This document shows, piece by piece, positions 1 to 64,000 of a DNA stretch of 64,000 nt (position 1 is its first letter; every line of letters begins with the position of its first letter). The position numbers and the translations under genes were made by a program. The DNA comes from Aequorivita soesokkakensis (lineage in GTDB: Bacteria; Bacteroidota; Bacteroidia; Flavobacteriales; Flavobacteriaceae), in contig NZ_LXIE01000001.1 of the NCBI RefSeq assembly GCF_001641085.1, positions 310,001 through 374,000 on the forward strand, given 5' to 3'. Below the pieces are notes generated by a model. It was not told where the DNA came from and made no database searches. It was given only the letters and a program-made list of their open reading frames with translations.

Positions 1-660
1 ATACAAAAGGAAGCTTCAGTTATAAATTGGGAATCTGACAAGCAACTGCTTACAAAAATGGGTTTAATAGACGAGCAACTAAATGAAATCTATACAATCG
101 TTAAAGACAATGAAAATAAACCCTATACCGAAATATTTTTGATCTATTCCGATACTTTAAACGCGCAAAAGGAAAAGCAATTAATTCAGCAACAAAAGAA
201 GAACGATGAATTTAAAGATAAAAATCCTGAAAGTATTGAGTGGGTAAAAGGACTATATGCATATGATTCGTATTCAAAAGGGTTAAAAAAATCAAAAGAA
301 ACTAATAAGCCAATTTTACTTTATTTCACGGGATATGCTTGCGTTAATGCAAGAAAAATGGAAGATAATATTTTATCTGAATATGAAATTCAGGATTATA
401 TAAATTCAAATTTGGTTTTCGTGAGTTTACTTGTTGATAATAAACAGCCGCTAAAAGAGAATGAAATATTTTATTCAGATTTTTTTAAAAAGGAAGTAAA
501 AACTGTAGGACTAAAAAATCTTGAAATTCAAATAACAAAATTCAACTCAAACGCCCAACCACTTTTTGTTTTACTTGATATGGGCGGAAATGAAATTGCA
601 CGCATAGGTTATATTACAGACATTAAAATATTTAGTGATTTTCTTCAAACTAAAAAATAA
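1..660 (+). CDS. Thioredoxin-fold protein, DsbD C-terminal-like (5' end outside window)
   Basis: The frame is open from base 1, so the true start lies upstream; the first visible ATG is at 58. The C-terminal half resembles the periplasmic thioredoxin domain that closes DsbD-type thiol:disulfide reductases of Bacteroidota: a KPILLYFTGYACVNARKME segment followed by an alternating strand-helix pattern and PLFVLLDMGG, where the cis-Pro region is expected. In that family the active site is CVNC. Here the codons at 340-351 read Cys-Val-Asn-Ala, so the second cysteine is missing and ordinary dithiol exchange should not be possible. The N-terminal half is a charged helical linker rich in Lys and Gln. 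Whether membrane segments precede it cannot be seen. It may be a degenerate DsbD or a mono-thiol relative. The fold call is fairly safe; the function is not. Confidence 0.7.
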   Translation: MQKEASVINWESDKQLLTKMGLIDEQLNEIYTIVKDNENKPYTEIFLIYSDTLNAQKEKQLIQQQKKNDEFKDKNPESIEWVKGLYAYDSYSKGLKKSKETNKPILLYFTGYACVNARKMEDNILSEYEIQDYINSNLVFVSLLVDNKQPLKENEIFYSDFFKKEVKTVGLKNLEIQITKFNSNAQPLFVLLDMGGNEIARIGYITDIKIFSDFLQTKK

Positions 661-721
661 CAAACTTGCTATTAATCACTTTAGCTCGATTCTGAAACTC
701 CTACCCATTCCCACAATATAG

Positions 722-799
722 ATTACCTGAAAATCAATTTAGAAATCCTATTATTTCCCGAAGCAAAAGCAACGCTATAATTCACAAACTCAATAAAAA
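722..799 (-). pseudogene. Orphan 3'-terminal fragment of a BNR-repeat lipoprotein gene
   Basis: Read on the minus strand, this stretch encodes IEFVNYSVAFASGNNRISK followed by LIFR and a TAA stop (722-724). It matches the last residues of the intact gene ending at 1588 (FVNDSVAFASGNNRISKLVF). At DNA level 733-799 aligns with 1601-1667, with 742-778 identical to 1610-1646. No upstream coding sequence accompanies it. It is a relic of a second or displaced 3' end. The toxin-antitoxin pair lies exactly between the two copies. Confidence 0.75.
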
Positions 800-829
800 C
801 AAAAGTTTCCATATAATTCAACTTTTTAT

Positions 830-837
830 TACTTTTG
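830..837 (+). promoter_or_regulatory. -7 promoter element (TACTTTTG) of the toxin-antitoxin pair
   Basis: TACTTTTG fits the Bacteroidota -7 consensus TAnnTTTG and ends 26 bases before the toxin ATG. No clear -33 TTG is visible at the expected spacing. Confidence 0.45.
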
Positions 838-863
838 CTAAAGTAAATCGGCAAACATTTTGA

Positions 864-1199
864 ATGAAACCAAAGTTTGAAATAGTTTTTCTTGAACAAG
901 CTATTGACTTTATGTCCAAATTGGATGCTAAAGCAAAAAGGAAACTCTATTACAATTTAGATAAAGCGAAATTCGAAAACGATCCAAAACTATTTAAGAA
1001 ATTAACGGAGGAGATTTGGGAATTTAGAACGCTTTACCAAGGAATTCAATACAGACTTTTTGCATTTTGGGACAAAACCAACAAAATCGAAACGCTTGTT
1101 TTATCAACACACGGGATTATTAAAAAAGTGAGTAAAGTACCCAAAGGAGAAATTGAAAAAGCAATGAAAATTAGATCTGAATATTTCGATTTAAATTAA
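864..1199 (+). CDS. RelE/HigB-family toxin of a type II toxin-antitoxin system
   Basis: This 111-residue protein has the features of the phage-derived Gp49-like/HigB branch of the RelE superfamily: an N-terminal helical hairpin rich in Lys, then the core EEIWEFRTLYQGIQYRLFAF, where the conserved W/E-F-R and Y-R-L-F strand residues lie, and a late basic helix (IIKKVSKVPKGEIEKA). Members of this family cleave mRNA on the ribosome. The antitoxin-like XRE gene follows 31 bases downstream in the same direction, so the order is toxin first, as in higBA modules. The pair has its own promoter-like element and sits between two copies of a neighbouring gene's 3' end, which suggests acquisition by insertion. 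Toxicity is inferred from the family only. Confidence 0.85.
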   Translation: MKPKFEIVFLEQAIDFMSKLDAKAKRKLYYNLDKAKFENDPKLFKKLTEEIWEFRTLYQGIQYRLFAFWDKTNKIETLVLSTHGIIKKVSKVPKGEIEKAMKIRSEYFDLN

Positions 1200-1230
1200 C
1201 TCAGTTACTTCGACAAATAAACTTAAAGTT

Positions 1231-1563
1231 ATGGCAACAAAAAATAAAAAAATGAAAATGATGACGCTGGACCAAATGAAGGATAATGACATTGGAAAAG
1301 TTGGAACAGCCGAAAGAGACAAATACGAATTTGATTTACGAATGGAAGTGCTTGGCGATATGATAAAGTCTGTCCGAAAAGAACGCAATCTAACTCAAGA
1401 ACAACTCGGAGAATTAATCGGGGTTCAAAAATCACAAATCTCGAAATTGGAAAGAAATACTAAAAACGTAACGATAGAAACGATTTTAAAAGTTTTTCAA
1501 GCATTAAAAGCAAATGTCCGGTTTAGTGTTGAAATCGACGAATCGGAATTTAAAGTTGCATAA
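1231..1563 (+). CDS. XRE-family helix-turn-helix antitoxin
   Basis: This 110-residue protein begins with a lysine-rich leader (ATKNKKMKMMTLDQMK), which is typical of HigA-like partners of Gp49-type toxins. It is followed by a classical Cro/C1 helix-turn-helix: MIKSVRKERNLTQEQLGELI then GVQKSQISKLERNTKNVTIE, residues about 50-90. The C-terminal strand (RFSVEIDESEF) is short. The expected role is to neutralise the preceding toxin and to repress the shared promoter. The ATG at 1231 is the only reasonable start. An antitoxin of this leader-plus-XRE shape next to a Gp49-like toxin is a standard pairing, so confidence in the module is high, but the operator is not identified. Confidence 0.87.
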   Translation: MATKNKKMKMMTLDQMKDNDIGKVGTAERDKYEFDLRMEVLGDMIKSVRKERNLTQEQLGELIGVQKSQISKLERNTKNVTIETILKVFQALKANVRFSVEIDESEFKVA

Positions 1564-1587
1564 ATCGTTATAGCTATTTGGCAATAA

Positions 1588-2631
1588 TTACTCCTTAAAA
1601 ACCAACTTCGAAATCCTATTATTTCCCGAAGCAAAAGCAACGCTATCATTCACAAATTCAATAGCAAAAAAACCTTCTTTTGAGAGTTCTTTCCAGTTTT
1701 TTCCGCCATCGCCACTAAACGAAATTCCGGGCGAGCCCACGGCCACAATCCTCTGCCCTTCCGTTCCCGGAACAAATTTCACTGAGGAACGATAACCGGG
1801 CTCTTTGCCATTTGCAATGAGTTTCCAAGTTTTTCCACCATCTTTCGTTATTGCTTTGTTGCCTTCGTTAAAAGGCTTGTCTTCCCAATTTCCACCGAAG
1901 ATAATCCCATTGTTTTCATCCAGAAAATCTATACTGTAAATTCCCGTCATTGCCTTTCCTTGAACAATTGGAGTATCGAAAATTTCCCAAGTTTTTCCTT
2001 TGTCCGAAGTATGCATAACCCTTGATTTTCTTCCGCCTGTTGCAACCCAAGCATTTTTGCCAAAAATGGCAATATTACTATTGCTTGCCGCGAAAGCCGC
2101 TTCGCCCTTTTCCACTTTCGGCAGATTTTCACAGGAGATTTTTTTCCAAGTATTGCCACCATCGCGGGTAATAATTACGGACATACAATTTTCAACGGGA
2201 TCGCCAATGGCAATGCCTTCATTTTCGTTCCAAAATTTCATGGAATCGTAAAAAACATCATCGCCTTTTTCGGTATAAACCTCTTCAATATTGGTAGCTT
2301 CCGAACCGTTAAAACCAATTTTATAAAGCACGGCAGGATTCGCTATACTTAAAACAAAGACCGCATCCTTAGTAGCGGCAATTGAACGAAAATGAAGCAG
2401 CGAGTCACCATATTTTATTACCGCGAGTTTTGGCGTATCACCGTCAATCAGGCCCACTTTTCCTTTATCGGCGGCGAACCAAACCTTGTTTTCATCCAAG
2501 GGCTGAATAGCACGGATGCTTAAACTATCAATAAATACAGGGGTTATTTTTACTGAACTGAATTCAATTTCGGTTTTCTTTTCACAGGAAAAAAGGAGAA
2601 ATACGGTAAAGATTGTAACTACAAAACGCAT
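1588..2631 (-). CDS. Exported lipoprotein with BNR/Asp-box beta-propeller repeats
   Basis: The protein is a predicted lipoprotein (MRFVVTIFTVFLLFSCEKK; lipobox Phe-Ser-Cys) followed by a propeller with recurring Asp-boxes: ITRDGGNTW, TSDKGKTW, TKDGGKTW and SGDGGKNW. This is the sialidase/YCF48-like BNR architecture that Bacteroidota annotations often call an oxidoreductase. I see no catalytic signature that would justify an enzymatic name. The frame extends to a TTG at 2649. I prefer the ATG at 2631 because it puts the hydrophobic signal at the N terminus. A diverged copy of its last roughly 22 codons lies beyond the toxin-antitoxin pair at 722-799. Confidence 0.8.
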   Translation of the reverse strand: MRFVVTIFTVFLLFSCEKKTEIEFSSVKITPVFIDSLSIRAIQPLDENKVWFAADKGKVGLIDGDTPKLAVIKYGDSLLHFRSIAATKDAVFVLSIANPAVLYKIGFNGSEATNIEEVYTEKGDDVFYDSMKFWNENEGIAIGDPVENCMSVIITRDGGNTWKKISCENLPKVEKGEAAFAASNSNIAIFGKNAWVATGGRKSRVMHTSDKGKTWEIFDTPIVQGKAMTGIYSIDFLDENNGIIFGGNWEDKPFNEGNKAITKDGGKTWKLIANGKEPGYRSSVKFVPGTEGQRIVAVGSPGISFSGDGGKNWKELSKEGFFAIEFVNDSVAFASGNNRISKLVFKE

Positions 2632-2710
2632 ACATTTTATTTTCTTCAAAAGTAACGATTCTAAAATTCCAAATCACAGAAACCAAATTCCAAAAGTTGA
2701 ATTCTTTAAA

Positions 2711-2746
2711 TCGATTTCGATTTCACTTTCGATTTCGGTTTCATTT
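2711..2746 (+). repeat. Short degenerate TCGATTTC-type repeat tract
   Basis: Four to five near copies of a T-rich hexamer/octamer (TCGATTTC, TTTCACTT, TCGATTTC, GGTTTCAT) lie immediately upstream of the -7 element of the next gene. It may affect promoter spacing by slippage, but this is only a low-complexity tract. Confidence 0.4.
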
Positions 2747-2754
2747 TAAAAAGA

Positions 2755-2762
2755 TACCTTTG
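2755..2762 (+). promoter_or_regulatory. -7 promoter element (TACCTTTG) upstream of the RNA methyltransferase
   Basis: An exact TAnnTTTG match ending 19 bases before the ATG at 2782, followed by GCACCC as is common at flavobacterial start sites. No convincing -33 TTG is visible. Confidence 0.6.
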
Positions 2763-2781
2763 CACCCAATAAATCACACTA

Positions 2782-3990
2782 ATGAAATTACACCGAAACT
2801 TAGTATTCGCCACAATAGATTCCCTTGACTTAATTTTCAACGAAAATAAGCAGGCTGATAAAGTACTTAAAAACACCCTGAAGCGCGACAAACGTTGGGG
2901 TGCGCGCGATCGCGCCTTTATTGCGGAAACAACCTATGATATTGTGCGTTGGAAACGATTGTATTCTGAAATTGCCGAAGTGCGGGAGCCTTTTGATCGT
3001 CCAAATCTTTTTAGGCTTTTTGCTGTTTGGGCAACTTTAAATGGAATAGCGATTCCAGAATGGAAGCAGTTTGAAGACACACCAACCCGCCGAATTAAAG
3101 GAAAATTTGATGAACTTTCAAAAATCAGAAAGTACCGTGAGTCCATTCCTGATTGGTTGGACGAATTGGGACAAAAGGAATTGGGCAAAAAATGGGATAA
3201 GGAAATTGCAGCTTTAAACCAGCAAGCTGATGTGGTTTTACGCGTAAATACGCTAAAAACCACTGTTGATAAACTTCAAAATGAATTAGCCGATTTAGAT
3301 ATTGAAACCGAAATCTTAAAAGGCTATCCCGATGCTTTAAAGTTGAAGGAACGCACAAATGTTTTCACAACCGATGCTTTTAAAAATGGCCATTTTGAAG
3401 TGCAGGATGCTTCTTCACAAAAAGTTGCTGAAATTCTCGATGCAAAACCTGGTATGCGAGTGATTGATGCTTGTGCAGGAGCCGGTGGAAAAAGTCTTCA
3501 CATCGCGACGATGATGGAAAATAAAGGGCAACTGATTTCGATGGACATTTACGAAAACAAGTTAAACGAGTTGAAACGACGCGCCCGTAGAAATGATATT
3601 TTCAATATTGAAACCCGCGTGATCGATTCCACGAAAGTGATAAAAAAATTAATCGATAAAGCCGATAAGGTTTTGATTGACGCACCTTGCTCTGGTTTGG
3701 GCGTTTTAAAGAGAAACCCAGACGCAAAATGGAAATTGCAGCCGGAATTTTTGGATAACATTCGTGCAACCCAAAAAGAACTTTTGGACAGTTATTCCCG
3801 AATGGTAAAACCGGGTGGACAATTGGTTTATGCAACCTGTTCTATTCTTCCTTCAGAAAACGAAATGCAGGTTAAAGCCTTTTTGGCTAGGGAAGAAGGA
3901 AAAAACTTTACGTTGATAAATGAAGAAAAAATAATGCCCAGCAAAAGTGGTTTTGATGGTTTTTATATTTCTTTACTTCAGAAAAAATAA
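2782..3990 (+). CDS. RsmB/NOL1-NOP2-Sun family RNA cytosine-C5 methyltransferase
   Basis: This 402-residue SAM-dependent enzyme of the RsmB/Nop2/Sun family methylates a cytosine C5, most likely in 16S rRNA. The SAM-binding motif I is VIDACAGAGGKS (residues 228-238). Motif IV, DAPCSGLGVLKRNPDAKW, carries the release cysteine C303. Motif VI, YATCSILPSENE, carries the catalytic cysteine C353. The N-terminal 200 residues are helical and basic, compatible with a reduced NusB-like/RNA-binding part, shorter than in E. coli RsmB (429 residues overall). The gene stands alone between its own promoter and a strong terminator. The exact target base (the RsmB or RsmF site) cannot be told from the sequence. 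Confidence 0.88.
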   Translation: MKLHRNLVFATIDSLDLIFNENKQADKVLKNTLKRDKRWGARDRAFIAETTYDIVRWKRLYSEIAEVREPFDRPNLFRLFAVWATLNGIAIPEWKQFEDTPTRRIKGKFDELSKIRKYRESIPDWLDELGQKELGKKWDKEIAALNQQADVVLRVNTLKTTVDKLQNELADLDIETEILKGYPDALKLKERTNVFTTDAFKNGHFEVQDASSQKVAEILDAKPGMRVIDACAGAGGKSLHIATMMENKGQLISMDIYENKLNELKRRARRNDIFNIETRVIDSTKVIKKLIDKADKVLIDAPCSGLGVLKRNPDAKWKLQPEFLDNIRATQKELLDSYSRMVKPGGQLVYATCSILPSENEMQVKAFLAREEGKNFTLINEEKIMPSKSGFDGFYISLLQKK

Positions 3991-4012
3991 AAATTTTATT
4001 TTTTATAAAAAG

Positions 4013-4040
4013 AAAAGAGCGGGCAAAACCCGCTCTTTTT
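4013..4040 (+). terminator. Rho-independent terminator
   Basis: An 11-bp perfect stem (AAAAGAGCGGG / CCCGCTCTTTT) with a CAAAA loop, followed by T residues. It lies between convergent genes and, because it is flanked by A and T runs, could work in both directions. Confidence 0.85.
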
Positions 4041-4074
4041 ATTTCAATTAATTTATGTATTTCTGAAAATTATA

Positions 4075-4099
4075 TGTCAGTTCGAGCGCAGTCGAGAAC
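4075..4099. repeat. 25-bp genomic repeat (core TTCGAGCGCAGTCGAGAA), copy 1
   Basis: This 25-bp sequence is identical to 10101-10125. Its centre has TCGA half-sites around a six-base loop and can fold as a small hairpin. It occupies the space between the terminator and the T9SS-cargo gene and overlaps the last base of that gene's stop codon. Confidence 0.8.
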
Positions 4100-7017
4100 T
4101 ATTCAACAATAATTCTTCCTGTTTTAAAGGATTTTGTTTCCTTTCCTCCTACTCTCACAAGGTAAACTCCGCTCGCCACCTCGCTCATATCAAGCTTGGC
4201 TTTAAAGGAATCGCCCATTTTGTCGAGCATTTTTACTTTAAGTTGTTGGCCCAACATATTGTAAATAGAGATGTAAGCCTGTCCCTCATAAGCAGTGATT
4301 AATGTAATCTCAAATTGCTTATTGCCTTCGGTAGTAATAACCAGTTCACCATTTCTGATTGAAAAGTCATTAACGCCAAGCGTACCAATATTTGCGGTGT
4401 AGTCTTCGGTTTCGCCAAAAGAAGTTTCTTCACAGGCATCAGCTGGCACAGGGGCATTCCAATTAGTTTTGGCGCGCATTCTGTGCGGACCGTTTGCTGC
4501 TCCGGCGGGAACAACCAAATCCATTGTTTGCGTATATGTTCCTGCTCCTTGACCTGGAGCAATTACAACATTATTCACAACTACTTCATTTGCGGTAAAT
4601 GTTGAATCATCATTATAATCAATCCAAACTTTTACAAATTGATCACCATAACCTGTAGTAACGGTCAATTGGTTAGTGCTATCTGGCGCCAAATTGGCAA
4701 CCAGGTTTGTAAAATCACCATAACCTTCACAACCAGATGGATTGTTGATATCGGCAACTGCAAACAATTGAAAACCATCTCCGAAAGAACAATCTATATT
4801 AGGTTGACACAGAACATGTTCAATTTCTGCAGTAACAGCATCATTTGCAGCGTTTACATCAGTTGCCAATGAAGTTGAAACTGTTACGTTATATGTTCCG
4901 AGTGCAGTAAAATCTGCAGTTTGTGCAAAACTGTAACTCATTTCCTGTTCGGAAGCGATTGGGCCAGAAAAGGTTTCAACAACAGGTGTTCCGCCATCGA
5001 TAACATATTGCACATTAAAGTTTGACTGTGTAGCAGCTCCAAAGTTTTTAATGGTTGCAGTTATTGTTTCATTCTCCAAACCAGGTCCAGAAACAGGCGC
5101 GGTAATTTCAATTGCACCTACGTCATTGGCCAAAAGGTTTGTAATGTCTTTTGTGAATGGATCGTTCGCTGGAAATTCGTCACCAGACAAATTGGTTCTC
5201 ACTTCAATAGAATAGGTTTGTCCAGAATTTGACAAATCTACTGTTTGTGCAAAAGTATAAGTTGCGGTTGCGCCAGATGCCACAGTTCCGGTGAAAGTTT
5301 CCGAAGCTAGTAAAGTGCCATCAACTCGAAGTTCCACAGGGATGTTTGATTGTGAACTGCTTCCAAAATTGCGGATGCTTATTTCAACTGTCTCAGCATT
5401 TGTCAAAATACCATTCACGGGCTGAATCAGTGCATTTACACCTACGTCATTTGCAAATCCACCAGATAAAGTAAAGGCTGCAATCTGTGTTCTCCAGTTG
5501 TTATCTGAAGAAAAATATTCCGCAGTGTGCCAAAAGGTGAAGTTATCCGGATCTAAAGTAAGATGTGAATAATCTCCAAATCTATTGGTGAAAGTTTGTA
5601 CTCCGGGCCCTTGGATTATTTCGGTTTCAGCAACAGTCATTTGCCCCAAAGGGTCACCATCAAATCTTCCGGTATATCTAATTCCAGCTTTAAGCGTTGC
5701 ACTGGCAATGTTGAAAGCCAAACCAATATTTCCGGCAGCGTCCATTCCCGCGCTGCCCATAAAACGGCTGTGGCCATCTGCGGGAGCATAGGTTCCCTCT
5801 TGATAAATAGACCAAGGATTGGAAGCGTCATTTCGCAATTCAATCCATCTTACACCAGAGGTATCGTTATTGTCAATATCTGTATTAAAAGTAATTACCC
5901 AGCTATTGTGATCTGCAAAACTTCTATAGTTTGGAGCGTATGAAATTACACCGCCAATCATATCTATTTTTTGGTTTGTACCCGGTTGTTGCACATCTCC
6001 AGATCCGAAGGGTGCGAATACAGAATTAAATGGCGCTGTAGGGATTTCCAAAGGAGCTGAGATTGTGGAATTGCTTGTTGTTACCCAATCCAACTCAACT
6101 TCCCAAACCTTTAAATGGTCAAAACTTACTCCAGACCAACCATCGTCCTGTAAATATGTAATATAACCAGGAACATCAGCTGGAAATGTAGTGCCCAATA
6201 AATTTGCAGGCTCTGGGCTTAAAACAGTATTGTTGTTCTGAACCATTCCCGGAAGTGGAAATCCAACAATTTTCGGACTGGGCCCGCCGGCAAGCATTAC
6301 ATCCCTTTCAACCGCATACACTTTATTTGTTGTACCAATATTTGCGGTTAGATAATATGCATCGTGCCAAACGCTGTAATGTGGATAATCCGGAAAGCTT
6401 CCAAAACTATATTGGTACACATTGTATGCACCGGTTGGATCGCCAGTTTCTGAAACTCCAATTGCCAAAGAATTACTCCCAGAACCAAATTCACTTACAA
6501 ACCAGCGATCTGCCAATTGATCATAAAGTACAATTGGATCACCAGAGTTGGAACCAATTCCCAAAAAAGTACCCAATGCCACTGGACCAACCAATAAATT
6601 ACCGGTTTTGTCGAATATCTTTACAATTGAATTTACGGCGTGAACATAATGGTTTGGACCTACAGCTCCCGTTGGATCTGGCGGTACAAATCCAGATTCT
6701 GAGGATGAGGCTCCAATAAAGTTTTGCTCAAGCGCTCTGGTCTGGATATTTCCAAAATCCTTTTGTACAGTTTGGTCAAAGCCATTTGGCAAGGCATCTT
6801 CATTTACCTGTTCGCGATAGCGCGATCTGTTTTGCACTACTTTAATTTCTTTTACACTTTGGTTTTCTTCTTCTTCTTGAATGGCGAAGTCACGCAGTGG
6901 AATTGTTTTCCCAATAAAAGTCCCAACAATTACCTCATCGGGCGGAAAAGTTTGTTGTGCCTGCATTACTAAACAAAACAATAGGAAGCTTGCGAAAAAT
7001 AATTTTTTAAATTTCAT
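4099..7017 (-). CDS. Large secreted protein with CARDB-like repeats, GEVED domain and T9SS sorting domain
   Basis: The 972-residue precursor has a signal peptide (MKFKKLFFASFLLFCLVMQAQ) and a C-terminal type A sorting domain of about 85 residues (starting near NDFSIRNGELVIT, with YISIYNMLGQQL and a final KSFKTGRIIVE). It is therefore predicted to cross the outer membrane by the type IX system. The N-terminal 500 residues contain PPDPTGAVGPNHYVHAVNS, a propeller-like region seen in secreted Bacteroidota proteins. Two tandem CARDB-like beta domains follow (NDVGVNALIQPVNG... and NDVGAIEITAPVSG..., about 105 residues each), then a GEVED-type domain (VKVWIDYNDDSTFTANE). No catalytic motif is recognised. 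An adhesive or surface role is inference. It stands alone and faces away from purL. Confidence 0.88.
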   Translation of the reverse strand: MKFKKLFFASFLLFCLVMQAQQTFPPDEVIVGTFIGKTIPLRDFAIQEEEENQSVKEIKVVQNRSRYREQVNEDALPNGFDQTVQKDFGNIQTRALEQNFIGASSSESGFVPPDPTGAVGPNHYVHAVNSIVKIFDKTGNLLVGPVALGTFLGIGSNSGDPIVLYDQLADRWFVSEFGSGSNSLAIGVSETGDPTGAYNVYQYSFGSFPDYPHYSVWHDAYYLTANIGTTNKVYAVERDVMLAGGPSPKIVGFPLPGMVQNNNTVLSPEPANLLGTTFPADVPGYITYLQDDGWSGVSFDHLKVWEVELDWVTTSNSTISAPLEIPTAPFNSVFAPFGSGDVQQPGTNQKIDMIGGVISYAPNYRSFADHNSWVITFNTDIDNNDTSGVRWIELRNDASNPWSIYQEGTYAPADGHSRFMGSAGMDAAGNIGLAFNIASATLKAGIRYTGRFDGDPLGQMTVAETEIIQGPGVQTFTNRFGDYSHLTLDPDNFTFWHTAEYFSSDNNWRTQIAAFTLSGGFANDVGVNALIQPVNGILTNAETVEISIRNFGSSSQSNIPVELRVDGTLLASETFTGTVASGATATYTFAQTVDLSNSGQTYSIEVRTNLSGDEFPANDPFTKDITNLLANDVGAIEITAPVSGPGLENETITATIKNFGAATQSNFNVQYVIDGGTPVVETFSGPIASEQEMSYSFAQTADFTALGTYNVTVSTSLATDVNAANDAVTAEIEHVLCQPNIDCSFGDGFQLFAVADINNPSGCEGYGDFTNLVANLAPDSTNQLTVTTGYGDQFVKVWIDYNDDSTFTANEVVVNNVVIAPGQGAGTYTQTMDLVVPAGAANGPHRMRAKTNWNAPVPADACEETSFGETEDYTANIGTLGVNDFSIRNGELVITTEGNKQFEITLITAYEGQAYISIYNMLGQQLKVKMLDKMGDSFKAKLDMSEVASGVYLVRVGGKETKSFKTGRIIVE

Positions 7018-7155
7018 GGTTTGTTTATTAAAATTTATAAAAATAAAGGTAGTCCATATATTTTACTTTTAAAAGCTTGATACCAGAAGTTTAAAACAAT
7101 TTGAAAAAACATAATTCTCGTATGTTTAAGTCTTTAAAATTCCTTCAAAATTGGT

Positions 7156-7163
7156 TAGCTTTG
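7156..7163 (+). promoter_or_regulatory. -7 promoter element (TAGCTTTG) of purL
   Basis: TAGCTTTG matches TAnnTTTG, is followed by GCACC, and ends 31 bases before the purL ATG. Confidence 0.6.
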
Positions 7164-7194
7164 CACCTTCAAAAATGAACTAATATTCAAAAGG

Positions 7195-10100
7195 ATGATT
7201 CACTTTTTTGGGAATGTTGAAAACACCGTTTTTGCAGTCCAAACCCACGGAACTATTTCAGAAGAAAACATTAAAAAATTGGAGTGGCTTTTCGGCAACC
7301 AACCTAAAATAAAGCAATCCGTCCTGTCCACAAACGCGGCGGATTTTTTTGTTGGGCCACGTGCCGCAATGATAACTCCGTGGAGCACCAATGCCGTGGA
7401 AATAACCCAAAATATGGGTATTGATGGAATAATTCGAATTGAAGAATTTCACAATAGCAAGGTTGAAAAAGCAACTTTCGACCCTATGATTTCGCAGAAA
7501 TTCAACCAATTGGACCAGGATATTTTTGATATCCACATTCAGCCCGAACCTATTTTGGAAATTGAAAATATTTCAGAGTACAACCAAAAAGAAGGGCTCG
7601 CCCTGAATGCCGAAGAAGTTGAATATTTGGAAAACCTTTCAAAAAAACTGGGCAGAAAACTAACCGACAGTGAAGTTTTTGGTTTTAGCCAAGTGAACAG
7701 TGAGCACTGCCGCCATAAAATCTTCAACGGAACTTTTGAAATAGACGGCAAGGAAATGCCTTCTTCCCTATTCAAACTAATTAAAAAAACATCTGCCGAA
7801 AATCCAAACGATATTGTTTCGGCATATAAAGACAACGTGGCTTTCGTAAAAGGCCCAAAAGTGAAGCAATGGGCACCAAAAAGTGGCGATAAGCCTGATT
7901 GGTACGAGGAAAAAGATTTTGAAAGCGTGATTTCCTTAAAAGCGGAAACCCACAACTTCCCAACAACCGTAGAGCCTTTTAACGGTGCCGCAACTGGAAG
8001 CGGCGGCGAGATTCGCGACCGTTTGGCTGGCGGTAAAGGTTCGTTGCCTTTGGCGGGAACCGCAGTTTATATGACTTCTTATTCTAGATTAGAGGAAAAT
8101 CGTCCTTGGGAAAAAGCAATGAAAGAGCGCGATTGGCTATACCAAACACCTTTAGATATTTTGATAAAAGCCAGTAACGGCGCTTCTGATTTTGGAAATA
8201 AATTCGGGCAACCCTTGGTTGCGGGTTCTGTGTTAACTTTTGAACACGAAGAGGAAGCGAGAAGATTAGGCTTCGATAAAGTTATCATGCTTGCTGGTGG
8301 AATTGGTTACGGAAAAGCCAGTCAAGCCATTAAGGGCAAACCGCAGGAAGGCAATAAAATAGTCGTTCTAGGTGGTGACAATTATAGAATCGGGATGGGT
8401 GGTGCCGCGGTTTCTTCTGCAGACACTGGCGAATTTAGCAGTGGAATCGAGTTGAACGCCATCCAACGAAGCAATCCCGAAATGCAAAAACGTGCCGCAA
8501 ACGCAATCCGCGCAATGGTTGAAAGTGATGAAAACCCAATTGTTTCCATTCACGATCACGGTGCCGGTGGACACCTAAATTGCTTGAGCGAATTGGTGGA
8601 GGATACTGGCGGAAAAATTGATTTGGATAAACTCCCTATTGGCGACCCTACCCTATCCGCAAAGGAAATTATGGGGAACGAAAGTCAGGAGCGCATGGGC
8701 TTGATTATTGGTGAAGAAAATATCCAAAAACTGAAGAAGGTTGCAGACCGAGAACGTTCGCCAATGTATGAAGTTGGAAAGGTTACCGGCGATCAACGAT
8801 TCTGTTTTGAAAACAAAAAAGGTGAAAAGCCTATGGATTTCGCTTTGGAAGATATGTTCGGCAGTTCGCCAAAAACCATAATGAAAGACAAAACCGTAAA
8901 CAGAAATTACAAAAATGCTGCTTACGAAGTTTCAAAAATAAAGGAATACGTTGCCCAAGTGCTTCAATTGGAGGCCGTGGCCTGTAAAGACTGGCTTACC
9001 AACAAAGTAGACCGTTGCGTTACGGGCCGTGTTGCAAAACAACAAACTGCTGGACCGCTACAGCTTCCGTTAAACAATTGCGGCGTAATGGCGCTGGATT
9101 ATCACGGAAAAGAAGGTGTTGCCACAAGTATCGGGCATTCGCCATTAACTGCTTTGATTAATCCTGCTGCGGGTTCTCGAAATGCAATCACCGAATCTTT
9201 GACCAACATTGTTTGGGCGCCGTTGAAGGATGGTTTGAAAAGTGTTTCCCTTTCAGCAAACTGGATGTGGCCTTGCAATAATGAAGGTGAAGACGCTCGT
9301 TTGTACGAGGCAGTGAAAGCAGTTTCAGACTTTTCAATTAATTTGGGAATCAACGTTCCCACGGGAAAAGATTCGCTTTCAATGAAGCAGAAATACAAAG
9401 ATGGGGAAGTGATTTCTCCCGGAACCGTAATTATTTCGGCAGCGGGAAATTGTAATGATATTAAAAAGGTTGTTGAGCCAGTTCTGCAAAGAAATGGCGG
9501 CAGCATTTACTACATAAATATTTCACAGGACGATTTTAAACTGGGCGGTTCTTCTTTTGGACAGATTTTAAGTTCAATCGGAAATGATGCGCCAACCGTA
9601 AAAAGTGCCGAATACGTAAAAACTGTTTTCAACACTTTACAGGAATTGATAAAGGAAGACAAAATACTTGCCGGGCACGATGTGGCTTCGGGTGGATTGA
9701 TTACAACGTTACTGGAAATGTGTTTTGCGGATGTGAATTTGGGAGCAGATTTGGATCTTTCTGGTTTGGGTGAAAATGATTTGGCAAAATTACTTTTTGC
9801 TGAAAACTGCGGCGTTGTAATTCAAGCATCGGATGATGCTTCAGTTGAAAAAATGCTTTCTGAAAATAATATTGATTTCAAAAAAATCGGTACTGTTTCC
9901 GAAAACGAAACGCTTCATATAAAAAACAATTCCGAAGAAATTGCATTCAGCATTTCTGAAATGCGCGATGTTTGGTATAAAACTTCCTATTTATTGGATA
10001 AAAAACAAAGCGGTGAAAAGCTTGCTAAAGAACGTTTTGACAATTATAAAAATCAACCGCTGAAGTTTGTGTTTCCAAAGGAATTTAATGGAAGTCTCCC

Positions 10101-10887
10101 TGTCAGTTCGAGCGCAGTCGAGAACGCTGCATTGAGACCTAAAGCCGCTGTTATCCGTGAAAAAGGAAGCAACAGCGAGCGCGAAATGGCATATATGATG
10201 CACCTTGCAGGTTTTGATGTAAAGGATGTGCATATGACCGACCTTATTGAAGGTCGCGAAGATTTGGAAGATACAAAACTATTGGTGGCCGTTGGTGGTT
10301 TCAGCAACAGTGACGTTTTGGGAAGTGCTAAAGGTTGGGCTGGATCGTTTTTATACAATGAAAAGGCGAATACAGCATTAAAGAATTTCTTTGCGAAAGA
10401 CGACACGCTTTCGCTGGGCGTTTGCAACGGTTGCCAGCTTTTTGTGGAATTGGGTCTTTTAAATCCCGAAGACGAAGAAAAACCAAAAATGCTTCATAAC
10501 GATACCGGAAAGTTTGAATGTGTGTTTACTTCGGTGAAAATTCAGGAAAATAATTCTGTTATGCTTTCAAGCTTTGCGGGAAGTACTTTGGGAATTTGGT
10601 CGGCGCATGGCGAAGGGAAATTCAGTTTTCCGAAAGCTGAAAGTCACTATAATATTGTTGCAAAATATGGTTACGATTCATTGCCCGCAAATCCAAACGG
10701 CAGTAATTTCAACACCGCAATGATGAGCGATAAAACTGGAAGACATTTAGTGATGATGCCGCATTTGGAGCGTTCTACTTTCCCTTGGAATTGGGCGTAT
10801 TACCCAAAAGATAGAAAAAAAGATGAAGTTTCGCCTTGGATTGAAGCGCTTGTGAATGCTAGAAAATGGATTGAGAATAAAAATTAA
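7195..10887 (+). CDS. purL: Phosphoribosylformylglycinamidine synthase (single-chain large form)
   Basis: This enzyme converts FGAR, glutamine and ATP to FGAM in step four of purine synthesis. At 1230 residues it is the large, fused type: N-terminal PurS-like part, linker helix with FGFSQVNSEHCRHKIFNG, two synthase half-domains (LKAETHNFPTTVEPFNGAATGSGG-type motif near residues 250-270; GHDVASGG near 825) and a C-terminal class I glutaminase. The glutaminase has nucleophile C1077 in LGVCNGCQ and the closing PHLER motif. Residues 969-977 (PVSSSAVEN) are encoded by a 25-bp genomic repeat (10101-10125) inserted in frame in the linker just before the glutaminase domain. All catalytic landmarks I can see are intact. 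A terminator follows. Confidence 0.97.
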   Translation: MIHFFGNVENTVFAVQTHGTISEENIKKLEWLFGNQPKIKQSVLSTNAADFFVGPRAAMITPWSTNAVEITQNMGIDGIIRIEEFHNSKVEKATFDPMISQKFNQLDQDIFDIHIQPEPILEIENISEYNQKEGLALNAEEVEYLENLSKKLGRKLTDSEVFGFSQVNSEHCRHKIFNGTFEIDGKEMPSSLFKLIKKTSAENPNDIVSAYKDNVAFVKGPKVKQWAPKSGDKPDWYEEKDFESVISLKAETHNFPTTVEPFNGAATGSGGEIRDRLAGGKGSLPLAGTAVYMTSYSRLEENRPWEKAMKERDWLYQTPLDILIKASNGASDFGNKFGQPLVAGSVLTFEHEEEARRLGFDKVIMLAGGIGYGKASQAIKGKPQEGNKIVVLGGDNYRIGMGGAAVSSADTGEFSSGIELNAIQRSNPEMQKRAANAIRAMVESDENPIVSIHDHGAGGHLNCLSELVEDTGGKIDLDKLPIGDPTLSAKEIMGNESQERMGLIIGEENIQKLKKVADRERSPMYEVGKVTGDQRFCFENKKGEKPMDFALEDMFGSSPKTIMKDKTVNRNYKNAAYEVSKIKEYVAQVLQLEAVACKDWLTNKVDRCVTGRVAKQQTAGPLQLPLNNCGVMALDYHGKEGVATSIGHSPLTALINPAAGSRNAITESLTNIVWAPLKDGLKSVSLSANWMWPCNNEGEDARLYEAVKAVSDFSINLGINVPTGKDSLSMKQKYKDGEVISPGTVIISAAGNCNDIKKVVEPVLQRNGGSIYYINISQDDFKLGGSSFGQILSSIGNDAPTVKSAEYVKTVFNTLQELIKEDKILAGHDVASGGLITTLLEMCFADVNLGADLDLSGLGENDLAKLLFAENCGVVIQASDDASVEKMLSENNIDFKKIGTVSENETLHIKNNSEEIAFSISEMRDVWYKTSYLLDKKQSGEKLAKERFDNYKNQPLKFVFPKEFNGSLPVSSSAVENAALRPKAAVIREKGSNSEREMAYMMHLAGFDVKDVHMTDLIEGREDLEDTKLLVAVGGFSNSDVLGSAKGWAGSFLYNEKANTALKNFFAKDDTLSLGVCNGCQLFVELGLLNPEDEEKPKMLHNDTGKFECVFTSVKIQENNSVMLSSFAGSTLGIWSAHGEGKFSFPKAESHYNIVAKYGYDSLPANPNGSNFNTAMMSDKTGRHLVMMPHLERSTFPWNWAYYPKDRKKDEVSPWIEALVNARKWIENKN
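10101..10125. repeat. 25-bp genomic repeat inside purL, copy 2
   Basis: Identical over 25 bp to 4075-4099, which is intergenic. Here it is in frame and contributes residues 969-977 of PurL, in the linker between the synthase and glutaminase domains. Confidence 0.85.
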
Positions 10888-10930
10888 GCTTCTTTTAATA
10901 AGAAAAACTTTCTTCAAAAAATGTATATTT

Positions 10931-10962
10931 AAGGAATGGCAAATTTTGTCATTCCTTTTTTT
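10931..10962 (+). terminator. Rho-independent terminator after purL
   Basis: An eight-base stem (AAGGAATG / CATTCCTT) that can be extended inward, followed by a run of seven T residues. Confidence 0.85.
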
Positions 10963-11018
10963 GTTTCGCTCGTAAACTTAAAAAAAATCGCTATTTTCAC
11001 TTCCTTAACAATACTATC

Positions 11019-12800
11019 ATGACAGACCCAAAAAGACTCTTCGACTTCCCATATTTTCAGCTTGAAAAATACCCACAGGAAAAAGCACTTGTAACAAAAT
11101 ACAATGGCAAATGGGAATCTACATCCACTCAGGAATACATAGACAAGGCAAATGCAATAAGCCGTGGTCTATTGCGAATGGGCGTAAAACCCAATGATAA
11201 AATTGCCATAATATCCATGAGCAACCGTACCGAATGGAACATTTGTGATATTGGCATTATGCAAACCGGGGCGCAGGATGTGCCAATCTATCCCACTATT
11301 TCGGAAGAAGAATATGAATATGTACTGAACCACAGTGAGGCCATATATTGCTTCGCTTCCTGTAAAGAAGTTTACGATAAGGTGCAGCAAATTCGCAATA
11401 ACGTTCCGTCACTTAAAGAGGTTTATACTTTTGATGAAATAAAAGGTGCCAAAAACTGGAGCGAAGTTCTTGAAGAGGGAAAAGATGATAGCAATCAAGA
11501 AGAAGTTGAAAAACGAAAGGAAGCAATCCACGAAGATGATATTGCAACTTTAATCTATACTTCCGGAACTACCGGAAAACCTAAGGGTGTAATGCTTTCA
11601 CATAAAAACATTGCTTCAAATTCCAAACATAGTGCAGAGCGTTTGCCAATTGATTTGGGACACTCAAAATCCTTGAGTTTTTTGCCCGTTTGCCATATTT
11701 ATGAAAGAATGATCTTGTATATGTACCAGTACTGCGGAGTGAGCATCCATTATGCGGAAAGCTTAGAAACCATTAGCGAAAACCTTAAAGAAGTGCAGCC
11801 CGAAGTAATGACCGCAGTGCCGCGTTTGCTAGAAAAGGTGTACGATAAAATCTACGCAAAAGGCGCCGAGCTTACGGGAATAAAGAAAAAATTATTCTTT
11901 TGGGCCATAGATTTGGGCCTTAAGTATGAACCCTATGGCCAGAATGGTTGGTGGTATGAAACCCAATTGAAACTTGCCAATAAATTAATTTTCAGTAAAT
12001 GGCGTGAAGCTTTGGGCGGCAACCTAAAAGCCATTGCCTCTGGAAGCGCTCCTTTGCAGCCCCGTTTGGCACGCGTTTTTAACGCTGCGGAAATTCCTGT
12101 AATGGAAGGTTATGGACTTACGGAAACCTCACCCGTAGTTTCCGTGAACGACATGCGCAACCACGGATTTAAAATTGGAACCGTGGGGAAAGCTTTAAAA
12201 GAAACGGAAATTAAAATCGCGGAAGATGGCGAAATACTCGTGAAAGGACCTCAGGTAATGATAGGTTATTACAAAAACCAAGAACAGACGGATGAAGTAT
12301 TGAAAGGTGGCTATTTCCACACAGGTGATATTGGCGAAGTTGATAGCGAAGGTTTCCTAAAAATTACCGACCGCAAAAAGGAAATGTTCAAAACCAGTGG
12401 TGGTAAATATGTAGCGCCACAGCTTTTGGAAAACGCAATGAAACAATCACGCTTTATTGACCAAATAATAGTAATTGGCGAAGGCGAAAAAATGCCAGCG
12501 GCACTAATTCAACCTGACTTTGATTTTATTAAGGAATGGGGAAGCAAGAAAGGAAGAAACATTTCTTCAGACCCAAAAGAAATGGTTAAGAACCAAGCAG
12601 TGATAGACCGAATCCAAAAAGAAGTGGATTTTTACAACGAACGCTTCGGCCAGTGGGAAAAAGTGAAAAAGTTTGAATTGACCCCCGATGTTTGGAGTAT
12701 TGAGGGCGGACAACTCACCCCAACAATGAAAATGAAACGTAAAATTATTAAAGAACAGTATAAAGATTTGTATGATAAGATTTATGGGCATACTTCGTAA
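11019..12800 (+). CDS. Long-chain fatty acid--CoA ligase (AMP-binding)
   Basis: This 593-residue ANL-superfamily adenylating enzyme activates fatty acids to acyl-CoA via an acyl-AMP. The P-loop-like signature IYTSGTTGKPKGVMLSH spans residues 179-195. The A5 motif MEGYGLTETSPVVSVN and the hinge motif GYFHTGDIGEVDSEGFLKITDRKKE are complete. The internal insertion and length match the long-chain (FadD/ACSL-like, FAA1-type) branch found in Bacteroidota rather than short-chain synthetases. It supplies substrate for the beta-oxidation operon about 1 kb downstream. Only six bases separate its stop from the SMR exporter gene, so the two are likely co-transcribed. Chain-length preference cannot be read from the sequence. 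Confidence 0.93.
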   Translation: MTDPKRLFDFPYFQLEKYPQEKALVTKYNGKWESTSTQEYIDKANAISRGLLRMGVKPNDKIAIISMSNRTEWNICDIGIMQTGAQDVPIYPTISEEEYEYVLNHSEAIYCFASCKEVYDKVQQIRNNVPSLKEVYTFDEIKGAKNWSEVLEEGKDDSNQEEVEKRKEAIHEDDIATLIYTSGTTGKPKGVMLSHKNIASNSKHSAERLPIDLGHSKSLSFLPVCHIYERMILYMYQYCGVSIHYAESLETISENLKEVQPEVMTAVPRLLEKVYDKIYAKGAELTGIKKKLFFWAIDLGLKYEPYGQNGWWYETQLKLANKLIFSKWREALGGNLKAIASGSAPLQPRLARVFNAAEIPVMEGYGLTETSPVVSVNDMRNHGFKIGTVGKALKETEIKIAEDGEILVKGPQVMIGYYKNQEQTDEVLKGGYFHTGDIGEVDSEGFLKITDRKKEMFKTSGGKYVAPQLLENAMKQSRFIDQIIVIGEGEKMPAALIQPDFDFIKEWGSKKGRNISSDPKEMVKNQAVIDRIQKEVDFYNERFGQWEKVKKFELTPDVWSIEGGQLTPTMKMKRKIIKEQYKDLYDKIYGHTS

Positions 12801-12806
12801 ATAATT

Positions 12807-13133
12807 ATGAATTGGATCCTTCTAATAATTGGTGGCCTTTTTGAAGTAGCTTTTGCCGCTTGCTTGGGAAAATTCAAAGAAACCTCCGGTATCGATTCAA
12901 AATTGTGGTTTGGCGGATTTCTTGTTTGTCTTTTTATAAGTATGTTTTTGCTTATAAAAGCTTCAAAAACGCTCCCAATAGGCACCGCCTATGCAGTTTG
13001 GACTGGAATTGGTGCCGTGGGAACAGTTTTAGTCGGTATTTTCTATTTTAATGAACCCGCCACCTTTTGGCGCGTTTTTTTTCTTTCAACTCTTATACTT
13101 TCAATAGTAGGATTGAAATTTGTAACCCATTAA
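12807..13133 (+). CDS. SMR-family exporter, SugE/Gdx (guanidinium exporter) type
   Basis: This 108-residue, four-helix inner-membrane protein is of the small multidrug resistance family. The essential membrane glutamate is E13 (LIIGGLFEVAFA). The segment LPIGTAYAVWTGIGAVGTVL and the terminal GLKFVTH are hallmarks of the SugE/Gdx subtype, whose studied members exchange guanidinium for protons, rather than of the EmrE/Qac subtype. No guanidine riboswitch precedes it; the gene directly follows the acyl-CoA ligase with a six-base gap. Such proteins act as dual-topology homodimers or paired heterodimers, and no partner gene is adjacent, so a homodimer is expected. Confidence 0.9.
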   Translation: MNWILLIIGGLFEVAFAACLGKFKETSGIDSKLWFGGFLVCLFISMFLLIKASKTLPIGTAYAVWTGIGAVGTVLVGIFYFNEPATFWRVFFLSTLILSIVGLKFVTH

Positions 13134-13173
13134 AGTTGCGTTAAACCCACTTTATTCTTTAATTGAACAGTAT

Positions 13174-13204
13174 TGATTTCTTACCTTTAAAGAGTAAGAA
13201 ATCA
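13174..13204. promoter_or_regulatory. 11-bp perfect inverted repeat over the promoter/leader of the DUF488 gene
   Basis: TGATTTCTTAC (13174-13184) and GTAAGAAATCA (13194-13204) are perfect inverted copies separated by nine bases. The left arm overlaps TACCTTTA (13182-13189), a near match to the -7 element, and the right arm ends six bases before the ATG at 13211. It may be a repressor operator or, if transcribed, a hairpin close to the start codon. Confidence 0.6.
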
Positions 13205-13210
13205 TTGAAA

Positions 13211-13735
13211 ATGAATACTCTTTGGACCATCGGTCATTCTACCCGAACATTTGACGAATTTTTAAAATTGCTGAATTCCTTCAATATTGAAATATTGGTG
13301 GATGTGCGCCATTTTCCCGGCTCCCGGAAATTTCCGCAGTTCAATAAGGATAGTCTGGAAGAATCACTTCCCGAAAACAAAATTGAATACAAACATCTTG
13401 TTGATTTGGGCGGTCGCAGAAAACCAGAACCAAATTCAAAAAATGATGCTTGGCGGCTCGATTCCTTTAAAGGTTATGCAGATTATATGGAAACGGAACA
13501 GTTTCAGCAATCTCTAAAAATTCTTAAGCAAGTCGCTTCAAAAAAAAAGACTGCTATTATGTGTGCTGAAGCAGTTTGGTGGAGCTGTCACCGCTCTCTT
13601 ATTGCTGATATTTTAAAAGTTGAAGGTTGGTCCGTAATGCATATTATGAGTGAAAATAAAGCAACGGAACATCCGTACACTGCCCCAGCAAATGTTATTG
13701 ATGGAAAGTTGAATTATTCAGCGGAGAAAGTATAA
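13211..13735 (+). CDS. DUF488 family protein
   Basis: This 174-residue protein matches the DUF488 pattern: MNTLWTIGHSTRTFDEF at the start, LVDVRHFPGSRKFPQFN, HLVDLGGRR, and the closing cysteine-histidine motif CAEAVWWSCHRSLIAD. The family has no established biochemical role. Its conserved Cys-x7-Cys-His-Arg has suggested nucleotide or metal binding, but that is not shown. The frame opens earlier at a TTG (13163). I place the start at the ATG at 13211 because conserved family residues begin there and because the upstream stretch contains the promoter and an 11-bp inverted repeat. Confidence 0.82.
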   Translation: MNTLWTIGHSTRTFDEFLKLLNSFNIEILVDVRHFPGSRKFPQFNKDSLEESLPENKIEYKHLVDLGGRRKPEPNSKNDAWRLDSFKGYADYMETEQFQQSLKILKQVASKKKTAIMCAEAVWWSCHRSLIADILKVEGWSVMHIMSENKATEHPYTAPANVIDGKLNYSAEKV

Positions 13736-13751
13736 TTTGTTATTAATTTAC

Positions 13752-13763
13752 TATGCGTGCATA
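13752..13763. promoter_or_regulatory. Palindrome TATGCGTGCATA, probable MarR operator
   Basis: TATGC-GT-GCATA is a perfect palindrome 12 bases upstream of the -7 element of the marR-led operon. Its place in the promoter spacer fits autoregulation by the MarR-family product. Binding is inferred. Confidence 0.45.
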
Positions 13764-13774
13764 ATAAAATTTTG

Positions 13775-13782
13775 TATATTTG
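13775..13782 (+). promoter_or_regulatory. -7 promoter element (TATATTTG) of the beta-oxidation operon
   Basis: TATATTTG matches TAnnTTTG exactly and ends 26 bases before the marR ATG. The palindrome at 13752-13763 lies just upstream. Confidence 0.6.
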
Positions 13783-13808
13783 GTATTCCATTTTTTCAAA
13801 GTCTTTTA

Positions 13809-14252
13809 ATGAAGGAAAAAACAATAGATTATATACTGCGCTCCACGTGGATGAGCGTTACAAAAATGTACAATGAAGAGGCCGGGAAAAAAGGAAGTAC
13901 AATGGCCACGGGCTTTGCACTTATAAGTATTGATCCCGAAGAAGGTACACCCTCTACGGCACTTGGACCCAAAATGGGAATGGAGGCTACGAGCCTTTCA
14001 CGTACTTTAAAATCTATGGAGCAAAAAGGCCTTATTGAGCGCAAACCAAATCCTGAAGATGGCCGTGGCGTGTTGATACACTTAACGCCCTACGGAAAGG
14101 AAATGCGGGAGTTTTCTAAGCAAGTGGTTTTGGGTTTTGATGAAGCTGTTCAAAAAAATGTTTCATTGGAAGAACTGCAAACATTTAAAAAAGTGGCCAA
14201 TACAATTACAGAACTGGTCAATTCAAAAAAAATATACGATTCAGATAAATAA
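13809..14252 (+). CDS. MarR-family transcriptional regulator
   Basis: This 147-residue winged-helix regulator has helix-turn-helix segment ATSLSRTLKSMEQKGLIERK and wing PNPEDGRGVLIHLTPYGKEM, with flanking dimerisation helices. The frame could begin at 13737, but that extension covers the promoter. The ATG at 13809 gives the normal MarR length. It is the first gene of the beta-oxidation operon (six bases before the dehydrogenase/hydratase gene), so it probably senses a fatty acid or acyl-CoA and controls its own operon, perhaps through the palindrome TATGCGTGCATA in its promoter. The ligand is inferred from context alone. Confidence 0.88.
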   Translation: MKEKTIDYILRSTWMSVTKMYNEEAGKKGSTMATGFALISIDPEEGTPSTALGPKMGMEATSLSRTLKSMEQKGLIERKPNPEDGRGVLIHLTPYGKEMREFSKQVVLGFDEAVQKNVSLEELQTFKKVANTITELVNSKKIYDSDK

Positions 14253-14258
14253 TATAAT

Positions 14259-16667
14259 ATGTCAAAAAGAAGAATTAAAAAAGTAGCGGTAATCGGTTCC
14301 GGAATTATGGGAAGCGGCATAGCCTGCCATTTCGCTAATATTGGCGTGGAAGTGCTTTTGCTGGATATTGTTCCGCGTGAGCTTAATGATGCCGAAAAGA
14401 AAAAAGGACTTACCCTTGAAGATAAAGTGGTGCGAAACCGCATTGTGAACGAAGATTTACAGAAAGCCATTAAAAGCAACCCTGCCCCACTCTATCACAA
14501 GGATTTTGCGAAAAGAATCTCCACCGGAAATTTGGAAGACGATATTTCCAAAGTGAAAACTGCCGACTGGATTATTGAAGTTGTAATTGAACGATTGGAC
14601 ATCAAAAAACAGGTTTTTGAGAATCTTGACAAACACAGAACGCCCGGCACGTTAATTACTTCAAACACTTCGGGTATTCCTATTAAGTTTATGAGTGAAG
14701 GCCGAAGTGAAGATTTTCAAAAGCACTTCTGCGGAACCCACTTTTTCAATCCACCGAGATACTTAAAACTTTTTGAAATCATTCCAGGTCCTAAAACTTC
14801 AACCGAAGTATTAGACTTTTTAAATGGTTATGGTGAAAAATTCCTCGGAAAAACCTCCGTAGTCGCAAAAGATACACCCGCTTTTATAGGAAATAGAATT
14901 GGAATCTTCGGCATCCAAAGTCTTTTTCATCAAGTAAAGGAAATGGGGCTTACAATCGAAGAGGTTGATAAATTGACCGGTCCTGTAATCGGGCGACCAA
15001 AATCCGCAACTTTTAGAACCGTTGACGTTGTTGGTCTAGATACTTTGGTTCACGTTGCAAAAGGAATTTACGATAACGTTCCCGACGATGAAGAACACGG
15101 AATTTTTCAAATTCCAGGCTTCATCGATACGATGATGGAAAAGAAATGGTTGGGAAGCAAAAGCGGACAAGGTTTTTACAAAAAAGTGAAAAATGACGAC
15201 GGTAGTAGTGAAATTCTCTCACTCGACCTCGATTCTTTAGAATATAGAAAAAGCAAAAAAGCATCTTTCGGCACTTTGGAAAAAACAAAATCGGTTGATA
15301 AAGTTACCGATCGTTTCCCAATTCTTATAAAAGGTGAAGACAAAGCTGGCGAATTCTACCGAAAAAACTTCGGGGCGATGTTCGCTTATGTTTCAAAAAG
15401 AATTCCTGAAATAACTGACGAGCTCTACAAGATTGACGATGCAATGAAAGCCGGTTTTGGTTGGGATAATGGCCCATTCGAAATTTGGGATGCCGTTGGC
15501 GTAAAAAAAGGAATTGAATTAATTAAAGATTTAGGAAAAGAACCAGCAGCTTGGGTAAATGAAATGCTTGAAGCTGGTGTTGATTCTTTCTACACTGTAA
15601 AAGACGGAAACACCTATTATTACGATATTCCGCAGAAAAAGCACGTAAAAGTTCCCGGACAGGATTCGTTTATCATTTTGGACAACATTCGTAAAACTTC
15701 CGAAGTTTTTAGAAATAGCGGTGTCGTGGTTGAAGATCTTGGTGATGGAATTTTGAATGTGGAGTTTATAAGTAAAATGAATTCCGTGGGCGGTGATGTT
15801 TTAGCTGGAATCAATAAAGCGATTGATATGGCGGAAAAAGATTACGATGGTTTGGTAATTGCCAACAACGGCAAAAACTTCTCCGTTGGCGCCAATATCG
15901 GAATGATATTTATGATGGCCGTGGAGCAGGAATATGAAGAATTGAATGCCGCAGTAAAATATTTTCAGGATACAAGTATGCGCATTCGCTACTCCTCCAT
16001 TCCCGTTGTGGTTGCTCCGCACGGAATGACTTTGGGCGGTGGTTGCGAGTTTACACTTCACGCAGACCGCGTTGTTGCTGCAGCCGAAAGTTATATTGGC
16101 TTGGTGGAATTTGGCGTTGGGGTGATTCCCGGCGGTGGCGGTTCCAAGGAAATGGCAATGCGCGCAAGTGATTCTTTCAAAAAAGATGATGTTGAATTGA
16201 ACCGACTTCAGGAATATTTCTTGACTATTGGAATGGCGAAGGTTTCTACTTCGGCTTATGAAGCCTATGATACCGGGATTCTTCAAAAAGGAAAAGATAT
16301 TGTAATTGTAAACGAAGCAAGGCAAATTGCCGCTGCAAAAGCTGTTGCAAGGTTTATGGCTGATCAAGGTTATACGAAACCAATTCCGCGAACCGATGTA
16401 AAAGTACTTGGAAAGCAAGCTTTGGGTATGTTCTTGGTTGGAACTGACCAAATGGTTGCAGGAAACTACATCAGCGAGCACGATAAAAAAATCGCAAACA
16501 AGCTCGCCTACGTTATGGCCGGTGGCGATTTGAGTGAAGCAAGCTACGTAAGCGAGCAATATTTGCTTGATTTGGAACGTGAAGCCTTCTTAAGTTTAAC
16601 TGGAGAACGAAAGACTTTGGAAAGACTTCAGCATATGATTCAGAAAGGAAAACCGTTGAGAAATTAG
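14259..16667 (+). CDS. 3-hydroxyacyl-CoA dehydrogenase / enoyl-CoA hydratase fusion
   Basis: This 802-residue enzyme covers the hydration and second oxidation steps of beta-oxidation. The dehydrogenase comes first: the NAD-binding loop is VIGSGIMGSG (G13, G15, G18), the catalytic histidine H161 lies in CGTHFFNPPRYLKLFEI, and two C-terminal 3HCDH domains follow. The crotonase-fold hydratase is at the C terminus (about residues 500-720; FSVGANIGM, APHGMTLGGGCEF and GVGVIPGGGGSKEM). This order (dehydrogenase then hydratase) is the FadN-like arrangement, the reverse of E. coli FadB. Downstream partners are the thiolase and acyl-CoA dehydrogenase. The gap after this gene carries an inverted-repeat-bounded element with its own small gene. 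Confidence 0.93.
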   Translation: MSKRRIKKVAVIGSGIMGSGIACHFANIGVEVLLLDIVPRELNDAEKKKGLTLEDKVVRNRIVNEDLQKAIKSNPAPLYHKDFAKRISTGNLEDDISKVKTADWIIEVVIERLDIKKQVFENLDKHRTPGTLITSNTSGIPIKFMSEGRSEDFQKHFCGTHFFNPPRYLKLFEIIPGPKTSTEVLDFLNGYGEKFLGKTSVVAKDTPAFIGNRIGIFGIQSLFHQVKEMGLTIEEVDKLTGPVIGRPKSATFRTVDVVGLDTLVHVAKGIYDNVPDDEEHGIFQIPGFIDTMMEKKWLGSKSGQGFYKKVKNDDGSSEILSLDLDSLEYRKSKKASFGTLEKTKSVDKVTDRFPILIKGEDKAGEFYRKNFGAMFAYVSKRIPEITDELYKIDDAMKAGFGWDNGPFEIWDAVGVKKGIELIKDLGKEPAAWVNEMLEAGVDSFYTVKDGNTYYYDIPQKKHVKVPGQDSFIILDNIRKTSEVFRNSGVVVEDLGDGILNVEFISKMNSVGGDVLAGINKAIDMAEKDYDGLVIANNGKNFSVGANIGMIFMMAVEQEYEELNAAVKYFQDTSMRIRYSSIPVVVAPHGMTLGGGCEFTLHADRVVAAAESYIGLVEFGVGVIPGGGGSKEMAMRASDSFKKDDVELNRLQEYFLTIGMAKVSTSAYEAYDTGILQKGKDIVIVNEARQIAAAKAVARFMADQGYTKPIPRTDVKVLGKQALGMFLVGTDQMVAGNYISEHDKKIANKLAYVMAGGDLSEASYVSEQYLLDLEREAFLSLTGERKTLERLQHMIQKGKPLRN

Positions 16668-16678
16668 AATTGAGTAGA

Positions 16679-17078
16679 TAGTATTGAGTATTGAGAAAAG
16701 AGTATGCATAAGTTAGAAGATTTAAAGATTTGGAACAAAGCAATGGAAGTTGCTGAAGAAGTCTATCTACTTACAGCAAATTTTCCAAAGGAAGAAAAGT
16801 TTGGATTGATTAGCCAACTTCGAAGTAGTGCAGTTTCAATTCCTTCTAATATTGCAGAAGGGGCAGGAAGAAATACCAATGGTGAATTTAAAAACTTCCT
16901 CGGCATTGCAAACGGTTCATCATATGAGCTTTTTACACAATTATTATTATCAATTAAATTAAAACTTGGTTCAGAATCATTAGTAAATCCAATTTTATCC
17001 AAAGTTATTGAACTACAAAAAATGAGTTATTCATTAATAAAATCGTTAGAAAAATGAGTGTCTCAATACTCAATACTA
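16679..17078 (+). mobile_element. Inverted-repeat-bounded cassette carrying a four-helix-bundle gene (element 1)
   Basis: TAGTATTGAGTATTGAGA at 16679-16696 and its perfect 18-bp inverse at 17061-17078 enclose a single gene (16704-17057). The left arm ends seven bases before that gene's ATG and the right arm starts three bases after its stop. Removing the 400-bp unit would leave 32 bp between the dehydrogenase/hydratase and thiolase genes, a normal operon gap. The layout recalls intervening sequences of 23S rRNA, which also pair terminal inverted repeats with this protein family. Mobility is inferred. No transposase or target duplication was seen. Confidence 0.6.
16704..17057 (+). CDS. Four-helix-bundle protein of the S23/IVP family
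   Basis: This 117-residue all-helical protein begins HKLEDLKIWNKAMEVAEEVY and carries the family signature SQLRSSAVSIPSNIAEGAGR (residues about 38-57), followed by two further amphipathic helices. It belongs to the S23-like/23S-rRNA-intervening-sequence protein family, whose members include the diversity-generating retroelement accessory protein Avd. They form small basic oligomers that may bind nucleic acid; the cellular role is unknown. It lies inside a beta-oxidation operon in the same direction and is bracketed by a perfect 18-bp inverted repeat. A second, clearly different family member occupies the next gap (18313-18684). Confidence 0.88.
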   Translation: MHKLEDLKIWNKAMEVAEEVYLLTANFPKEEKFGLISQLRSSAVSIPSNIAEGAGRNTNGEFKNFLGIANGSSYELFTQLLLSIKLKLGSESLVNPILSKVIELQKMSYSLIKSLEK

Positions 17079-17099
17079 ACATCTAAATACTAAATAAAA

Positions 17100-18287
17100 A
17101 TGAAAACAGCATATATAGTAAAAGCATACAGAACCGCAGTGGGCAAAGCCCCTCGCGGAGTTTTCCGCTTCAAACGCCCTGACGAGTTGGCTGCGGAAAC
17201 CATTAAATATATAATGAACGAATTGCCGCAACTCGACAAAAAAAGAATTGACGACGTAATTGTTGGAAACGCAATGCCTGAAGCTGAACAAGGCTTGAAT
17301 ATGGGCCGATTGATTTCGTTGATGGGTTTGGACATTGTTGATATTCCCGGAATGACGGTTAACCGTTATTGTGCTTCTGGATTGGAAACTATTTCAATTG
17401 CTGCCGCGAAAATCCAAAGTGGAATGGCAGATTGCATTATCGCAGGCGGTGCCGAAAGTATGAGTTATATCCCGATGGGTGGTTACAAACCGGTTCCAGA
17501 TTATAAATTGGCAAAAGAAGGCCACGAAGATTACTACTGGAATATGGGTTTAACTGCGGAAGCAGTTGCAAAAAAATACAACGTTTCCCGAGAAGACCAA
17601 GACGAATTTGCGTACACAAGCCAAATGCGCGCTTTAAGGGCGCAGGATGAAGATAGATTTCAGGATCAAATTGTGCCTATTGAAGTGGAACACACTTTCG
17701 TAAATGATGCTGGAAAAAAAGTAACTGAAACATATACGGTTAATAAAGACGAAGGTCCAAGAAAGGGAACAAATATAGAAGCGCTGTCAAAACTTCGCCC
17801 TGTATTCGCCAATGGTGGAAGCGTTACCGCAGGAAATTCTTCACAAATGAGTGATGGTGCAGCTTTCGCAGTTATTATGAGTGAAGAAATGGTAAAGGAA
17901 TTAAATCTTGAACCCATTGCTAGATTGGTAAGCTTTGCAGCCGTTGGCGTTGAGCCAAAAATTATGGGCATAGGCCCATTATATGCTATTCCAAAAGCAT
18001 TGAAACAAGCTGGATTAAAACAAGACCAAATGGAAATTATAGAGCTAAACGAAGCTTTTGCTTCACAATCGTTGGCTGTAATCCGCGGTCTTGGCTTAGA
18101 TAAAGAAAAAGTCAACGTAAACGGAGGCGCTATCGCTATGGGTCACCCATTGGGTTGCACTGGCGCCAAACTTTCTGTGCAAGTATTTGATGAAATGCGC
18201 AAAAGAAACCTACAAGGAAAATACGGAATGGTGACGATGTGTGTGGGAACCGGGCAAGGTGCTGCGGGGGTTTATGAAATATTTTAA
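17100..18287 (+). CDS. Acetyl-CoA C-acyltransferase (thiolase)
   Basis: This 395-residue thiolase performs the thiolytic final step of beta-oxidation, releasing acetyl-CoA. The active residues are all present: nucleophile C91 (MTVNRYCASGLETI), H349 (NGGAIAMGHPLGCTGA) and C381 (MVTMCVGTGQGAAGVYE). The family loop ELNEAFASQSLAV is also present. Its position directly after the dehydrogenase/hydratase gene and before an acyl-CoA dehydrogenase favours a degradative thiolase (FadA/FadI type) over a biosynthetic acetoacetyl-CoA thiolase. Inverted-repeat cassettes lie on both sides of this gene, so it is separated from each operon partner by a foreign-looking unit. Confidence 0.93.
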   Translation: MKTAYIVKAYRTAVGKAPRGVFRFKRPDELAAETIKYIMNELPQLDKKRIDDVIVGNAMPEAEQGLNMGRLISLMGLDIVDIPGMTVNRYCASGLETISIAAAKIQSGMADCIIAGGAESMSYIPMGGYKPVPDYKLAKEGHEDYYWNMGLTAEAVAKKYNVSREDQDEFAYTSQMRALRAQDEDRFQDQIVPIEVEHTFVNDAGKKVTETYTVNKDEGPRKGTNIEALSKLRPVFANGGSVTAGNSSQMSDGAAFAVIMSEEMVKELNLEPIARLVSFAAVGVEPKIMGIGPLYAIPKALKQAGLKQDQMEIIELNEAFASQSLAVIRGLGLDKEKVNVNGGAIAMGHPLGCTGAKLSVQVFDEMRKRNLQGKYGMVTMCVGTGQGAAGVYEIF

Positions 18288-18291
18288 ATGC

Positions 18292-18709
18292 TGAATTCTA
18301 AATTTTGAATGAATGGAGCCGAAGAAGGAAAATATCATAATTGACAAAACCTTTAAGTTTTCTCTTGATATAATTTCTTTATACAAAAAACTTCAAAATG
18401 AAAAGGAATACATTCTTTCAAAACAACTTTTACGTTCGGCAACCAGTATAGGTGCTAACGTTGAAGAAGCATCGGCAGCCCAGTCGAAAAAGGATTTTAT
18501 AAATAAAATGTCCATCGCTTCTAAGGAGGCACGTGAAACAAAATATTGGCTTAATCTTTTGGACAAGTCTAATTTGACCCAACTCAATATTTCTCCTTTT
18601 TTGACGGAAATAGAACACATAATAAACATTTTGACCAAAATAATAATCACGGCTCAGACCAATTTAAAGAACAATAACATCTAAATTTTCATTCAAAATT
18701 TAGAATTCA
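18292..18709 (+). mobile_element. Inverted-repeat-bounded cassette carrying a four-helix-bundle gene (element 2)
   Basis: A perfect 22-bp inverted repeat (18292-18313, starting TGAATTCTAAATTTTG, and 18688-18709) encloses one gene, 18313-18684. The left arm runs into the A of the gene's ATG, and the right arm begins three bases after the stop. Removal would leave a 21-bp gap between the thiolase and dehydrogenase genes. The arm sequence is unrelated to that of element 1 although the architecture is the same. In RNA the arms could pair and hide the start codon. Confidence 0.6.
18313..18684 (+). CDS. Four-helix-bundle protein, second S23/IVP-type member
   Basis: This 123-residue all-helical protein starts MEPKKENIIIDKTFKFSLDI and has the signature QLLRSATSIGANVEEASAAQ (residues about 38-57), followed by KKDFINKMSIASKEARETKY. 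It is of the TIGR02436-type four-helix-bundle group and related only distantly to the protein at 16704-17057 (the SIPSNIAEG branch). Function is unknown. The start codon lies at the inner edge of a 22-bp inverted repeat, so its translation may depend on whether that repeat folds. Direction and spacing place it in the beta-oxidation transcript. Confidence 0.86.
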   Translation: MEPKKENIIIDKTFKFSLDIISLYKKLQNEKEYILSKQLLRSATSIGANVEEASAAQSKKDFINKMSIASKEARETKYWLNLLDKSNLTQLNISPFLTEIEHIINILTKIIITAQTNLKNNNI

Positions 18710-18726
18710 AAATACAAAATAAAAAA

Positions 18727-20538
18727 ATGGAAACACAAAATAAAAACAATTCTGAATTACTAAGAGGCGGACAATTTCTTGTAAAGGAAACTAAAGCAGA
18801 AGACGTCTTCACCCCAGAAGATTTTTCCGAGGAACAAAAAATGATGCGCGACTCTGTAAAGGAATTTGTAGATCGTGAAATTTGGCCGAATAAAGAACGA
18901 TTTGAGCATAAAGATTATGCGCTAACGGAAGAAATTATGCGCAAAGCTGGCGAACTTGGTCTGCTTGGCGTTGCAGTTCCAGAAGCTTACGGCGGACTAG
19001 GCATGGGCTTCGTAACTACAATGTTGGTTTGCGATTACATTTCGGGCGCAACGGGTTCAATTGCTACTGCTTTTGGTGCACATACAGGTATTGGAACAAT
19101 GCCAATTACTTTATATGGAACTGAGGAACAAATCAAAAAATATGTTCCAAAACTTGCAACTGGTGAATGGTTTGGCGCTTATGCTTTAACAGAACCCGGT
19201 GCGGGAAGCGATGCAAATAGTGGAAAAACAAAAGCCGTTCTTTCCGAAGATGGAAAATATTATTCCATAACCGGACAGAAAATGTGGATTTCAAACGCTG
19301 GATTTTGTAATACTTTTATTGTTTTCGCACGTATTGAAGACGACAAAAATATTACTGGATTTATAGTTGAAAACGATCCTTCAAACGGAATTTCTTTGGG
19401 AGAGGAAGAAAAGAAACTCGGTATCCACTCCTCCTCTACCCGTCAGGTTTTCTTCAGTGACACCAAAGTTCCTGTCGAAAATATGTTGGCCGGTCGTGGC
19501 GACGGATTTAAAATTGCGATGAACGCCTTGAATGTTGGTAGAATAAAATTGGCCGCTGCAAGTCTTGATGCGCAACGTCGCGTAATTTCTACAGCGGTAA
19601 AATATGCCAACGAACGTATTCAGTTTAAAGTGCCTATTTCTTCTTTTGGTGCCATTAAATTGAAATTGGCTGAAATGGCAACGAACGCTTACGTGAGTGA
19701 AAGTGCTAGTTACCGTGCCGGAAAAAATATTGAGGATAGAATTTCAATGCGCGTTGCACAAGGAAATTCGCACCAAGAAGCAGAATTGAAAGGCGTTGAG
19801 GAATACGCTATTGAGTGTTCAATATTAAAAGTAGCGGTTTCTGAAGACATTCAAAATTGCGCTGACGAAGGAATACAGATTTTTGGCGGAATGGGCTTTA
19901 GTGCAGACACTCCAATGGAATCTGCATGGCGCGATGCTCGAATTGCCCGTATTTACGAAGGCACCAACGAAATAAACAGAATGCTCGCCGTGGGAATGCT
20001 TGTGAAAAAAGCAATGAAAGGTCACGTAGATTTATTGAATCCTGCACAGGCTGTGGCTTCGGAATTAATGGGAATTCCTTCTTTTGAAACGCCCGATTAC
20101 TCTGAATTGCTTTCCGAAGAAAAGGCGATGATTGCCAAATTGAAAAAAGTATTTTTAATGGTTGCAGGAAGCGCCGTGCAAAAATATGGTACCGAACTGG
20201 AAGAGCATCAGCAAACATTGATGGCCGCTGCAGATATTTTGATTGAAATCTATATGGCTGAAAGCGGTGTTTTAAGAGCTGAGAAAAACGCAAAACGTTT
20301 TGGTGAAGATGCACAAAAAGAGCAGATTGCAATGTCGCAGCTTTATCTTTACCACGCAGTTGATATTATTACCGTTAAAGCAAAAGAAGCAATTCTTTCC
20401 TTTTCTGAAGGAGATGAGCAACGCGCTATGTTAATGGGACTTAAACGATTCACCAAATATCAAAACATGCCAAATATTGGTGAGTTGCGAAAAACTATTG
20501 CAAATAAAGTAATTTCGGAAAATACATATCCATTTTAA
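18727..20538 (+). CDS. Acyl-CoA dehydrogenase (long form with C-terminal extension)
   Basis: This 603-residue FAD enzyme makes trans-2-enoyl-CoA in the first step of beta-oxidation. Recognised parts are the N-terminal helical domain (FSEEQKMMRDSVKEFVDREI), the FAD/substrate strand region YALTEPGAGSDANSGKTKA with GQKMWISNAGFCNTFIVFA, and the catalytic-base motif RIYEGTNEINR (E411). About 170 residues follow the usual end of the fold, as in very-long-chain (ACADVL-like) dehydrogenases. It is the last gene of the MarR-controlled operon and is followed by a terminator. The electron acceptor would be ETF, which is not encoded in this window. Confidence 0.94.
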   Translation: METQNKNNSELLRGGQFLVKETKAEDVFTPEDFSEEQKMMRDSVKEFVDREIWPNKERFEHKDYALTEEIMRKAGELGLLGVAVPEAYGGLGMGFVTTMLVCDYISGATGSIATAFGAHTGIGTMPITLYGTEEQIKKYVPKLATGEWFGAYALTEPGAGSDANSGKTKAVLSEDGKYYSITGQKMWISNAGFCNTFIVFARIEDDKNITGFIVENDPSNGISLGEEEKKLGIHSSSTRQVFFSDTKVPVENMLAGRGDGFKIAMNALNVGRIKLAAASLDAQRRVISTAVKYANERIQFKVPISSFGAIKLKLAEMATNAYVSESASYRAGKNIEDRISMRVAQGNSHQEAELKGVEEYAIECSILKVAVSEDIQNCADEGIQIFGGMGFSADTPMESAWRDARIARIYEGTNEINRMLAVGMLVKKAMKGHVDLLNPAQAVASELMGIPSFETPDYSELLSEEKAMIAKLKKVFLMVAGSAVQKYGTELEEHQQTLMAAADILIEIYMAESGVLRAEKNAKRFGEDAQKEQIAMSQLYLYHAVDIITVKAKEAILSFSEGDEQRAMLMGLKRFTKYQNMPNIGELRKTIANKVISENTYPF

Positions 20539-20587
20539 TCGTTTTGTGCTAATTAGCAATTAAATAGCAAAAGTTTACAAATATTAG

Positions 20588-20624
20588 GTCCAATAGATTT
20601 TAAAAATCTGTTGGGCTTTTTTTT
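20588..20624 (+). terminator. Rho-independent terminator of the beta-oxidation operon
   Basis: CCAATAGATT / AATCTGTTGG stem (one G-U pair) closed by an outer G-C, followed by eight T residues. Confidence 0.85.
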
Positions 20625-20662
20625 AAAATACTTATCTTTAGAATGATATCAGCAAATAAGTA

Positions 20663-23146
20663 ATGAAAAATAAACTTGTTTTAATAATTCTTACCCTTTC
20701 TTGCCTTGCCTTTACATTTGTTGATACATCTGGATTGAAAATTTTAATTCTTAACCGACTTAACGAATACACAGCAGAAAAATATCCCGAAAAGATATAC
20801 ATTCAAACAGACAAACCCTATTACACCGCCGGAGAAAATATATGGTTCAACGCTTATCTGGTCAATGGCGTTACCCATACAAAAACCAATAAAAGCAAAG
20901 TTGTTTATGTAGAGCTCATAAACGAACAGGATAGTATTATAAGTGACCGAAGACTATATACGGATTCAATCAATGCTCCTGGAGATTTTAAGTTACCCAT
21001 TGATTTAAAAGGTGGTTCATATCTGTTAAGAGCATATACCAACTATATGCGCAACCAATCAAATGATTTTTTTTTCAAAAAGCAAATTCAAATTTTCGCT
21101 TTTAATTCTGGGGTGAATACCGATGATTTTAGCGATAGCTCCAAAATAAAAGAAAGTTCAGCTTCACCAGACCTTGGCTTTTATCCCGAAGGTGGTTATT
21201 TAGTATCGGGAATAAATAATAAAGTTGCTGTAAAAATTAAAGATGCCGATCTAAACGCGAGTCCTGTTATTGGTTATATTGAAGATTCACAAGGAAATAA
21301 AATTACGGACTTTAAAACCATGGAGTTTGGCCTCGCTTACTTCAACTTAAACCCTGAAAAGGGAAAAGAATATCGTGCTATTGTTAATTCTGGAAATGAA
21401 GATATAGTATTTCCTTTGCCCGATCCACTTAAAGATGGCTATGTAATGAATACCTCATCAACTGAAAAGGACGTTGTTATAAAAGTTACCACCAACAAAC
21501 CCCAAGGATTAAAAAACACTTTGCTTATAGGTCACCAAAGAGGATTGGCCGCTTTTGATTACACACAAGAAAAAGACCTAAGTTCAATGCTGTTGAAAAT
21601 TCCGAAAGAGAATTTAATTGAAGGTGTATTGGATATTGTTTTTTTCAATCAATCTGAACAGCCTGTTGCGGAAAGGTTGTTATATATTAAAAAAGAGGAA
21701 AAAGAATTATCAGTATCCGTCAAAAAGAAAACAAATGCTCCAATAAGTGTGCGTGAACGTGTAAACTTGGAAATTGAAGTGAAAGATAAATTCGGAAAAT
21801 TAATCCCCAGTAATCTTTCACTTTCTGTTATAGACACTGAATTAATAAAGCCAAATGAAAATGCCGAGAATATAAAAACCTGGCTATTATTAAATTCTGA
21901 TTTAAGGGGAAAGATTAAATCTCCCAATTATTTTTTTCAAAATGGCGATAATATAAAAAAGAAAGAACTTTTAGACTTGATAATGATGACCCACGGCTGG
22001 CGACGATTTACTTGGCAAGAATTTTCAAAAAACAGCATGTTCCAAGAATTCCAGCCAGAAGACGGAATATATATTAATGGTATTACAATAAGCGCCAACA
22101 CTCCCTTTAAAAGTAAATTTTCTGAAACTAAACTTACTTTTAGAAAAGATGGTTTTATACAGGAAACACAAAACACTGATGAAAACGGCTCCTTTTCTTA
22201 CGGGCCATATATATTCAAGGATGAGATCGGTGTTTTATTACAGGCTGGAGAAGGGTTATCTTCAAACAATGCCAATTATAGTGATACGAATATAAAATTA
22301 GCCCCTCCACTGGAAAAACCTGAAATAAGTCCGCAAAGTAAAAACGTTGCTTTTATACAAAAAAACCCAAGCGTAGAAGCCTATAAACAAAAAGCAAAGA
22401 AAATTGTAGTAACAAATTTTAAATTTGATAAAGACAGGGAGATATTGGATGAGGTAAATATCAAAACTACCAGAATTTCAAAAGAAGAGCTTAACGAAAT
22501 TGAACGAAATAAAAGAACAAAACATTTTACGCCCTCCTATCGGATTATAGTTGATGATATGGGAATGCATGGGGGAGCAGATTTTATGGAGTTAATTGCA
22601 AATGTTCCAGGTATTAGAATAGGAAAAACATACAAAGCAGAGACTTCACAGGATGTTGTGGTAAACCTAAGAGGTATGGAGCCTCGATATTTTGTAGATG
22701 GAATTCAGGTAACATTAAACGATGCAAGATCTATTCCTCAGGCAAACATAGATTTTATAGATATTCGAAATGTTGGTCACGCCTCTGCAAATTACGCCTT
22801 CGCAGCTCAAGGAGTGATTGCCATTTATACCAAACAAGGAAGAAGAGGCGGAGGTGCTTCAAAAATTATAAACAGAAAAGCAGGGTCTATTAGCTTTCAA
22901 TTAGATGGTTTTTACAATTCCCGTGAATTTTATGCGCCGGATTATTCCTTTGAAGACAGAAATTCAGCCCGTGAAGATAGACGCACCACCCTTTATTGGA
23001 ATCCAAAAATTCGAATTGAAGAAAATGCAAACGCAACTATTTCATTTTATAGCAGTGACGATAAAGGCAATTTTCAAATTGACATTGAAGGAATTACCGA
23101 TACTGGGATTCCAATACATGCTACAGCAATGCTAACAGTTGAATAA
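20663..23146 (+). CDS. Exported MG2-like and TonB-plug domain protein
   Basis: The 827-residue exported protein has a signal peptide (MKNKLVLIILTLSCLAFTFV) and an alpha-2-macroglobulin MG2-like domain (YIQTDKPYYTAGENIWFNAY, residues about 45-130). Further beta domains follow, and a TonB-receptor plug-like segment lies at about 630-730 (FMELIANVPGIRIGKTYK; LRGMEPRYFVDGIQV; GVIAIYTKQGRRGG). The C-terminal roughly 95 residues are another beta domain, and no beta-barrel follows the plug. This MG2-plus-plug layout is common in Flavobacteriaceae proteins labelled TonB-dependent receptor plug domain-containing. A role at the outer membrane or periplasm is inferred; no substrate can be named. Confidence 0.82.
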   Translation: MKNKLVLIILTLSCLAFTFVDTSGLKILILNRLNEYTAEKYPEKIYIQTDKPYYTAGENIWFNAYLVNGVTHTKTNKSKVVYVELINEQDSIISDRRLYTDSINAPGDFKLPIDLKGGSYLLRAYTNYMRNQSNDFFFKKQIQIFAFNSGVNTDDFSDSSKIKESSASPDLGFYPEGGYLVSGINNKVAVKIKDADLNASPVIGYIEDSQGNKITDFKTMEFGLAYFNLNPEKGKEYRAIVNSGNEDIVFPLPDPLKDGYVMNTSSTEKDVVIKVTTNKPQGLKNTLLIGHQRGLAAFDYTQEKDLSSMLLKIPKENLIEGVLDIVFFNQSEQPVAERLLYIKKEEKELSVSVKKKTNAPISVRERVNLEIEVKDKFGKLIPSNLSLSVIDTELIKPNENAENIKTWLLLNSDLRGKIKSPNYFFQNGDNIKKKELLDLIMMTHGWRRFTWQEFSKNSMFQEFQPEDGIYINGITISANTPFKSKFSETKLTFRKDGFIQETQNTDENGSFSYGPYIFKDEIGVLLQAGEGLSSNNANYSDTNIKLAPPLEKPEISPQSKNVAFIQKNPSVEAYKQKAKKIVVTNFKFDKDREILDEVNIKTTRISKEELNEIERNKRTKHFTPSYRIIVDDMGMHGGADFMELIANVPGIRIGKTYKAETSQDVVVNLRGMEPRYFVDGIQVTLNDARSIPQANIDFIDIRNVGHASANYAFAAQGVIAIYTKQGRRGGGASKIINRKAGSISFQLDGFYNSREFYAPDYSFEDRNSAREDRRTTLYWNPKIRIEENANATISFYSSDDKGNFQIDIEGITDTGIPIHATAMLTVE

Positions 23147-23217
23147 TAAAATCGATAAACTTTTTTAATGGGGCGAATACGAATTATGAATACAGAGATT
23201 TATGGCGCAGAGTTTGC

Positions 23218-23225
23218 TATTTTTG
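23218..23225 (+). promoter_or_regulatory. -7 promoter element (TATTTTTG)
   Basis: An exact TAnnTTTG match ending 16 bases before the ATG at 23242; likely promoter of the exported peptidase run. Confidence 0.5.
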
Positions 23226-23241
23226 AAAAAAATAATTTACA

Positions 23242-24108
23242 ATGAAAAAGCTCCTTTTCCTGTTTATCATCTTAACTTCAAGTTTCATTTTCGCACAAGA
23301 AAACACCGAAGTTTATGTTTTTGATATTCGCCCTGCCTACGAAGGTTTAGAATTAATTAATCCACGAAATATTTCAAACAATGAAGGTTATGATAATCAA
23401 CCTTCGTTCATTTCCAACGAAGCACTTGTTTTTGCGGGAAATAATGAAGGTCAAACTGATATTTCAGAATATAATCTAAATTCAAAACTTCAAACTTGGA
23501 TCAATAAAAAAACCGAGGGCGGCGAATATTCTCCGCAAAAATTCCCTTCAAGCAATGATGTAGCTTCTGTTAGACTCGACAAAGATGGATTACAACGCTT
23601 GTATCGTTACAATTCACAAACAGGAAGTTCTTCAGAATTAATTAAAAATTTACAAGTTGCTTATTTCGCATTTTATAATGACCAAAAAATTCTTTCAACA
23701 GTTTTGGACGGCGACAGCATGGATTTAGTATTGATTGATTTATCTTCAAAAACTGCCGATACTATCTTTCGAAACGCTGGCAGATCACTCCAAAAAGTGC
23801 CAAAAACAAACTCAATGAGCTATTCCTTAGTAAACGAGGAAGGAAATCTAGATGTTTATCTTTTGGATATGGATTCATACGAAAGTTTTTTTGTAACCGA
23901 ATTGCCAATCGGAATTCAAGATTGCGTTTGGATCAATGACACACAAATTTTAGTGGGCAGTGGAAACAAACTTTATATGTACGATACCTTGGGCGAACCG
24001 GAATGGACACGCGTTGCCTCCCTTGAAGAATACGGAATTAAAAATATTAGCCGTATGGCTATAAGCCCTGACGGGAAAAAACTGGCAGTAGTTGCACAAC
24101 CTATGTAA
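23242..24108 (+). CDS. Exported TolB/WD40-like propeller protein
   Basis: The 288-residue protein has a signal peptide (MKKLLFLFIILTSSFIFAQ) and repeated propeller-blade elements of PD40/TolB type: DNQPSFISNEALVFAGNN, YSPQKFPSSNDVASVRLDKD, NSMSYSLVNEEGNLDVYLLD and RMAISPDGKKLAVVAQP. No enzyme motif is visible. With about four to five blades it is short for a full seven-bladed propeller, and the frame ends cleanly at 24108. It leads a run of exported proteins (M28 and M1 peptidases), so a periplasmic binding or scaffolding role is possible but unproven. Confidence 0.72.
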   Translation: MKKLLFLFIILTSSFIFAQENTEVYVFDIRPAYEGLELINPRNISNNEGYDNQPSFISNEALVFAGNNEGQTDISEYNLNSKLQTWINKKTEGGEYSPQKFPSSNDVASVRLDKDGLQRLYRYNSQTGSSSELIKNLQVAYFAFYNDQKILSTVLDGDSMDLVLIDLSSKTADTIFRNAGRSLQKVPKTNSMSYSLVNEEGNLDVYLLDMDSYESFFVTELPIGIQDCVWINDTQILVGSGNKLYMYDTLGEPEWTRVASLEEYGIKNISRMAISPDGKKLAVVAQPM

Positions 24109-24184
24109 TTAAGCTATTACAAATTCTAAAAGTTTAAGTTCATTCTTCCTTCTTTTGAGTATTTTTAGGGAAACTTTTTTCAAA

Positions 24185-25516
24185 ATGAAATTATTTTCCC
24201 TTTTAGCATTCTTATTGGTTTTCGCTACTTCCTTTTCCCAAACCGATCAAAAAATCTACGATATTATCAATTCAGTTTCTGCGGAAAGAATTGAGGCAGA
24301 TATAACTAAACTTGCCAATTTCGGAACCCGAAATACTTTTAGCGATACAATAAGCAACACCCGCGGAATTGGCGCAGCGCGAAGATGGATAAAATCTGAA
24401 TTTGAAAAAGTTTCTAAAGATTGCGACAATTGTCTAAACGTTTTCTTCCAGAAAGATTTGGTAAAAGCCGATGGCAATGATCGCATTCCCCAAGATACTT
24501 GGATTGTTAACGTTGCCGCAATTCAAAAGGGGACAAAATACCCAAACCGTTACATTATTATGAGCGGCGACATAGATTCTCGAAACAGTGACGGTAGCGA
24601 TTTCACAAAAGATGCGCCCGGTGCCAATGACAACGCGAGCGGAATGGCTGGAACTATTGAGGCAGCTCGCGTTCTTTCAAAATATAAATTTGAAAACAGT
24701 ATAATTTATTTAGGATTGAGCGGCGAAGAACAAGGCCTTTTCGGTGGAAAAGGTTTTGCGGAATATGCAAAAAATAAAGGTTGGGAAATCATCGGCGTTT
24801 TCAATAATGATATGATTGGCAACATAAAAGGTGTTGACGGCGTAATAAGCAATCGGGATTTCAGGATTTTTTCAGAACCCGTTCCTCCAATAGAAACCGA
24901 AAAAGAAAGACAAATGCGAAGATTTTACGGCGGCGAAGTAGATGGAATTTCCCGCCAACTTGCCCGTTACGTTTTTAAGACAACGCAGACATATATGCCA
25001 GAAATGAATCCAATGATGGTTTATAGATTAGACCGTTTTGGTCGCGGCGGGCATCACCGTCCTTTCAATGATTTGGGCTGGGCGGGAATCCGGATTATGG
25101 AAGCCCACGAAGATTACAACCACCAACACCAAGATTTAAGAACCGAAAACGGAATTGATTACGGCGATAAACTGGAGTTTGTAAATTTTGATTATGCAGC
25201 AAAACTCACCGCTGTGAATGCAATTAATTTAGCGAGCATTGCTTCCGCCCCACCCGAACCTAAAAATGTTAGCATTGGTGGCGTTGTGGAAGCTTCCGCA
25301 AAATTGAAGTGGGATAAAGTTGAAGGCGCAATTGGTTATAAAATATATTGGCGCGACACAACTTCACCAACTTGGGACCACAGCCGTTACGTTGGCGATG
25401 TTTCAGAATTTACTTTAAAAGGAATTGTCATTGATAATTCTTTTTTTGGAGTAGCTTCCGTGGGGAAAGATGGTTTTGAGAGCGTTGTTGTTTTCCCAAA
25501 TTCGGTATTTAGGTAA
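24185..25516 (+). CDS. Exported M28-family metallopeptidase with C-terminal Fn3-like domain
   Basis: This 443-residue protein (start at the ATG at 24185, not the in-frame TTG at 24155) has signal peptide MKLFSLLAFLLVFATSFSQ. An M28 aminopeptidase-type core contains APGANDNASGMAGTIEAARV (bridging Asp), LSGEEQGLFGGKGFAEY (Glu pair) and NHQHQDLRT near the last metal site. The first zinc-ligand motif, usually His-x-Asp, reads Asp-Ile-Asp here (GDIDSR, D129 and D131), a substitution that could alter metal binding. Residues 350-443 (PEPKNVSIGGVVEASAKLKW onward) form an Fn3-like beta domain. Likely role: release of amino acids from extracellular peptides. Confidence 0.85.
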   Translation: MKLFSLLAFLLVFATSFSQTDQKIYDIINSVSAERIEADITKLANFGTRNTFSDTISNTRGIGAARRWIKSEFEKVSKDCDNCLNVFFQKDLVKADGNDRIPQDTWIVNVAAIQKGTKYPNRYIIMSGDIDSRNSDGSDFTKDAPGANDNASGMAGTIEAARVLSKYKFENSIIYLGLSGEEQGLFGGKGFAEYAKNKGWEIIGVFNNDMIGNIKGVDGVISNRDFRIFSEPVPPIETEKERQMRRFYGGEVDGISRQLARYVFKTTQTYMPEMNPMMVYRLDRFGRGGHHRPFNDLGWAGIRIMEAHEDYNHQHQDLRTENGIDYGDKLEFVNFDYAAKLTAVNAINLASIASAPPEPKNVSIGGVVEASAKLKWDKVEGAIGYKIYWRDTTSPTWDHSRYVGDVSEFTLKGIVIDNSFFGVASVGKDGFESVVVFPNSVFR

Positions 25517-25527
25517 AAATATAAATT

Positions 25528-27156
25528 ATGAAAGAAAAGATTTGTATCGTCGTTTTATTGCTTCTAACTCTTTCTGCATTTTCCCAACAGGAATTCACAC
25601 GAGCAGATACGCTACGCGGTAGCATAACTCCTGAAAGAGCTTGGTTTGACGTAACATATTATGACTTAAAAGTTACCGTAAATCCTTCCGAAAAAACCAT
25701 TGAGGGCAGCAACACTATTTCCTATAAAATTTTGGAGCCAAATGAAGTGATGCAAATTGACCTGCAAGCCCCGATGAAAATTGATAAAATTATTCAGGAT
25801 GAAAAAGAAATTTCATTCACTTCCGAAGGAAATGCACACTTTTTAAAACTTCAAAAGAAACAACATAAAGGAAACGAGGAAAAAATAACAATCTATTTCT
25901 CCGGAAAACCAATTGTAGCTAGACGTCCGCCGTGGGATGGAGGATTTACTTGGACTAAAGATAGCAATGGAAAAGATTTTATAGCAACTTCCAATGAAGG
26001 CATTGGCTCCAGTGTTTGGTGGCCATTAAAAGACCATCCCTCCGATGAGCCCGACAATGGCATTACAATTTCAGTGACCGCACCAAAAGATTTGATGGAT
26101 GTGAGTAACGGAAGACTAAAGAAAGTTATTGAAAACGCAAATACAAAAACCTGGGTTTGGCAAGTGGTAAACCCCATAAATGCTTACGGCGTGGACATAA
26201 ACATTGGCGATTACGTGCACTGGAGCGAGAAATATGAAGGTGAAAAAGGAACGCTGGACATGGATTATTATGTGCTTCGCGAAAATGAGGCGAAGGGAAA
26301 AGAGCAATTCAAACAGGCGCCAATGATGATGAAAGCCTTTGAGCATTGGTTTGGCCCCTATCCTTTTTACGAAGATGGCTACAAGTTGATTGAAGCTCCT
26401 TATTTGGGAATGGAGCACCAAAGTAGCGTGACCTACGGCAACAAATTTGAAAACGGCTATTTGGGCCGCGATCTTTCAGAAACTGGTTGGGGATTAAAAT
26501 TTGATTTTATAATTATTCACGAAAGCGGCCACGAATGGTTTGCTAACAGCATTACGAATAAAGATGTGGCAGATATGTGGATTCACGAAGGGTTTACAAA
26601 TTATTCGGAAAACCTTTATTTGGATTATTACTTCGGAAAAAAGGCTTCTTCAGAATACGTTATCGGCACGAGAAAAAAGATTATGAACCAAAGTCCAATT
26701 ATTGGGCAGTATAATGTTGACAATTCTGGAAGTGGCGACATGTATTACAAAGGCGGAAATATGCTACATATGATTCGTCAACTTATTGAAGATGATGAAA
26801 AATGGCGACAAATTCTTCGTGGTTTGAACAAAGAATTTTATCACCAAACCGTTACTACCAAACAGATTGAAGATTACATCAGTAAAAAAAGTGGAATAGA
26901 TCTTTCTGAATTTTTTGATCAATATTTGAGAACTGTAATGGTTCCAAAATTGCAATATTCCATCGATGGAAAAAATCTGAAATTTCGATATGTGGATATT
27001 GTAAAAAACTTTGACATGCCTTTAATTGCATTAATAAATGGAAAAGAAGAATGGATTTATCCCACTTCGGAATGGAAAACAAAAACGCTCTCTTCCCCTA
27101 TTTTAAATTTTCAGATTAAAGAAGATTTTTATGTGAATTCCGAAGAAATAAAATAA
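25528..27156 (+). CDS. Exported M1-family metalloaminopeptidase
   Basis: The 542-residue protein has signal peptide MKEKICIVVLLLLTLSAFSQ. The gluzincin motif IIHESGHEWFAN gives H331, E332 and H335; WIHEGF gives E354 at the canonical distance. The substrate motif reads LGMEHQSS in place of GAMEN. The N-terminal saddle (TYYDLKVTVNPSEKTIEGSN) and the central catalytic domain match the short Bacteroidota M1 enzymes lacking the long C-terminal helical domain. It lies 11 bases after the M28 gene and overlaps the next gene by one base (TAATG), so the three are probably one transcript. Confidence 0.92.
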   Translation: MKEKICIVVLLLLTLSAFSQQEFTRADTLRGSITPERAWFDVTYYDLKVTVNPSEKTIEGSNTISYKILEPNEVMQIDLQAPMKIDKIIQDEKEISFTSEGNAHFLKLQKKQHKGNEEKITIYFSGKPIVARRPPWDGGFTWTKDSNGKDFIATSNEGIGSSVWWPLKDHPSDEPDNGITISVTAPKDLMDVSNGRLKKVIENANTKTWVWQVVNPINAYGVDINIGDYVHWSEKYEGEKGTLDMDYYVLRENEAKGKEQFKQAPMMMKAFEHWFGPYPFYEDGYKLIEAPYLGMEHQSSVTYGNKFENGYLGRDLSETGWGLKFDFIIIHESGHEWFANSITNKDVADMWIHEGFTNYSENLYLDYYFGKKASSEYVIGTRKKIMNQSPIIGQYNVDNSGSGDMYYKGGNMLHMIRQLIEDDEKWRQILRGLNKEFYHQTVTTKQIEDYISKKSGIDLSEFFDQYLRTVMVPKLQYSIDGKNLKFRYVDIVKNFDMPLIALINGKEEWIYPTSEWKTKTLSSPILNFQIKEDFYVNSEEIK

Positions 27157-27728
27157 TGAATTCTAAGCCTACACTTTATTTCAAAAATGATATTGAATGG
27201 CGGGAATGGTTACATGAAAATCACGAAACACATCCTCAAGGCGTTTATTTAATTTTCTTCAAAGTTGAAATGGAAGTTGCATCAATGCGATGGGAAGAAG
27301 CGGTAAAAATAGCACTTTGCTATGGCTGGATAGACAGCACGGTTAAAAGTCTTGGCGATGGAAAACGCCAACAATATTTTTGTCCGCGAAATCCAAAAAG
27401 TGTTTGGAGCGCATTAAATAAATCCTATTTAAAAGAATTGGAAAAAGAAGGCCTCCTTCATAAAAACGGAAAAAAAGTAATTGCTGAAGCCAAGAAAAAT
27501 GGAAGTTGGACCGCTTTGGACGATGTAGAAAATTTGATAATTCCGGAAGATCTTCAAAAAGCCTTTGACTTAAATAAACAAGCTTTTATAAATTTTGAAA
27601 ATTTTAGTCGCAGTTATAGAAAAAGCTATCTTTATTGGCTGAATCACGCCAAACGGGAAGAAACCCGAAACAAACGAATTGCAGAAATTATATCGCTCTG
27701 CGAGAATAATATTAAATCCAGAACATAA
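27156..27728 (+). CDS. YdeI/OmpD-associated (OmdA) family protein
   Basis: This 190-residue cytoplasmic protein contains YFKNDIEWREWLHENHET at the start, MRWEEAVKIALCYGWIDST, RQQYFCPRNPKSVWSALNK and the C-terminal OmdA region SYRKSYLYWLNHAKREETRN. These are the constant parts of the YdeI/OmdA (PF13376) family, sometimes linked to cationic peptide or bacteriocin resistance. The precise activity is unknown. The ATG shares its A with the stop codon of the M1 peptidase gene, indicating translational coupling. No signal peptide is present. Confidence 0.86.
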   Translation: MNSKPTLYFKNDIEWREWLHENHETHPQGVYLIFFKVEMEVASMRWEEAVKIALCYGWIDSTVKSLGDGKRQQYFCPRNPKSVWSALNKSYLKELEKEGLLHKNGKKVIAEAKKNGSWTALDDVENLIIPEDLQKAFDLNKQAFINFENFSRSYRKSYLYWLNHAKREETRNKRIAEIISLCENNIKSRT

Positions 27729-27746
27729 CCACCAAATATTATAATT

Positions 27747-30700
27747 ATGAAAACGTTTCCATTTCTAATATGTCTCTTAATCTCAACAACTTTTTTTGCC
27801 CAGAAAAAAGAAAATAAAGACAAAGAAAAAGAAGAACCGAAATGGGAAGTAGCAAATCCCGGACAAGATTTCAACTATAAAACCCATTCCTTCACAACAA
27901 ACGAAGGTACTTGGATGAATCTAGATGTAAGTCCGGACGGTAAAACCATCGTTTTTGATATGCTCGGCGATATTTACACGATGCCAATTTCAGGTGGAAC
28001 GGCCAAAGCAATTAGAACGGGAATTCCTTTTGAAGTGCAACCAAGGTTCAGCCCAGACGGCACAAAAATTTCGTTTACAAGTGATGCGGGTGGTGGCGAC
28101 AATATTTGGGTGATGAATGTAGATGGCAGCAATGCAAAACAAATTACAAAAGAAGATTTTAGACTATTGAACAACGCCGTTTGGAGTGCGGACGGAAACT
28201 ATTTGATTGCACGAAAGCATTTTTCCTCTGAAAGAAGTTTGGGAGCTGGTGAAATGTGGCAATATCATAAATCTGGCGGAACGGGTCTGCAACTCACAAA
28301 ACGAAAAAACGATCAACAGGATGTAAACGAACCTTTTGTTTCCCCGGACGGAAAATATCTTTATTATAGTGAAGATATGTATCCGGGCGGATATTTTCAG
28401 TACAATAAAGATCCCAACGACCAAATTTATGTGATAAAACGATATGAGTTTGCAACAGGCAAAACTGAAACAACCACTGGCGGCCCAGGTGGAGCTGCTC
28501 GACCAACAATTTCACGCGATGGAAAAAAATTGGCCTTTGTTAAAAGAGTTCGTACCAAAAGTGTATTATTTATCCAGGATTTGGAAACTGGCGAGGAATG
28601 GCCCATTTACGATCAATTAAACAAAGATCAGCAGGAAGCTTGGGCGCTTTTCGGGGTTTATCCTAATTTTAGTTGGATGCCAAACAACTACGAAATTGTT
28701 TTTTGGAGCGGTGGAAAAATCAATAAGATTGATGTAAAATCATTGGCAGTAACCAACATTCCTTTTACAGCAAATGTGAATATAGATTTGGCGGAAACGG
28801 TTCATTTCAATAATAAAATTGAGACTGAAACATTTACTCCAAAAATGATTCGCAACGCTGTTACTTCGCCGGATGGGAAATATATTCTTTTTAGTGCTTT
28901 GGGACATTTGTATAAAAAATCTTTGCCCAACGGTGAACCTCAGCGATTGACAAATAGTAAAGATTTTGAGTTTGAACCAACCTTCTCGCCCAATGGCGCC
29001 GAGATAGTTTACGTTACTTGGAACGATTTGGAAAAAGGTGCTATTTATAAAATTTCAGCAAATGGTGGAAATCCTGTGAAACTTACTTCAGCAAAAGGAA
29101 TCTATAGAACCCCTTCTTTTTCGGCAAACGGAACACAGATTGTTTTTGAAAAGGAAAAAGGAAACACCGACCAAGGATTTACTTATACCAAAAATAACGG
29201 TATTTATATAATGACTTCCAACGGAAGCAACGAGAAATTCATCGTTGACAAAGGCGAATATCCTATGTTTAGTAAAGATGGAAAACGAATTTTTCTGCAA
29301 ACGGGAGGAACGTATTTTGGAGACATTGAGAAAAAATTGATAAGTGTAAACCTTGAGGGGAATGATGAAAAAACACATATAACTTCCAAATACGCCAATA
29401 GATTAATCCCAAGTCCAGATAACGAATGGATCGCTTTTACAAATCTTCACAAACTGTTCGTGGCTCCTTTGGTGCTAAACGGACAAGCTATCGATTTAGA
29501 TAACAACAGCAAATCTGTTCCCGTTTCACAGCTCGCAAAAGATGCTGGTATAAATATACATTGGTCGCCAAACAGTCAAAAACTGATGTGGACTTTGGGC
29601 GATGAATATTTCAGCAATGAATTAAAAAATAGGTTTACATTTTTAGATGGCTCTCCAGAAAAAGTACCCGAAATAACTTTGGTCGGAACAAAGATTGGCT
29701 TGCAAGCTACTGTTGATAAGCCCAGCGGAAGGATCGCATTCACCAATGCACGAATTATTACAATGGAAAATGACAAAATCATTGAAAATGGAACCATCGT
29801 AATAAACGGTAATAAAATAGAAGCCATTGGCGAAGCCGATAAGGTTTCCGTTCCTTCTGGAACAAAGATTTATTCTGCAGAAGGGAAAACCATCATGCCA
29901 GGAATGGTTGATGCGCATGCACATATTGGAGCATTCAGGTATGGACTTCCATCTCAGCAATATTGGCCTTTTATGGTGAATTTAGCTTTCGGGGTAACGA
30001 CTTCGCACGATCCTTCTGCAAATACTGAAACTGTTTTTACACTTTCAGAACTTCAAAAAAACGGACAATTAGTTGGACCACGATTGTTTTCAACCGGATT
30101 CATTCTTTACGGAGCTGATGGGGATTTTAAAGCCGTGATAAACAATTTGGAAGACGCCAGAAGCAGTATTCGTCGTACAAAAGCGTTTGGTGCTAAAAGC
30201 GTGAAAAGCTACAATCAGCCGCGAAGAGACCAACGTCAGCAAGTTTTACAAGCTGCGCGCGAAATGGGAATTAACGTGGTTCCTGAAGGTGGTTCTACTT
30301 TTTATCACAACATAACCCAAGTTATTGATGGTCATACAGGAATTGAGCACAACATTCCCGTAGCACCTGTTTATAAAGATATTCTTGAGGTTTGGGGCAA
30401 AAGTGGTTCTGGCTACACGCCTACCCTTATTGTAAATTATGGCGGAATGAATGGAGAATTCTACTATTATGAACGCGACAATGTTTGGGAAAATAAAAAA
30501 CTGCTAACATTCAGCCCGAGAAGTATTATTGATAGCCGTTCACGCCACAGAATGAAAACACCGCAGGAAGAATATAAAAATGGTCATATTTTGGTCTCGG
30601 AAACCGCAAAAAGTTTGAGCGATGCCGGAGTGAAAGTAAATATGGGAGCGCACGGACAGTTGCAAGGTCTGGGTGCACATTGGGAAACTTGGATGCTGCA

Positions 30701-31037
30701 ACAGGGAGGAATGAGCAATTTGGAAGCGTTGAAAGCTGCTACAATTAATTCCGCGGAATACATTGGTGCGGGTGAAGATATTGGTTCATTGAAAGAAGGA
30801 AAACTTGCTGATTTGATTGTGATGGATAAAAACCCATTGGAAGATATTGAAAACACCCAAACCATAGAAATGGTAATGATCAACGGAAGATTGTATGATA
30901 CCGAAACAATGAATGAAATAGGAAACAATCCAAAAGAACGTCTTCCTTTTTTCTGGGAAATGGAGAAATACAATCAAGCTTTCCCGTGGCATCAGGAAAC
31001 CCACGGATTTATGGATGGCGGTTGCAGCTGTCATTAA
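27747..31037 (+). CDS. Exported PD40 propeller-amidohydrolase fusion
   Basis: The 1096-residue protein has signal peptide MKTFPFLICLLISTTFFAQ. An N-terminal propeller of repeated PD40 blades (LDVSPDGKTIVFDMLGDIYT, PRFSPDGTKISFTSDAGG, PTFSPNGAEIVYVTWND) runs to about residue 630. It is fused to a metal-dependent amidohydrolase whose first ligands are H724 and H726 in GMVDAHAHIG, with HNIP, GAHGQLQGLGAHWE and the closing LKEGKLADLIVMDKNPLEDI. The expected activity is hydrolysis of an amide, perhaps an imidazolone- or dipeptide-type substrate, in the periplasm. It ends in a Gly-Gly-Cys-Ser-Cys-His tail. It follows two peptidases, suggesting peptide catabolism. Confidence 0.9.
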   Translation: MKTFPFLICLLISTTFFAQKKENKDKEKEEPKWEVANPGQDFNYKTHSFTTNEGTWMNLDVSPDGKTIVFDMLGDIYTMPISGGTAKAIRTGIPFEVQPRFSPDGTKISFTSDAGGGDNIWVMNVDGSNAKQITKEDFRLLNNAVWSADGNYLIARKHFSSERSLGAGEMWQYHKSGGTGLQLTKRKNDQQDVNEPFVSPDGKYLYYSEDMYPGGYFQYNKDPNDQIYVIKRYEFATGKTETTTGGPGGAARPTISRDGKKLAFVKRVRTKSVLFIQDLETGEEWPIYDQLNKDQQEAWALFGVYPNFSWMPNNYEIVFWSGGKINKIDVKSLAVTNIPFTANVNIDLAETVHFNNKIETETFTPKMIRNAVTSPDGKYILFSALGHLYKKSLPNGEPQRLTNSKDFEFEPTFSPNGAEIVYVTWNDLEKGAIYKISANGGNPVKLTSAKGIYRTPSFSANGTQIVFEKEKGNTDQGFTYTKNNGIYIMTSNGSNEKFIVDKGEYPMFSKDGKRIFLQTGGTYFGDIEKKLISVNLEGNDEKTHITSKYANRLIPSPDNEWIAFTNLHKLFVAPLVLNGQAIDLDNNSKSVPVSQLAKDAGINIHWSPNSQKLMWTLGDEYFSNELKNRFTFLDGSPEKVPEITLVGTKIGLQATVDKPSGRIAFTNARIITMENDKIIENGTIVINGNKIEAIGEADKVSVPSGTKIYSAEGKTIMPGMVDAHAHIGAFRYGLPSQQYWPFMVNLAFGVTTSHDPSANTETVFTLSELQKNGQLVGPRLFSTGFILYGADGDFKAVINNLEDARSSIRRTKAFGAKSVKSYNQPRRDQRQQVLQAAREMGINVVPEGGSTFYHNITQVIDGHTGIEHNIPVAPVYKDILEVWGKSGSGYTPTLIVNYGGMNGEFYYYERDNVWENKKLLTFSPRSIIDSRSRHRMKTPQEEYKNGHILVSETAKSLSDAGVKVNMGAHGQLQGLGAHWETWMLQQGGMSNLEALKAATINSAEYIGAGEDIGSLKEGKLADLIVMDKNPLEDIENTQTIEMVMINGRLYDTETMNEIGNNPKERLPFFWEMEKYNQAFPWHQETHGFMDGGCSCH

Positions 31038-31046
31038 TAGAAGAAA

Positions 31047-31355
31047 ATGTACCGAGCATATTGGCAATTTTATAAAACTATCTTTCCGTTTATTGCAGCA
31101 TTTTCAATTTTGAGTATGCTATATGTGGGGTTGCTTTGGGGCTTTATTCTTTTCGTGACAATCGGTTTGTTGGTTGGTTTTATAGGGTTTCGAACGTTTT
31201 ATAATGATCAATTCTATTTCTACTTTAATCTTGGTATTACCAAATGGAAGCTTTTTAAAGTTTCATTTATTATCAATATTTTAGTTGGCATTCCTGTTTT
31301 TTCAGTTCTAATTATATTTATAACCTTCATATTTGGCAATCTTCAAATTACATAA
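31047..31355 (+). CDS. Small membrane protein, probable ABC-transporter partner
   Basis: This 102-residue, strongly hydrophobic protein has three to four transmembrane segments (FPFIAAFSILSMLYVGLLWG; FVTIGLLVGFIGF; VSFIINILVGIPVFSVLIIF) and a short aromatic cytoplasmic loop (YNDQFYFYFNLGITKWKLFK). It begins nine bases after the amidohydrolase gene, and its 3' end overlaps the ABC ATPase gene by 23 bases. It is therefore most likely the membrane component of a small ABC system, though half the size of typical permeases. I recognise no family. Confidence 0.7.
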   Translation: MYRAYWQFYKTIFPFIAAFSILSMLYVGLLWGFILFVTIGLLVGFIGFRTFYNDQFYFYFNLGITKWKLFKVSFIINILVGIPVFSVLIIFITFIFGNLQIT

Positions 31356-31998
31356 TGCCTCAATAAACTTTGGAAAAAAAGAAATTCTCAAAGAAGTTTC
31401 CTTTTCTTTGGAAACTGGAGAAATTTTAGGGATTTTCGGAAGAAATGGCTGCGGAAAATCTACTTTGCTCAAAATGATATTTGGAACATTAAGAAAAGGG
31501 TCAGTTACTGTTTCAATCGATGGAATAAACTTTAATCCTTCAGAAAATATTTCTTCAGAATGCATCGCTTACTTATCACAACACTCCTTTTTACCAAAAA
31601 ATAGTAAGGTTCGGGATTTAATTCCTATATATTTTTCAGAAGAAAAAAAACAGGATGCTATCTTTTATGATGCGCTGATTGCAAAAATTGCCGCTAAAAA
31701 AGTTGGGGAATTATCATTAGGGCAAGTTCGTTATTTGGAAGTTTTATTGGTTGGAAATCTGGACCATTCATTTTTAATGCTCGACGAGCCATTTTCTATG
31801 ATTGATCCACTTTATAAAGTAGAAATTAAAAGCCTTTTAAATAAGCTAAAAGTTGAAAAAGGAATATTGATAACGGATCATTATTACGAAGATGTTCTCG
31901 ATATAACTTCAAAAAACCTACTCATAAAAAATGGTGTTGGAATCCCAATTAAAAGTAAGGAAGATTTAAAAAGACTGGAATATCTCGGTAAAAGTTAG
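31333..31998 (+). CDS. ABC transporter ATP-binding protein
   Basis: This 221-residue ATPase has Walker A GIFGRNGCGKST, Q-loop YLSQHSF, Walker B SFLMLDEPF and the switch histidine in LITDHYYEDV. The signature motif is LSLGQ rather than LSGGQ. The only plausible start is the TTG at 31333, because the frame has a stop at 31321 and no early ATG. Beginning there gives the usual N terminus (AIFKLHNASINFGKKEILKE). The 23-base overlap with the small membrane-protein gene implies coupling. The substrate is unknown. A bidirectional terminator follows. Confidence 0.88.
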   Translation: MAIFKLHNASINFGKKEILKEVSFSLETGEILGIFGRNGCGKSTLLKMIFGTLRKGSVTVSIDGINFNPSENISSECIAYLSQHSFLPKNSKVRDLIPIYFSEEKKQDAIFYDALIAKIAAKKVGELSLGQVRYLEVLLVGNLDHSFLMLDEPFSMIDPLYKVEIKSLLNKLKVEKGILITDHYYEDVLDITSKNLLIKNGVGIPIKSKEDLKRLEYLGKS

Positions 31999-32005
31999 TC
32001 ATAAA

Positions 32006-32036
32006 AAAAGCCCCATATTTATGGGGCTTTTCTTTT
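32006..32036. terminator. Bidirectional rho-independent terminator
   Basis: AAAAGCCCCAT / ATGGGGCTTTT stem of 11 bp with a four-base loop and A/T tails on both sides. It separates the ABC genes from the convergent fasciclin gene. Confidence 0.88.
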
Positions 32037-32055
32037 AAATTCATTTAAAAATGAA

Positions 32056-32688
32056 TTACATTTTTGGCATCAATACTTTATCTATAGTATGAACAACACC
32101 ATTTGACGCGTCCATATCAGCACTTGTTACGGTAGCTGTATTTCCTTTAGCATCTTTGATCATTACTTTACCACTTTTTTCAGATAAAGTAAGGGTTTCA
32201 CCATTCATTGTAGTTACATCCAATTTACCGCCAGCATCTTTAATTTTACCCATTACATCAGCAGCATTCATTTTACCTTGAAGTACATGATACTGAAGCA
32301 ATTTTTGAAGTTGAGCTTTGTTCTCTGGCTTCATTAAATTTTCTAAAGTTGCTTTTGGTACTTTGTTGAAAGCTTCGTTTGTAGGCGCAAAAACTGTGTA
32401 ATCGCCTTCACCTTTAAGCGTTTGGGCCATATCTGCGGCCTGAAGAGCGCTTACCAATGTAGAAAGGTCTGCATTACCCATTGCTTTTGCAGCAATTGAA
32501 TTAGCTTCCATTTGAGCCATCATGGCCTGGTTGTCAGCTTCAACTTTCATTAAAGAATCTTTTTCGCGCTCCATGCGCATCTGTTCAGCTTTGGCTTGTT
32601 CCTCAGCTTCTTTCTTTTTTGTGTCTTCACAGCTTGCAAAAAGCATTGTCATTACTGCAAGAGACATTACAATTGTTTTTAGTTTCAT
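32056..32688 (-). CDS. Fasciclin-domain lipoprotein
   Basis: The 210-residue lipoprotein has signal MKLKTIVMSLAVMTMLFASC with the cysteine at residue 20. A charged helical stalk of about 50 residues (KKKEAEEQAKAEQMRMEREK) leads to one FAS1 domain (LSTLVSALQAADMAQTLKGE; YTVFAPTNEAFNKVPKATLE; LLQYHVLQGKMNAADV; NGVVHTIDKVLMP). FAS1 domains mediate cell-surface adhesion, and the stalk would hold the domain away from the membrane. It is transcribed alone from a TACCTTTG promoter. The adhesive role is inferred. Confidence 0.92.
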   Translation of the reverse strand: MKLKTIVMSLAVMTMLFASCEDTKKKEAEEQAKAEQMRMEREKDSLMKVEADNQAMMAQMEANSIAAKAMGNADLSTLVSALQAADMAQTLKGEGDYTVFAPTNEAFNKVPKATLENLMKPENKAQLQKLLQYHVLQGKMNAADVMGKIKDAGGKLDVTTMNGETLTLSEKSGKVMIKDAKGNTATVTSADMDASNGVVHTIDKVLMPKM

Positions 32689-32716
32689 AATATTATAGTT
32701 GATTTAATGTTTGTAT

Positions 32717-32724
32717 CAAAGGTA
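32717..32724 (-). promoter_or_regulatory. -7 promoter element (TACCTTTG, minus strand) of the fasciclin gene
   Basis: An exact TAnnTTTG match on the minus strand, 28 bases upstream of the ATG. Confidence 0.6.
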
Positions 32725-32897
32725 TTTCAACTAGGACGAACTTTTTATTAATTGTAATTAATCTTTAGTTAAATTTTTGGTAATTTTTTAATGGATATTA
32801 CTTTATACAGTTGTTCTTATTAAAGTTTTATTAATGATTAAAAAAATAATGCACAAAATTGTATCTTTAGAAATTAACAAATAAAACTTTTTACAAA

Positions 32898-33275
32898 ATG
32901 ATCAAATCAAAATATCAAAGCGTTTTAGATTTAGGAGAAAAACTCAACATTCAAAACGGTGATGTAAAAGAAGAAAATGGCCAGCTTAAAGTTTGGGGAA
33001 CTGCAAAAACACCTTATGAAAAAAATCTTCTTTGGGACGAAATAAAAAGAATAGGTGGTGAAAACCCTACAGATATAATGGCTGATATTAAAGTTGCAGA
33101 CTCATCTGTTTTTGCGCACCACACTGTGAAAAGCGGGGAATCTTTAAGTAAAATTGCGAAGCAGTATTATGGCAATGCAAACAAGTATAATGCTATATTT
33201 GAAGCCAATAAAGGAAAATTAAAATCGGCAGACCTCATCCATCCAGGTGATGAATTGGTGATTCCAAATATTTAA
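32898..33275 (+). CDS. LysM-domain protein, Kbp/YgaU-like
   Basis: This 125-residue protein has no signal peptide. Residues 1-70 resemble a BON-like domain (KYQSVLDLGEKLNIQNGDVK; LKVWGTAKTPYEKNLLWDEI). Residues 75-125 form a single LysM (HHTVKSGESLSKIAKQYYGN then IHPGDELVIPNI). The BON-plus-LysM pair is the layout of E. coli Kbp (YgaU), a cytoplasmic potassium-binding protein; by analogy this may be a cytoplasmic stress or ion-binding protein rather than a wall-binding one. A TATCTTTA sequence about 30 bases upstream is a weak -7 candidate. A terminator follows. Confidence 0.85.
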   Translation: MIKSKYQSVLDLGEKLNIQNGDVKEENGQLKVWGTAKTPYEKNLLWDEIKRIGGENPTDIMADIKVADSSVFAHHTVKSGESLSKIAKQYYGNANKYNAIFEANKGKLKSADLIHPGDELVIPNI

Positions 33276-33303
33276 TATTCAGTAAATAGTTAATAATGAA
33301 AAA

Positions 33304-33336
33304 GCCGCCCGTTTAATTTAAACGAGCGGTTTTTTA
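33304..33336. terminator. Rho-independent terminator between convergent genes
   Basis: Stem CCGC-C-CGTTTAA / TTAAACG-A-GCGG (one internal mismatch) followed by a run of T residues. Confidence 0.8.
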
Positions 33337-33347
33337 TTGCTGAAATT

Positions 33348-34814
33348 TTAAAGTCCACTAATATAGCTTCCGTATAAATCCTTGAAATGAAGTCCGTTCC
33401 CCAAACTGAATTTACTCAGTTTTTTGTTTTCTGCCAATGCCCAAAGAATTAACTCCTTTAAAAAATAACTATCCTTTTTCGAAGTTTCTGGCTGATATTT
33501 TTCAATCAATTGTTGCAATGGGATGATTCGGTCCAATTCATTTTTATACTCTTCGTCTGAATATGAATCGAGCAATTCAAAATCATTTTCCTCAAAAAAC
33601 CAGGCTACAATTTCGGCATACGGATCTTCATCGGTATTTTTTGTGAGCTTTTCAATTTTAGGAAAACGCTCTTTAAAAGTAGTATTTACGGCATCTACAA
33701 TTAATTGCTGTGCAACTTGGGAAACACCTTCCTGCTCGCCTTCATAAACCAATTCAATTTTTCCAGTAATTGAAGGAATTACTCCCATAAAATCGCCCAA
33801 ACGAATTGTAGTTTTTTCTTCTCCATTTTGTAAAGCTCTTCTTTCTGCAGTACTCAAAAGATTTTCAAAAGCTGTAATGCTTAAACGGGCGCTAACGCCA
33901 CTTTTAGCGTCAATAAAATCATTTTTACGGGCTTCAAAACTTATTTGTTCCAAAATATCCTTTGCTAATTCAGGCACGTAAATGTTCGATTTTGTTTTAA
34001 TAGCTTCAGCAGTTTCCTGTTCCGTAATTGTGCGTGCAGTTTGAATATCTTCGGGATAATGGGTTAGAATTTGGGAGCCAATTCTATCTTTCAGTGGCGT
34101 AACAATACTTCCGCGGTTTGTGTAATCTTCAGGGTTTGCGGTGAAAACGAACTGAATATCCAATGGCAAACGAACCGCAAAACCGCGAATCTGAATATCA
34201 CCTTCCTGGAGAATATTAAAAAGCGCCACTTGAATACGCGGCTGTAAATCTGGAAGCTCGTTAATTACAAAAATGCAGCGGTTGCTTCGCGGAATCATCC
34301 CAAAATGAATCACGCGGTCATCTGCATACGTAAGTTTTAGATTTGCAGCTTTTATTGGGTCAACATCGCCAATAATATCTGCAACCGTAACATCTGGTGT
34401 TGCAAGTTTTTCTGAAAAACGGTCATCGCGGTGCAGCCAACTTATTGGAGTATCATCACCTTTTTCGTGCATCAAGTTTTTGGCGTATCGGGAAATGGGG
34501 TTGAAAGGATCATCGTTTATTTCACTGCCTTCAACCACCGGAATGTATTCATCCAAAAGACCAACCATTTGCCGAGCCAATCGGGTTTTTGCTTGCCCGC
34601 GAAGCCCTAAAAGATTTATATTGTGTTTTGAAAGAATGGCGCGTTCCAATTCTGGAATTACGGTAAGTTCATAACCATGAATGCCTACAAATGGTGTTTC
34701 TTTCTTCATTATTTTTTGAAGTAGATTTCTTCGTAATTCTTCTTTGATTGATTTCGGTTCGTATCCGGATTTTTTAAGTTCGCCGAACGTTTTGATTTTT
34801 TCTATATTCATCAT
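33348..34814 (-). CDS. MoxR/ChlI-type AAA+ ATPase
   Basis: This 488-residue AAA+ protein has Walker A-like LLGLRGQAKTRLARQM (residues about 68-83), Walker B FVINELPDLQPRIQVALFNI, and the MoxR/Mg-chelatase helix-2 insert GDIQIRGFAVRLPLDIQFVF. FTANPEDYTNRGSIVTPLKD carries sensor/arginine-finger residues. It lies exactly end to start with a VWA-domain gene (stop of that gene at 34815, ATG here at 34814). MoxR ATPases usually act with a VWA protein to remodel or insert metal into a client; the client is unknown. It is longer than typical MoxR, with a C-terminal extension of about 120 residues. Confidence 0.9.
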   Translation of the reverse strand: MMNIEKIKTFGELKKSGYEPKSIKEELRRNLLQKIMKKETPFVGIHGYELTVIPELERAILSKHNINLLGLRGQAKTRLARQMVGLLDEYIPVVEGSEINDDPFNPISRYAKNLMHEKGDDTPISWLHRDDRFSEKLATPDVTVADIIGDVDPIKAANLKLTYADDRVIHFGMIPRSNRCIFVINELPDLQPRIQVALFNILQEGDIQIRGFAVRLPLDIQFVFTANPEDYTNRGSIVTPLKDRIGSQILTHYPEDIQTARTITEQETAEAIKTKSNIYVPELAKDILEQISFEARKNDFIDAKSGVSARLSITAFENLLSTAERRALQNGEEKTTIRLGDFMGVIPSITGKIELVYEGEQEGVSQVAQQLIVDAVNTTFKERFPKIEKLTKNTDEDPYAEIVAWFFEENDFELLDSYSDEEYKNELDRIIPLQQLIEKYQPETSKKDSYFLKELILWALAENKKLSKFSLGNGLHFKDLYGSYISGL

Positions 34815-35936
34815 TTATCTAATTCTTTTCTTTCTGTTTGTTTCGTAATCACTAAAAATCATTTCTCCCAAACCTTTCAAGCCTGTGTAAAATGCCTTAC
34901 CTTGATTTGCAGCTGTAAAATGTTCAATAAATTGCATTAAATAAGGGTCTTCCGCAATCATAAAAGTGGTGATTGGAATATGAAGTTTTCGTGCCTGCGA
35001 AGCCATTGCGTAACATTTGTTTACAATATAACTGTCCAGTCCGTTGCTATTTTTATAATAACGTCCATCTGAAAGTTGGATGCAACTCGGTTTTCCATCG
35101 GTTATCATAAAAATCTGTTTATTGGTGTTCCGTTTTCTTCGTAATAAATCCATCGCCAATTGAAGTCCAGCAACTGTATTTGTATGGTATGGACCAACAT
35201 TTAAATACGGCAAATCTTTAACTTTTATGGGCCAAGCGTCATTTCCGAAGACCAAAATATCCAAGGTGTCTTTTGGATAACGCGTTGTGATAAATTCTGA
35301 AAGCGCCATCGCCACTTTTTTTGCGGGCGTAATTCGGTCTTCGCCATAAAGAATCATACTATGACTGATGTCTATCATCAAAACCGTGCTCATTTGGGTT
35401 TTATACATGGTTTCCTCAACCACCAAATCGCTTTCTGAAAGTGTGAAATCGCCCAAACCGTGATTTACCTGTGCATTTTTGAAGCTTTCCGTCATCGAGA
35501 TTTGTTCCAAAGAATCCCCAAATCGATAATCGCGAAACTCTCCAGCTTGCTCATCTCCCCTGCCCGTTTGTTTGGTTCGGTGATTTCCTGCGCCGCTTTT
35601 CCGGAGCTTTCCAAAAATCTGCTCCAAAGCTCGTTTCCGAAGGGCTCTTTCGGTTTTTTCGGTAATTGCCAAACCGTTTGAGCCGTCAATCTTTATTTCT
35701 TCGCGCAGATAGCCTTTCTTTTTAAGGTCTTCCACAAAATCATCGAGTGTATAATCTTCTGTTGTGAGGTTATATTCTTCGTCCAACTGTTTTAACCAGT
35801 CCATCGCTTCATCAAAATCGCCCGAGGTGTGCGTAATCAATTCCTGAAAAACATCGAAAAGTTTTTCGAAGGGCGATTGGTCTTTTGGAGTGTGTTTGGT
35901 GAAGATAAATCCGCTCTTGGCTTCTTTCTTGTTCAT
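34815..35936 (-). CDS. VWA-domain protein, partner of the MoxR-type ATPase
   Basis: This 373-residue cytoplasmic protein has a helical, charged N-terminal half and a von Willebrand A domain from about residue 190. The metal-ion-dependent adhesion site is intact in VLMIDISHSMILYGEDRITP (Asp-x-Ser-x-Ser), with TNTVAGLQLAMDLLRR and FMITDGKPSCIQLSDG later. It is the first gene of a two-gene operon with the ATPase and resembles the chelatase D/CoxE side of such pairs. The function is assisting assembly or remodelling of an unidentified client, by family analogy. Confidence 0.9.
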   Translation of the reverse strand: MNKKEAKSGFIFTKHTPKDQSPFEKLFDVFQELITHTSGDFDEAMDWLKQLDEEYNLTTEDYTLDDFVEDLKKKGYLREEIKIDGSNGLAITEKTERALRKRALEQIFGKLRKSGAGNHRTKQTGRGDEQAGEFRDYRFGDSLEQISMTESFKNAQVNHGLGDFTLSESDLVVEETMYKTQMSTVLMIDISHSMILYGEDRITPAKKVAMALSEFITTRYPKDTLDILVFGNDAWPIKVKDLPYLNVGPYHTNTVAGLQLAMDLLRRKRNTNKQIFMITDGKPSCIQLSDGRYYKNSNGLDSYIVNKCYAMASQARKLHIPITTFMIAEDPYLMQFIEHFTAANQGKAFYTGLKGLGEMIFSDYETNRKKRIR

Positions 35937-36015
35937 AATCTAAAAGTAAAACAATACTTGTTTATAAAAAAAGCCGAAACGTTAAACTACTTCTAAAAAT
36001 AGAAAGCTGTAAATT

Positions 36016-36981
36016 TTAAAGAATTCCTATCCTTTCGGAATGCGCAATAGCTTCTTCGCTATTGCTGAAATAACAAGTTGCAACATTCATAGATTCAATA
36101 TTTTTCAGAACTGCTGCAGCTTGTTGTTTTTTCCGTCGGGAAGTTTGACGAATATAAATAGCCTTAATGTTTTCGGGGAAAATCTTTACGATGCGTTCAT
36201 ATAAATAAGGGTCTTTTTGCGAGTCATCGCCCAAAAGAACATAATCTAGATTTGGATAGAACATAATAATATCCTTTATCTTTTCAAATTTGTGGTCGTG
36301 GCTTCCTCTTCCGGTGAAAAGGAAATCTGAAATTCCCGTTTTTATTTTTTTCAATTTAATGACTGCTTTCGGAAGTTTGTGCAACCGCGCAAAAGCATCA
36401 ATAAATTCATATAAATTCCATTCGCTGCTGGAAACGTAAAAAAATGAATTTGAGGCCGTTTCGTTCTCCTGCCCTGCCCTGCTCAACGCTTGATAATGTG
36501 GCACAACGTCTTCAAAAACCTTGCGTTTGTTGATGTTTTTAAAAAGAAGGATGTAAAGTTTTTTGAAGAAATTTCCGCTGTGCGAAACCAAAAACGTATC
36601 ATCAATATCTGAAATTACGCCAACTTTACTTTCAAAAGGTTTCAACAACTCTGAAGTCTGCACGATGCCATAATCATACAAGTTACAGCTAACTTCATAC
36701 GGATGCCAGCCACTTTCCATGTTTTCGGAATAAGGAATTGTAAATCTAAAATAGCCGTCAGCCAAGGTTTTGGTTGTGACTACAATATTTTTGAATTTCA
36801 GAGTTACCTCAACATTTTCCAAAGGTTTAATACGAAACATATGTATCACCGAAACCGCGTGCCGGATGCCCTTTCGGTCCATTCTGTATTTGTCTGGGGC
36901 CCAAGATTTAAAAACGTGGCCAAAAACAACCAATTCCTCTTTGTTTACATAGCCACGGTACAATTTTAAATCAAGCTTCAC
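36016..36981 (-). CDS. App1-like phosphatidate phosphatase domain protein (DUF2183)
   Basis: This 321-residue protein has a C-terminal phosphatase domain with the HAD-type Asp-x-Asp-x-Thr motif in VGVISDIDDTFLVSH (residues about 132-146) and later YVLLGDDSQKDPYLYERIV. These are features of yeast App1 and bacterial DUF2183 proteins that dephosphorylate phosphatidate. An N-terminal beta domain (LYRGYVNKEELVVFGHVFKS) precedes it. The start is a GTG at 36981: no in-frame ATG lies nearby and the conserved N terminus begins there. It is divergent from a lipid kinase gene at 37047 with 65 bases between, an attractive functional pair (phosphatidate removal opposite diacylglycerol phosphorylation). 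Confidence 0.85.
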   Translation of the reverse strand: MKLDLKLYRGYVNKEELVVFGHVFKSWAPDKYRMDRKGIRHAVSVIHMFRIKPLENVEVTLKFKNIVVTTKTLADGYFRFTIPYSENMESGWHPYEVSCNLYDYGIVQTSELLKPFESKVGVISDIDDTFLVSHSGNFFKKLYILLFKNINKRKVFEDVVPHYQALSRAGQENETASNSFFYVSSSEWNLYEFIDAFARLHKLPKAVIKLKKIKTGISDFLFTGRGSHDHKFEKIKDIIMFYPNLDYVLLGDDSQKDPYLYERIVKIFPENIKAIYIRQTSRRKKQQAAAVLKNIESMNVATCYFSNSEEAIAHSERIGIL

Positions 36982-37046
36982 TTATTGAGATTTCGTTAAC
37001 GATTTAGCATTTCCAAATTACTTAATTTTAAAAACAAACTATACTA

Positions 37047-37958
37047 ATGAATTCAGAAAATTATATTTTGCTCGTAGTCAACCCTATTTCAGGTGATTCC
37101 GACAAATCTCCAATTATAACTTCAGTAAAGGAGGAAGCCAAAAGCAGAAAAATCAATTTCAAACTTTACGAAACCAGCGGAAAAAAAGACAAAGAAGCTA
37201 TTGAATCCATTATAAAAGAAATAAAACCATCCCGAATTTTGGTTGCTGGTGGAGACGGAACTATTTCGTTGGTGGCCCAATGTATATTAGGAACTGAAAT
37301 ATGTTTGGGAATAATTCCAGCAGGTTCCGCAAACGGAATGGCTGTAAATTTCAATCTTCCGCAAACGCTTCCGGAACAGATAGAAATTGCACTTTCAGAT
37401 TGCACTATGAAATTGGACGCATTATTCATAAATGACAAAATTTGTCTGCACATTGCTGATTTGGGCATAAATGCGGAACTTATAAGAAATTATGAAGACT
37501 CGGGCATTCGAGGGAAAATGGGCTATTTTTTACAATCCATCCCCACGCTTTTTAATTCAGATTCCCCGTTCCATTTCAGTGTGGAAACCGAAGAAGGAAC
37601 TTTTGAGGAAACCGGAATACTGCTCGCCATTGCCAATGCGAATAAATTTGGGACGGGAGCGACTATTAATCCGAATGGTAAAATGAACGATGGCAAGTTT
37701 GAAATCCTCATTTTCAAAAACCTTGACTTTATCGAAATTTTTAAGACAATAAACGATAAGCCCGAAATGTCCGATGATTTTGTTCGTGTTATTTCAACCC
37801 ATAAAGCGAAGATTAATTCTATAAAAAAAATACCTTTCCAAATAGACGGCGAGTTTTTGGGTGAAATTGACGAGGCAACAGCAACTATAGAAAAAGAGAG
37901 TCTTTTAATGGCTTTACCGGAAATGTTCTGTAAATTACATACACAAAACCTTCATTGA
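37047..37958 (+). CDS. Diacylglycerol kinase-family lipid kinase (YegS/DgkB-like)
   Basis: This 303-residue kinase has the nucleotide-binding motif ILVAGGDGTISLVAQCI (residues about 65-81) and GIIPAGSANGMAVNFNLP, both diagnostic of the DAGK catalytic family. A C-terminal beta domain includes NPNGKMNDGKFEILIF and PFQIDGEFLGE. It phosphorylates diacylglycerol or a related lipid; the exact lipid cannot be deduced. The stop codon overlaps the next ATG (TGATG), so it is co-translated with the hydrolase-OsmC gene. A divergent App1-like phosphatase gene lies upstream. Confidence 0.92.
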   Translation: MNSENYILLVVNPISGDSDKSPIITSVKEEAKSRKINFKLYETSGKKDKEAIESIIKEIKPSRILVAGGDGTISLVAQCILGTEICLGIIPAGSANGMAVNFNLPQTLPEQIEIALSDCTMKLDALFINDKICLHIADLGINAELIRNYEDSGIRGKMGYFLQSIPTLFNSDSPFHFSVETEEGTFEETGILLAIANANKFGTGATINPNGKMNDGKFEILIFKNLDFIEIFKTINDKPEMSDDFVRVISTHKAKINSIKKIPFQIDGEFLGEIDEATATIEKESLLMALPEMFCKLHTQNLH

Positions 37959-39172
37959 TGAATATTCATAAAGTATCGTTCACAAACAAAGATGAAGAAC
38001 AGCTAGCGGGCCGTTTGGAACTTCCTTTAAATCAAGAACCACATAATTTTGCAATTTTTGCGCACTGCTTTACATGTACAAAAAATTTAACGGCTGTTAA
38101 AAATGTGGGACGCGCATTGACCGAGGCCGGTTTTGGTGTGCTCCGGTTTGATTTTACAGGTTTGGGGGAAAGTGAAGGTGATTTTGAAAACACCAATTTT
38201 TCAGGAAATGTGGAGGATCTTGTTGAAGCAGCAATATTTTTAGAAAAAAATTATAGGGCTCCCACCCTATTGATTGGTCATTCTTTGGGTGGAGCAGCTG
38301 CTATATTTGCTGCGTCAAAAATTAAATCAATTAAGGCTGTAGCTGTTATCAATTCGCCCAGCCATCCTTCGCATGTGATGCATCTGCTCAAAAACAGTGA
38401 ACTGGAAATTAACAAAAACGGTAAGGCGAAAGTAAATTTGAGCGGAATAGATTTCACCATCAAAAAACAATTTTTGGATGATCTTGAAAACAAATCGTTA
38501 ATTGATGTGGTGAGCAGTTTTGGGAAGGCACTTTTAATTTTACATTCGCCTCAGGACTCAATGGTTGGTATAAAAAACGCAGAAGAAATTTATAAAGCGG
38601 CGCATCACCCAAAAAGTTTTGTTTCATTGGATGGCGTGGATCATTTGCTTTCAAAAAAAGAGGATTCACATTATGTAGGAGAAGTGATTGCCGGTTGGGC
38701 GTCGCGCTATGTTGAAATTCCTGTTCAAAAGGAAATAAAAAGCAAAAGTAAGGTCGCAGCTAGTTTAAACGTTGATGATAAATTCACGACCCATTTAAAA
38801 TTGGGGGATCATTATTTTATTGCGGACGAGCCAAAGGATTTCGGAGGAAGCAATTTTGGCCCTTCTCCCTATGAATTTCTTTCCGCAGGGCTTGCTGCTT
38901 GTACTGTAATGACTATACAGATGTATGCAAAAAGAAAGAAATGGGAAGTTGAAAATGTTACTTGCCACATTAATTACTCAAAAGATCATGCAGTGGATTG
39001 TGAACATTGCGAAGAAGATTCAGCAAAAATAGACACCTTCACACGTGAAATTAAACTAAAAGGCAATCTTACGGATGAACAGAAAAAAAAGCTTCTCGAA
39101 ATTGCCGACAAATGCCCCGTACATAAAACGTTACACACCAAAACCCAAGTAATTACAAAGCTTGTGGAATAA
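37958..39172 (+). CDS. Bifunctional alpha/beta hydrolase-OsmC protein
   Basis: This 404-residue fusion has residues 1-250 as an alpha/beta hydrolase with nucleophile S109 in LLIGHSLGGAAA, DFTGLGESEGDFE, and late SLDGVDHLL supplying the likely His. Residues about 260-404 are an OsmC/Ohr-type domain with GPSPYEFLSAGLAACTVMTI and a second cysteine in ADKCPVHKTLHTKTQ, the pair used by OsmC proteins to reduce organic peroxides. This fusion is recurrent in bacteria. The frame could open at a TTG three bases earlier; the ATG at 37958 gives the TGATG overlap with the lipid kinase. Detoxification of lipid peroxides is the natural inference. Confidence 0.92.
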   Translation: MNIHKVSFTNKDEEQLAGRLELPLNQEPHNFAIFAHCFTCTKNLTAVKNVGRALTEAGFGVLRFDFTGLGESEGDFENTNFSGNVEDLVEAAIFLEKNYRAPTLLIGHSLGGAAAIFAASKIKSIKAVAVINSPSHPSHVMHLLKNSELEINKNGKAKVNLSGIDFTIKKQFLDDLENKSLIDVVSSFGKALLILHSPQDSMVGIKNAEEIYKAAHHPKSFVSLDGVDHLLSKKEDSHYVGEVIAGWASRYVEIPVQKEIKSKSKVAASLNVDDKFTTHLKLGDHYFIADEPKDFGGSNFGPSPYEFLSAGLAACTVMTIQMYAKRKKWEVENVTCHINYSKDHAVDCEHCEEDSAKIDTFTREIKLKGNLTDEQKKKLLEIADKCPVHKTLHTKTQVITKLVE

Positions 39173-39314
39173 GCTGAAATTAAATATTTTTCATAAGCAG
39201 TTTTTTATAAATGCTAAGATTTATTTAAAATCTTGCTCACTGCGAATTGAAATCTTACCTTTAATAATCTTAAAATTTAACCAACATAACATTAACTATT
39301 AAAAAATTTCCAAA

Positions 39315-39917
39315 ATGAAAAAATTAGGAATATTAATTACAGCCATCACTATTACAACATTTGTTGGCTGTAAAAATGAAAAAAAAGATATGGAAAATAT
39401 GGATGGAATGAATGATACCATCCAAATGGATTCCACAAATTCAGAAGACGCAATGAAAGAAGTGCCAATAAAGGTTTCAGTTTCAATGCAACCAAAAAGC
39501 GGAAGTACAGCAAAAGGTGAAATCAGTTTTACTGAAGAAAACGGAATGGTAGTAATGGATGCCAAATTCAAAGGTTTAAAACCCGGAACGCACGCCATTC
39601 ATATACATGAAAAAGCAGATTGCAGCGCTGAAGACGGAACTTCTTCCGGAGGCCACTGGAACCCAACACACCAAAAACACGGTAAATGGGGCGATGCAGA
39701 AGGATATCATAAAGGTGACATTGGCAATTTTGAAGCTGACGCCGATGGAAATGGTAGTATTTCAATGCAAACAGACGAATGGTGTATAGGCTGTATGGAT
39801 GAAAATAAAAATATTGTTGGAAAAGCTGTCATAGTTCACGACGGTAAAGACGATTTTACAACCCAACCTACTGGTGATGCAGGAGGAAGAGTGAGCTGTG
39901 GTGGAATTATAAAATAA
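39315..39917 (+). CDS. sodC: Cu/Zn superoxide dismutase, lipoprotein
   Basis: This 200-residue enzyme disproportionates superoxide in the periplasm. The N terminus is a lipoprotein signal (MKKLGILITAITITTFVGCK). All metal ligands are present: the His pair in HAIHIHEKADC, bridging and zinc His in SSGGHWNPTHQKHGKWG, His/Asp in YHKGDIGNF, and the copper His in GKAVIVHDGKDDF. The disulfide cysteines (ADCS and GRVSCGG) are also present. A six-residue insert with two extra cysteines (WCIGCMDENKN) precedes the electrostatic loop. A spacer of about 40 residues rich in Met/Asp (KKDMENMDGMNDTIQMDS) could bind metal. A terminator follows at 39942. Confidence 0.92.
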   Translation: MKKLGILITAITITTFVGCKNEKKDMENMDGMNDTIQMDSTNSEDAMKEVPIKVSVSMQPKSGSTAKGEISFTEENGMVVMDAKFKGLKPGTHAIHIHEKADCSAEDGTSSGGHWNPTHQKHGKWGDAEGYHKGDIGNFEADADGNGSISMQTDEWCIGCMDENKNIVGKAVIVHDGKDDFTTQPTGDAGGRVSCGGIIK

Positions 39918-39941
39918 TAATATAAACCACATATAAATATG

Positions 39942-39970
39942 AAAAGCCATCCTTGAAAGGGTGGCTTTTT
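39942..39970 (+). terminator. Rho-independent terminator after sodC
   Basis: AAAAGCCATCC / GGGTGGCTTTT stem (one G-U pair) with a TTGAAA loop and a T tail. Confidence 0.85.
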
Positions 39971-40055
39971 TATTTTAAAAAAATAAAAAATTGAATAAAT
40001 ATGAATTGTAAAATTACTATTATTGAAAAAATAATTTTATTCAGCCCTATTCTCA

Positions 40056-43000
40056 ATGACTACTACTGCCCGATTATATTTCCTGCTCGTTTTTATCTTT
40101 TTCAACATCACTTTTTTAAACGCCCAAACGCGTGATAATTATGATCTTCTTTGGGAAATTCAGCATAAAGACAGCAACAAAAAATCATACATATTTGGAA
40201 CTTTGCATGTAAAAGACAATCGTGCCTTCAAATTCAGTGATTCCGTAATTCCGGCAATTAAAAAGTCAGAAATGTTTGCGCTGGAAATTCACCCGGACTC
40301 CGTTTACGATAATTTTGATGATAATTATTATTCCACTGGATTAGAAAATGTTTTCAAGAAAATTTTATCAAAAGAAGATTATGCTAGGTTAAAAAATAGA
40401 TTTTATGAATTAAACAATACAGACCTAGACAGTTTTCCATTAATGCATCCGCAATTAATAGAAAGCATGCTGACCAAGGAAAAAGACAAACCAGATGACA
40501 AACAAACTTTTTTAGATGCCTATTTATATGGAATTGCCTATAACAACAAAAAGCAAATAGCGGGCTTGGAGAAAATTGAGGACCAAATACCCACCATAGA
40601 TAAAATTGACGAAAACGACATAAAAGAAAGTATTTTATATCTTTTGGATTCTAGTATTGAAGAGCAAGAAGAGCAACTTGAAAGAATTATCGAATTATAT
40701 TACAATGGTAACATCGATGAAATTTTATATTACGTAAACCTAAATGAGCCCGCAGATGAAATAATGGTGAAGCGAAACAATGTGATGGCAAATAGCATTG
40801 AAGATATTATGAAGGACCACACGGTCTTTGCCGCTGTGGGAACAGCACATTTGCCAGGTAAGAATGGGGTTATCGATTTACTTCGGAAAAAAGGATATAC
40901 CGTAAAAAAAGTAAATGCCACATTTACTCAAAGTGAGGAACCATACCAAATTATTCCAGACACAGACCATTGGTATGAAGACAACAATAAGGAATTGGGC
41001 TACAGTGTTTTAACACCGAACAAAGCCATTTCCATGAATCTGGGCGGAAAGTTTGAGACCCAAACCAGCACCGACCTTATTTTTGGCGGCACCTTTGCCT
41101 ATATGGCAATGGATTTAAGAAGCGAAACCTTAAAAAAAGATTTTGATTTTGTTGAAAACATCATCAAAGGGCAGATGGCTTCGGAAACGGATTCATTAAT
41201 AAGTAAAAGAACATTTCAAAAAGATAGTGTACAATTTACTGAGGTTTTAATAAGAAAAAACGAAAATATTTCCCGAATGCAACTCGCATTCGCCAATAAA
41301 ATTGTCTATTTCTTCTTTACAGAAAATACAATGGATGAAGTTAAATCTCCATATGCAGATGCTTTTTTCAATTCCATTAAAGTGTTCAGCCCCAAATACT
41401 CTCCCTCTGTTTGGCACACAAAAATAGATTCCATTGGCGCTTACAGTGTTCGTTTTCCAGATGTGGAAAAAGATCTTTCCCATGAAAAAGAAAATCCAAA
41501 CGGAGAAGAACGCTCTCCTTATGATTTAAAAATTTTCACATCTTCTGACAAGGCAGAGCATACATTGTACTTGTTTAGATATAATGACCAACCTTTGGGA
41601 TATTACATAAACCAAAAAGCTGCGTATTACGATTATTTTGAAAATTACTTTAAGGAACGTGGCATTTTAATAAGCGAGCCAAAATCCATAACAATGGATG
41701 GTATTGAAGGAAAAGCCTACGAAATTATGTTTGCGGATAAATACCATACCGTCGCAAAACTTTTTCTTCGCGGAAACAGAACCTATTTATTAATGGCCCA
41801 AAAAACTGTTGAAAATGAAAAAGTAACAGCTAACGATGAATTTCTTAATTCCTTTAAATTTTTGCCCTATGCAGAAGCCCCTTTTGACAGTATTGTAAAC
41901 ATCAGTGAAAAATATTCCTTTAAAACACCGAACAAAAAAGTTATTCTTGATGAAGAACCATATGAAGCTGAATCAGAATATAGTTACGTAAAAAACTACA
42001 GTGCGTTGGACCTTCAGACCGCAGGCACCTATTTAGTTCAGGAAATTAAACTGAAACCCTATTATAGGCAGAAATCCCTTGAGGTTTTTTATGAAGAATA
42101 TGTAGATGCGCTTAAGGATTATAACGATACGCTAATCAGCAATATTCCCACCACAGTGGCGGGAAAACCGGCACGTGAAATTTTAATGGAAAATCCAAAC
42201 ACACATGTAAAACAACGAATGAAATTATTACTCGATGATGATACAATATTTCTGTTTTTAACGTATTTGGGCGATGAAGAAATAAATGAACCGCGGGTGG
42301 ACGAATTTTTCAATTCATTTGAAATAAAAAATAATACAAGCAAATTCAACCTCTCGGCTTCAAAAGCAGACTTAATCTTTAAAAATCTGAAATCCAAAGA
42401 TTCCGTAAAATTTAAAGAAGCAAAAGGAGCTTTGGGTTACTATACTTTTGACGCTTCGGAATATAAAATTTTAGAGAAAAATCTGAAAAACCGCTATCGG
42501 GACGACAGCATTTATTACGGAGCAAAATATTACATAATCAGTAATTTGGTAACTCTCAGAAATACTGAAACATTAAAAACATTAACCAATTATTATAAAA
42601 ATAAAAAAACTAGCAATAATGCTAGATTGGCCATCCTTGAACGTATTTTGGATTTTGAGAATGAAGAAGCCTCCGCAACCTATTTCGATTTATTGGAAAA
42701 TCACCAACCTGAACGAGTTTCAGGAACTCCATTTAATGTTTTGTATTCATTGTCAGATACTATTCCGCTATTTGTTGCAAATGATGAACGTTTCGCACGG
42801 CTTGCGGACACAAAAGATTATAGAGACAAAATAGCTGCTTTTTACAAAAATAATGTGTTGAAAGATAGTGTTTATGGAGGCAAAATGCCTTTATTAAAAA
42901 ATACACTTCTAAAAAACATGTATGCAGACGCTAAAGCATACATAGATACTATAGCGCGCAAAAATAGCAGCTTCATAAACTACAACCTTATTTACAATTA

Positions 43001-43559
43001 TATTGACATTGCAAAAACGGTAAAAGAAAGCAATTCAGATATAAACAAAACTCTCAAATTTCTTGTTGATGAACTTGAAGAAGATCAATGGCTGCGAACC
43101 CAAGCTTTGATGGCGTGTATTGAATTGGATATTGAAATCGACCAAAAAACATTGAACGATGCTTTTGAAGATATGTACTCCCGTTTTGAAATGATGGAAA
43201 GTATGGTAGAAGTTGAAAAAACTGAATTGATACCCGAGGAATATTTAGAGCCAATTGAATTTGCAAAGCTTTCGCTCTACAATACCGCTGGAGGCGAATA
43301 TGAAGAATATCCCAACATTTTTGAATATTTAGGCGAAACTACAATTGACGATAAAAATTATTATGCCTTCACATTTTCATATACGGAAGATGATGGTGAA
43401 AAATATTTTGGCATCGCCGAAGAGACCGCAATAAATTTTTCAGATTTCAAAATGGCAAACGCTTATGTAGATTGGGAAGTTTTTGAGGAAGATTGGCAAA
43501 CCCAAGCAGCAAATTTGATAAAAGAAACAACCACTATCGATAATGAAGTTATAGATTAG
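40056..43559 (+). CDS. Very large TraB/GumN-family protein with three internal repeats
   Basis: The 1167-residue protein has a signal peptide (MTTTARLYFLLVFIFFNITF). An N-terminal TraB/GumN domain (residues about 28-305) carries YIFGTLHVKDNRAF, FALEIHPDS and the conserved FAAVGTAHLPGKNGVIDLL. Three tandem repeats follow at about 316-445, 462-605 and 618-757, each opening with a YSVxxP- or YSFKTP-like strand and ending with FFNSIKVF, FLNSFKFL or FFNSFEIK. The last 400 residues look helical, HEAT-like (KTLTNYYKNKKTSNNARLAI; RILDFENEEASATYFDLLEN). TraB domains are thought to be metalloprotease-like. The remainder is unrecognised. It is monocistronic with a terminator after it. Confidence 0.8.
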   Translation: MTTTARLYFLLVFIFFNITFLNAQTRDNYDLLWEIQHKDSNKKSYIFGTLHVKDNRAFKFSDSVIPAIKKSEMFALEIHPDSVYDNFDDNYYSTGLENVFKKILSKEDYARLKNRFYELNNTDLDSFPLMHPQLIESMLTKEKDKPDDKQTFLDAYLYGIAYNNKKQIAGLEKIEDQIPTIDKIDENDIKESILYLLDSSIEEQEEQLERIIELYYNGNIDEILYYVNLNEPADEIMVKRNNVMANSIEDIMKDHTVFAAVGTAHLPGKNGVIDLLRKKGYTVKKVNATFTQSEEPYQIIPDTDHWYEDNNKELGYSVLTPNKAISMNLGGKFETQTSTDLIFGGTFAYMAMDLRSETLKKDFDFVENIIKGQMASETDSLISKRTFQKDSVQFTEVLIRKNENISRMQLAFANKIVYFFFTENTMDEVKSPYADAFFNSIKVFSPKYSPSVWHTKIDSIGAYSVRFPDVEKDLSHEKENPNGEERSPYDLKIFTSSDKAEHTLYLFRYNDQPLGYYINQKAAYYDYFENYFKERGILISEPKSITMDGIEGKAYEIMFADKYHTVAKLFLRGNRTYLLMAQKTVENEKVTANDEFLNSFKFLPYAEAPFDSIVNISEKYSFKTPNKKVILDEEPYEAESEYSYVKNYSALDLQTAGTYLVQEIKLKPYYRQKSLEVFYEEYVDALKDYNDTLISNIPTTVAGKPAREILMENPNTHVKQRMKLLLDDDTIFLFLTYLGDEEINEPRVDEFFNSFEIKNNTSKFNLSASKADLIFKNLKSKDSVKFKEAKGALGYYTFDASEYKILEKNLKNRYRDDSIYYGAKYYIISNLVTLRNTETLKTLTNYYKNKKTSNNARLAILERILDFENEEASATYFDLLENHQPERVSGTPFNVLYSLSDTIPLFVANDERFARLADTKDYRDKIAAFYKNNVLKDSVYGGKMPLLKNTLLKNMYADAKAYIDTIARKNSSFINYNLIYNYIDIAKTVKESNSDINKTLKFLVDELEEDQWLRTQALMACIELDIEIDQKTLNDAFEDMYSRFEMMESMVEVEKTELIPEEYLEPIEFAKLSLYNTAGGEYEEYPNIFEYLGETTIDDKNYYAFTFSYTEDDGEKYFGIAEETAINFSDFKMANAYVDWEVFEEDWQTQAANLIKETTTIDNEVID

Positions 43560-43582
43560 AAACTGCTTAAGAGCAAGCAATA

Positions 43583-43612
43583 AAAAAGTCCCACTTATGC
43601 GGGACTTTTTTT
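43583..43612. terminator. Bidirectional rho-independent terminator
   Basis: AAAAAGTCCC / GGGACTTTTT stem with an eight-base loop and flanking A and T runs, between the convergent TraB-family gene and lpdA. Confidence 0.88.
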
Positions 43613-43630
43613 ATGGGAAACTATAAGATC

Positions 43631-45034
43631 TTAAATATGTAATGCCCTATCATCCGTTGCGGCAAGCGCAGCTTCTTTCACTGCTTCTGCATAGGTTGGG
43701 TGTGCGTGGCTCATTCTGGAAATATCTTCTGCACTGGCACGGAACTCCATTGCTGTAACAGCTTCAGCAATTAGATCTGCAACTCTTGCGCCAACCATAT
43801 GGACACCCAAAACCTCATCGGTTTTTTTATCGGAAAGGATTTTTACAAAACCATCGGTATCACCACTGGCACGGCTTCTTCCCAAAGCGCGCATCGGGAA
43901 CTGACCCATTTTATATTCAACTTTTGCTTCTTTAAGTTGCTCTTCAGTTTTTCCAACGGAAGCAACTTCCGGCCAAGTGTAAACCACTCCGGGAATTAGG
44001 TTATAATCAATATGTGGTTTTTGTCCGGCAATTATTTCTGCAACCAAAACGCCTTCTTCCGAAGCTTTGTGCGCAAGCATTGCGCCGCGAACCACATCAC
44101 CAATGGCGTAGATATTCTTAATGTTTGTTTGAAGATGATCGTTAACGTCAATCATTCCGCGCTCAGTGATTTTAACACCCGCGTTTTCAGCTTTAAGACC
44201 TTCGGTATAAGGCTTTCTTCCTACGGAAACCAAGCAGTAATCGCCTTTAAAAGTTACTTCTTTATCGTTTTTATCGGTTGCGGTAACAGTTACTTCTTTT
44301 CCTTTTTTGGAAACTGAGGAAACTTTATGCGAAACGAAAAATTTTACACCTTGTTTCTTCATAACCTTCATCAATTCCTTGCTTTGCGAAGAATCCATTG
44401 TTGGGATAATTCTATCCATATATTCCACAACAGAAACCTCAGCACCCAAACGGTGATATACTTGCCCAAGTTCCAAACCAATCACACCACCGCCAATAAC
44501 AATGAGGTGTTTTGGAACCTCTTTCATATTTAAAGCCTCGGTTGAAGTGATAATTCGGTCTTTATCCAATTTTATAAAAGGAAGCGTTGACGGCTTGCTG
44601 CCGGTAGCAATAATGGTATTTTTCGCTTCAATGGTTTCTTTTTTCTTTCCGTTGGTGATTTTAATATGGGTTGCATCCTTAAAAGCGCCCATTCCTGTGA
44701 AAACGTCAATTTTGTTTTTATCCATTAAAAACGCAATTCCTTTGGTGGTTTGATCCACAACCGAAGCTTTGCGCTCTATCATTTTTTTCAAATTCAATTT
44801 TATATCGCCAGAAATTTCAATCCCGTGCTCTTCAAAATGTTTCATCGCATCTTCATAATGATGTGAGGAATCCAGTAACGCTTTGCTCGGAATACAGCCT
44901 ACATTCAGGCAGGTTCCACCTAAAACATCATATTTTTCAATGATTGCGGTTTTCATACCCAATTGTGCGCAACGGATTGCTGCTACATATCCACCGGGAC
45001 CCGAACCAATTATTGCTACATCATAAGTGCTCAT
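43631..45034 (-). CDS. lpdA: Dihydrolipoyl dehydrogenase
   Basis: This 467-residue flavoprotein (E3) reoxidises dihydrolipoamide of the 2-oxoacid dehydrogenase and glycine cleavage complexes. Visible are the FAD loop AIIGSGPGGYVAA, the redox disulfide C42-C47 in LGGTCLNVGCIPSKALL, the NAD loop IGGGVIGLELGQVY, the second FAD motif IYAIGDVVRGAMLAHKA and the interface His-Glu pair in SHAHPTYAEAVKEA. No E1 or E2 gene is adjacent, so it probably serves several complexes. A TAAATTTG element lies on the minus strand 26 bases upstream of the ATG. Confidence 0.97.
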   Translation of the reverse strand: MSTYDVAIIGSGPGGYVAAIRCAQLGMKTAIIEKYDVLGGTCLNVGCIPSKALLDSSHHYEDAMKHFEEHGIEISGDIKLNLKKMIERKASVVDQTTKGIAFLMDKNKIDVFTGMGAFKDATHIKITNGKKKETIEAKNTIIATGSKPSTLPFIKLDKDRIITSTEALNMKEVPKHLIVIGGGVIGLELGQVYHRLGAEVSVVEYMDRIIPTMDSSQSKELMKVMKKQGVKFFVSHKVSSVSKKGKEVTVTATDKNDKEVTFKGDYCLVSVGRKPYTEGLKAENAGVKITERGMIDVNDHLQTNIKNIYAIGDVVRGAMLAHKASEEGVLVAEIIAGQKPHIDYNLIPGVVYTWPEVASVGKTEEQLKEAKVEYKMGQFPMRALGRSRASGDTDGFVKILSDKKTDEVLGVHMVGARVADLIAEAVTAMEFRASAEDISRMSHAHPTYAEAVKEAALAATDDRALHI

Positions 45035-45059
45035 AAAATATCTCTTTAAAATTGAAGTG

Positions 45060-45067
45060 CAAATTTA
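45060..45067 (-). promoter_or_regulatory. -7 promoter element (TAAATTTG, minus strand) of lpdA
   Basis: An exact TAnnTTTG match on the minus strand followed by CACTTC, 25 bases before the start codon. Confidence 0.55.
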
Positions 45068-45209
45068 ACAGTTAAAGCTTAGATAGTAAAAGTTATAATC
45101 AATAAAGTTTTGGCAATTCTGAAAACTAAATTTAGAAAAGGAAATGGCTTATAATTTTACCACTCCTTTAATTTTTCGCAAATTTGCCGAACAACCTAAA
45201 ATAACTATC

Positions 45210-46409
45210 ATGGCTTTTAAACCAGCAGACAAAATTCAGGATTTACAGTACTTTGGCGAATTTGGAGGGGTTAATCCTTCCATTTCAGATTCTTCAACCT
45301 ATACCTTTCTTTCGGCAAAAACGATGTTCGACACTTTTGAAGGAAATGCGGACGGCTGTTATTTATATTCCCGCCACTCTACTCCTTCCAATCTCTATTT
45401 AGGCCAAGCTTTGGCGGCAATGGAAGGAACGGAAACAGCAAATGTTGCCGCAAGCGGAATGGGCGCTATTACGCCAGCAATTCTTCAGCTTTGCAAAGCG
45501 GGTAATCACATAGTTTCCAGCAGAACTATTTATGGAGGAACTTATGCTTTTCTGAAAAACTTTGCGCCACAATTGAATATTGAAACTTCGTTTGTAGATA
45601 TTACAAATTTGGAGCAAGTTGAAGCCTCTATTACTGAAAATACTAAAATAATTTACTGCGAAACAGTAAGCAATCCACTTTTGGAAATTGCAGATATTGA
45701 AGCTCTTTCAAAAATTGCGAAAAAACACGGCCTGCAATTGTTGGTTGATAATACCTTTTCACCTTTGAGCATTTCTCCTGCAGATTTGGGAGCTGATGTA
45801 GTTTTACATAGTCTAACAAAATTCATAAATGGAAGTAGTGATACTATGGGCGGCGTAACTTGTGGCACACAGGAATTTATTGACGCCCTTCGCAATGTAA
45901 ACGATGGCGCCAATATGTTGTTAGGTCCAGCAATGGACAGTTTGCGAGCTGCTTCCATTTTGAAAAATTTGAGAACGCTTCACATTCGCATAAAACAACA
46001 CAGTGAAAATGCGTTGTATTTAGCTGAAAAATTTGAGTCCGAAGGTTTAAAAACGGTTTACCCGGGATTGAAGTCACATTCCGGTCACGAGCTTTTCAAA
46101 AAAATGATGAATACCGAATACGGTTTCGGCGGAATGTTAACCATTGACGTTGGTGGAATTGAAAAAGCGAACGAATTGATGGAAATGATGCAGGAACGCA
46201 ATCTTGGGTATCTGGCAGTTAGTTTAGGCTTTTATAAAACACTCTTCAGTGCGCCGGGCTCTTCCACTTCTTCAGAAATTCCAGAAGAGGAACAAAAAGA
46301 AATGGGGCTTAGTGATGGGTTGATACGTTTTAGTATTGGACTAGACAACGATATTGCTCGTACCTACCAAATGATGCGGGAATGTATGGTGAAAGTTGGG
46401 GTTTTGTAG
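45210..46409 (+). CDS. Cys/Met-metabolism PLP-dependent enzyme (methionine gamma-lyase-like)
   Basis: This fold-type I PLP enzyme of the CGS/MGL family (399 residues from the ATG at 45210) has YSRHSTPSNLYLGQALAAME, the cofactor-phosphate region ASGMGAITPAIL, VDNTFSPLSISPADLGADVV, and the Schiff-base lysine K204 in HSLTKFINGSSD. Its C terminus (SIGLDNDIARTYQMM) fits the family. An earlier in-frame ATG exists at 45144. I prefer 45210 because the family's conserved N terminus (FKPADKIQDLQYFGEFGGVN) starts there and a CAAATTTG -7-like element lies between the two. It may be a gamma-lyase, a gamma-synthase or an aminotransferase-annotated relative; the specific reaction is uncertain. Confidence 0.88.
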   Translation: MAFKPADKIQDLQYFGEFGGVNPSISDSSTYTFLSAKTMFDTFEGNADGCYLYSRHSTPSNLYLGQALAAMEGTETANVAASGMGAITPAILQLCKAGNHIVSSRTIYGGTYAFLKNFAPQLNIETSFVDITNLEQVEASITENTKIIYCETVSNPLLEIADIEALSKIAKKHGLQLLVDNTFSPLSISPADLGADVVLHSLTKFINGSSDTMGGVTCGTQEFIDALRNVNDGANMLLGPAMDSLRAASILKNLRTLHIRIKQHSENALYLAEKFESEGLKTVYPGLKSHSGHELFKKMMNTEYGFGGMLTIDVGGIEKANELMEMMQERNLGYLAVSLGFYKTLFSAPGSSTSSEIPEEEQKEMGLSDGLIRFSIGLDNDIARTYQMMRECMVKVGVL

Positions 46410-46438
46410 GTGAATTATTTCTGAATAACAAAAAACTC

Positions 46439-46463
46439 CCCGATTATCATCGGGTGCTTTTTT
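46439..46463 (+). terminator. Rho-independent terminator
   Basis: CCCGAT / ATCGGG stem with a TATC loop and a downstream T run, 30 bases after the PLP-enzyme stop. Confidence 0.7.
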
Positions 46464-46509
46464 ATTCAATATGTGAAATTTTTAAGCCGCTTTTATTAGT
46501 TCAATATTT

Positions 46510-46791
46510 TTATAAGTGCATCCATAATTGTTTGGTCTTTCCCTTTGGAACACCTGTAAAAATAAAGCCGTATTTGCACTCTAACGATTTTCATTTTAAG
46601 AAGCGTAGCGAAAATTTATTTCCATTACCAATAAAAATATTGGCAGCAGCCCCCCCCGCTCTAAAATTTAAATCCCATGCATTTGGTAAGTCTATATTTT
46701 TCAGTGGCGTATTTCCTCCCCTATTCTTTCTACTGCCATTGCAAAGGCAGGACGATACCTTTCTTACATCACAACTTAGACATTGTTTGAA
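46510..46791 (-). pseudogene. Possible decayed coding sequence with internal stop
   Basis: On the minus strand this stretch reads as one frame, GNTPLKNIDLPNAWDLNF, RAGGAAANIFIGNGNKF, SLRFLK, an in-frame TGA, then KSLECKYGFIFTGVPKGK and TKQLWMHL before TAA (46510-46512). There is no start codon before the upstream in-frame TAA at 46792. The composition looks protein-like, but I recognise no family. It contains a run of eight C (46650-46657). It is the only structure I see between the terminator at 46463 and the repeat array at 46866. Confidence 0.3.
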
Positions 46792-46865
46792 TTAGCTATT
46801 ATATTTTCTCATGCAACAGCGGTTCAAAAAGGGGATAGATTTATATTTTATTAGAATATGATACG

Positions 46866-46926
46866 CTTTATATACGCTATAAACACGTTTTATACACGGT
46901 TTAAATACACTTTATATACGCTATAA
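46866..46926. repeat. AT-rich repeat array upstream of the 249-residue protein
   Basis: CTTTATATACGCTATAA occurs twice exactly (46866-46882 and 46910-46926), with degenerate copies between and after (TTTTATACACGG, TTTAAATACAC, AATATAAATACAC). Spacing of about 10-14 bases between TATAnACnC-like words suggests a helically phased protein-binding array or a long operator. Confidence 0.5.
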
Positions 46927-46992
46927 TAACAATATAAATACACTACATATATTTTCTTGATTTTTATTATATTAGCACGAAATACTTTAATT

Positions 46993-47742
46993 ATGGCAAA
47001 ACAGGTAGGTGTTATTCGGCTTAAGGGTACTATTGGGGATGTTACCTATTACAGATCAAAAAATGGTGGGGATCTAGCTCGTGCTGCTGGTGGGGGTTAC
47101 ACCAGTGAAAGTGTAAAAAACAGCCCGAGTATGGTTCGTACCAGGGAAAATGCCAGTGAGTTTGGGCATTGCAGTAGTGTGAAAAAGCATTTTAGGCTTT
47201 CGTTGGCTCCCTTTCTATGTGTGCGAAAAGATGGTACCCTCCATAAACGGATGATGACCTTATTTACTGAGCTAAAAAAAATGGATCCGGTGAGTGAGCG
47301 TGGGCAGCGAAATGTGGGCCAAGGATTGACCACTGTGAGGGGAAAGAATTTGCTGGGGAATTTTAATTTTACCCCCGCTTGTAATGTGGCTGAGGTTTTG
47401 GGTGCCACCCTACACTATGATTTTGTCAATAGGATTCTAGAAGTTACAAACTTTGATATCCACGCGGTAAGCTTTCCATCTGGGGCTACCCATATGGCGC
47501 TTACCCTTGGGCTTTTGCATTTTGATTTTGACACCTTGAAATATCAATTGAAAACCAGTGTTCCCTTCTATTTTGACAAGAATTATTCAGGGGATTCCTT
47601 TCAACTGGGAGTGGATCTCCCGGATGTGAGCGGCACGTCGCTTGCGGTTCTGGGTATGAAGTTTTATGATAAGGTTGGGGAGACCTTTTATCTATTTAAG
47701 AGTGCGAATGCTGTGGGGATTGGGAATTTAGGGGTTTTTTGA
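46993..47742 (+). CDS. Uncharacterised Bacteroidota protein, 249 residues
   Basis: I cannot assign a function. The N terminus (MAKQVGVIRLKGTIGDVTYY then RSKNGGDLARAAGGGYTSES) recalls a family of small Bacteroidota proteins, often present in several copies per genome, that begin with a KLKGTIGG-like strand and a TRENxxEFG motif (here MVRTRENASEFGH). The second half (residues 130-249) is beta-rich. The frame extends back to a TTG at 46957, but the ATG at 46993 is the natural start. Parts of the gene are visibly more G-rich than the flanks (35 of 60 bases G or C at 47281-47340) and use GGG and GTG codons freely, a sign of transfer. An AT-rich repeat array precedes it. Confidence 0.65.
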   Translation: MAKQVGVIRLKGTIGDVTYYRSKNGGDLARAAGGGYTSESVKNSPSMVRTRENASEFGHCSSVKKHFRLSLAPFLCVRKDGTLHKRMMTLFTELKKMDPVSERGQRNVGQGLTTVRGKNLLGNFNFTPACNVAEVLGATLHYDFVNRILEVTNFDIHAVSFPSGATHMALTLGLLHFDFDTLKYQLKTSVPFYFDKNYSGDSFQLGVDLPDVSGTSLAVLGMKFYDKVGETFYLFKSANAVGIGNLGVF

Positions 47743-47778
47743 ATTGTCTAATGGGGGAATTGAAACTATTGAGCTTTT

Positions 47779-47816
47779 GGCCTCCCTTTGACTTCGCTCA
47801 AGGCGGGCTACTTTTT
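47779..47816. repeat. Hairpin repeat (TTGACTTCGCTCAA core), terminator-like
   Basis: The core TTGACTTCGCTCAA (47788-47801) has the same layout as the revcomp core TCGACTGCGCTCGA of the 25-bp repeat, with a paired C-to-T and G-to-A change that preserves the stem. Flanking GCC/GGC bases extend it and five T residues follow, so it may also terminate transcription. Confidence 0.6.
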
Positions 47817-47848
47817 AATAGGCACTATCTGGAAGCGCGTTTGGGAGT

Positions 47849-50587
47849 TCATTGTTTTTCCAGTGCTTCGATTTGATTTTTTAATTCCTCAATTTGTAGT
47901 TGCTGCTCTTGGATAGCCTTCACTAAAACAGGAATAATCTCTGCATAATTTACCCCTAGGCGGTCTACAGGCTCCCAGGTTTTTGTTTCATTACTATTTT
48001 GTTTCCATTCATTGGCTAGAACCACTTCGGGAATGGTTTTTTGCAATTCTTGAGCAATAAAGCCAAGATGGGTGGAATGATTATCAATATCTTTATTGAT
48101 CCAATTATAAGATACCGGTTTTAGGCCCATAACTTTTTCCAAACCATAATTAAGTTCTTGGATATTTTGTTTTTCCCTAGCATCGCTTGTTTGAATAACT
48201 CCATTCACTGCATGGATACTTATCCATTTTCTGATTGAGGTACCCAATGTCTTTGTTCCGTCTATGGCAGAGGCAAAAAAAGAAGTGTCAAAATAAAATT
48301 CATCTTGAGAACTAACAAAATCTGCTAACCCTCTTGTTATTTTAAAAATTCCATTGTCATCCGTAAGCAACCAATCATTTCCGGTACTTCCCGTTCGTAA
48401 CAATTCTAATCCAGCTTGATTACCGCTAGTACTGGTAATTCTAGCAAAAACATTCCCTGAATTTGAAATTTCCAGTTTTCTATTTGGAGCCAAAGTCCCT
48501 ACACCTAAATTTCCAGTATTATCCAAGGTCATTCGGGTAATGTTTCCATTGGTTCTAAAACGCATATCAAAGGTATTGGAGGTGTTGTAATAAATACCTC
48601 CGTGGGAACTGTGCAAACTATTCCCGAATAGCAATGCCGAAGCTTGATCGTCATCTGTATAAAGCCCTATATAGGCATCATCCCCCTTGCGATCTATGGT
48701 TAGTATAGCATCCGTATTATACGAAGCTCCTGAAGTACCTTCATTGGCTACCACGTTAAGTTTACTCAAGGGCGTTGTTGTACCAATGCCCACATTTACG
48801 TTCGCTGTTGACCCGTTTACACCATTGATGCTTCCCAGAACCAAGCTATTACTGGCTTCTACAAAGGCATTATTACCAATTGCCGTCGCATTGGTCAAGG
48901 CATCCGAGCCCACATCGCTATTGTTCCCTATACCTATATTGTTACTTCCAGTAGTATTAGTTCCTAAAGAAGCTGTTCCAATACCTACATTATTTAATCC
49001 GGAAATATTATTGGTTAAAGAATTGGACCCAATAGCAATATTTAAACTCCCCGAAGTATTATCGTCAAGCGATAAAGGCCCTATGCCAATATTACTGCTG
49101 CCTGTGGTGTTTGAGTTGACCGCATTAATACCCAAAGCAACATTACTGCTTCCTGAAGTATTTGAAGTAAGTGCGCTTTTACCAAGAGCAGTATTTCCAA
49201 TTCCGTCTAGGTTTGAAGACAATGCAGAACGCCCTACGGCCACGTTAAAATTTGCCGTAGTATTATTAAATAAAGCGGCGGCACCAATCCCAACATTCTC
49301 AACACCAATTGTATTATTAGATAAAGCGTTGGCACCAAAAGCTGTATTGGTACTGCCCGAAGTATTACTGCTTAAAGAGCCAGCTCCAAAAGCGGCATTG
49401 TTACCACCTGTAGTATTTGCTTGCAATGCGGACGAACCAAAAGCGGCATTATTTACTCCGCTAGTATTATTAAATAAGCTAGAACTTCCAAAGGCAGCGT
49501 TATTAATACCCGTAGTATTCGATTGCATTGATGAAGAACCGAAAGCGGAATTAAAATTTCCGGTAGTATTCAACGATAAGGAATTATTTCCAAAAGCAGC
49601 GTTACGCAAACCCGTTGTGTTGGAGTTTAAAGAAAAATACCCAAAAGCGGAATTATCTGACGCGGTAGTATTGGACCCCAAAGCACTTCGCCCAGTTGCC
49701 GTATTTCTTTGACCAGTAGTATTAGAACCCATGGCAAACAAACCAATTGCTACATTATTTGTTCCCGTAGAATTAACAAAAAGAGCACCTGATCCAAAGG
49801 CACTATTGTTCGCTCCCGTAGTGTTCGATTCCAGAGCACTTACGCCAAAAGCTACATTATTACTACCTGTAGTGTTTGAAGCTAAGGAAGCAGTGCCATA
49901 AGCAGCATTCGAGTTACCCGTAGTATTGCTTATCATAGAACTTGCTCCAAATGCAGAATTACTATTTCCCGATATATTGGAAGCTAGTGAAGACGCCCCA
50001 AATGAGGCATTATTTACACCTATTGTGTTTGCTGCCAAAGCATTATTTCCAAAAGCGGAATTATCCCTTCCCGTAGTATTGGAAAGTAAAGCATCTGCCC
50101 CAAAGGCTGAATTATCAAAACCAGAGGTATTGGCTGCTAAGCTCGATCTTCCAAAAGATGTATTTGCAGGGGCTATAATTCCAGAGTTTACATTATTCCT
50201 TTTAAAAATAATGTCCTGATTATCTGTGGTACCAATAAAATTTGTAGTTGGGTTTGTACCTGCATTTCCTGATGTTTTCCAACCTATGTTTGTATTATTT
50301 CCTACAGGAATCCAACTACCTGAAACATTATCCCAATAATAAAACCCTGGCGTATTCACCCCAACAGTACTGGTCAAAAACAGCATCATTCCGTGTTGTC
50401 CTGCTCCGGGATTAGGAGAAGGAAAGGCACTTACTCTTGGTATTAAAATACCTTCAGTATTCGTTGGGCTGGATGAATTAAGTGCAGGGATATCTAATGT
50501 GGCATTGGGATTTGTAGTGTTTATTCCAACTTGAGCGGTGAGAATTCCCGTAAGAAGAAAAATGATAATTTGTAAAAAAAACTTCAT
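47849..50587 (-). CDS. Exported fibre-like protein: 17-residue repeats plus S74 intramolecular chaperone domain
   Basis: The 912-residue protein has a signal peptide (MKFFLQIIIFLLTGILTAQ). A beta N-terminal region opens with VGINTTNPNATLDI. About 25 tandem 17-residue units (residues about 140-565, pattern NNxAFGxxxLxxNTTG) resemble YadA-head/trimeric autotransporter left-handed coils. A beta region follows, and then a C-terminal peptidase S74/endosialidase chaperone domain with S801-D802 (TSDAREKQNI), LGFIAQELQKTIPEV, VNYAEIIPVLVKAIQEQ and a coiled-coil end. S74 domains trimerise phage tail fibres and then cut themselves off. A trimeric surface fibre is the likely product. The upstream neighbours on this strand are a histidine kinase and response regulator, 72 bases away. 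Confidence 0.88.
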   Translation of the reverse strand: MKFFLQIIIFLLTGILTAQVGINTTNPNATLDIPALNSSSPTNTEGILIPRVSAFPSPNPGAGQHGMMLFLTSTVGVNTPGFYYWDNVSGSWIPVGNNTNIGWKTSGNAGTNPTTNFIGTTDNQDIIFKRNNVNSGIIAPANTSFGRSSLAANTSGFDNSAFGADALLSNTTGRDNSAFGNNALAANTIGVNNASFGASSLASNISGNSNSAFGASSMISNTTGNSNAAYGTASLASNTTGSNNVAFGVSALESNTTGANNSAFGSGALFVNSTGTNNVAIGLFAMGSNTTGQRNTATGRSALGSNTTASDNSAFGYFSLNSNTTGLRNAAFGNNSLSLNTTGNFNSAFGSSSMQSNTTGINNAAFGSSSLFNNTSGVNNAAFGSSALQANTTGGNNAAFGAGSLSSNTSGSTNTAFGANALSNNTIGVENVGIGAAALFNNTTANFNVAVGRSALSSNLDGIGNTALGKSALTSNTSGSSNVALGINAVNSNTTGSSNIGIGPLSLDDNTSGSLNIAIGSNSLTNNISGLNNVGIGTASLGTNTTGSNNIGIGNNSDVGSDALTNATAIGNNAFVEASNSLVLGSINGVNGSTANVNVGIGTTTPLSKLNVVANEGTSGASYNTDAILTIDRKGDDAYIGLYTDDDQASALLFGNSLHSSHGGIYYNTSNTFDMRFRTNGNITRMTLDNTGNLGVGTLAPNRKLEISNSGNVFARITSTSGNQAGLELLRTGSTGNDWLLTDDNGIFKITRGLADFVSSQDEFYFDTSFFASAIDGTKTLGTSIRKWISIHAVNGVIQTSDAREKQNIQELNYGLEKVMGLKPVSYNWINKDIDNHSTHLGFIAQELQKTIPEVVLANEWKQNSNETKTWEPVDRLGVNYAEIIPVLVKAIQEQQLQIEELKNQIEALEKQ
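48893..50170 (-). repeat. Tandem 51-bp repeats encoding the fibre shaft
   Basis: About 25 units of 51 bp, diverged in sequence but regular in length; for example, equivalent bases at 49437 and 49488 are 51 apart. The coding meaning is a 17-residue beta-coil unit with an invariant Gly and an Asn-Thr-Thr-Gly turn. Confidence 0.85.
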
Positions 50588-50659
50588 TGCAAGTGTATTT
50601 CTATGAAATACTAAATTGACATAACTCGTTTGTATTCACAATACTACTTTAGTCGTATT

Positions 50660-52432
50660 TTAAAGAGGGAGTAATAATGTAGCACTAAACCCTTTTTCTG
50701 AAGTGTAGGTAAACGTTCCTTTATGTGCTTGCATTCTTTTTTCAATATTGAGCAAGCCATTTCCCAAGCGTTTTCCCTTTTGGAATCCTTTGCCGTTATC
50801 TTGAATAAGTATTTGTAAAAATCTTTTTTCGGTAAGTGAAATCTTTATGGAAAGATTTGTTGATTCGGAGTGTTTTAATGCATTGGCTATTAATTCTTTG
50901 ATGCAATAGAAGATATTTTTACGCATTTGCCCAGAAATTTTTATTTCCGAGGCATTTTTAATGTTTTCTAAATATTCCAGTTTGATAGGCATTCCTTCTA
51001 AAGTTTTAGCAGCATAATGCTTTACGTATTCCAAAAAGTCCTGAAGATTATCGTGGGCTTCATTTAAAGTCCAAATAAAGGTATTTAAACGCTGACCTAT
51101 TTCCGCTCCTGTACTCGATATTTTCGAGGCAGTCTTTTTTTGTTCTACGGAAAGGTTTTCTTGTGCTTCCAGCATTTGTGCATGAATTAAAATACTGGTT
51201 AAATTGCTTCCAATATCATCGTGCAAGTCGTTACTAATTTCTGTTTTTTGCTGTAACAGCCTTTTTTGAACTTTATTTTTTCTTCTAAAAAGCAGTACCA
51301 TTACAATTAATAAGAAAGTAATTAATAAAAGCGTTGTGATTTGCAACAGGCTAACCTTTTTCTGTTTTTCAAATTCATTGCGCTGCAGGTTAAATAATTC
51401 CTTTTCATTTTCCAAATATTGCTGGGATATATTTTGAACCAATGAATTTCCTTGAAAACGGATAGAGTCTTCAATTTGCAGTATTTTTTTTTGAAGCGCG
51501 ATGGTTTGCTTTTCCATTTCCAAAACTTCAAAAATTGATGCGGCTTCCTTAAAAAAATACCGTTTAAAAAGAGTATTAACAGGATAGTTTTCTATTAATA
51601 TTTCTCCATTTCGAAAATGATTCAACACAGAATCTTTTTGCGGAATAAATGCTTTCATCAAAAAGCCTTCATTTACAGTTGCTATATCGTAATAGTTAAA
51701 AGCTAGTGCTGTTTGTTTGCTTTTATGGAAATAAAATACAGCACTATCCTTTTGTTGTTTTCCCAATTTAATAAGTCCAAAAGTCTGCTCACAATTGGCT
51801 AGTGCGCGACCGCTTTTTTCAATTTTTGCGATTCTGTATGCTTTTTCGTTATAATAATAAGCACTGTCCCAATCTTTAAGTTGCAATTTTAGTTGTCCTA
51901 AATTATTGTAGATATGCTCAGGTTTTATAAATGTTCTAAGGTGTTCTGTTTTAATTTCTGAAGAATAGAATTTTTCTGCATTTTTTAAAGCTTTTCCGGA
52001 AGCCACGTAATTACGCATTTCAAAAAGGTTGATACCCTTAAAAAAATACAGATCGGCTATGGATGCACTATCCTTTTCTTTCATCGCAAAGTCAATCCCT
52101 TTTTCTGCTTCCGTGGTGCCAAATTGAAACAACCCAAAATAATAGAATAACTCCGATTGCAAACTAAAGATATCAGACTGATTTAGGATTTCTGGATTTT
52201 CAAAACTCCATATTTTACAGGAGTCCAGCCATTTTTGGGCTAATGGAATTTCATCGGTTTCAAGGTAATGTTCCGCTAATTTGAAGGCGTTTATAAGCTT
52301 ACATTCTTTTGTTTTACAGGATTGTATTCTTGGCAGTAGTTCTTTTTCCTGAAGCTGTGCCATTCCAACAATTGGAATAAAAAAAAGATAAACAAATACC
52401 ATTTTCCATTTTGAAATAAAACAACTACACAT
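50660..52432 (-). CDS. Sensor histidine kinase with N-terminal TPR-like region
   Basis: The 590-residue kinase has a signal/anchor sequence (MVFVYLFFIPIVGMA from residue 11), then a helical TPR-like sensor region to about residue 330 (HIYNNLGQLKLQLKDWDSAY; TFGLIKLGKQQKDSAVFYFH). One membrane span (LLQITTLLLITFLLIVMVLL, about 360-380) follows. The phospho-acceptor H404 lies in SNDLHDDIGSNLTSI (NarX/DesK-type HisKA_3 box), and the HATPase domain has N517 (KELIANALKHSE) and DNGKGF. Its start overlaps the response regulator gene by eight bases. The overlap supports the ATG at 52432; a start at 52402 would place the signal peptide exactly at the N terminus. Confidence 0.9.
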   Translation of the reverse strand: MCSCFISKWKMVFVYLFFIPIVGMAQLQEKELLPRIQSCKTKECKLINAFKLAEHYLETDEIPLAQKWLDSCKIWSFENPEILNQSDIFSLQSELFYYFGLFQFGTTEAEKGIDFAMKEKDSASIADLYFFKGINLFEMRNYVASGKALKNAEKFYSSEIKTEHLRTFIKPEHIYNNLGQLKLQLKDWDSAYYYNEKAYRIAKIEKSGRALANCEQTFGLIKLGKQQKDSAVFYFHKSKQTALAFNYYDIATVNEGFLMKAFIPQKDSVLNHFRNGEILIENYPVNTLFKRYFFKEAASIFEVLEMEKQTIALQKKILQIEDSIRFQGNSLVQNISQQYLENEKELFNLQRNEFEKQKKVSLLQITTLLLITFLLIVMVLLFRRKNKVQKRLLQQKTEISNDLHDDIGSNLTSILIHAQMLEAQENLSVEQKKTASKISSTGAEIGQRLNTFIWTLNEAHDNLQDFLEYVKHYAAKTLEGMPIKLEYLENIKNASEIKISGQMRKNIFYCIKELIANALKHSESTNLSIKISLTEKRFLQILIQDNGKGFQKGKRLGNGLLNIEKRMQAHKGTFTYTSEKGFSATLLLPL

Positions 52433-53060
52433 TACGGTTCAAGTATTTGTTTACTGCTTCAACCCTTGTGTTTACGTGAAGTTTTTCGTAAATGTTTTGC
52501 ACATGCTTTTTTACTGTGCCTAGGCTTATGAACAGTTTTTCACTAACCTCTTTATTAAGGTTTCCTTTTGCTATTAAATCCAAAATTTCTACTTCCCGCT
52601 CTGTTAAGAGCTCCATTTCTGCATTTGTTTTTTTTGAAAATTTAGAAAAACTACTCACTACCTTTCTTGCAATACTCGCACTCATTGGACTTCCCCCTTC
52701 AAAAAGATCTTCCAGTGCTGAAATAATTTTTTTGGGGCCATCGGTTTTTAAAATGTAACCACTAGCTCCCGCTTCTAGACTTTTAAAAATTTTATCCTCG
52801 TCTTCATAGGAGGTGCACATCACAAATAAAGTGTCAGGACATTGTTTTTTAAGTGCTGATACACATTCTATACCCGTTAATTTGGGCAAATTAATATCCA
52901 TTAATACAACATTAGGTTTTAATAGTGGAATCTCAACGAGTGCTTCTTCCGCATTTTTGAAACTGCCTTCTATGGCATACTTATGGGTCGCTTTGAGCAT
53001 ACCTGCCATAGCCTCCAAAAGGTCTTCATTATCTTCTACTATTGCAATGGTTGGTTTCAT
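52425..53060 (-). CDS. NarL/LuxR-type response regulator
   Basis: This 211-residue regulator has a receiver domain with phospho-acceptor D55 (NVVLMDINLPKLTGIE), acidic pocket VEDNED, and the switch/lysine region SLEAGASGYILKTDGPKK. A C-terminal LuxR/GerE helix-turn-helix follows (LTEREVEILDLIAKGNLNKE and LFISLGTVKKHVQNIYEKLH). It forms a two-component system with the overlapping kinase gene. Because the fibre-like gene follows the kinase in the same direction, that gene is the obvious candidate target or operon member. Confidence 0.93.
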   Translation of the reverse strand: MKPTIAIVEDNEDLLEAMAGMLKATHKYAIEGSFKNAEEALVEIPLLKPNVVLMDINLPKLTGIECVSALKKQCPDTLFVMCTSYEDEDKIFKSLEAGASGYILKTDGPKKIISALEDLFEGGSPMSASIARKVVSSFSKFSKKTNAEMELLTEREVEILDLIAKGNLNKEVSEKLFISLGTVKKHVQNIYEKLHVNTRVEAVNKYLNRNV

Positions 53061-53616
53061 GAATAGTTATTAATACAATACCAGCTGTGCATTTAGGTAA
53101 AGTTAATTTTAATTTTATAGATAGGTCTATTTAAGACTAAGAAATTCAAGTATTGAATCATAGTAAAAGCAGCTATTTTAGAAAGTAGCCTTGTAGGTAA
53201 CTCTCAAGAAATATTTATCATGATTTATTGTGAAATGGAAAAATTAACATTTGAATGCATAAATAAAGAACGCCATTTGTATAGTGAAGAAATTTGTGCG
53301 CCAGGAATAAGAGGAAGTTTCGGTACACTTATAATATCTATGGGTTTTAGGGAGGAGTATGAAAAAGAAGTGTTTTAAGGGGTGATTAACGAGGTGTGAA
53401 CGACAAGGCACGAGGGAAGAAGTACAAAAGAGAAAAGGACAAAAGGATGAAAGGATTTAAGAAATTCACCTGAGAACGGACAAATTATGGCATAAGCTAA
53501 TTAGCGTTGACGGTCCACTTAAAAAAAGCCATCCACCAAGACGAAGGAAGATAAAATTTGCATAGCTTTTTACAAAATCGTAACATTACATTCCTAAAAA
53601 ATAAATCTTCCCAACT
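53061..53616. other. 556-bp gap between the regulator and nhaC
   Basis: No ORF above 60 codons is present. It holds a 52-codon frame (53220-53378), then a purine-rich stretch (about 53400-53460, recurring AAAAGGA-like words) with no visible coding sense. TAAAATTTG near 53552 is a weak promoter candidate for nhaC. No tRNA or clear terminator was found. Confidence 0.5.
53220..53378 (+). CDS. Possible small protein of 52 residues
   Basis: ATG at 53220 to TAA at 53376-53378; a second in-frame ATG at 53235 would give 47 residues (MEKLTFECINKERHLYSEEI... ending EEYEKEVF). The composition is plausible for a soluble protein, with two cysteines. I recognise no family and see no clear promoter, so it could be a chance frame or a gene fragment. 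Confidence 0.25.
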   Translation: MIYCEMEKLTFECINKERHLYSEEICAPGIRGSFGTLIISMGFREEYEKEVF

Positions 53617-55092
53617 ATGGAAAACCAAAACCTTCGCCCGCATCCCGAAAATGAGCATATAGTTGACAATGTAGAGCTCAATATTTGGGAGGCATTGATT
53701 CCTGTTATAATATTAATGTCATTATTGGCATATAATATTTTTTTTGCGGATGGAGAATGGTTTGGTGAATATTCAAACCAATTAATATTATTAATAGGTG
53801 GCGTGGTGGCTGCAATAGTAGGTTTTTTTAATAAAAGCACGGTAGCCATAATGATGGCAGAAGTGTATGAAAATCTTAAAAGTGTTTTTGTCCCTATTAT
53901 GATTTTATTTTTAGTTGGGGCTTTAGCAGGTACTTGGTTAATAAGTGGTGTTATTCCTGCTATGGTATATTATGGGCTTCAAGTTTTAAGTCCTTCATTT
54001 TTTCTTCCCGCATCAGTAATTATTGCTTCAATAATCTCGATTGCTACAGGCAGTAGTTGGACTACTTCCGCTACTGTGGGAATAGCTTTGGTAGGTATTG
54101 GTACCGCATTGGGGATTTCCCCAGGAATGGTAGCAGGAGCAGTAATTTCAGGTGCATATTTTGGAGATAAAATGTCACCTTTAAGCGATACAACAAATTT
54201 AGCCCCTGCAATGGCTGGGACAGATTTGTTTACACACATTCGATACATGGCTTTTACCACTGTTCCTACCTATGTAATTACCCTTATTGTTTTTTCCATT
54301 TTGAGTGCAACCGTAGAAACTCATGGTAATGCAGATGTTAGTGGTCTTCTGGCAACAATTGATGCTACCTTCAATATTAATCCATGGCTTTTTATTGTTC
54401 CGGGTTTAGTAATTGTTTTAATTCTGTTAAAGACAAAACCACTTTTGGCTTTAGGCATTGGAGTAATTTCTGCTGCAATATTTGCTATTGTATTCCAGCC
54501 CCAAATATTAAATGCTATTTCATCTTCAAATTTTGGTGCTATTGTAAATTCTATTTTCACGGACACCTCAATAAAAACTGATAACGAACAACTTAACGAT
54601 CTTTTTACATCTGGTGGAATGGAGGGAATGCTCTGGACTATATTTTTAATTTTATGCGCGATGGTCTTTGGAGGAATCATGGATGGTATTGGTGCTTTGG
54701 CACGCATTACCAAATCTCTATTAAAACTTGCCCACTCTATTTTTGGACTTTTTGCAAGTACTGTATTGAGCTGTTTAGGACTTAATATAATAGCTTCCGA
54801 TCAATATTTAGCTTTAGTAATTCCTGGAAAAATGTTTAAGCAGGCTTATCATGACCGTGGCTTGGCACCAGAAAATTTAAGTAGAACTTTGGAAGATAGT
54901 GGAACAGTAACCTCAGTATTAGTACCCTGGAACACTTGTGGTGCCTATCAAAGTAGTGTTTTGGGCGTTGATACCCTTCATTATGCTGGCTATGCTATTT
55001 TCAATTGGCTCAGCCCAATTATGACACTTATTTTTGCAGCTTTCAGCATAAAAATAAGACAACTTTCCGAAACAAAAAGAGCAACAGCATAA
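53617..55092 (+). CDS. nhaC: Na+/H+ antiporter, NhaC family
   Basis: This 491-residue inner-membrane protein has about a dozen hydrophobic segments (for example ALIPVIILMSLLAYNIFFAD and FVPIMILFLVGALAGTWLIS). The conserved NhaC stretches are ATGSSWTTSATVGIALVGIG, GAVISGAYFGDKMSPLSDTT (charged residues in the transport path) and LEDSGTVTSVLVPWNTCGAY. It expels sodium in exchange for protons, consistent with a marine or saline habitat. The N terminus is cytoplasmic and acidic. It stands alone, with only a weak -7-like sequence upstream. Confidence 0.93.
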   Translation: MENQNLRPHPENEHIVDNVELNIWEALIPVIILMSLLAYNIFFADGEWFGEYSNQLILLIGGVVAAIVGFFNKSTVAIMMAEVYENLKSVFVPIMILFLVGALAGTWLISGVIPAMVYYGLQVLSPSFFLPASVIIASIISIATGSSWTTSATVGIALVGIGTALGISPGMVAGAVISGAYFGDKMSPLSDTTNLAPAMAGTDLFTHIRYMAFTTVPTYVITLIVFSILSATVETHGNADVSGLLATIDATFNINPWLFIVPGLVIVLILLKTKPLLALGIGVISAAIFAIVFQPQILNAISSSNFGAIVNSIFTDTSIKTDNEQLNDLFTSGGMEGMLWTIFLILCAMVFGGIMDGIGALARITKSLLKLAHSIFGLFASTVLSCLGLNIIASDQYLALVIPGKMFKQAYHDRGLAPENLSRTLEDSGTVTSVLVPWNTCGAYQSSVLGVDTLHYAGYAIFNWLSPIMTLIFAAFSIKIRQLSETKRATA

Positions 55093-55207
55093 ACTGAATT
55101 ACCTATCTATTTTAAAAATTTTAAAAGTCAGCAATACAGTATCTATTTTGCTTATACTTTAATAGAATTTTAAGTCAACTTTACTTTTTATTACTCTCTT
55201 AAATGGG

Positions 55208-55215
55208 TACTTTTG
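55208..55215 (+). promoter_or_regulatory. -7 promoter element (TACTTTTG) of the peroxiredoxin gene
   Basis: An exact TAnnTTTG followed by GCACC, 38 bases before the ATG. Confidence 0.6.
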
Positions 55216-55253
55216 CACCATCAAAAAAAGAGTAATTTTTAAAAGAAAAATAT

Positions 55254-55898
55254 ATGACTTTAGTAGGTAAAAAATTTCCAAACATTGCCGTAAATGCAAT
55301 AAACAACAAAGGTGTTTCCCAAAACCTAAACATTTTTGAAACCGCAAAAAAAGAAGGCAAAAAAGTAATCCTTTTTTGGTATCCAAAGGACTTTACGTTT
55401 GTTTGCCCAACTGAATTGCATGCCTTTCAAGCTGCCTTGAGCGAATTTGAAAAAAGAAATACAATAGTGATTGGTGCATCTTGTGATTCAGCAGAGGTTC
55501 ACTTCGCTTGGTTAAATACCCCAAAAAACAATGGCGGTATTGAAGGAGTTACTTATCCACTTTTGGCCGATACAAATCGCAATCTTTCTTCTCAATTGGG
55601 AATTCTTGACAGTACCAACGAGCGTTATGATGAAGAAACAGGAATGTTAATGATTGATGGGGACAACGTAACTTACCGAGCAACTTATTTAATTGACGAG
55701 GAAGGCACTGTTTTCCACGAAAGTGTGAACCATATGCCGTTAGGTAGAAATGTTTCAGAGTTTTTAAGGTTGATCGATGCTTACTCACACGTTCAAAAAA
55801 ACGGCGAAGTTTGCCCAGCAAACTGGCAGGAAGGCGCAACTGCTATGAACGCAAACCGCGAAGGTGTTGCTGAATACCTTAGCCAACACTTGAACTAA
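55254..55898 (+). CDS. 2-Cys peroxiredoxin (AhpC/Prx1 type)
   Basis: This 214-residue peroxiredoxin has peroxidatic C51 in KDFTFVCPTELHAFQ and resolving C187 in NGEVCPANWQ, with the conserved YPLLADTNRNLSSQLG and substrate-binding arginine region NHMPLGRNVSEFLRL. It reduces hydrogen peroxide and alkyl hydroperoxides with a thioredoxin- or AhpF-type donor; no ahpF is adjacent. The C-terminal tail is of the usual length, so a decameric typical 2-Cys enzyme is expected. It has its own promoter and terminator. A second peroxidase gene (tpx) follows. Confidence 0.95.
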   Translation: MTLVGKKFPNIAVNAINNKGVSQNLNIFETAKKEGKKVILFWYPKDFTFVCPTELHAFQAALSEFEKRNTIVIGASCDSAEVHFAWLNTPKNNGGIEGVTYPLLADTNRNLSSQLGILDSTNERYDEETGMLMIDGDNVTYRATYLIDEEGTVFHESVNHMPLGRNVSEFLRLIDAYSHVQKNGEVCPANWQEGATAMNANREGVAEYLSQHLN

Positions 55899-55916
55899 AA
55901 ATAAATTTATAGTTCA

Positions 55917-55950
55917 AAGCCCTTTTCAAATTTGAAAAGGGCTTTTTTTA
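55917..55950 (+). terminator. Rho-independent terminator
   Basis: A perfect 15-bp palindromic stem (AAAGCCCTTTTCAAA / TTTGAAAAGGGCTTT) with no unpaired loop bases in the linear repeat, followed by T residues. Bidirectional in shape. Confidence 0.88.
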
Positions 55951-56029
55951 TTTAAAAACCTTTAAGAAGTCTTTTGCAGTTTAAATGAATCACTTTGCTT
56001 AATTTTATGGCTAATAAAAAAAATAAAAA

Positions 56030-56530
56030 ATGGCAACTATCAAACTAGGCGGAAACAATATTGAAACCAACGGAACACTACCAAAAGTAGGCGATACAGC
56101 TCCAGATTTCAACTTAACCGCACAAGATTTAAGTTCAAAAAAATTATCAGACTACAAAGGTTCTCGTGTTATAATGAATATATTTCCCAGTATAGACACT
56201 AATGTTTGTGCAACTTCCGTACGTAAATTCAACGAAAAAGCTACCGGCTTGAAAAACACAAAAGTGCTTTGCATTTCTAAAGACCTCCCATTTGCACAAA
56301 AACGTTTTGTGAGTGATGAGGAAATAAATAACGTTACCAATCTTTCCGATTTTCGCGATGGCAACTTCGGAAAAAACTATGGCGTGGAAATGACCAGTGG
56401 TGCGCTAAGTGGCCTGCACTCACGAGCAGTGCTAGTTTTGGACGAGAACGGAAAAGTAATTCACAGTCAACAAGTACCTGAAATTGGCGAAGAACCAGAT
56501 TATCTTTCTGCATTAAAACCACTTTTATAA
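56030..56530 (+). CDS. tpx: Thiol peroxidase (Tpx) lacking the usual resolving cysteine
   Basis: This 166-residue atypical peroxiredoxin has VGDTAPDFNLTAQDL, peroxidatic C60 in NIFPSIDTNVCATSVRKF, C81 in KVLCISKDLPFAQKRF, and LSDFRDGNFGKNYGVEM. In characterised Tpx the RFC motif following DLPFAQ supplies the resolving cysteine (C95 in E. coli). Here the codon is GTG, giving RFV (V94). The enzyme would therefore need another resolving thiol (C81 or an external donor) or work as a 1-Cys peroxidase. The stop codon overlaps the ATG of dgkA by one base (TAATG). Confidence 0.93.
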   Translation: MATIKLGGNNIETNGTLPKVGDTAPDFNLTAQDLSSKKLSDYKGSRVIMNIFPSIDTNVCATSVRKFNEKATGLKNTKVLCISKDLPFAQKRFVSDEEINNVTNLSDFRDGNFGKNYGVEMTSGALSGLHSRAVLVLDENGKVIHSQQVPEIGEEPDYLSALKPLL

Positions 56531-56892
56531 TGTGGAATTCATTTTTAGGAAAGCGCCTTAAAGGATGTGGATACGCATTTAAAGGCGCTTTGCTTTTGCT
56601 CCGCAATGAAGCGAGCATTCAAGTACAAGCTGTTATCGCAATTATAATGGCGTTTGCTGGATTTTATTTTGAAATTTCGGCAGTTGAATGGATGCTTCAA
56701 ATCTTTGCAATTGGATTGGTTATGAGCATTGAAGGTTTGAATACAGCCGTTGAGGAAATTGCAGATTTTGTGCACCCGGATTTTCACAATAAAATCGGTT
56801 TTATAAAAGATGTTGCCGCCGGAGCTGTTTTCTTTGCTGCAATAACTGCCATTATTATTGGTTGTATTATTTACTTTCCCAAGTTTTATTGA
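56530..56892 (+). CDS. dgkA: Diacylglycerol kinase / undecaprenol kinase (DgkA family)
   Basis: This 120-residue integral membrane kinase of the DgkA family has three transmembrane helices and the family motif SIEGLNTAVEEIADFVH, followed by KIGFIKDVAAGAVFFAAITA. An amphipathic N-terminal helix precedes (RLKGCGYAFKGALLLLRNEA). In Gram-positive homologues the substrate is undecaprenol, in E. coli diacylglycerol; which applies here cannot be read. The start overlaps the tpx stop, so both are translated from one message. The ftsK gene follows under its own promoter. Confidence 0.92.
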   Translation: MWNSFLGKRLKGCGYAFKGALLLLRNEASIQVQAVIAIIMAFAGFYFEISAVEWMLQIFAIGLVMSIEGLNTAVEEIADFVHPDFHNKIGFIKDVAAGAVFFAAITAIIIGCIIYFPKFY

Positions 56893-56925
56893 AATTAAAA
56901 CTTATTTGGAATTTGTTTTTTGTAA

Positions 56926-56959
56926 TTTGAAACTTTCCTCACTGATATTTGTATTTTTG
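56926..56959 (+). promoter_or_regulatory. Promoter of the ftsK operon (-33 TTTG, -7 TATTTTTG)
   Basis: TTTG at 56926-56929 and TATTTTTG at 56952-56959, 22 bases apart, match both halves of the Bacteroidota housekeeping promoter. The ATG is 22 bases further on. Confidence 0.7.
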
Positions 56960-56981
56960 CTGAAAGACAACCCATCTATTA

Positions 56982-59339
56982 ATGGCCAAAAAGAAGAACA
57001 AAAACACTAGCGCACCGCGCAAAAAAATAAGCTTTTCGCTATCCAAGCAACAAAAAATACTTTTGGGTAGCTTTTTGTTTTTGTTGGGATTGGCCTTTTT
57101 GTTTTCATTTATATCTTATTTTTTTACCTGGCAGGCAGATCAAAGCGAAATTGGTCTTTTGGCCGAGCGTGAACTGCAAACAAATAACTGGCTCAATAAA
57201 TTTGGTGCAAATGTGGCCCACTTTTTCATTTATGACGGTTTCGGTATTTCAGCCTTAATATTTGGATTTTTAATTACGTTAACCGGAATTTATTATTTTT
57301 TCGATTACGCCAAAAAACAGCTTTTAAAATTCTGGTTTTGGGGAATGCTTCTGATGCTTTGGATTTCAGTATTCTTCGGTTTTTTCGGAGAAAAGACAAC
57401 GCTTTTCAGTGGAATTATTGGTTATGAAACCAATGATTTGATGCAGGACTATTTAGGCTTGGTTGGAGCAATGTTGGTGATGATTTTTATATTGATTGTC
57501 TATTTGGTCGTGCGTTTAAAATTAACTCCAGAAATGGCCATTGATGCTTTCCGAAGCTCAAAAAAGCAAATTGAATCTGAATTTGTTGGCGATAAAAAAG
57601 AGGTGGCTACTGTTGAAAAAGATACCGAAGAATCAGAAGAAGAAAAAGAGGAAGAAATTCCTGAACCCTATATAGAAGAAAAAATAACTCCCCCTACTCC
57701 TCCTGTAGCAGAAAAAATTATTCTGAAATCTGATGTGGAAGGCGATGTTGAAATGGAAGTGGAGCAAGCCCCCGAAGAAGAGGAAATTGAAAATATAAGT
57801 GCGAAACTGGTAAAGGATTTTGGGGAATTCGACCCAAAACTGGAATTGGGCAACTATAAATTTCCAAGCATCGAATTGTTGCGCGACCACACCGCTGGCG
57901 GAAGTATTACCATAGACCAGGAAGAACTTGAAGAAAACAAAAACCGAATTGTTGAAACCCTCAACAATTATAAAATTGGAATTGCAAATATTAAAGCTAC
58001 GGTTGGGCCAACGGTAACGCTTTATGAAATTGTTCCCGATGCGGGAGTCCGAATTTCAAAAATTAAAAATCTTGAGGACGATATAGCCCTTTCGCTTTCG
58101 GCCTTGGGCATCCGTATTATCGCCCCGATTCCTGGAAGGGGAACCATTGGTATTGAAGTTCCAAATAAAAACCCTCGGGTGGTTTCTATGCGTTCGGTAA
58201 TTGCTTCCGCAAAATTTCAAAATGCAGAAATGGAATTGCCTATTGCTTTTGGAAAAACCATTAGCAACGAAACATTTGTTGTGGATCTGGCAAAGATGCC
58301 GCATATGCTAATGGCTGGAGCCACTGGGCAAGGTAAATCGGTTGGGTTGAATGCAGTATTGACATCACTTCTTTATAAAAAACATCCCGCAGAAGTAAAG
58401 TTCGTTTTAGTAGATCCAAAAAAAGTGGAACTGACACTTTTCAACAAAATTGAAAGACATTATTTGGCAAAACTTCCCGATACCGAAGAAGCTATTATAA
58501 CCGATACAACCAAAGTAATCCATACGCTGAACTCGCTTTGTATTGAAATGGACAATCGTTACGATTTGCTGAAGGATGCGATGGTTCGAAACATTAAGGA
58601 ATACAATACAAAATTCAAAAACCGAAAACTGAACCCAAATGATGGCCACCATTATTTGCCCTATATCGTTTTAGTGATTGATGAATTTGCCGATTTAATT
58701 ATGACGGCCGGAAAGGAAGTGGAAACCCCTATTGCACGGTTGGCGCAACTTGCACGAGCAATTGGAATACATTTGATTATTGCAACTCAAAGGCCGTCGG
58801 TTAACGTTATTACTGGTATTATAAAGGCAAACTTCCCGGCGCGTATTGCGTTTAGGGTAACCAGCAAAATTGATTCCCGAACTATTTTGGACAATTCAGG
58901 GGCAGATCAACTTATTGGCCGTGGCGATATGCTTTACACCCAGGGCAATGAACTGACACGTATTCAGTGCGCATTTGTAGATACCCCAGAAGTTGCTGAT
59001 ATTACGGAGTTTATCGGCTCACAAAAAGCATATCCCGATGCACATTTGCTTCCGGAATACGTTGGTGAGGAAGGTGGCACAAATCTTGATATTAACATCG
59101 AGGAACGCGACAAAATGTTCCGTGAAGCCGCGGAAGTATTGGTAATTGCACAACAAGGTTCCGCTTCATTATTACAGCGAAAGCTTAAATTGGGGTATAA
59201 CCGGGCTGGAAGAATTATTGATCAAATGGAAGCGGCGGGTATTGTGGGCCCTTTTGAAGGCAGCAAGGCACGGCAGGTTTTGGTTCCCACAATTGATGCT
59301 TTAAATCAACTTTTAGATAACGAACAAAATGACTATTAA
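56982..59339 (+). CDS. ftsK: DNA translocase FtsK
   Basis: This 785-residue septal DNA pump resolves chromosome dimers and clears DNA from the division site. The N-terminal four-helix membrane domain (residues about 25-175; ILLGSFLFLLGLAFLFSFIS) is followed by an acidic, proline-containing linker (residues about 205-270) that is much shorter than in E. coli. The motor has Walker A ATGQGKS (K452) and Walker B YIVLVIDEFADLIMT, and the C-terminal gamma winged-helix domain that reads the polarity sequence is intact (QGSASLLQRKLKLGYNRAGR). lolA follows immediately, then lptF/G, a conserved flavobacterial order. Confidence 0.97.
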   Translation: MAKKKNKNTSAPRKKISFSLSKQQKILLGSFLFLLGLAFLFSFISYFFTWQADQSEIGLLAERELQTNNWLNKFGANVAHFFIYDGFGISALIFGFLITLTGIYYFFDYAKKQLLKFWFWGMLLMLWISVFFGFFGEKTTLFSGIIGYETNDLMQDYLGLVGAMLVMIFILIVYLVVRLKLTPEMAIDAFRSSKKQIESEFVGDKKEVATVEKDTEESEEEKEEEIPEPYIEEKITPPTPPVAEKIILKSDVEGDVEMEVEQAPEEEEIENISAKLVKDFGEFDPKLELGNYKFPSIELLRDHTAGGSITIDQEELEENKNRIVETLNNYKIGIANIKATVGPTVTLYEIVPDAGVRISKIKNLEDDIALSLSALGIRIIAPIPGRGTIGIEVPNKNPRVVSMRSVIASAKFQNAEMELPIAFGKTISNETFVVDLAKMPHMLMAGATGQGKSVGLNAVLTSLLYKKHPAEVKFVLVDPKKVELTLFNKIERHYLAKLPDTEEAIITDTTKVIHTLNSLCIEMDNRYDLLKDAMVRNIKEYNTKFKNRKLNPNDGHHYLPYIVLVIDEFADLIMTAGKEVETPIARLAQLARAIGIHLIIATQRPSVNVITGIIKANFPARIAFRVTSKIDSRTILDNSGADQLIGRGDMLYTQGNELTRIQCAFVDTPEVADITEFIGSQKAYPDAHLLPEYVGEEGGTNLDINIEERDKMFREAAEVLVIAQQGSASLLQRKLKLGYNRAGRIIDQMEAAGIVGPFEGSKARQVLVPTIDALNQLLDNEQNDY

Positions 59340-59340
59340 A

Positions 59341-59979
59341 ATGCAAAAACTAAGTATTCTTTTAATCGCTCTATTAATAACTTCTTTTTCACAGGCACAG
59401 GATGCAAAATCTTTGTTGAAAGAAGTTTCCGCGAAAGCAAAAAGCTACGATAATATTTCAATCGATTTCAAATATAATTTGAATAATTCCAAAGAAAACG
59501 TTAACCAGGAAACCCGTGGCGATGTTACACTTCAGGGCAATAAATATGTTTTGAATATGCTTGGCACTACCCGAATTTTCGATGGAAAAAACATTTACAC
59601 AATTGTTCCCGAAGATGAAGAAGTAACCATTTCTGCATATAACGCGAATGACGATAAGGAAATTACCCCTTCAAAAATGTTGACCTTTTACGAAAAGGGC
59701 TATACCTATAAAATGGACATTGAACAAAATGTGAAAGGCCGAAAAATACAGTTCGTAAAACTTATCCCAATTGATTCCAAAGCCGAAATCAAAGACATTC
59801 TTTTGGGGATAGACGTGCAGACAAAACATATCTACAAACTGATACAGACTGATGCCAAAGGAACAAAATATACACTTACCGTAAATTCCTTCAAAACAAA
59901 TCAACCTGTTTCCAAAACCTTGTTTACTTTTGATGAGGCCAAATACAAAAAAGACGGTTACTACATAAACAAAATCTAA
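59341..59979 (+). CDS. lolA: Outer-membrane lipoprotein carrier LolA-like protein
   Basis: The periplasmic protein has a signal peptide MQKLSILLIALLITSFSQAQ (start at 59341, one base after the ftsK stop; an ATG at 59329 would overlap ftsK by 11 bases and add four residues). The mature part is a LolA/LolB half-barrel: ISIDFKYNLNNSKENVNQET, GDVTLQGNKYVLNMLGTTRI, FDGKNIYTIVPEDEEVTI, and TLFTFDEAKYKKDGYYINKI at the C terminus. In E. coli LolA shuttles lipoproteins from LolCDE to the outer membrane. Bacteroidota lack a clear LolB, so this is assigned as carrier by family. It precedes lptF/G by ten bases, grouping outer-membrane biogenesis genes. Confidence 0.88.
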   Translation: MQKLSILLIALLITSFSQAQDAKSLLKEVSAKAKSYDNISIDFKYNLNNSKENVNQETRGDVTLQGNKYVLNMLGTTRIFDGKNIYTIVPEDEEVTISAYNANDDKEITPSKMLTFYEKGYTYKMDIEQNVKGRKIQFVKLIPIDSKAEIKDILLGIDVQTKHIYKLIQTDAKGTKYTLTVNSFKTNQPVSKTLFTFDEAKYKKDGYYINKI

Positions 59980-59989
59980 CCGCACATAA

Positions 59990-61438
59990 GTGAAAATACT
60001 GGACAGGTATATATTAGTGACCTTTTTGAAGACGTTTATAAGCGTCTTCATTATTTTAATGTTCATATTTGTCCTGCAGACTATTTGGCTCTACATTTCA
60101 GAACTTGCCGGAAAAGATTTGGATGTTTGGATTGTTCTCAAATTTCTTTGGTACGTTTCCCCGCGCCTTATTCCGCTTGTTTTGCCTTTGACCATTTTGG
60201 TGACTTCACTAATGGTTTTTGGAAGCTTTGCCGAAAAATATGAATTTGCGGCAATGAAATCAACCGGAATTTCCCTGCAACGCGCCATGGGCAGTGTAAT
60301 TGGGTTTATTGTTGTGCTTTCCATAACGGCATTCTTTTTCGCTAATAACGTTATCCCCTATTCCGAATATAAATGGCAGAATTTGCGCCGTAATATTTCG
60401 CAGTTTCAGCCTTCTATGGTTATTTCCGAAGGGCAATTCAGTCAGATTGGCGATATGTTCAATATAAAAGTTGACGAAAAAAGTGGAGATCGGGACCAGT
60501 TTTTAAAGAATGTGGTTATTCACAAAAAAAATGAGAGCAGGCCTAACGGAAACCTTATAGTAATAATTGCCAATAACGGTGAACTTGCCAGCGAAGAGGG
60601 CAGCAATACGCTTTCCCTTATTTTAAGGGAAGGGAATTATTATGAGGAAATCTACAGCAAAGATCCTGTAAAAAGAAAGGCCGAACCTTTTGCGAAAAGT
60701 TATTTTGACGAATATTCCATAAATATTGACCTTACGGAATTGAACAATAAAGATATTGATAAGGAAAACAATCTGAACAATCAGAATATGTACAATATCA
60801 GCGAATTGAGGGTGGAAATAGATTCACTTTCAAACAGCTACTCAAATGATATTCAATCCTATACCAAAAACATGTATTTCCGAAGCGGGGTGGAAAAATT
60901 TAAGGAAAACAAAATCAGTAACACTGCCCAACCTCCTGCTATCGCTAGTATTATTGACATCTATAGTCCCGCGCAACAATTACAGATTGTTAAATTGGCT
61001 TTAAACAATGCCAAGGGCACGCTTCAAACTGTTGATGCAAAAAAAGAAGAATTCAAGCTGAAAACCAAACGTTTGAACAAAACCGAGATAGCATTACACG
61101 AAAAGTATGCGCTCGCTCTTGCCTGTGTAATTCTATTTTTTGTGGGAGCCCCATTGGGGGCGATAATACGCAAAGGAGGAATGGGATTACCCATGGTTGT
61201 TGCAATCCTGCTTTTTCTCACCTATCATTTTATAGGGATTTTCGCAAAAAACAGTGCAGAGGATGGCACGATGCATCCGTTTATAGCAACTTGGCTCAGC
61301 ACTGCCATTATGCTTCCGCTGAGCGTTTGGCTCACTTATCGCGCAACCACAGATCAGGGTATTTTTGATTTTGATTCATTTGTTGGGCGCATTGGGCGAC
61401 TTTTCGGAAGAAAAAAGAAAAAAGATTCTGAAAATTAA
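59990..61438 (+). CDS. LptF/LptG-family lipopolysaccharide export permease
   Basis: This 482-residue YjgP/YjgQ permease starts at a GTG (59990), giving the conserved MKILDRYILVTFLKTFISVF. Three N-terminal and three C-terminal membrane helices (PRLIPLVLPLTILVTSLMVF; ALALACVILFFVGAPLGAII; MVVAILLFLTYHFIGIFAKN) enclose a long periplasmic domain (about residues 120-345), which is larger than in E. coli LptF/G. The motif FVGAPLGAIIRKGGMG is diagnostic. With LptB it extracts LPS from the inner membrane. Only one of the pair is present here; in Bacteroidota the second is often unlinked. Confidence 0.92.
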   Translation: MKILDRYILVTFLKTFISVFIILMFIFVLQTIWLYISELAGKDLDVWIVLKFLWYVSPRLIPLVLPLTILVTSLMVFGSFAEKYEFAAMKSTGISLQRAMGSVIGFIVVLSITAFFFANNVIPYSEYKWQNLRRNISQFQPSMVISEGQFSQIGDMFNIKVDEKSGDRDQFLKNVVIHKKNESRPNGNLIVIIANNGELASEEGSNTLSLILREGNYYEEIYSKDPVKRKAEPFAKSYFDEYSINIDLTELNNKDIDKENNLNNQNMYNISELRVEIDSLSNSYSNDIQSYTKNMYFRSGVEKFKENKISNTAQPPAIASIIDIYSPAQQLQIVKLALNNAKGTLQTVDAKKEEFKLKTKRLNKTEIALHEKYALALACVILFFVGAPLGAIIRKGGMGLPMVVAILLFLTYHFIGIFAKNSAEDGTMHPFIATWLSTAIMLPLSVWLTYRATTDQGIFDFDSFVGRIGRLFGRKKKKDSEN

Positions 61439-61487
61439 TCACTTTCTAAACCCTCGCCCACATACCATATTAAAGCCCTACATTTTA

Positions 61488-61495
61488 TATCTTTG
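61488..61495 (+). promoter_or_regulatory. -7 promoter element (TATCTTTG) of the ribB gene
   Basis: An exact TAnnTTTG followed by GCACAAC, 20 bases before the ATG. No FMN riboswitch fits in the 77-base gap. Confidence 0.65.
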
Positions 61496-61515
61496 CACAA
61501 CATATTTAAAGAGCT

Positions 61516-62664
61516 ATGATTTCTACAGAAAAAGAGACTTCCGTTAAATTGAACACAATTGAAGAGGCTATTGAAGACATCCGCAATGGAAAGGTGATCA
61601 TTGTTGTTGATGATGAAAACAGGGAAAACGAAGGAGATTTTATTGCAGCAGCTGAAATGGTCACTCCAGAAATGATAAATTTTATGGCCACGCACGGACG
61701 GGGACTTATTTGCGCTCCTTTGACAGAGGAACGTTGCAATGCACTTGATTTAAATATGATGGTGGAAAACAATACTGTATTGCACCACACACAGTTTACC
61801 GTTTCGGTAGATTTGATTGGTCACGGTTGCACCACGGGAATTTCCGTACATGACCGTTCAAAAACCATAAAAGCACTTGTAAACGATGAAACAAAAGCTT
61901 CAGATTTAGGAAGGCCCGGACACATTTTTCCGTTACGGGCAAAGGAAGGTGGCGTTTTGAGAAGAACTGGACACACAGAAGCTGCCATAGATTTGGCAAG
62001 ACTTGCTGGCTTAAAACCTGCGGGTATTTTAGTTGAAATCTTAAATGAAGATGGAACCATGGCGCGACTTCCACAATTGGTGAAGGTTGCCAAAAAGTTT
62101 GATTTAAAACTAATTTCTATTGAAGATTTGGTGAAATACCGAATGGAGCACGACTCTTTGATTGAGAAAAAAGAAGATTTCAATATTAACACTAAATTCG
62201 GAAATTTCAGGCTTCGCGCTTATAAGCAAACCACAAATGACCAAATTCACATCGCCCTCACAAAGGGAACTTGGAAAGAAAACGAGCCGGTAATGGTTCG
62301 CGTGAATGCAACATTGGTAAACAGCGATATTTTAGGAACGCTTACCAACAATGCTGAACAGAAGCTTGATGATATGTTCAACGTTATCAATAATGAAGGT
62401 AAAGGCGCGATTGTTTTCATAAACCAACAGAGTCAATCCTTAAATCTTTTATCGCGCTTAAAAGATTTAAAAGAAAACCAAAAACCAAACGAAATTGCAA
62501 AAGCGCCGCGCATTGAAATGGACAGCAAGGATTTTGGTATTGGCGCTCAAATTCTCCACGATTTAGGAATTCACAAAATACGTCTTGTTTCCAATAGTGA
62601 ACAGACCAAACGTGTGGGAATGATAGGTTATGGCTTGGAGATTATGGAATATGTGAATTATTAA
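61516..62664 (+). CDS. ribB: 3,4-dihydroxy-2-butanone-4-phosphate synthase with degenerate GTP cyclohydrolase II-like half
   Basis: In this 382-residue protein, residues 1-210 are a complete RibB ([38 protein letters not shown]-equivalent [45 protein letters not shown]). It makes the four-carbon unit of riboflavin from ribulose 5-phosphate. Residues 220-382 align in layout with RibA, but its zinc cysteines are absent ([14 protein letters not shown] stands where a cysteine-rich metal site is expected) and the RQEGRG motif reads INQQSQS. GTP cyclohydrolase II activity is therefore unlikely, and a separate RibA is expected elsewhere. Its stop overlaps the convergent aminotransferase gene by four bases. 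Confidence 0.9.
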
Positions 62665-63854
62665 AGCACCGAGGCGATTGCCTTTTTCATAGCTTCTGCC
62701 CTATCTCTAACTTGTTTTTCGGTCCAGCCAATTTTTATTAAAGAAGAAATAGTACGCCCCATAATAGCATCACTTTTTGAAAAATCGGTATTGTTCAAAT
62801 CCTGCATTTGGCTTTTTACTTCGGAAGAAAGATTGCCAAGAGATTTTAAATTTTTTAAATGTTCCCAGCCTTTAATGTAATGCCAATTGTTAGTGTACCA
62901 ATAAAAACAGGCATCAACGCCAGATTCAGATATAGCTTTGTGTGCTTTTTTTGTCAATTCCTCCGTAGGTAGGAAAAAATTCAGAAACGAATAATTCTCT
63001 ACACCACCTTCGGGAACTCTTCTGAATGTAATACCTTCAATTGTTTCCAATGCTTCACGTAGAATCGTATAATTTTGTTTTTGAATATTTAAAATTCCGT
63101 CTAATTTATCCAACTGTGCTAAACCAACTGCCGCATTCAGTTCAGAAATTCTGAAATTATATCCCCAAAAGGGATGGGTTTCAGCACCGCGGTCCGTGCC
63201 AATGTGATCGTGACCGTGATCTTGGTAATGGTCTGCATTTTGCGCGTACTTTTTGTTATTGGTTATAATTGCCCCGCCTTCACCACAAGTTATGGTTTTT
63301 ACATAATCAAATGAAAAACAACCCAAATCGCCGTAGCTTCCCAGAGGTTTTCCTTCGTAAGTTCCGCCAAGAGCCTGACAGGCATCTTCTAAAAGAATTA
63401 AATTATGCTTATTACAAATTGTTTTCAAAGCTTTTAAATCTGCCATAGAACCACACATATGCACTGGCATTACGCATTTGGTTTTTGGAGTGATTGCAGC
63501 TTCCACTGCTTTTGGGTCTAGAGTCAATGTATCATCAATATCCACCAAAATTGGCACAGCGCCCAAAGCTAAAATTGATTCAAAACTCGCCACGAAAGTG
63601 AAGGTTGGCATAATAACCTCATCACCCGCTCCAATTTCAGCAGAAGCCAAAGCTACAGTTAACGCGGCAGTTCCGCTGGAAACTAATTGGCAATATTCAG
63701 AATCCATTCTTTTGGCAAAAGCGGTTTCAAACTCTTTGGCTTTCCAGTGATTGTTGCGCATTCCATCAAAACCGTAACGCATCAAAACACCAGTTTCGAG
63801 CACATCGTTTACTTGTTTGCGCTCTTCGGCGCCAAAAATTTCAAATCCAGGCAT
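62661..63854 (-). CDS. DegT/DnrJ/EryC1/StrS-family aminotransferase
   Basis: This 397-residue PLP enzyme of the sugar aminotransferase family has VSSGTAALTVALASAEIGAG, VIMPTFTFVASFESILALGA, LILLEDACQALGGTYEG, and the PLP lysine K186 in CFSFDYVKTITCGEGGAI. WGYNFRISELNAAVGLAQLD also fits. Members transfer an amino group to a nucleotide- or free keto-sugar, so a role in surface glycan or amino-sugar synthesis is likely. The specific sugar is unknown. A TACCTTTG element lies upstream on the minus strand, but a further minus-strand gene ends only about 90 bases away, so a longer operon is possible. Confidence 0.92.
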   Translation of the reverse strand: MPGFEIFGAEERKQVNDVLETGVLMRYGFDGMRNNHWKAKEFETAFAKRMDSEYCQLVSSGTAALTVALASAEIGAGDEVIMPTFTFVASFESILALGAVPILVDIDDTLTLDPKAVEAAITPKTKCVMPVHMCGSMADLKALKTICNKHNLILLEDACQALGGTYEGKPLGSYGDLGCFSFDYVKTITCGEGGAIITNNKKYAQNADHYQDHGHDHIGTDRGAETHPFWGYNFRISELNAAVGLAQLDKLDGILNIQKQNYTILREALETIEGITFRRVPEGGVENYSFLNFFLPTEELTKKAHKAISESGVDACFYWYTNNWHYIKGWEHLKNLKSLGNLSSEVKSQMQDLNNTDFSKSDAIMGRTISSLIKIGWTEKQVRDRAEAMKKAIASVL

Positions 63855-63902
63855 TTTTTTTAATGATTAAATTATAATGTAGAATGAATAATAGATGAGG
63901 AT

Positions 63903-63910
63903 CAAAGGTA
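63903..63910 (-). promoter_or_regulatory. -7 promoter element (TACCTTTG, minus strand) of the aminotransferase
   Basis: An exact TAnnTTTG on the minus strand, 48 bases upstream of the ATG. Confidence 0.5.
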
Positions 63911-63943
63911 ATGGTTGTGTTGTGAAATTGAAATTCTTAAAAA

Positions 63944-64000
63944 TCAATTTATTTCAATAATAAGTTCATCCACCCCACGGCGTACTTTTTTAAGGTTTAT
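63944..64000 (-). CDS. C-terminal end of a gene extending beyond the window
   Basis: The minus strand is open from the window edge to a TGA at 63944-63946 and reads INLKKVRRGVDELIIEIN. The other two minus frames are closed by stops in this stretch. The fragment is too short to identify. Confidence 0.4.
   Translation of the reverse strand: MNLKKVRRGVDELIIEIN

Follow-up and report, generated by a model that had tools for sequence, protein, structure and literature searches.

In the genome of Aequorivita soesokkakensis, a perfect 22-bp inverted repeat brackets a gene of the four-helix-bundle family PF05635 (IVP, S23p) between a thiolase gene and an acyl-CoA dehydrogenase gene, as can be read directly from the sequence. 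The arms are degenerate 7-nt tandem repeats, and the cassette is one of many, the same design being found around most of the sampled relatives of the gene and in several bacterial phyla. An IVS-type cassette has already been described in 23S rRNA, and we lean towards reading the present one as such a cassette, an IVP gene within two inverted runs of 7-nt repeats, that here lies in a gap of a protein-coding operon and its mRNA.

The cassette and its companion in the preceding gap

The features described in this section are all on the forward strand of the window, the whole stretch of 64,000 nt that was analysed. The cassette follows the thiolase gene (17100-18287; PF00108 and PF02803) and precedes the acyl-CoA dehydrogenase gene (18727-20538; PF02771, PF02770 and PF00441). 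Its left arm, 18292-18313, is TGAATTCTAAATTTTGAATGAA and its right arm, 18688-18709, is TTCATTCAAAATTTAGAATTCA. In the repeat search these perfect cores could be extended to 18280-18313 and 18688-18721, 34 nt with 88% complementarity, and the element is 442 nt from arm to arm. The outer part of the left arm overlaps the stop codon of the thiolase gene and its final base is the A of the IVP start codon; at the right arm, a lag-7 array at 18691-18726 stops at the ATG of the downstream gene. With the thiolase stop codon ending at 18287 and the following ATG at 18727, 4 + 17 = 21 bp would be left without the cassette. The first-pass annotation had claimed both this gap and the perfect 22-bp arms, and the sequence bears it out; in five of 29 Aequorivita loci compared, the gap between the two genes is 18-26 bp. 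No T run was seen by eye after the right arm. In the predicted RNA fold of 18270-18735 the arms are paired, with -99 kcal/mol as compared to -69.8 ± 5.5 kcal/mol in 100 shuffles (z -5.3).

The enclosed ORF, which we named IVPb (18313-18684, 123 aa), matches PF05635 (E 4.5e-26, 91.6 bits, curated cut-off 33.8) and TIGR02436 (105.9 bits, cut-off 24) in profile searches, and its nearest solved structure is 2rld (E 1.4e-26). PADLOC gave a weak match of IVPb to Cmr1 (E 0.0032), which was taken as chance.

The preceding gap holds a companion unit, 16664-17093, with arms of 33 nt that are 85% complementary. The left arm (16664-16696), made of TATTGAG heptads, starts where the 3-hydroxyacyl-CoA dehydrogenase gene (14259-16667) has its stop codon. 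It is followed by a PF05635 gene that we named IVPa (16704-17057, 117 aa, E 1.8e-36) and by the right arm (17061-17093, CTCAATA on this strand), with a lag-7 array at 17062-17106. IVPa and IVPb are 22% identical in alignment and their best solved relatives differ, that of IVPa being 2gsc (E 5e-20); 2gsc and 2rld have five chains each. The two units are thus real and independent cassettes of one design with proteins of different subfamilies, as had been proposed earlier. Their arm sequences, said to be unrelated, are so letter by letter, yet both consist of runs of approximately 7-nt repeats.

Arms around PF05635 genes

In a sample of family genes that is biased to strong matches and to two thiolase-operon gaps, a flank test found arms with a score of at least 14 at 93 of 144 family genes, as compared to 3 of 372 other genes of the Aequorivita genome. 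At a score of at least 16 the counts were 71/144 and 2/372, and in the non-redundant set 54 of 83 family genes scored at least 14. The family loci were the best-scoring search matches, 60 positions in list order and the PF05635 genes of thiolase-operon loci; their 182 frames came down to 152 without identical contexts, and eight at contig edges were set aside. The Aequorivita genome itself has nine PF05635 genes, and eight of them have arms above all 20 shuffles, the sole exception being L006, with 22 against a shuffle maximum of 23. A 464-kb sample of this genome has 20 inverted repeats with a score of at least 16. Four have 300-450 nt inside, and all four enclose a PF05635 gene, which none of the other 16 does. 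The earlier argument that the two units in one operon are not there by chance is strengthened by these four and by the counts at the higher score.

Four of the nine PF05635 genes are clustered within 11 kb (G000:C28:6859-17709, in L159). Two inverted repeats in L161, 6656-7474 and 17419-17978, enclose 767 and 506 nt without a family gene.

Each of the 28 genus genomes searched, that of the window included, has 5-21 PF05635 genes, and at least one was found in 157 of 198 Bacteroidota genomes. Among the 30 best-scoring loci of a Bacteroidota sample, arms were seen in 16 and arrays in 19 (33 frames, three second frames having neither).

Plasmid members of the family were taken from Cyanobacteriota, Gemmatimonadota, Pseudomonadota, Spirochaetota, Chloroflexota, Bacteroidota and Bacillota. 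Arms scoring at least 14 were present at 20 of 22 plasmid loci (10/10 in one set and 10/12 in the other), a count made without plasmid control genes on 14 of 28 and 8 of 25 rows, picked by coverage and by breadth of taxa. At 20 of the 22, too, a repeat array lies on one side or both, with 8-nt units in the case of Gemmatirosa. The Bacillota locus has an array on one side and no arms, and at L315, where the gene is unannotated and its frame is only 35 aa, the arm test is unreliable. The plasmid genes run with both annotated neighbours in 13 of 22 cases and against both in five (L305, L309, L314, L320 and L321); two are mixed and two are not annotated. On two Nostoc plasmids, arm words recur away from the gene's own arms in one only. 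A comparison of IVPa with phage records gave no match.

Eight plasmid IVP genes (L304, L306, L310, L314, L315, L317, L321 and L322) lie between defence or DNA-metabolism genes: cas6/cas4 twice, cas10/cmr3, cas2/cas1, two ribonucleotide reductase genes, hsdS/hsdR, and DUF1156/Swt1-HEPN twice. Two of the eight, L314 and L321, run against both neighbours. The plasmid record of L314 (W02) has a second inverted pair of GGGAACA heptad arrays, 178581-178607 and 179007-179047, about 400 nt apart, which is the spacing of an IVP cassette.

The arms as heptad arrays

The period of the arms was measured on the 48 of 54 non-redundant arms that are at least 20 nt long. The lag-7 self-match of left arms was 0.603, as compared to 0.332 when shuffled (z 24.6), and lag 14 was raised as well (z 17.5). 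Lags 8 and 16 were slightly raised (z 3.9 and 2.5), the remaining lags from 2 to 18 were lowered, and the right arms behaved like the left ones. With a 99% shuffle threshold, arrays were found at 63 of the 83 non-redundant genes upstream, at 61 downstream, at 71 on either side and at 53 on both. When thresholds were set per lag for the same genes, lag 7 gave 56 arrays upstream and 56 downstream, as compared to 0-12 per side for other lags. The arrays mostly have 3-7 units, with a mode of five upstream and four downstream. In the inward direction the arms are rich in G and poor in C, and they are built of subfamily words such as TATTGAG, AGACNTN, GACNTAN and CAAGAGC. Between the two arms, G-U mismatches (45) are not in excess over A-C mismatches (44), which gives no hint that sense-RNA pairing as such is under selection.

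The likeness of arms between loci was compared for all 66 IVP frames of the two thiolase-operon gaps. Below 45% protein identity, right arms of different loci are at background, 6.2-7.0, and at 55-65% they are alike (12.6 in the upstream gap and 8.4 in the downstream gap). The likeness rises to 13.4 and 12.3 at 65-80% identity and to 27.2 and 20.5 at 80-97%. The match between an element's own left and right arms is 12-15 at every protein distance, but a match across elements is found only for close proteins, which implies that matching arms persist as the word drifts. For 324 pairs at 55-97% identity, own minus cross was +2.25 on average, with 219 positive and 84 negative, but these pairs share loci and are not independent, so that no probability can be derived from them. 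In whole gap sets, which mix subfamilies, own and cross matches were 11.9 and 8.3 (n=30) and 12.5 and 8.2 (n=23), none of 5000 permutations being as high, and a third set with n=4 gave 16.6 and 13.7 (p 0.08). In 12 loci picked for TATTGAG-like arms the two were equal, 14.3 and 14.4 (p 0.50). The right arms of 9 picked TATTGAG-like loci, two of them from Kordia, scored 16.6 as compared to 6.6 when shuffled, which is partly circular by the picking; our claim is based on the unpicked comparison of all 66 frames, where own again exceeds cross.

For pairs at non-orthologous sites, in counts that reuse loci, the fraction that shares arms was printed as 0.00 below 50% protein identity and was 0.04 of 247 at 50-60%, 0.24 of 29 at 60-70% and 0.50 of 30 at 70-80%. 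The sole such pair above 80%, L183 and L025 (81%), has unrelated arms. Five IVPb orthologues, compared by eye, have one change in both arms and three in one arm only. Down to about 55% protein identity, relatives appear to have their word in common, and below this it drifts to background, while each element's own arms stay matched. The dependence on identity suggests that the word is a property of the subfamily, but one that drifts or gets replaced, and that the two arms follow each other. The earlier idea that structure is selected and not sequence thus holds in part: matching arms persist while the word drifts, but the word is also kept within the subfamily, arms being alike already at 55-65% protein identity.

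The same gaps in relatives

Across 107 loci, each readable gap is either empty, or carries an IVP gene of the same or another subfamily, or carries a hairpin without a gene. The IVPb cassette is present in five Aequorivita genomes, including that of the window, and has a broken frame at L145; the thiolase of the nearest named loci is 94-95% identical. Relatives of IVPb with 66-67% identity occur in Kordia (L081) and in a Flavobacterium MAG (L108). In the five empty gaps of 18-26 bp, neither a counterpart of the arms nor a target duplication was seen by eye, and no exact junction of an insertion could be read. All 66 IVP frames in the gaps of the thiolase operon are co-directional with the operon, in a count where a broken gene can appear twice. 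In the genus and operon loci, both neighbours are co-directional for 134 of 141 classified family genes, as compared to 184 of 351 control triplets.

Gaps without a gene resemble the cassettes beside them. In the 37 loci left of 40 when the near-duplicates L083, L127 and L133 had been dropped, the gene-less gap matches the flanks of the neighbouring IVP gap with a mean of 13.4, as compared to 10.05 for other loci (0 of 10,000 permutations), and matches of at least 11 were found in 20 of 37 own pairs and 336 of 1332 cross pairs. In the Aequorivita genome, heptads are also found with no family gene near. A hairpin with TATTGAG heptads, the type of the companion cassette, lies at G000:C23:101814-101868 (L231, between ORFs 1-1491 and 1564-2439), where we read the surrounding genes from their translations as atpA and atpG. 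Single TATTGAG arrays with at most one mismatch lie at C30:16486-16515 and C45:88536-88558 and are read as adjoining an ATG. With at most two mismatches TATTGAG gave 18 matches as compared to 15 for the reversed control, and hence only the nine with at most one were used. The IVPb arms were found nowhere else in the Aequorivita genome with at most two mismatches; with three, there were 25 matches, as compared to five for the reversed control.

In the 464-kb sample there are 25 heptad arrays, lag 14 giving 8 and the other lags from 4 to 13 giving 0-7. This sample has six family genes, and six of the 25 arrays are no more than 40 nt away from one of them; the other 19 are not. The first-pass annotation would have seen its reading refuted if the arms were ordinary intergenic repeats, found genome-wide without the gene. 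Half of this applies, since the 19 arrays are not beside a family gene but the IVPb arms recur nowhere in the genome with at most two mismatches. Five genomes with 11-17 family genes had six lag-7 segments in 300 kb, four of them outside long ORFs, and seven genomes with 0-4 family genes had none in 420 kb, a weak contrast since lag 8 yields four in the first set and kinship is not corrected for.

Three gene-less hairpins of the Aequorivita genome (L152:9114-9281, L158:17489-17536 and L161:13234-13292) have AATTCCA-like heptads, and by eye similar ones lie beside L006, the gene with weak arms of its own. In the gap downstream of the thiolase gene at L126, a unit of about 105 bp, a heptad hairpin without a gene, is present as a tandem duplicate.

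Comparison with known systems

The 23S rRNA IVS of Coxiella burnetii is, in the available part of its description (PMC4990558), 428-444 nt long, with a 28-bp terminal stem and an S23p ORF in the loop. Upstream of the ORF are three tandem GACAGAT heptamers and one degenerate copy, in a number that varies between strains, and RNase III cuts within the stem (PMC4990558). As far as that text goes, the IVPb cassette shares with it the name of the protein family, the size (442 nt, for an IVP-family ORF in an element of about 430-440 nt), terminal inverted repeats capable of forming a stem with the ORF in its loop, an ORF co-directional with the host transcript, and heptamers upstream of the ORF, a trait that is reported for one species and is no formal criterion. 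With protein family, size, stem and heptamers in common, the cassette looks like an IVS in an mRNA operon. It differs in that its host transcript is a protein-coding operon, and in that the genome has nine family genes, eight with arms and each with its own heptads. As it lies between the thiolase and acyl-CoA dehydrogenase genes, and not in a 23S (or 16S) rRNA gene, we file it as IVS-like and not as an rRNA IVS.

Heptamers have also been described apart from this family. In Xanthomonas and Nostoc, GGGAATC and GGGGA(C/T)T repeats have 7-nt units, preferably four, and form inverted pairs (70 in Xcc and 75 in Xac), mostly between co-directional ORFs, with the G-rich strand in sense just past a stop codon or in antisense just ahead of a start codon (PMC4692102, accessible text). 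They share this geometry with the IVP arms, but are described there as G-quadruplex repeats without a gene, and the terms S23, four helix and intervening are absent from the same text. The TAACTGA repeats of Beggiatoaceae, cyanobacteria and Bacteroidetes are intergenic and near start codons, some of them inside operons; their unit is 7 nt as in the IVP arms, but they are direct repeats of one sequence, and the text at hand (PMC4679880) likewise lacks the terms S23, intervening and four helix. A search of the literature that left most subscription journals outside its full-text reach gave no report linking S23p/IVP genes with heptad arms in general.

IVPa has a remote similarity to NCBIfam Avd (E 1.7e-4, 21.8 bits, under the cut-off of 80), and homology of 4DWL and 2GSC has been suggested in the part of PMC10053308 at hand. 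Avd is an accessory protein of diversity-generating retroelements, but the profile search found no reverse transcriptase (PF00078) in the Aequorivita genome, and such a retroelement was rejected. Reverse transcriptase and Y1 transposase (PF01797, not found in the genome either) were also rejected as mobilisers. The IVPb cassette has no transposase in cis, and in the genome the search for transposases covered the Y1 family (PF01797).

Discussion

If the cassette is an IVS-type element of an mRNA, the operon would be transcribed through it, and the heptad arms would pair as a stem, its loop holding the IVP gene. This stem could then be cut by RNase III or another double-strand RNase, which would free the piece from the mRNA, and an insertion between cistrons would be tolerated. 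The solved relatives of the IVP protein crystallise with five chains, and the protein may recognise the heptads of its own subfamily, which would tie it to its own arms and to those gene-less hairpins whose heptads are the same. Both the cassettes and their gene-less versions may have spread to new operon gaps. In favour of this reading we counted the protein family, the arms and their period of 7, the direction of the genes with the operon, the predicted RNA stem, the arms that stay matched as words drift, the gene-less gaps with matching heptads, the plasmid members with arms, and the Coxiella IVS. Against it we counted the lack of a wobble excess, the equal own and cross matches in the TATTGAG subset, the changes in one arm only, the five of 22 plasmid genes in antisense, the lack of a readable insertion junction or target duplication, and the location outside rRNA.

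More tentatively, and with the feeling that it could well be wrong, we propose that the heptad arrays are a recognition code of the IVP family, with one 7-nt unit per protomer of a pentamer and a word of its own for each subfamily. The heptamers of Xanthomonas, Nostoc, Beggiatoaceae and other bacteria would then be gene-less sites or footprints. Recognition by a pentamer would explain the shared words, the arrays of near four to five units, and the matching gene-less sites. The structure 2gsc is that of the product of the gene XCC0516, XCC standing for the same Xanthomonas strain as in the heptamer study.

It is also conceivable, but in our view rather unlikely, that the protein is a post-transcriptional regulator, whose ring binds heptad arrays at start and stop codons with one heptad per subunit, similar to TRAP, and so tunes translation or stability of the operon mRNA, the gene-less hairpins being other targets. 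TRAP binds triplets. The arms do abut stop and start codons, and the same heptads recur in gene-less gaps of the same operon, in the putative atpA-atpG gap and in the two single arrays read as next to an ATG; the modes of five and four units, the five chains of 2gsc and 2rld, and the words common within subfamilies would fit as well. Many relatives, however, have the same gap without a cassette, and the neighbouring genes vary widely between cassettes. The cassette could also be a DNA element without a transposase, its arms being terminal inverted repeats for an enzyme acting in trans and the gene-less hairpins miniature derivatives. In its favour, presence is patchy, with different subfamilies in one gap, gene-less copies do exist, the arm sequence partly travels with the protein, and five of 22 plasmid copies run against their neighbours. 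We nevertheless think this improbable, as all 66 frames in the thiolase operon have one direction, no target duplication is seen at the compared gaps, and neither PF00078 nor PF01797, the two families covered by the search, was found in the genome.

There is little to recommend the view that polymerase slippage makes intergenic 7-nt repeats and that their association with IVP genes is incidental. An earlier study, which proposed slippage, reported heptanucleotides as the commonest repeats of 5-11 nt in most of its genomes (cited in PMC4679880, as far as that text is available), and in 464 kb, 19 of the 25 arrays have no IVP gene beside them. The other six are, though, and slippage alone does not yield matched inverted arrays, words common within a subfamily, or arms around plasmid members of other phyla. 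Least credible of all is that each cassette copies its arms from the target site or gains them at insertion, as the first-pass annotation had offered as one option. Arms do differ between most cassettes, and even L183 and L025 have nothing in common in theirs, but the five empty gaps have no counterpart of the arms, at unrelated sites arms are shared more often the closer the proteins are (by 15 of the 30 non-orthologous pairs with 70-80% identity), and members of one subfamily have similar arms in different genera.

More than 25 years after the discovery of IVS elements, what they and S23p do and where they come from was described as unclear (PMC4990558, in the part available), and bacterial heptamer repeats are described without an agreed origin in the accessible texts of PMC4692102 and PMC4679880. 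If the two are linked, as loci from several phyla indicate, both can be put to the test, and the design of the cassette may help to explain why bacterial genomes have their puzzling seven-letter repeats. The link further suggests that many genes whose only annotation is 'four helix bundle protein' belong to small cassettes in housekeeping and defence operons.
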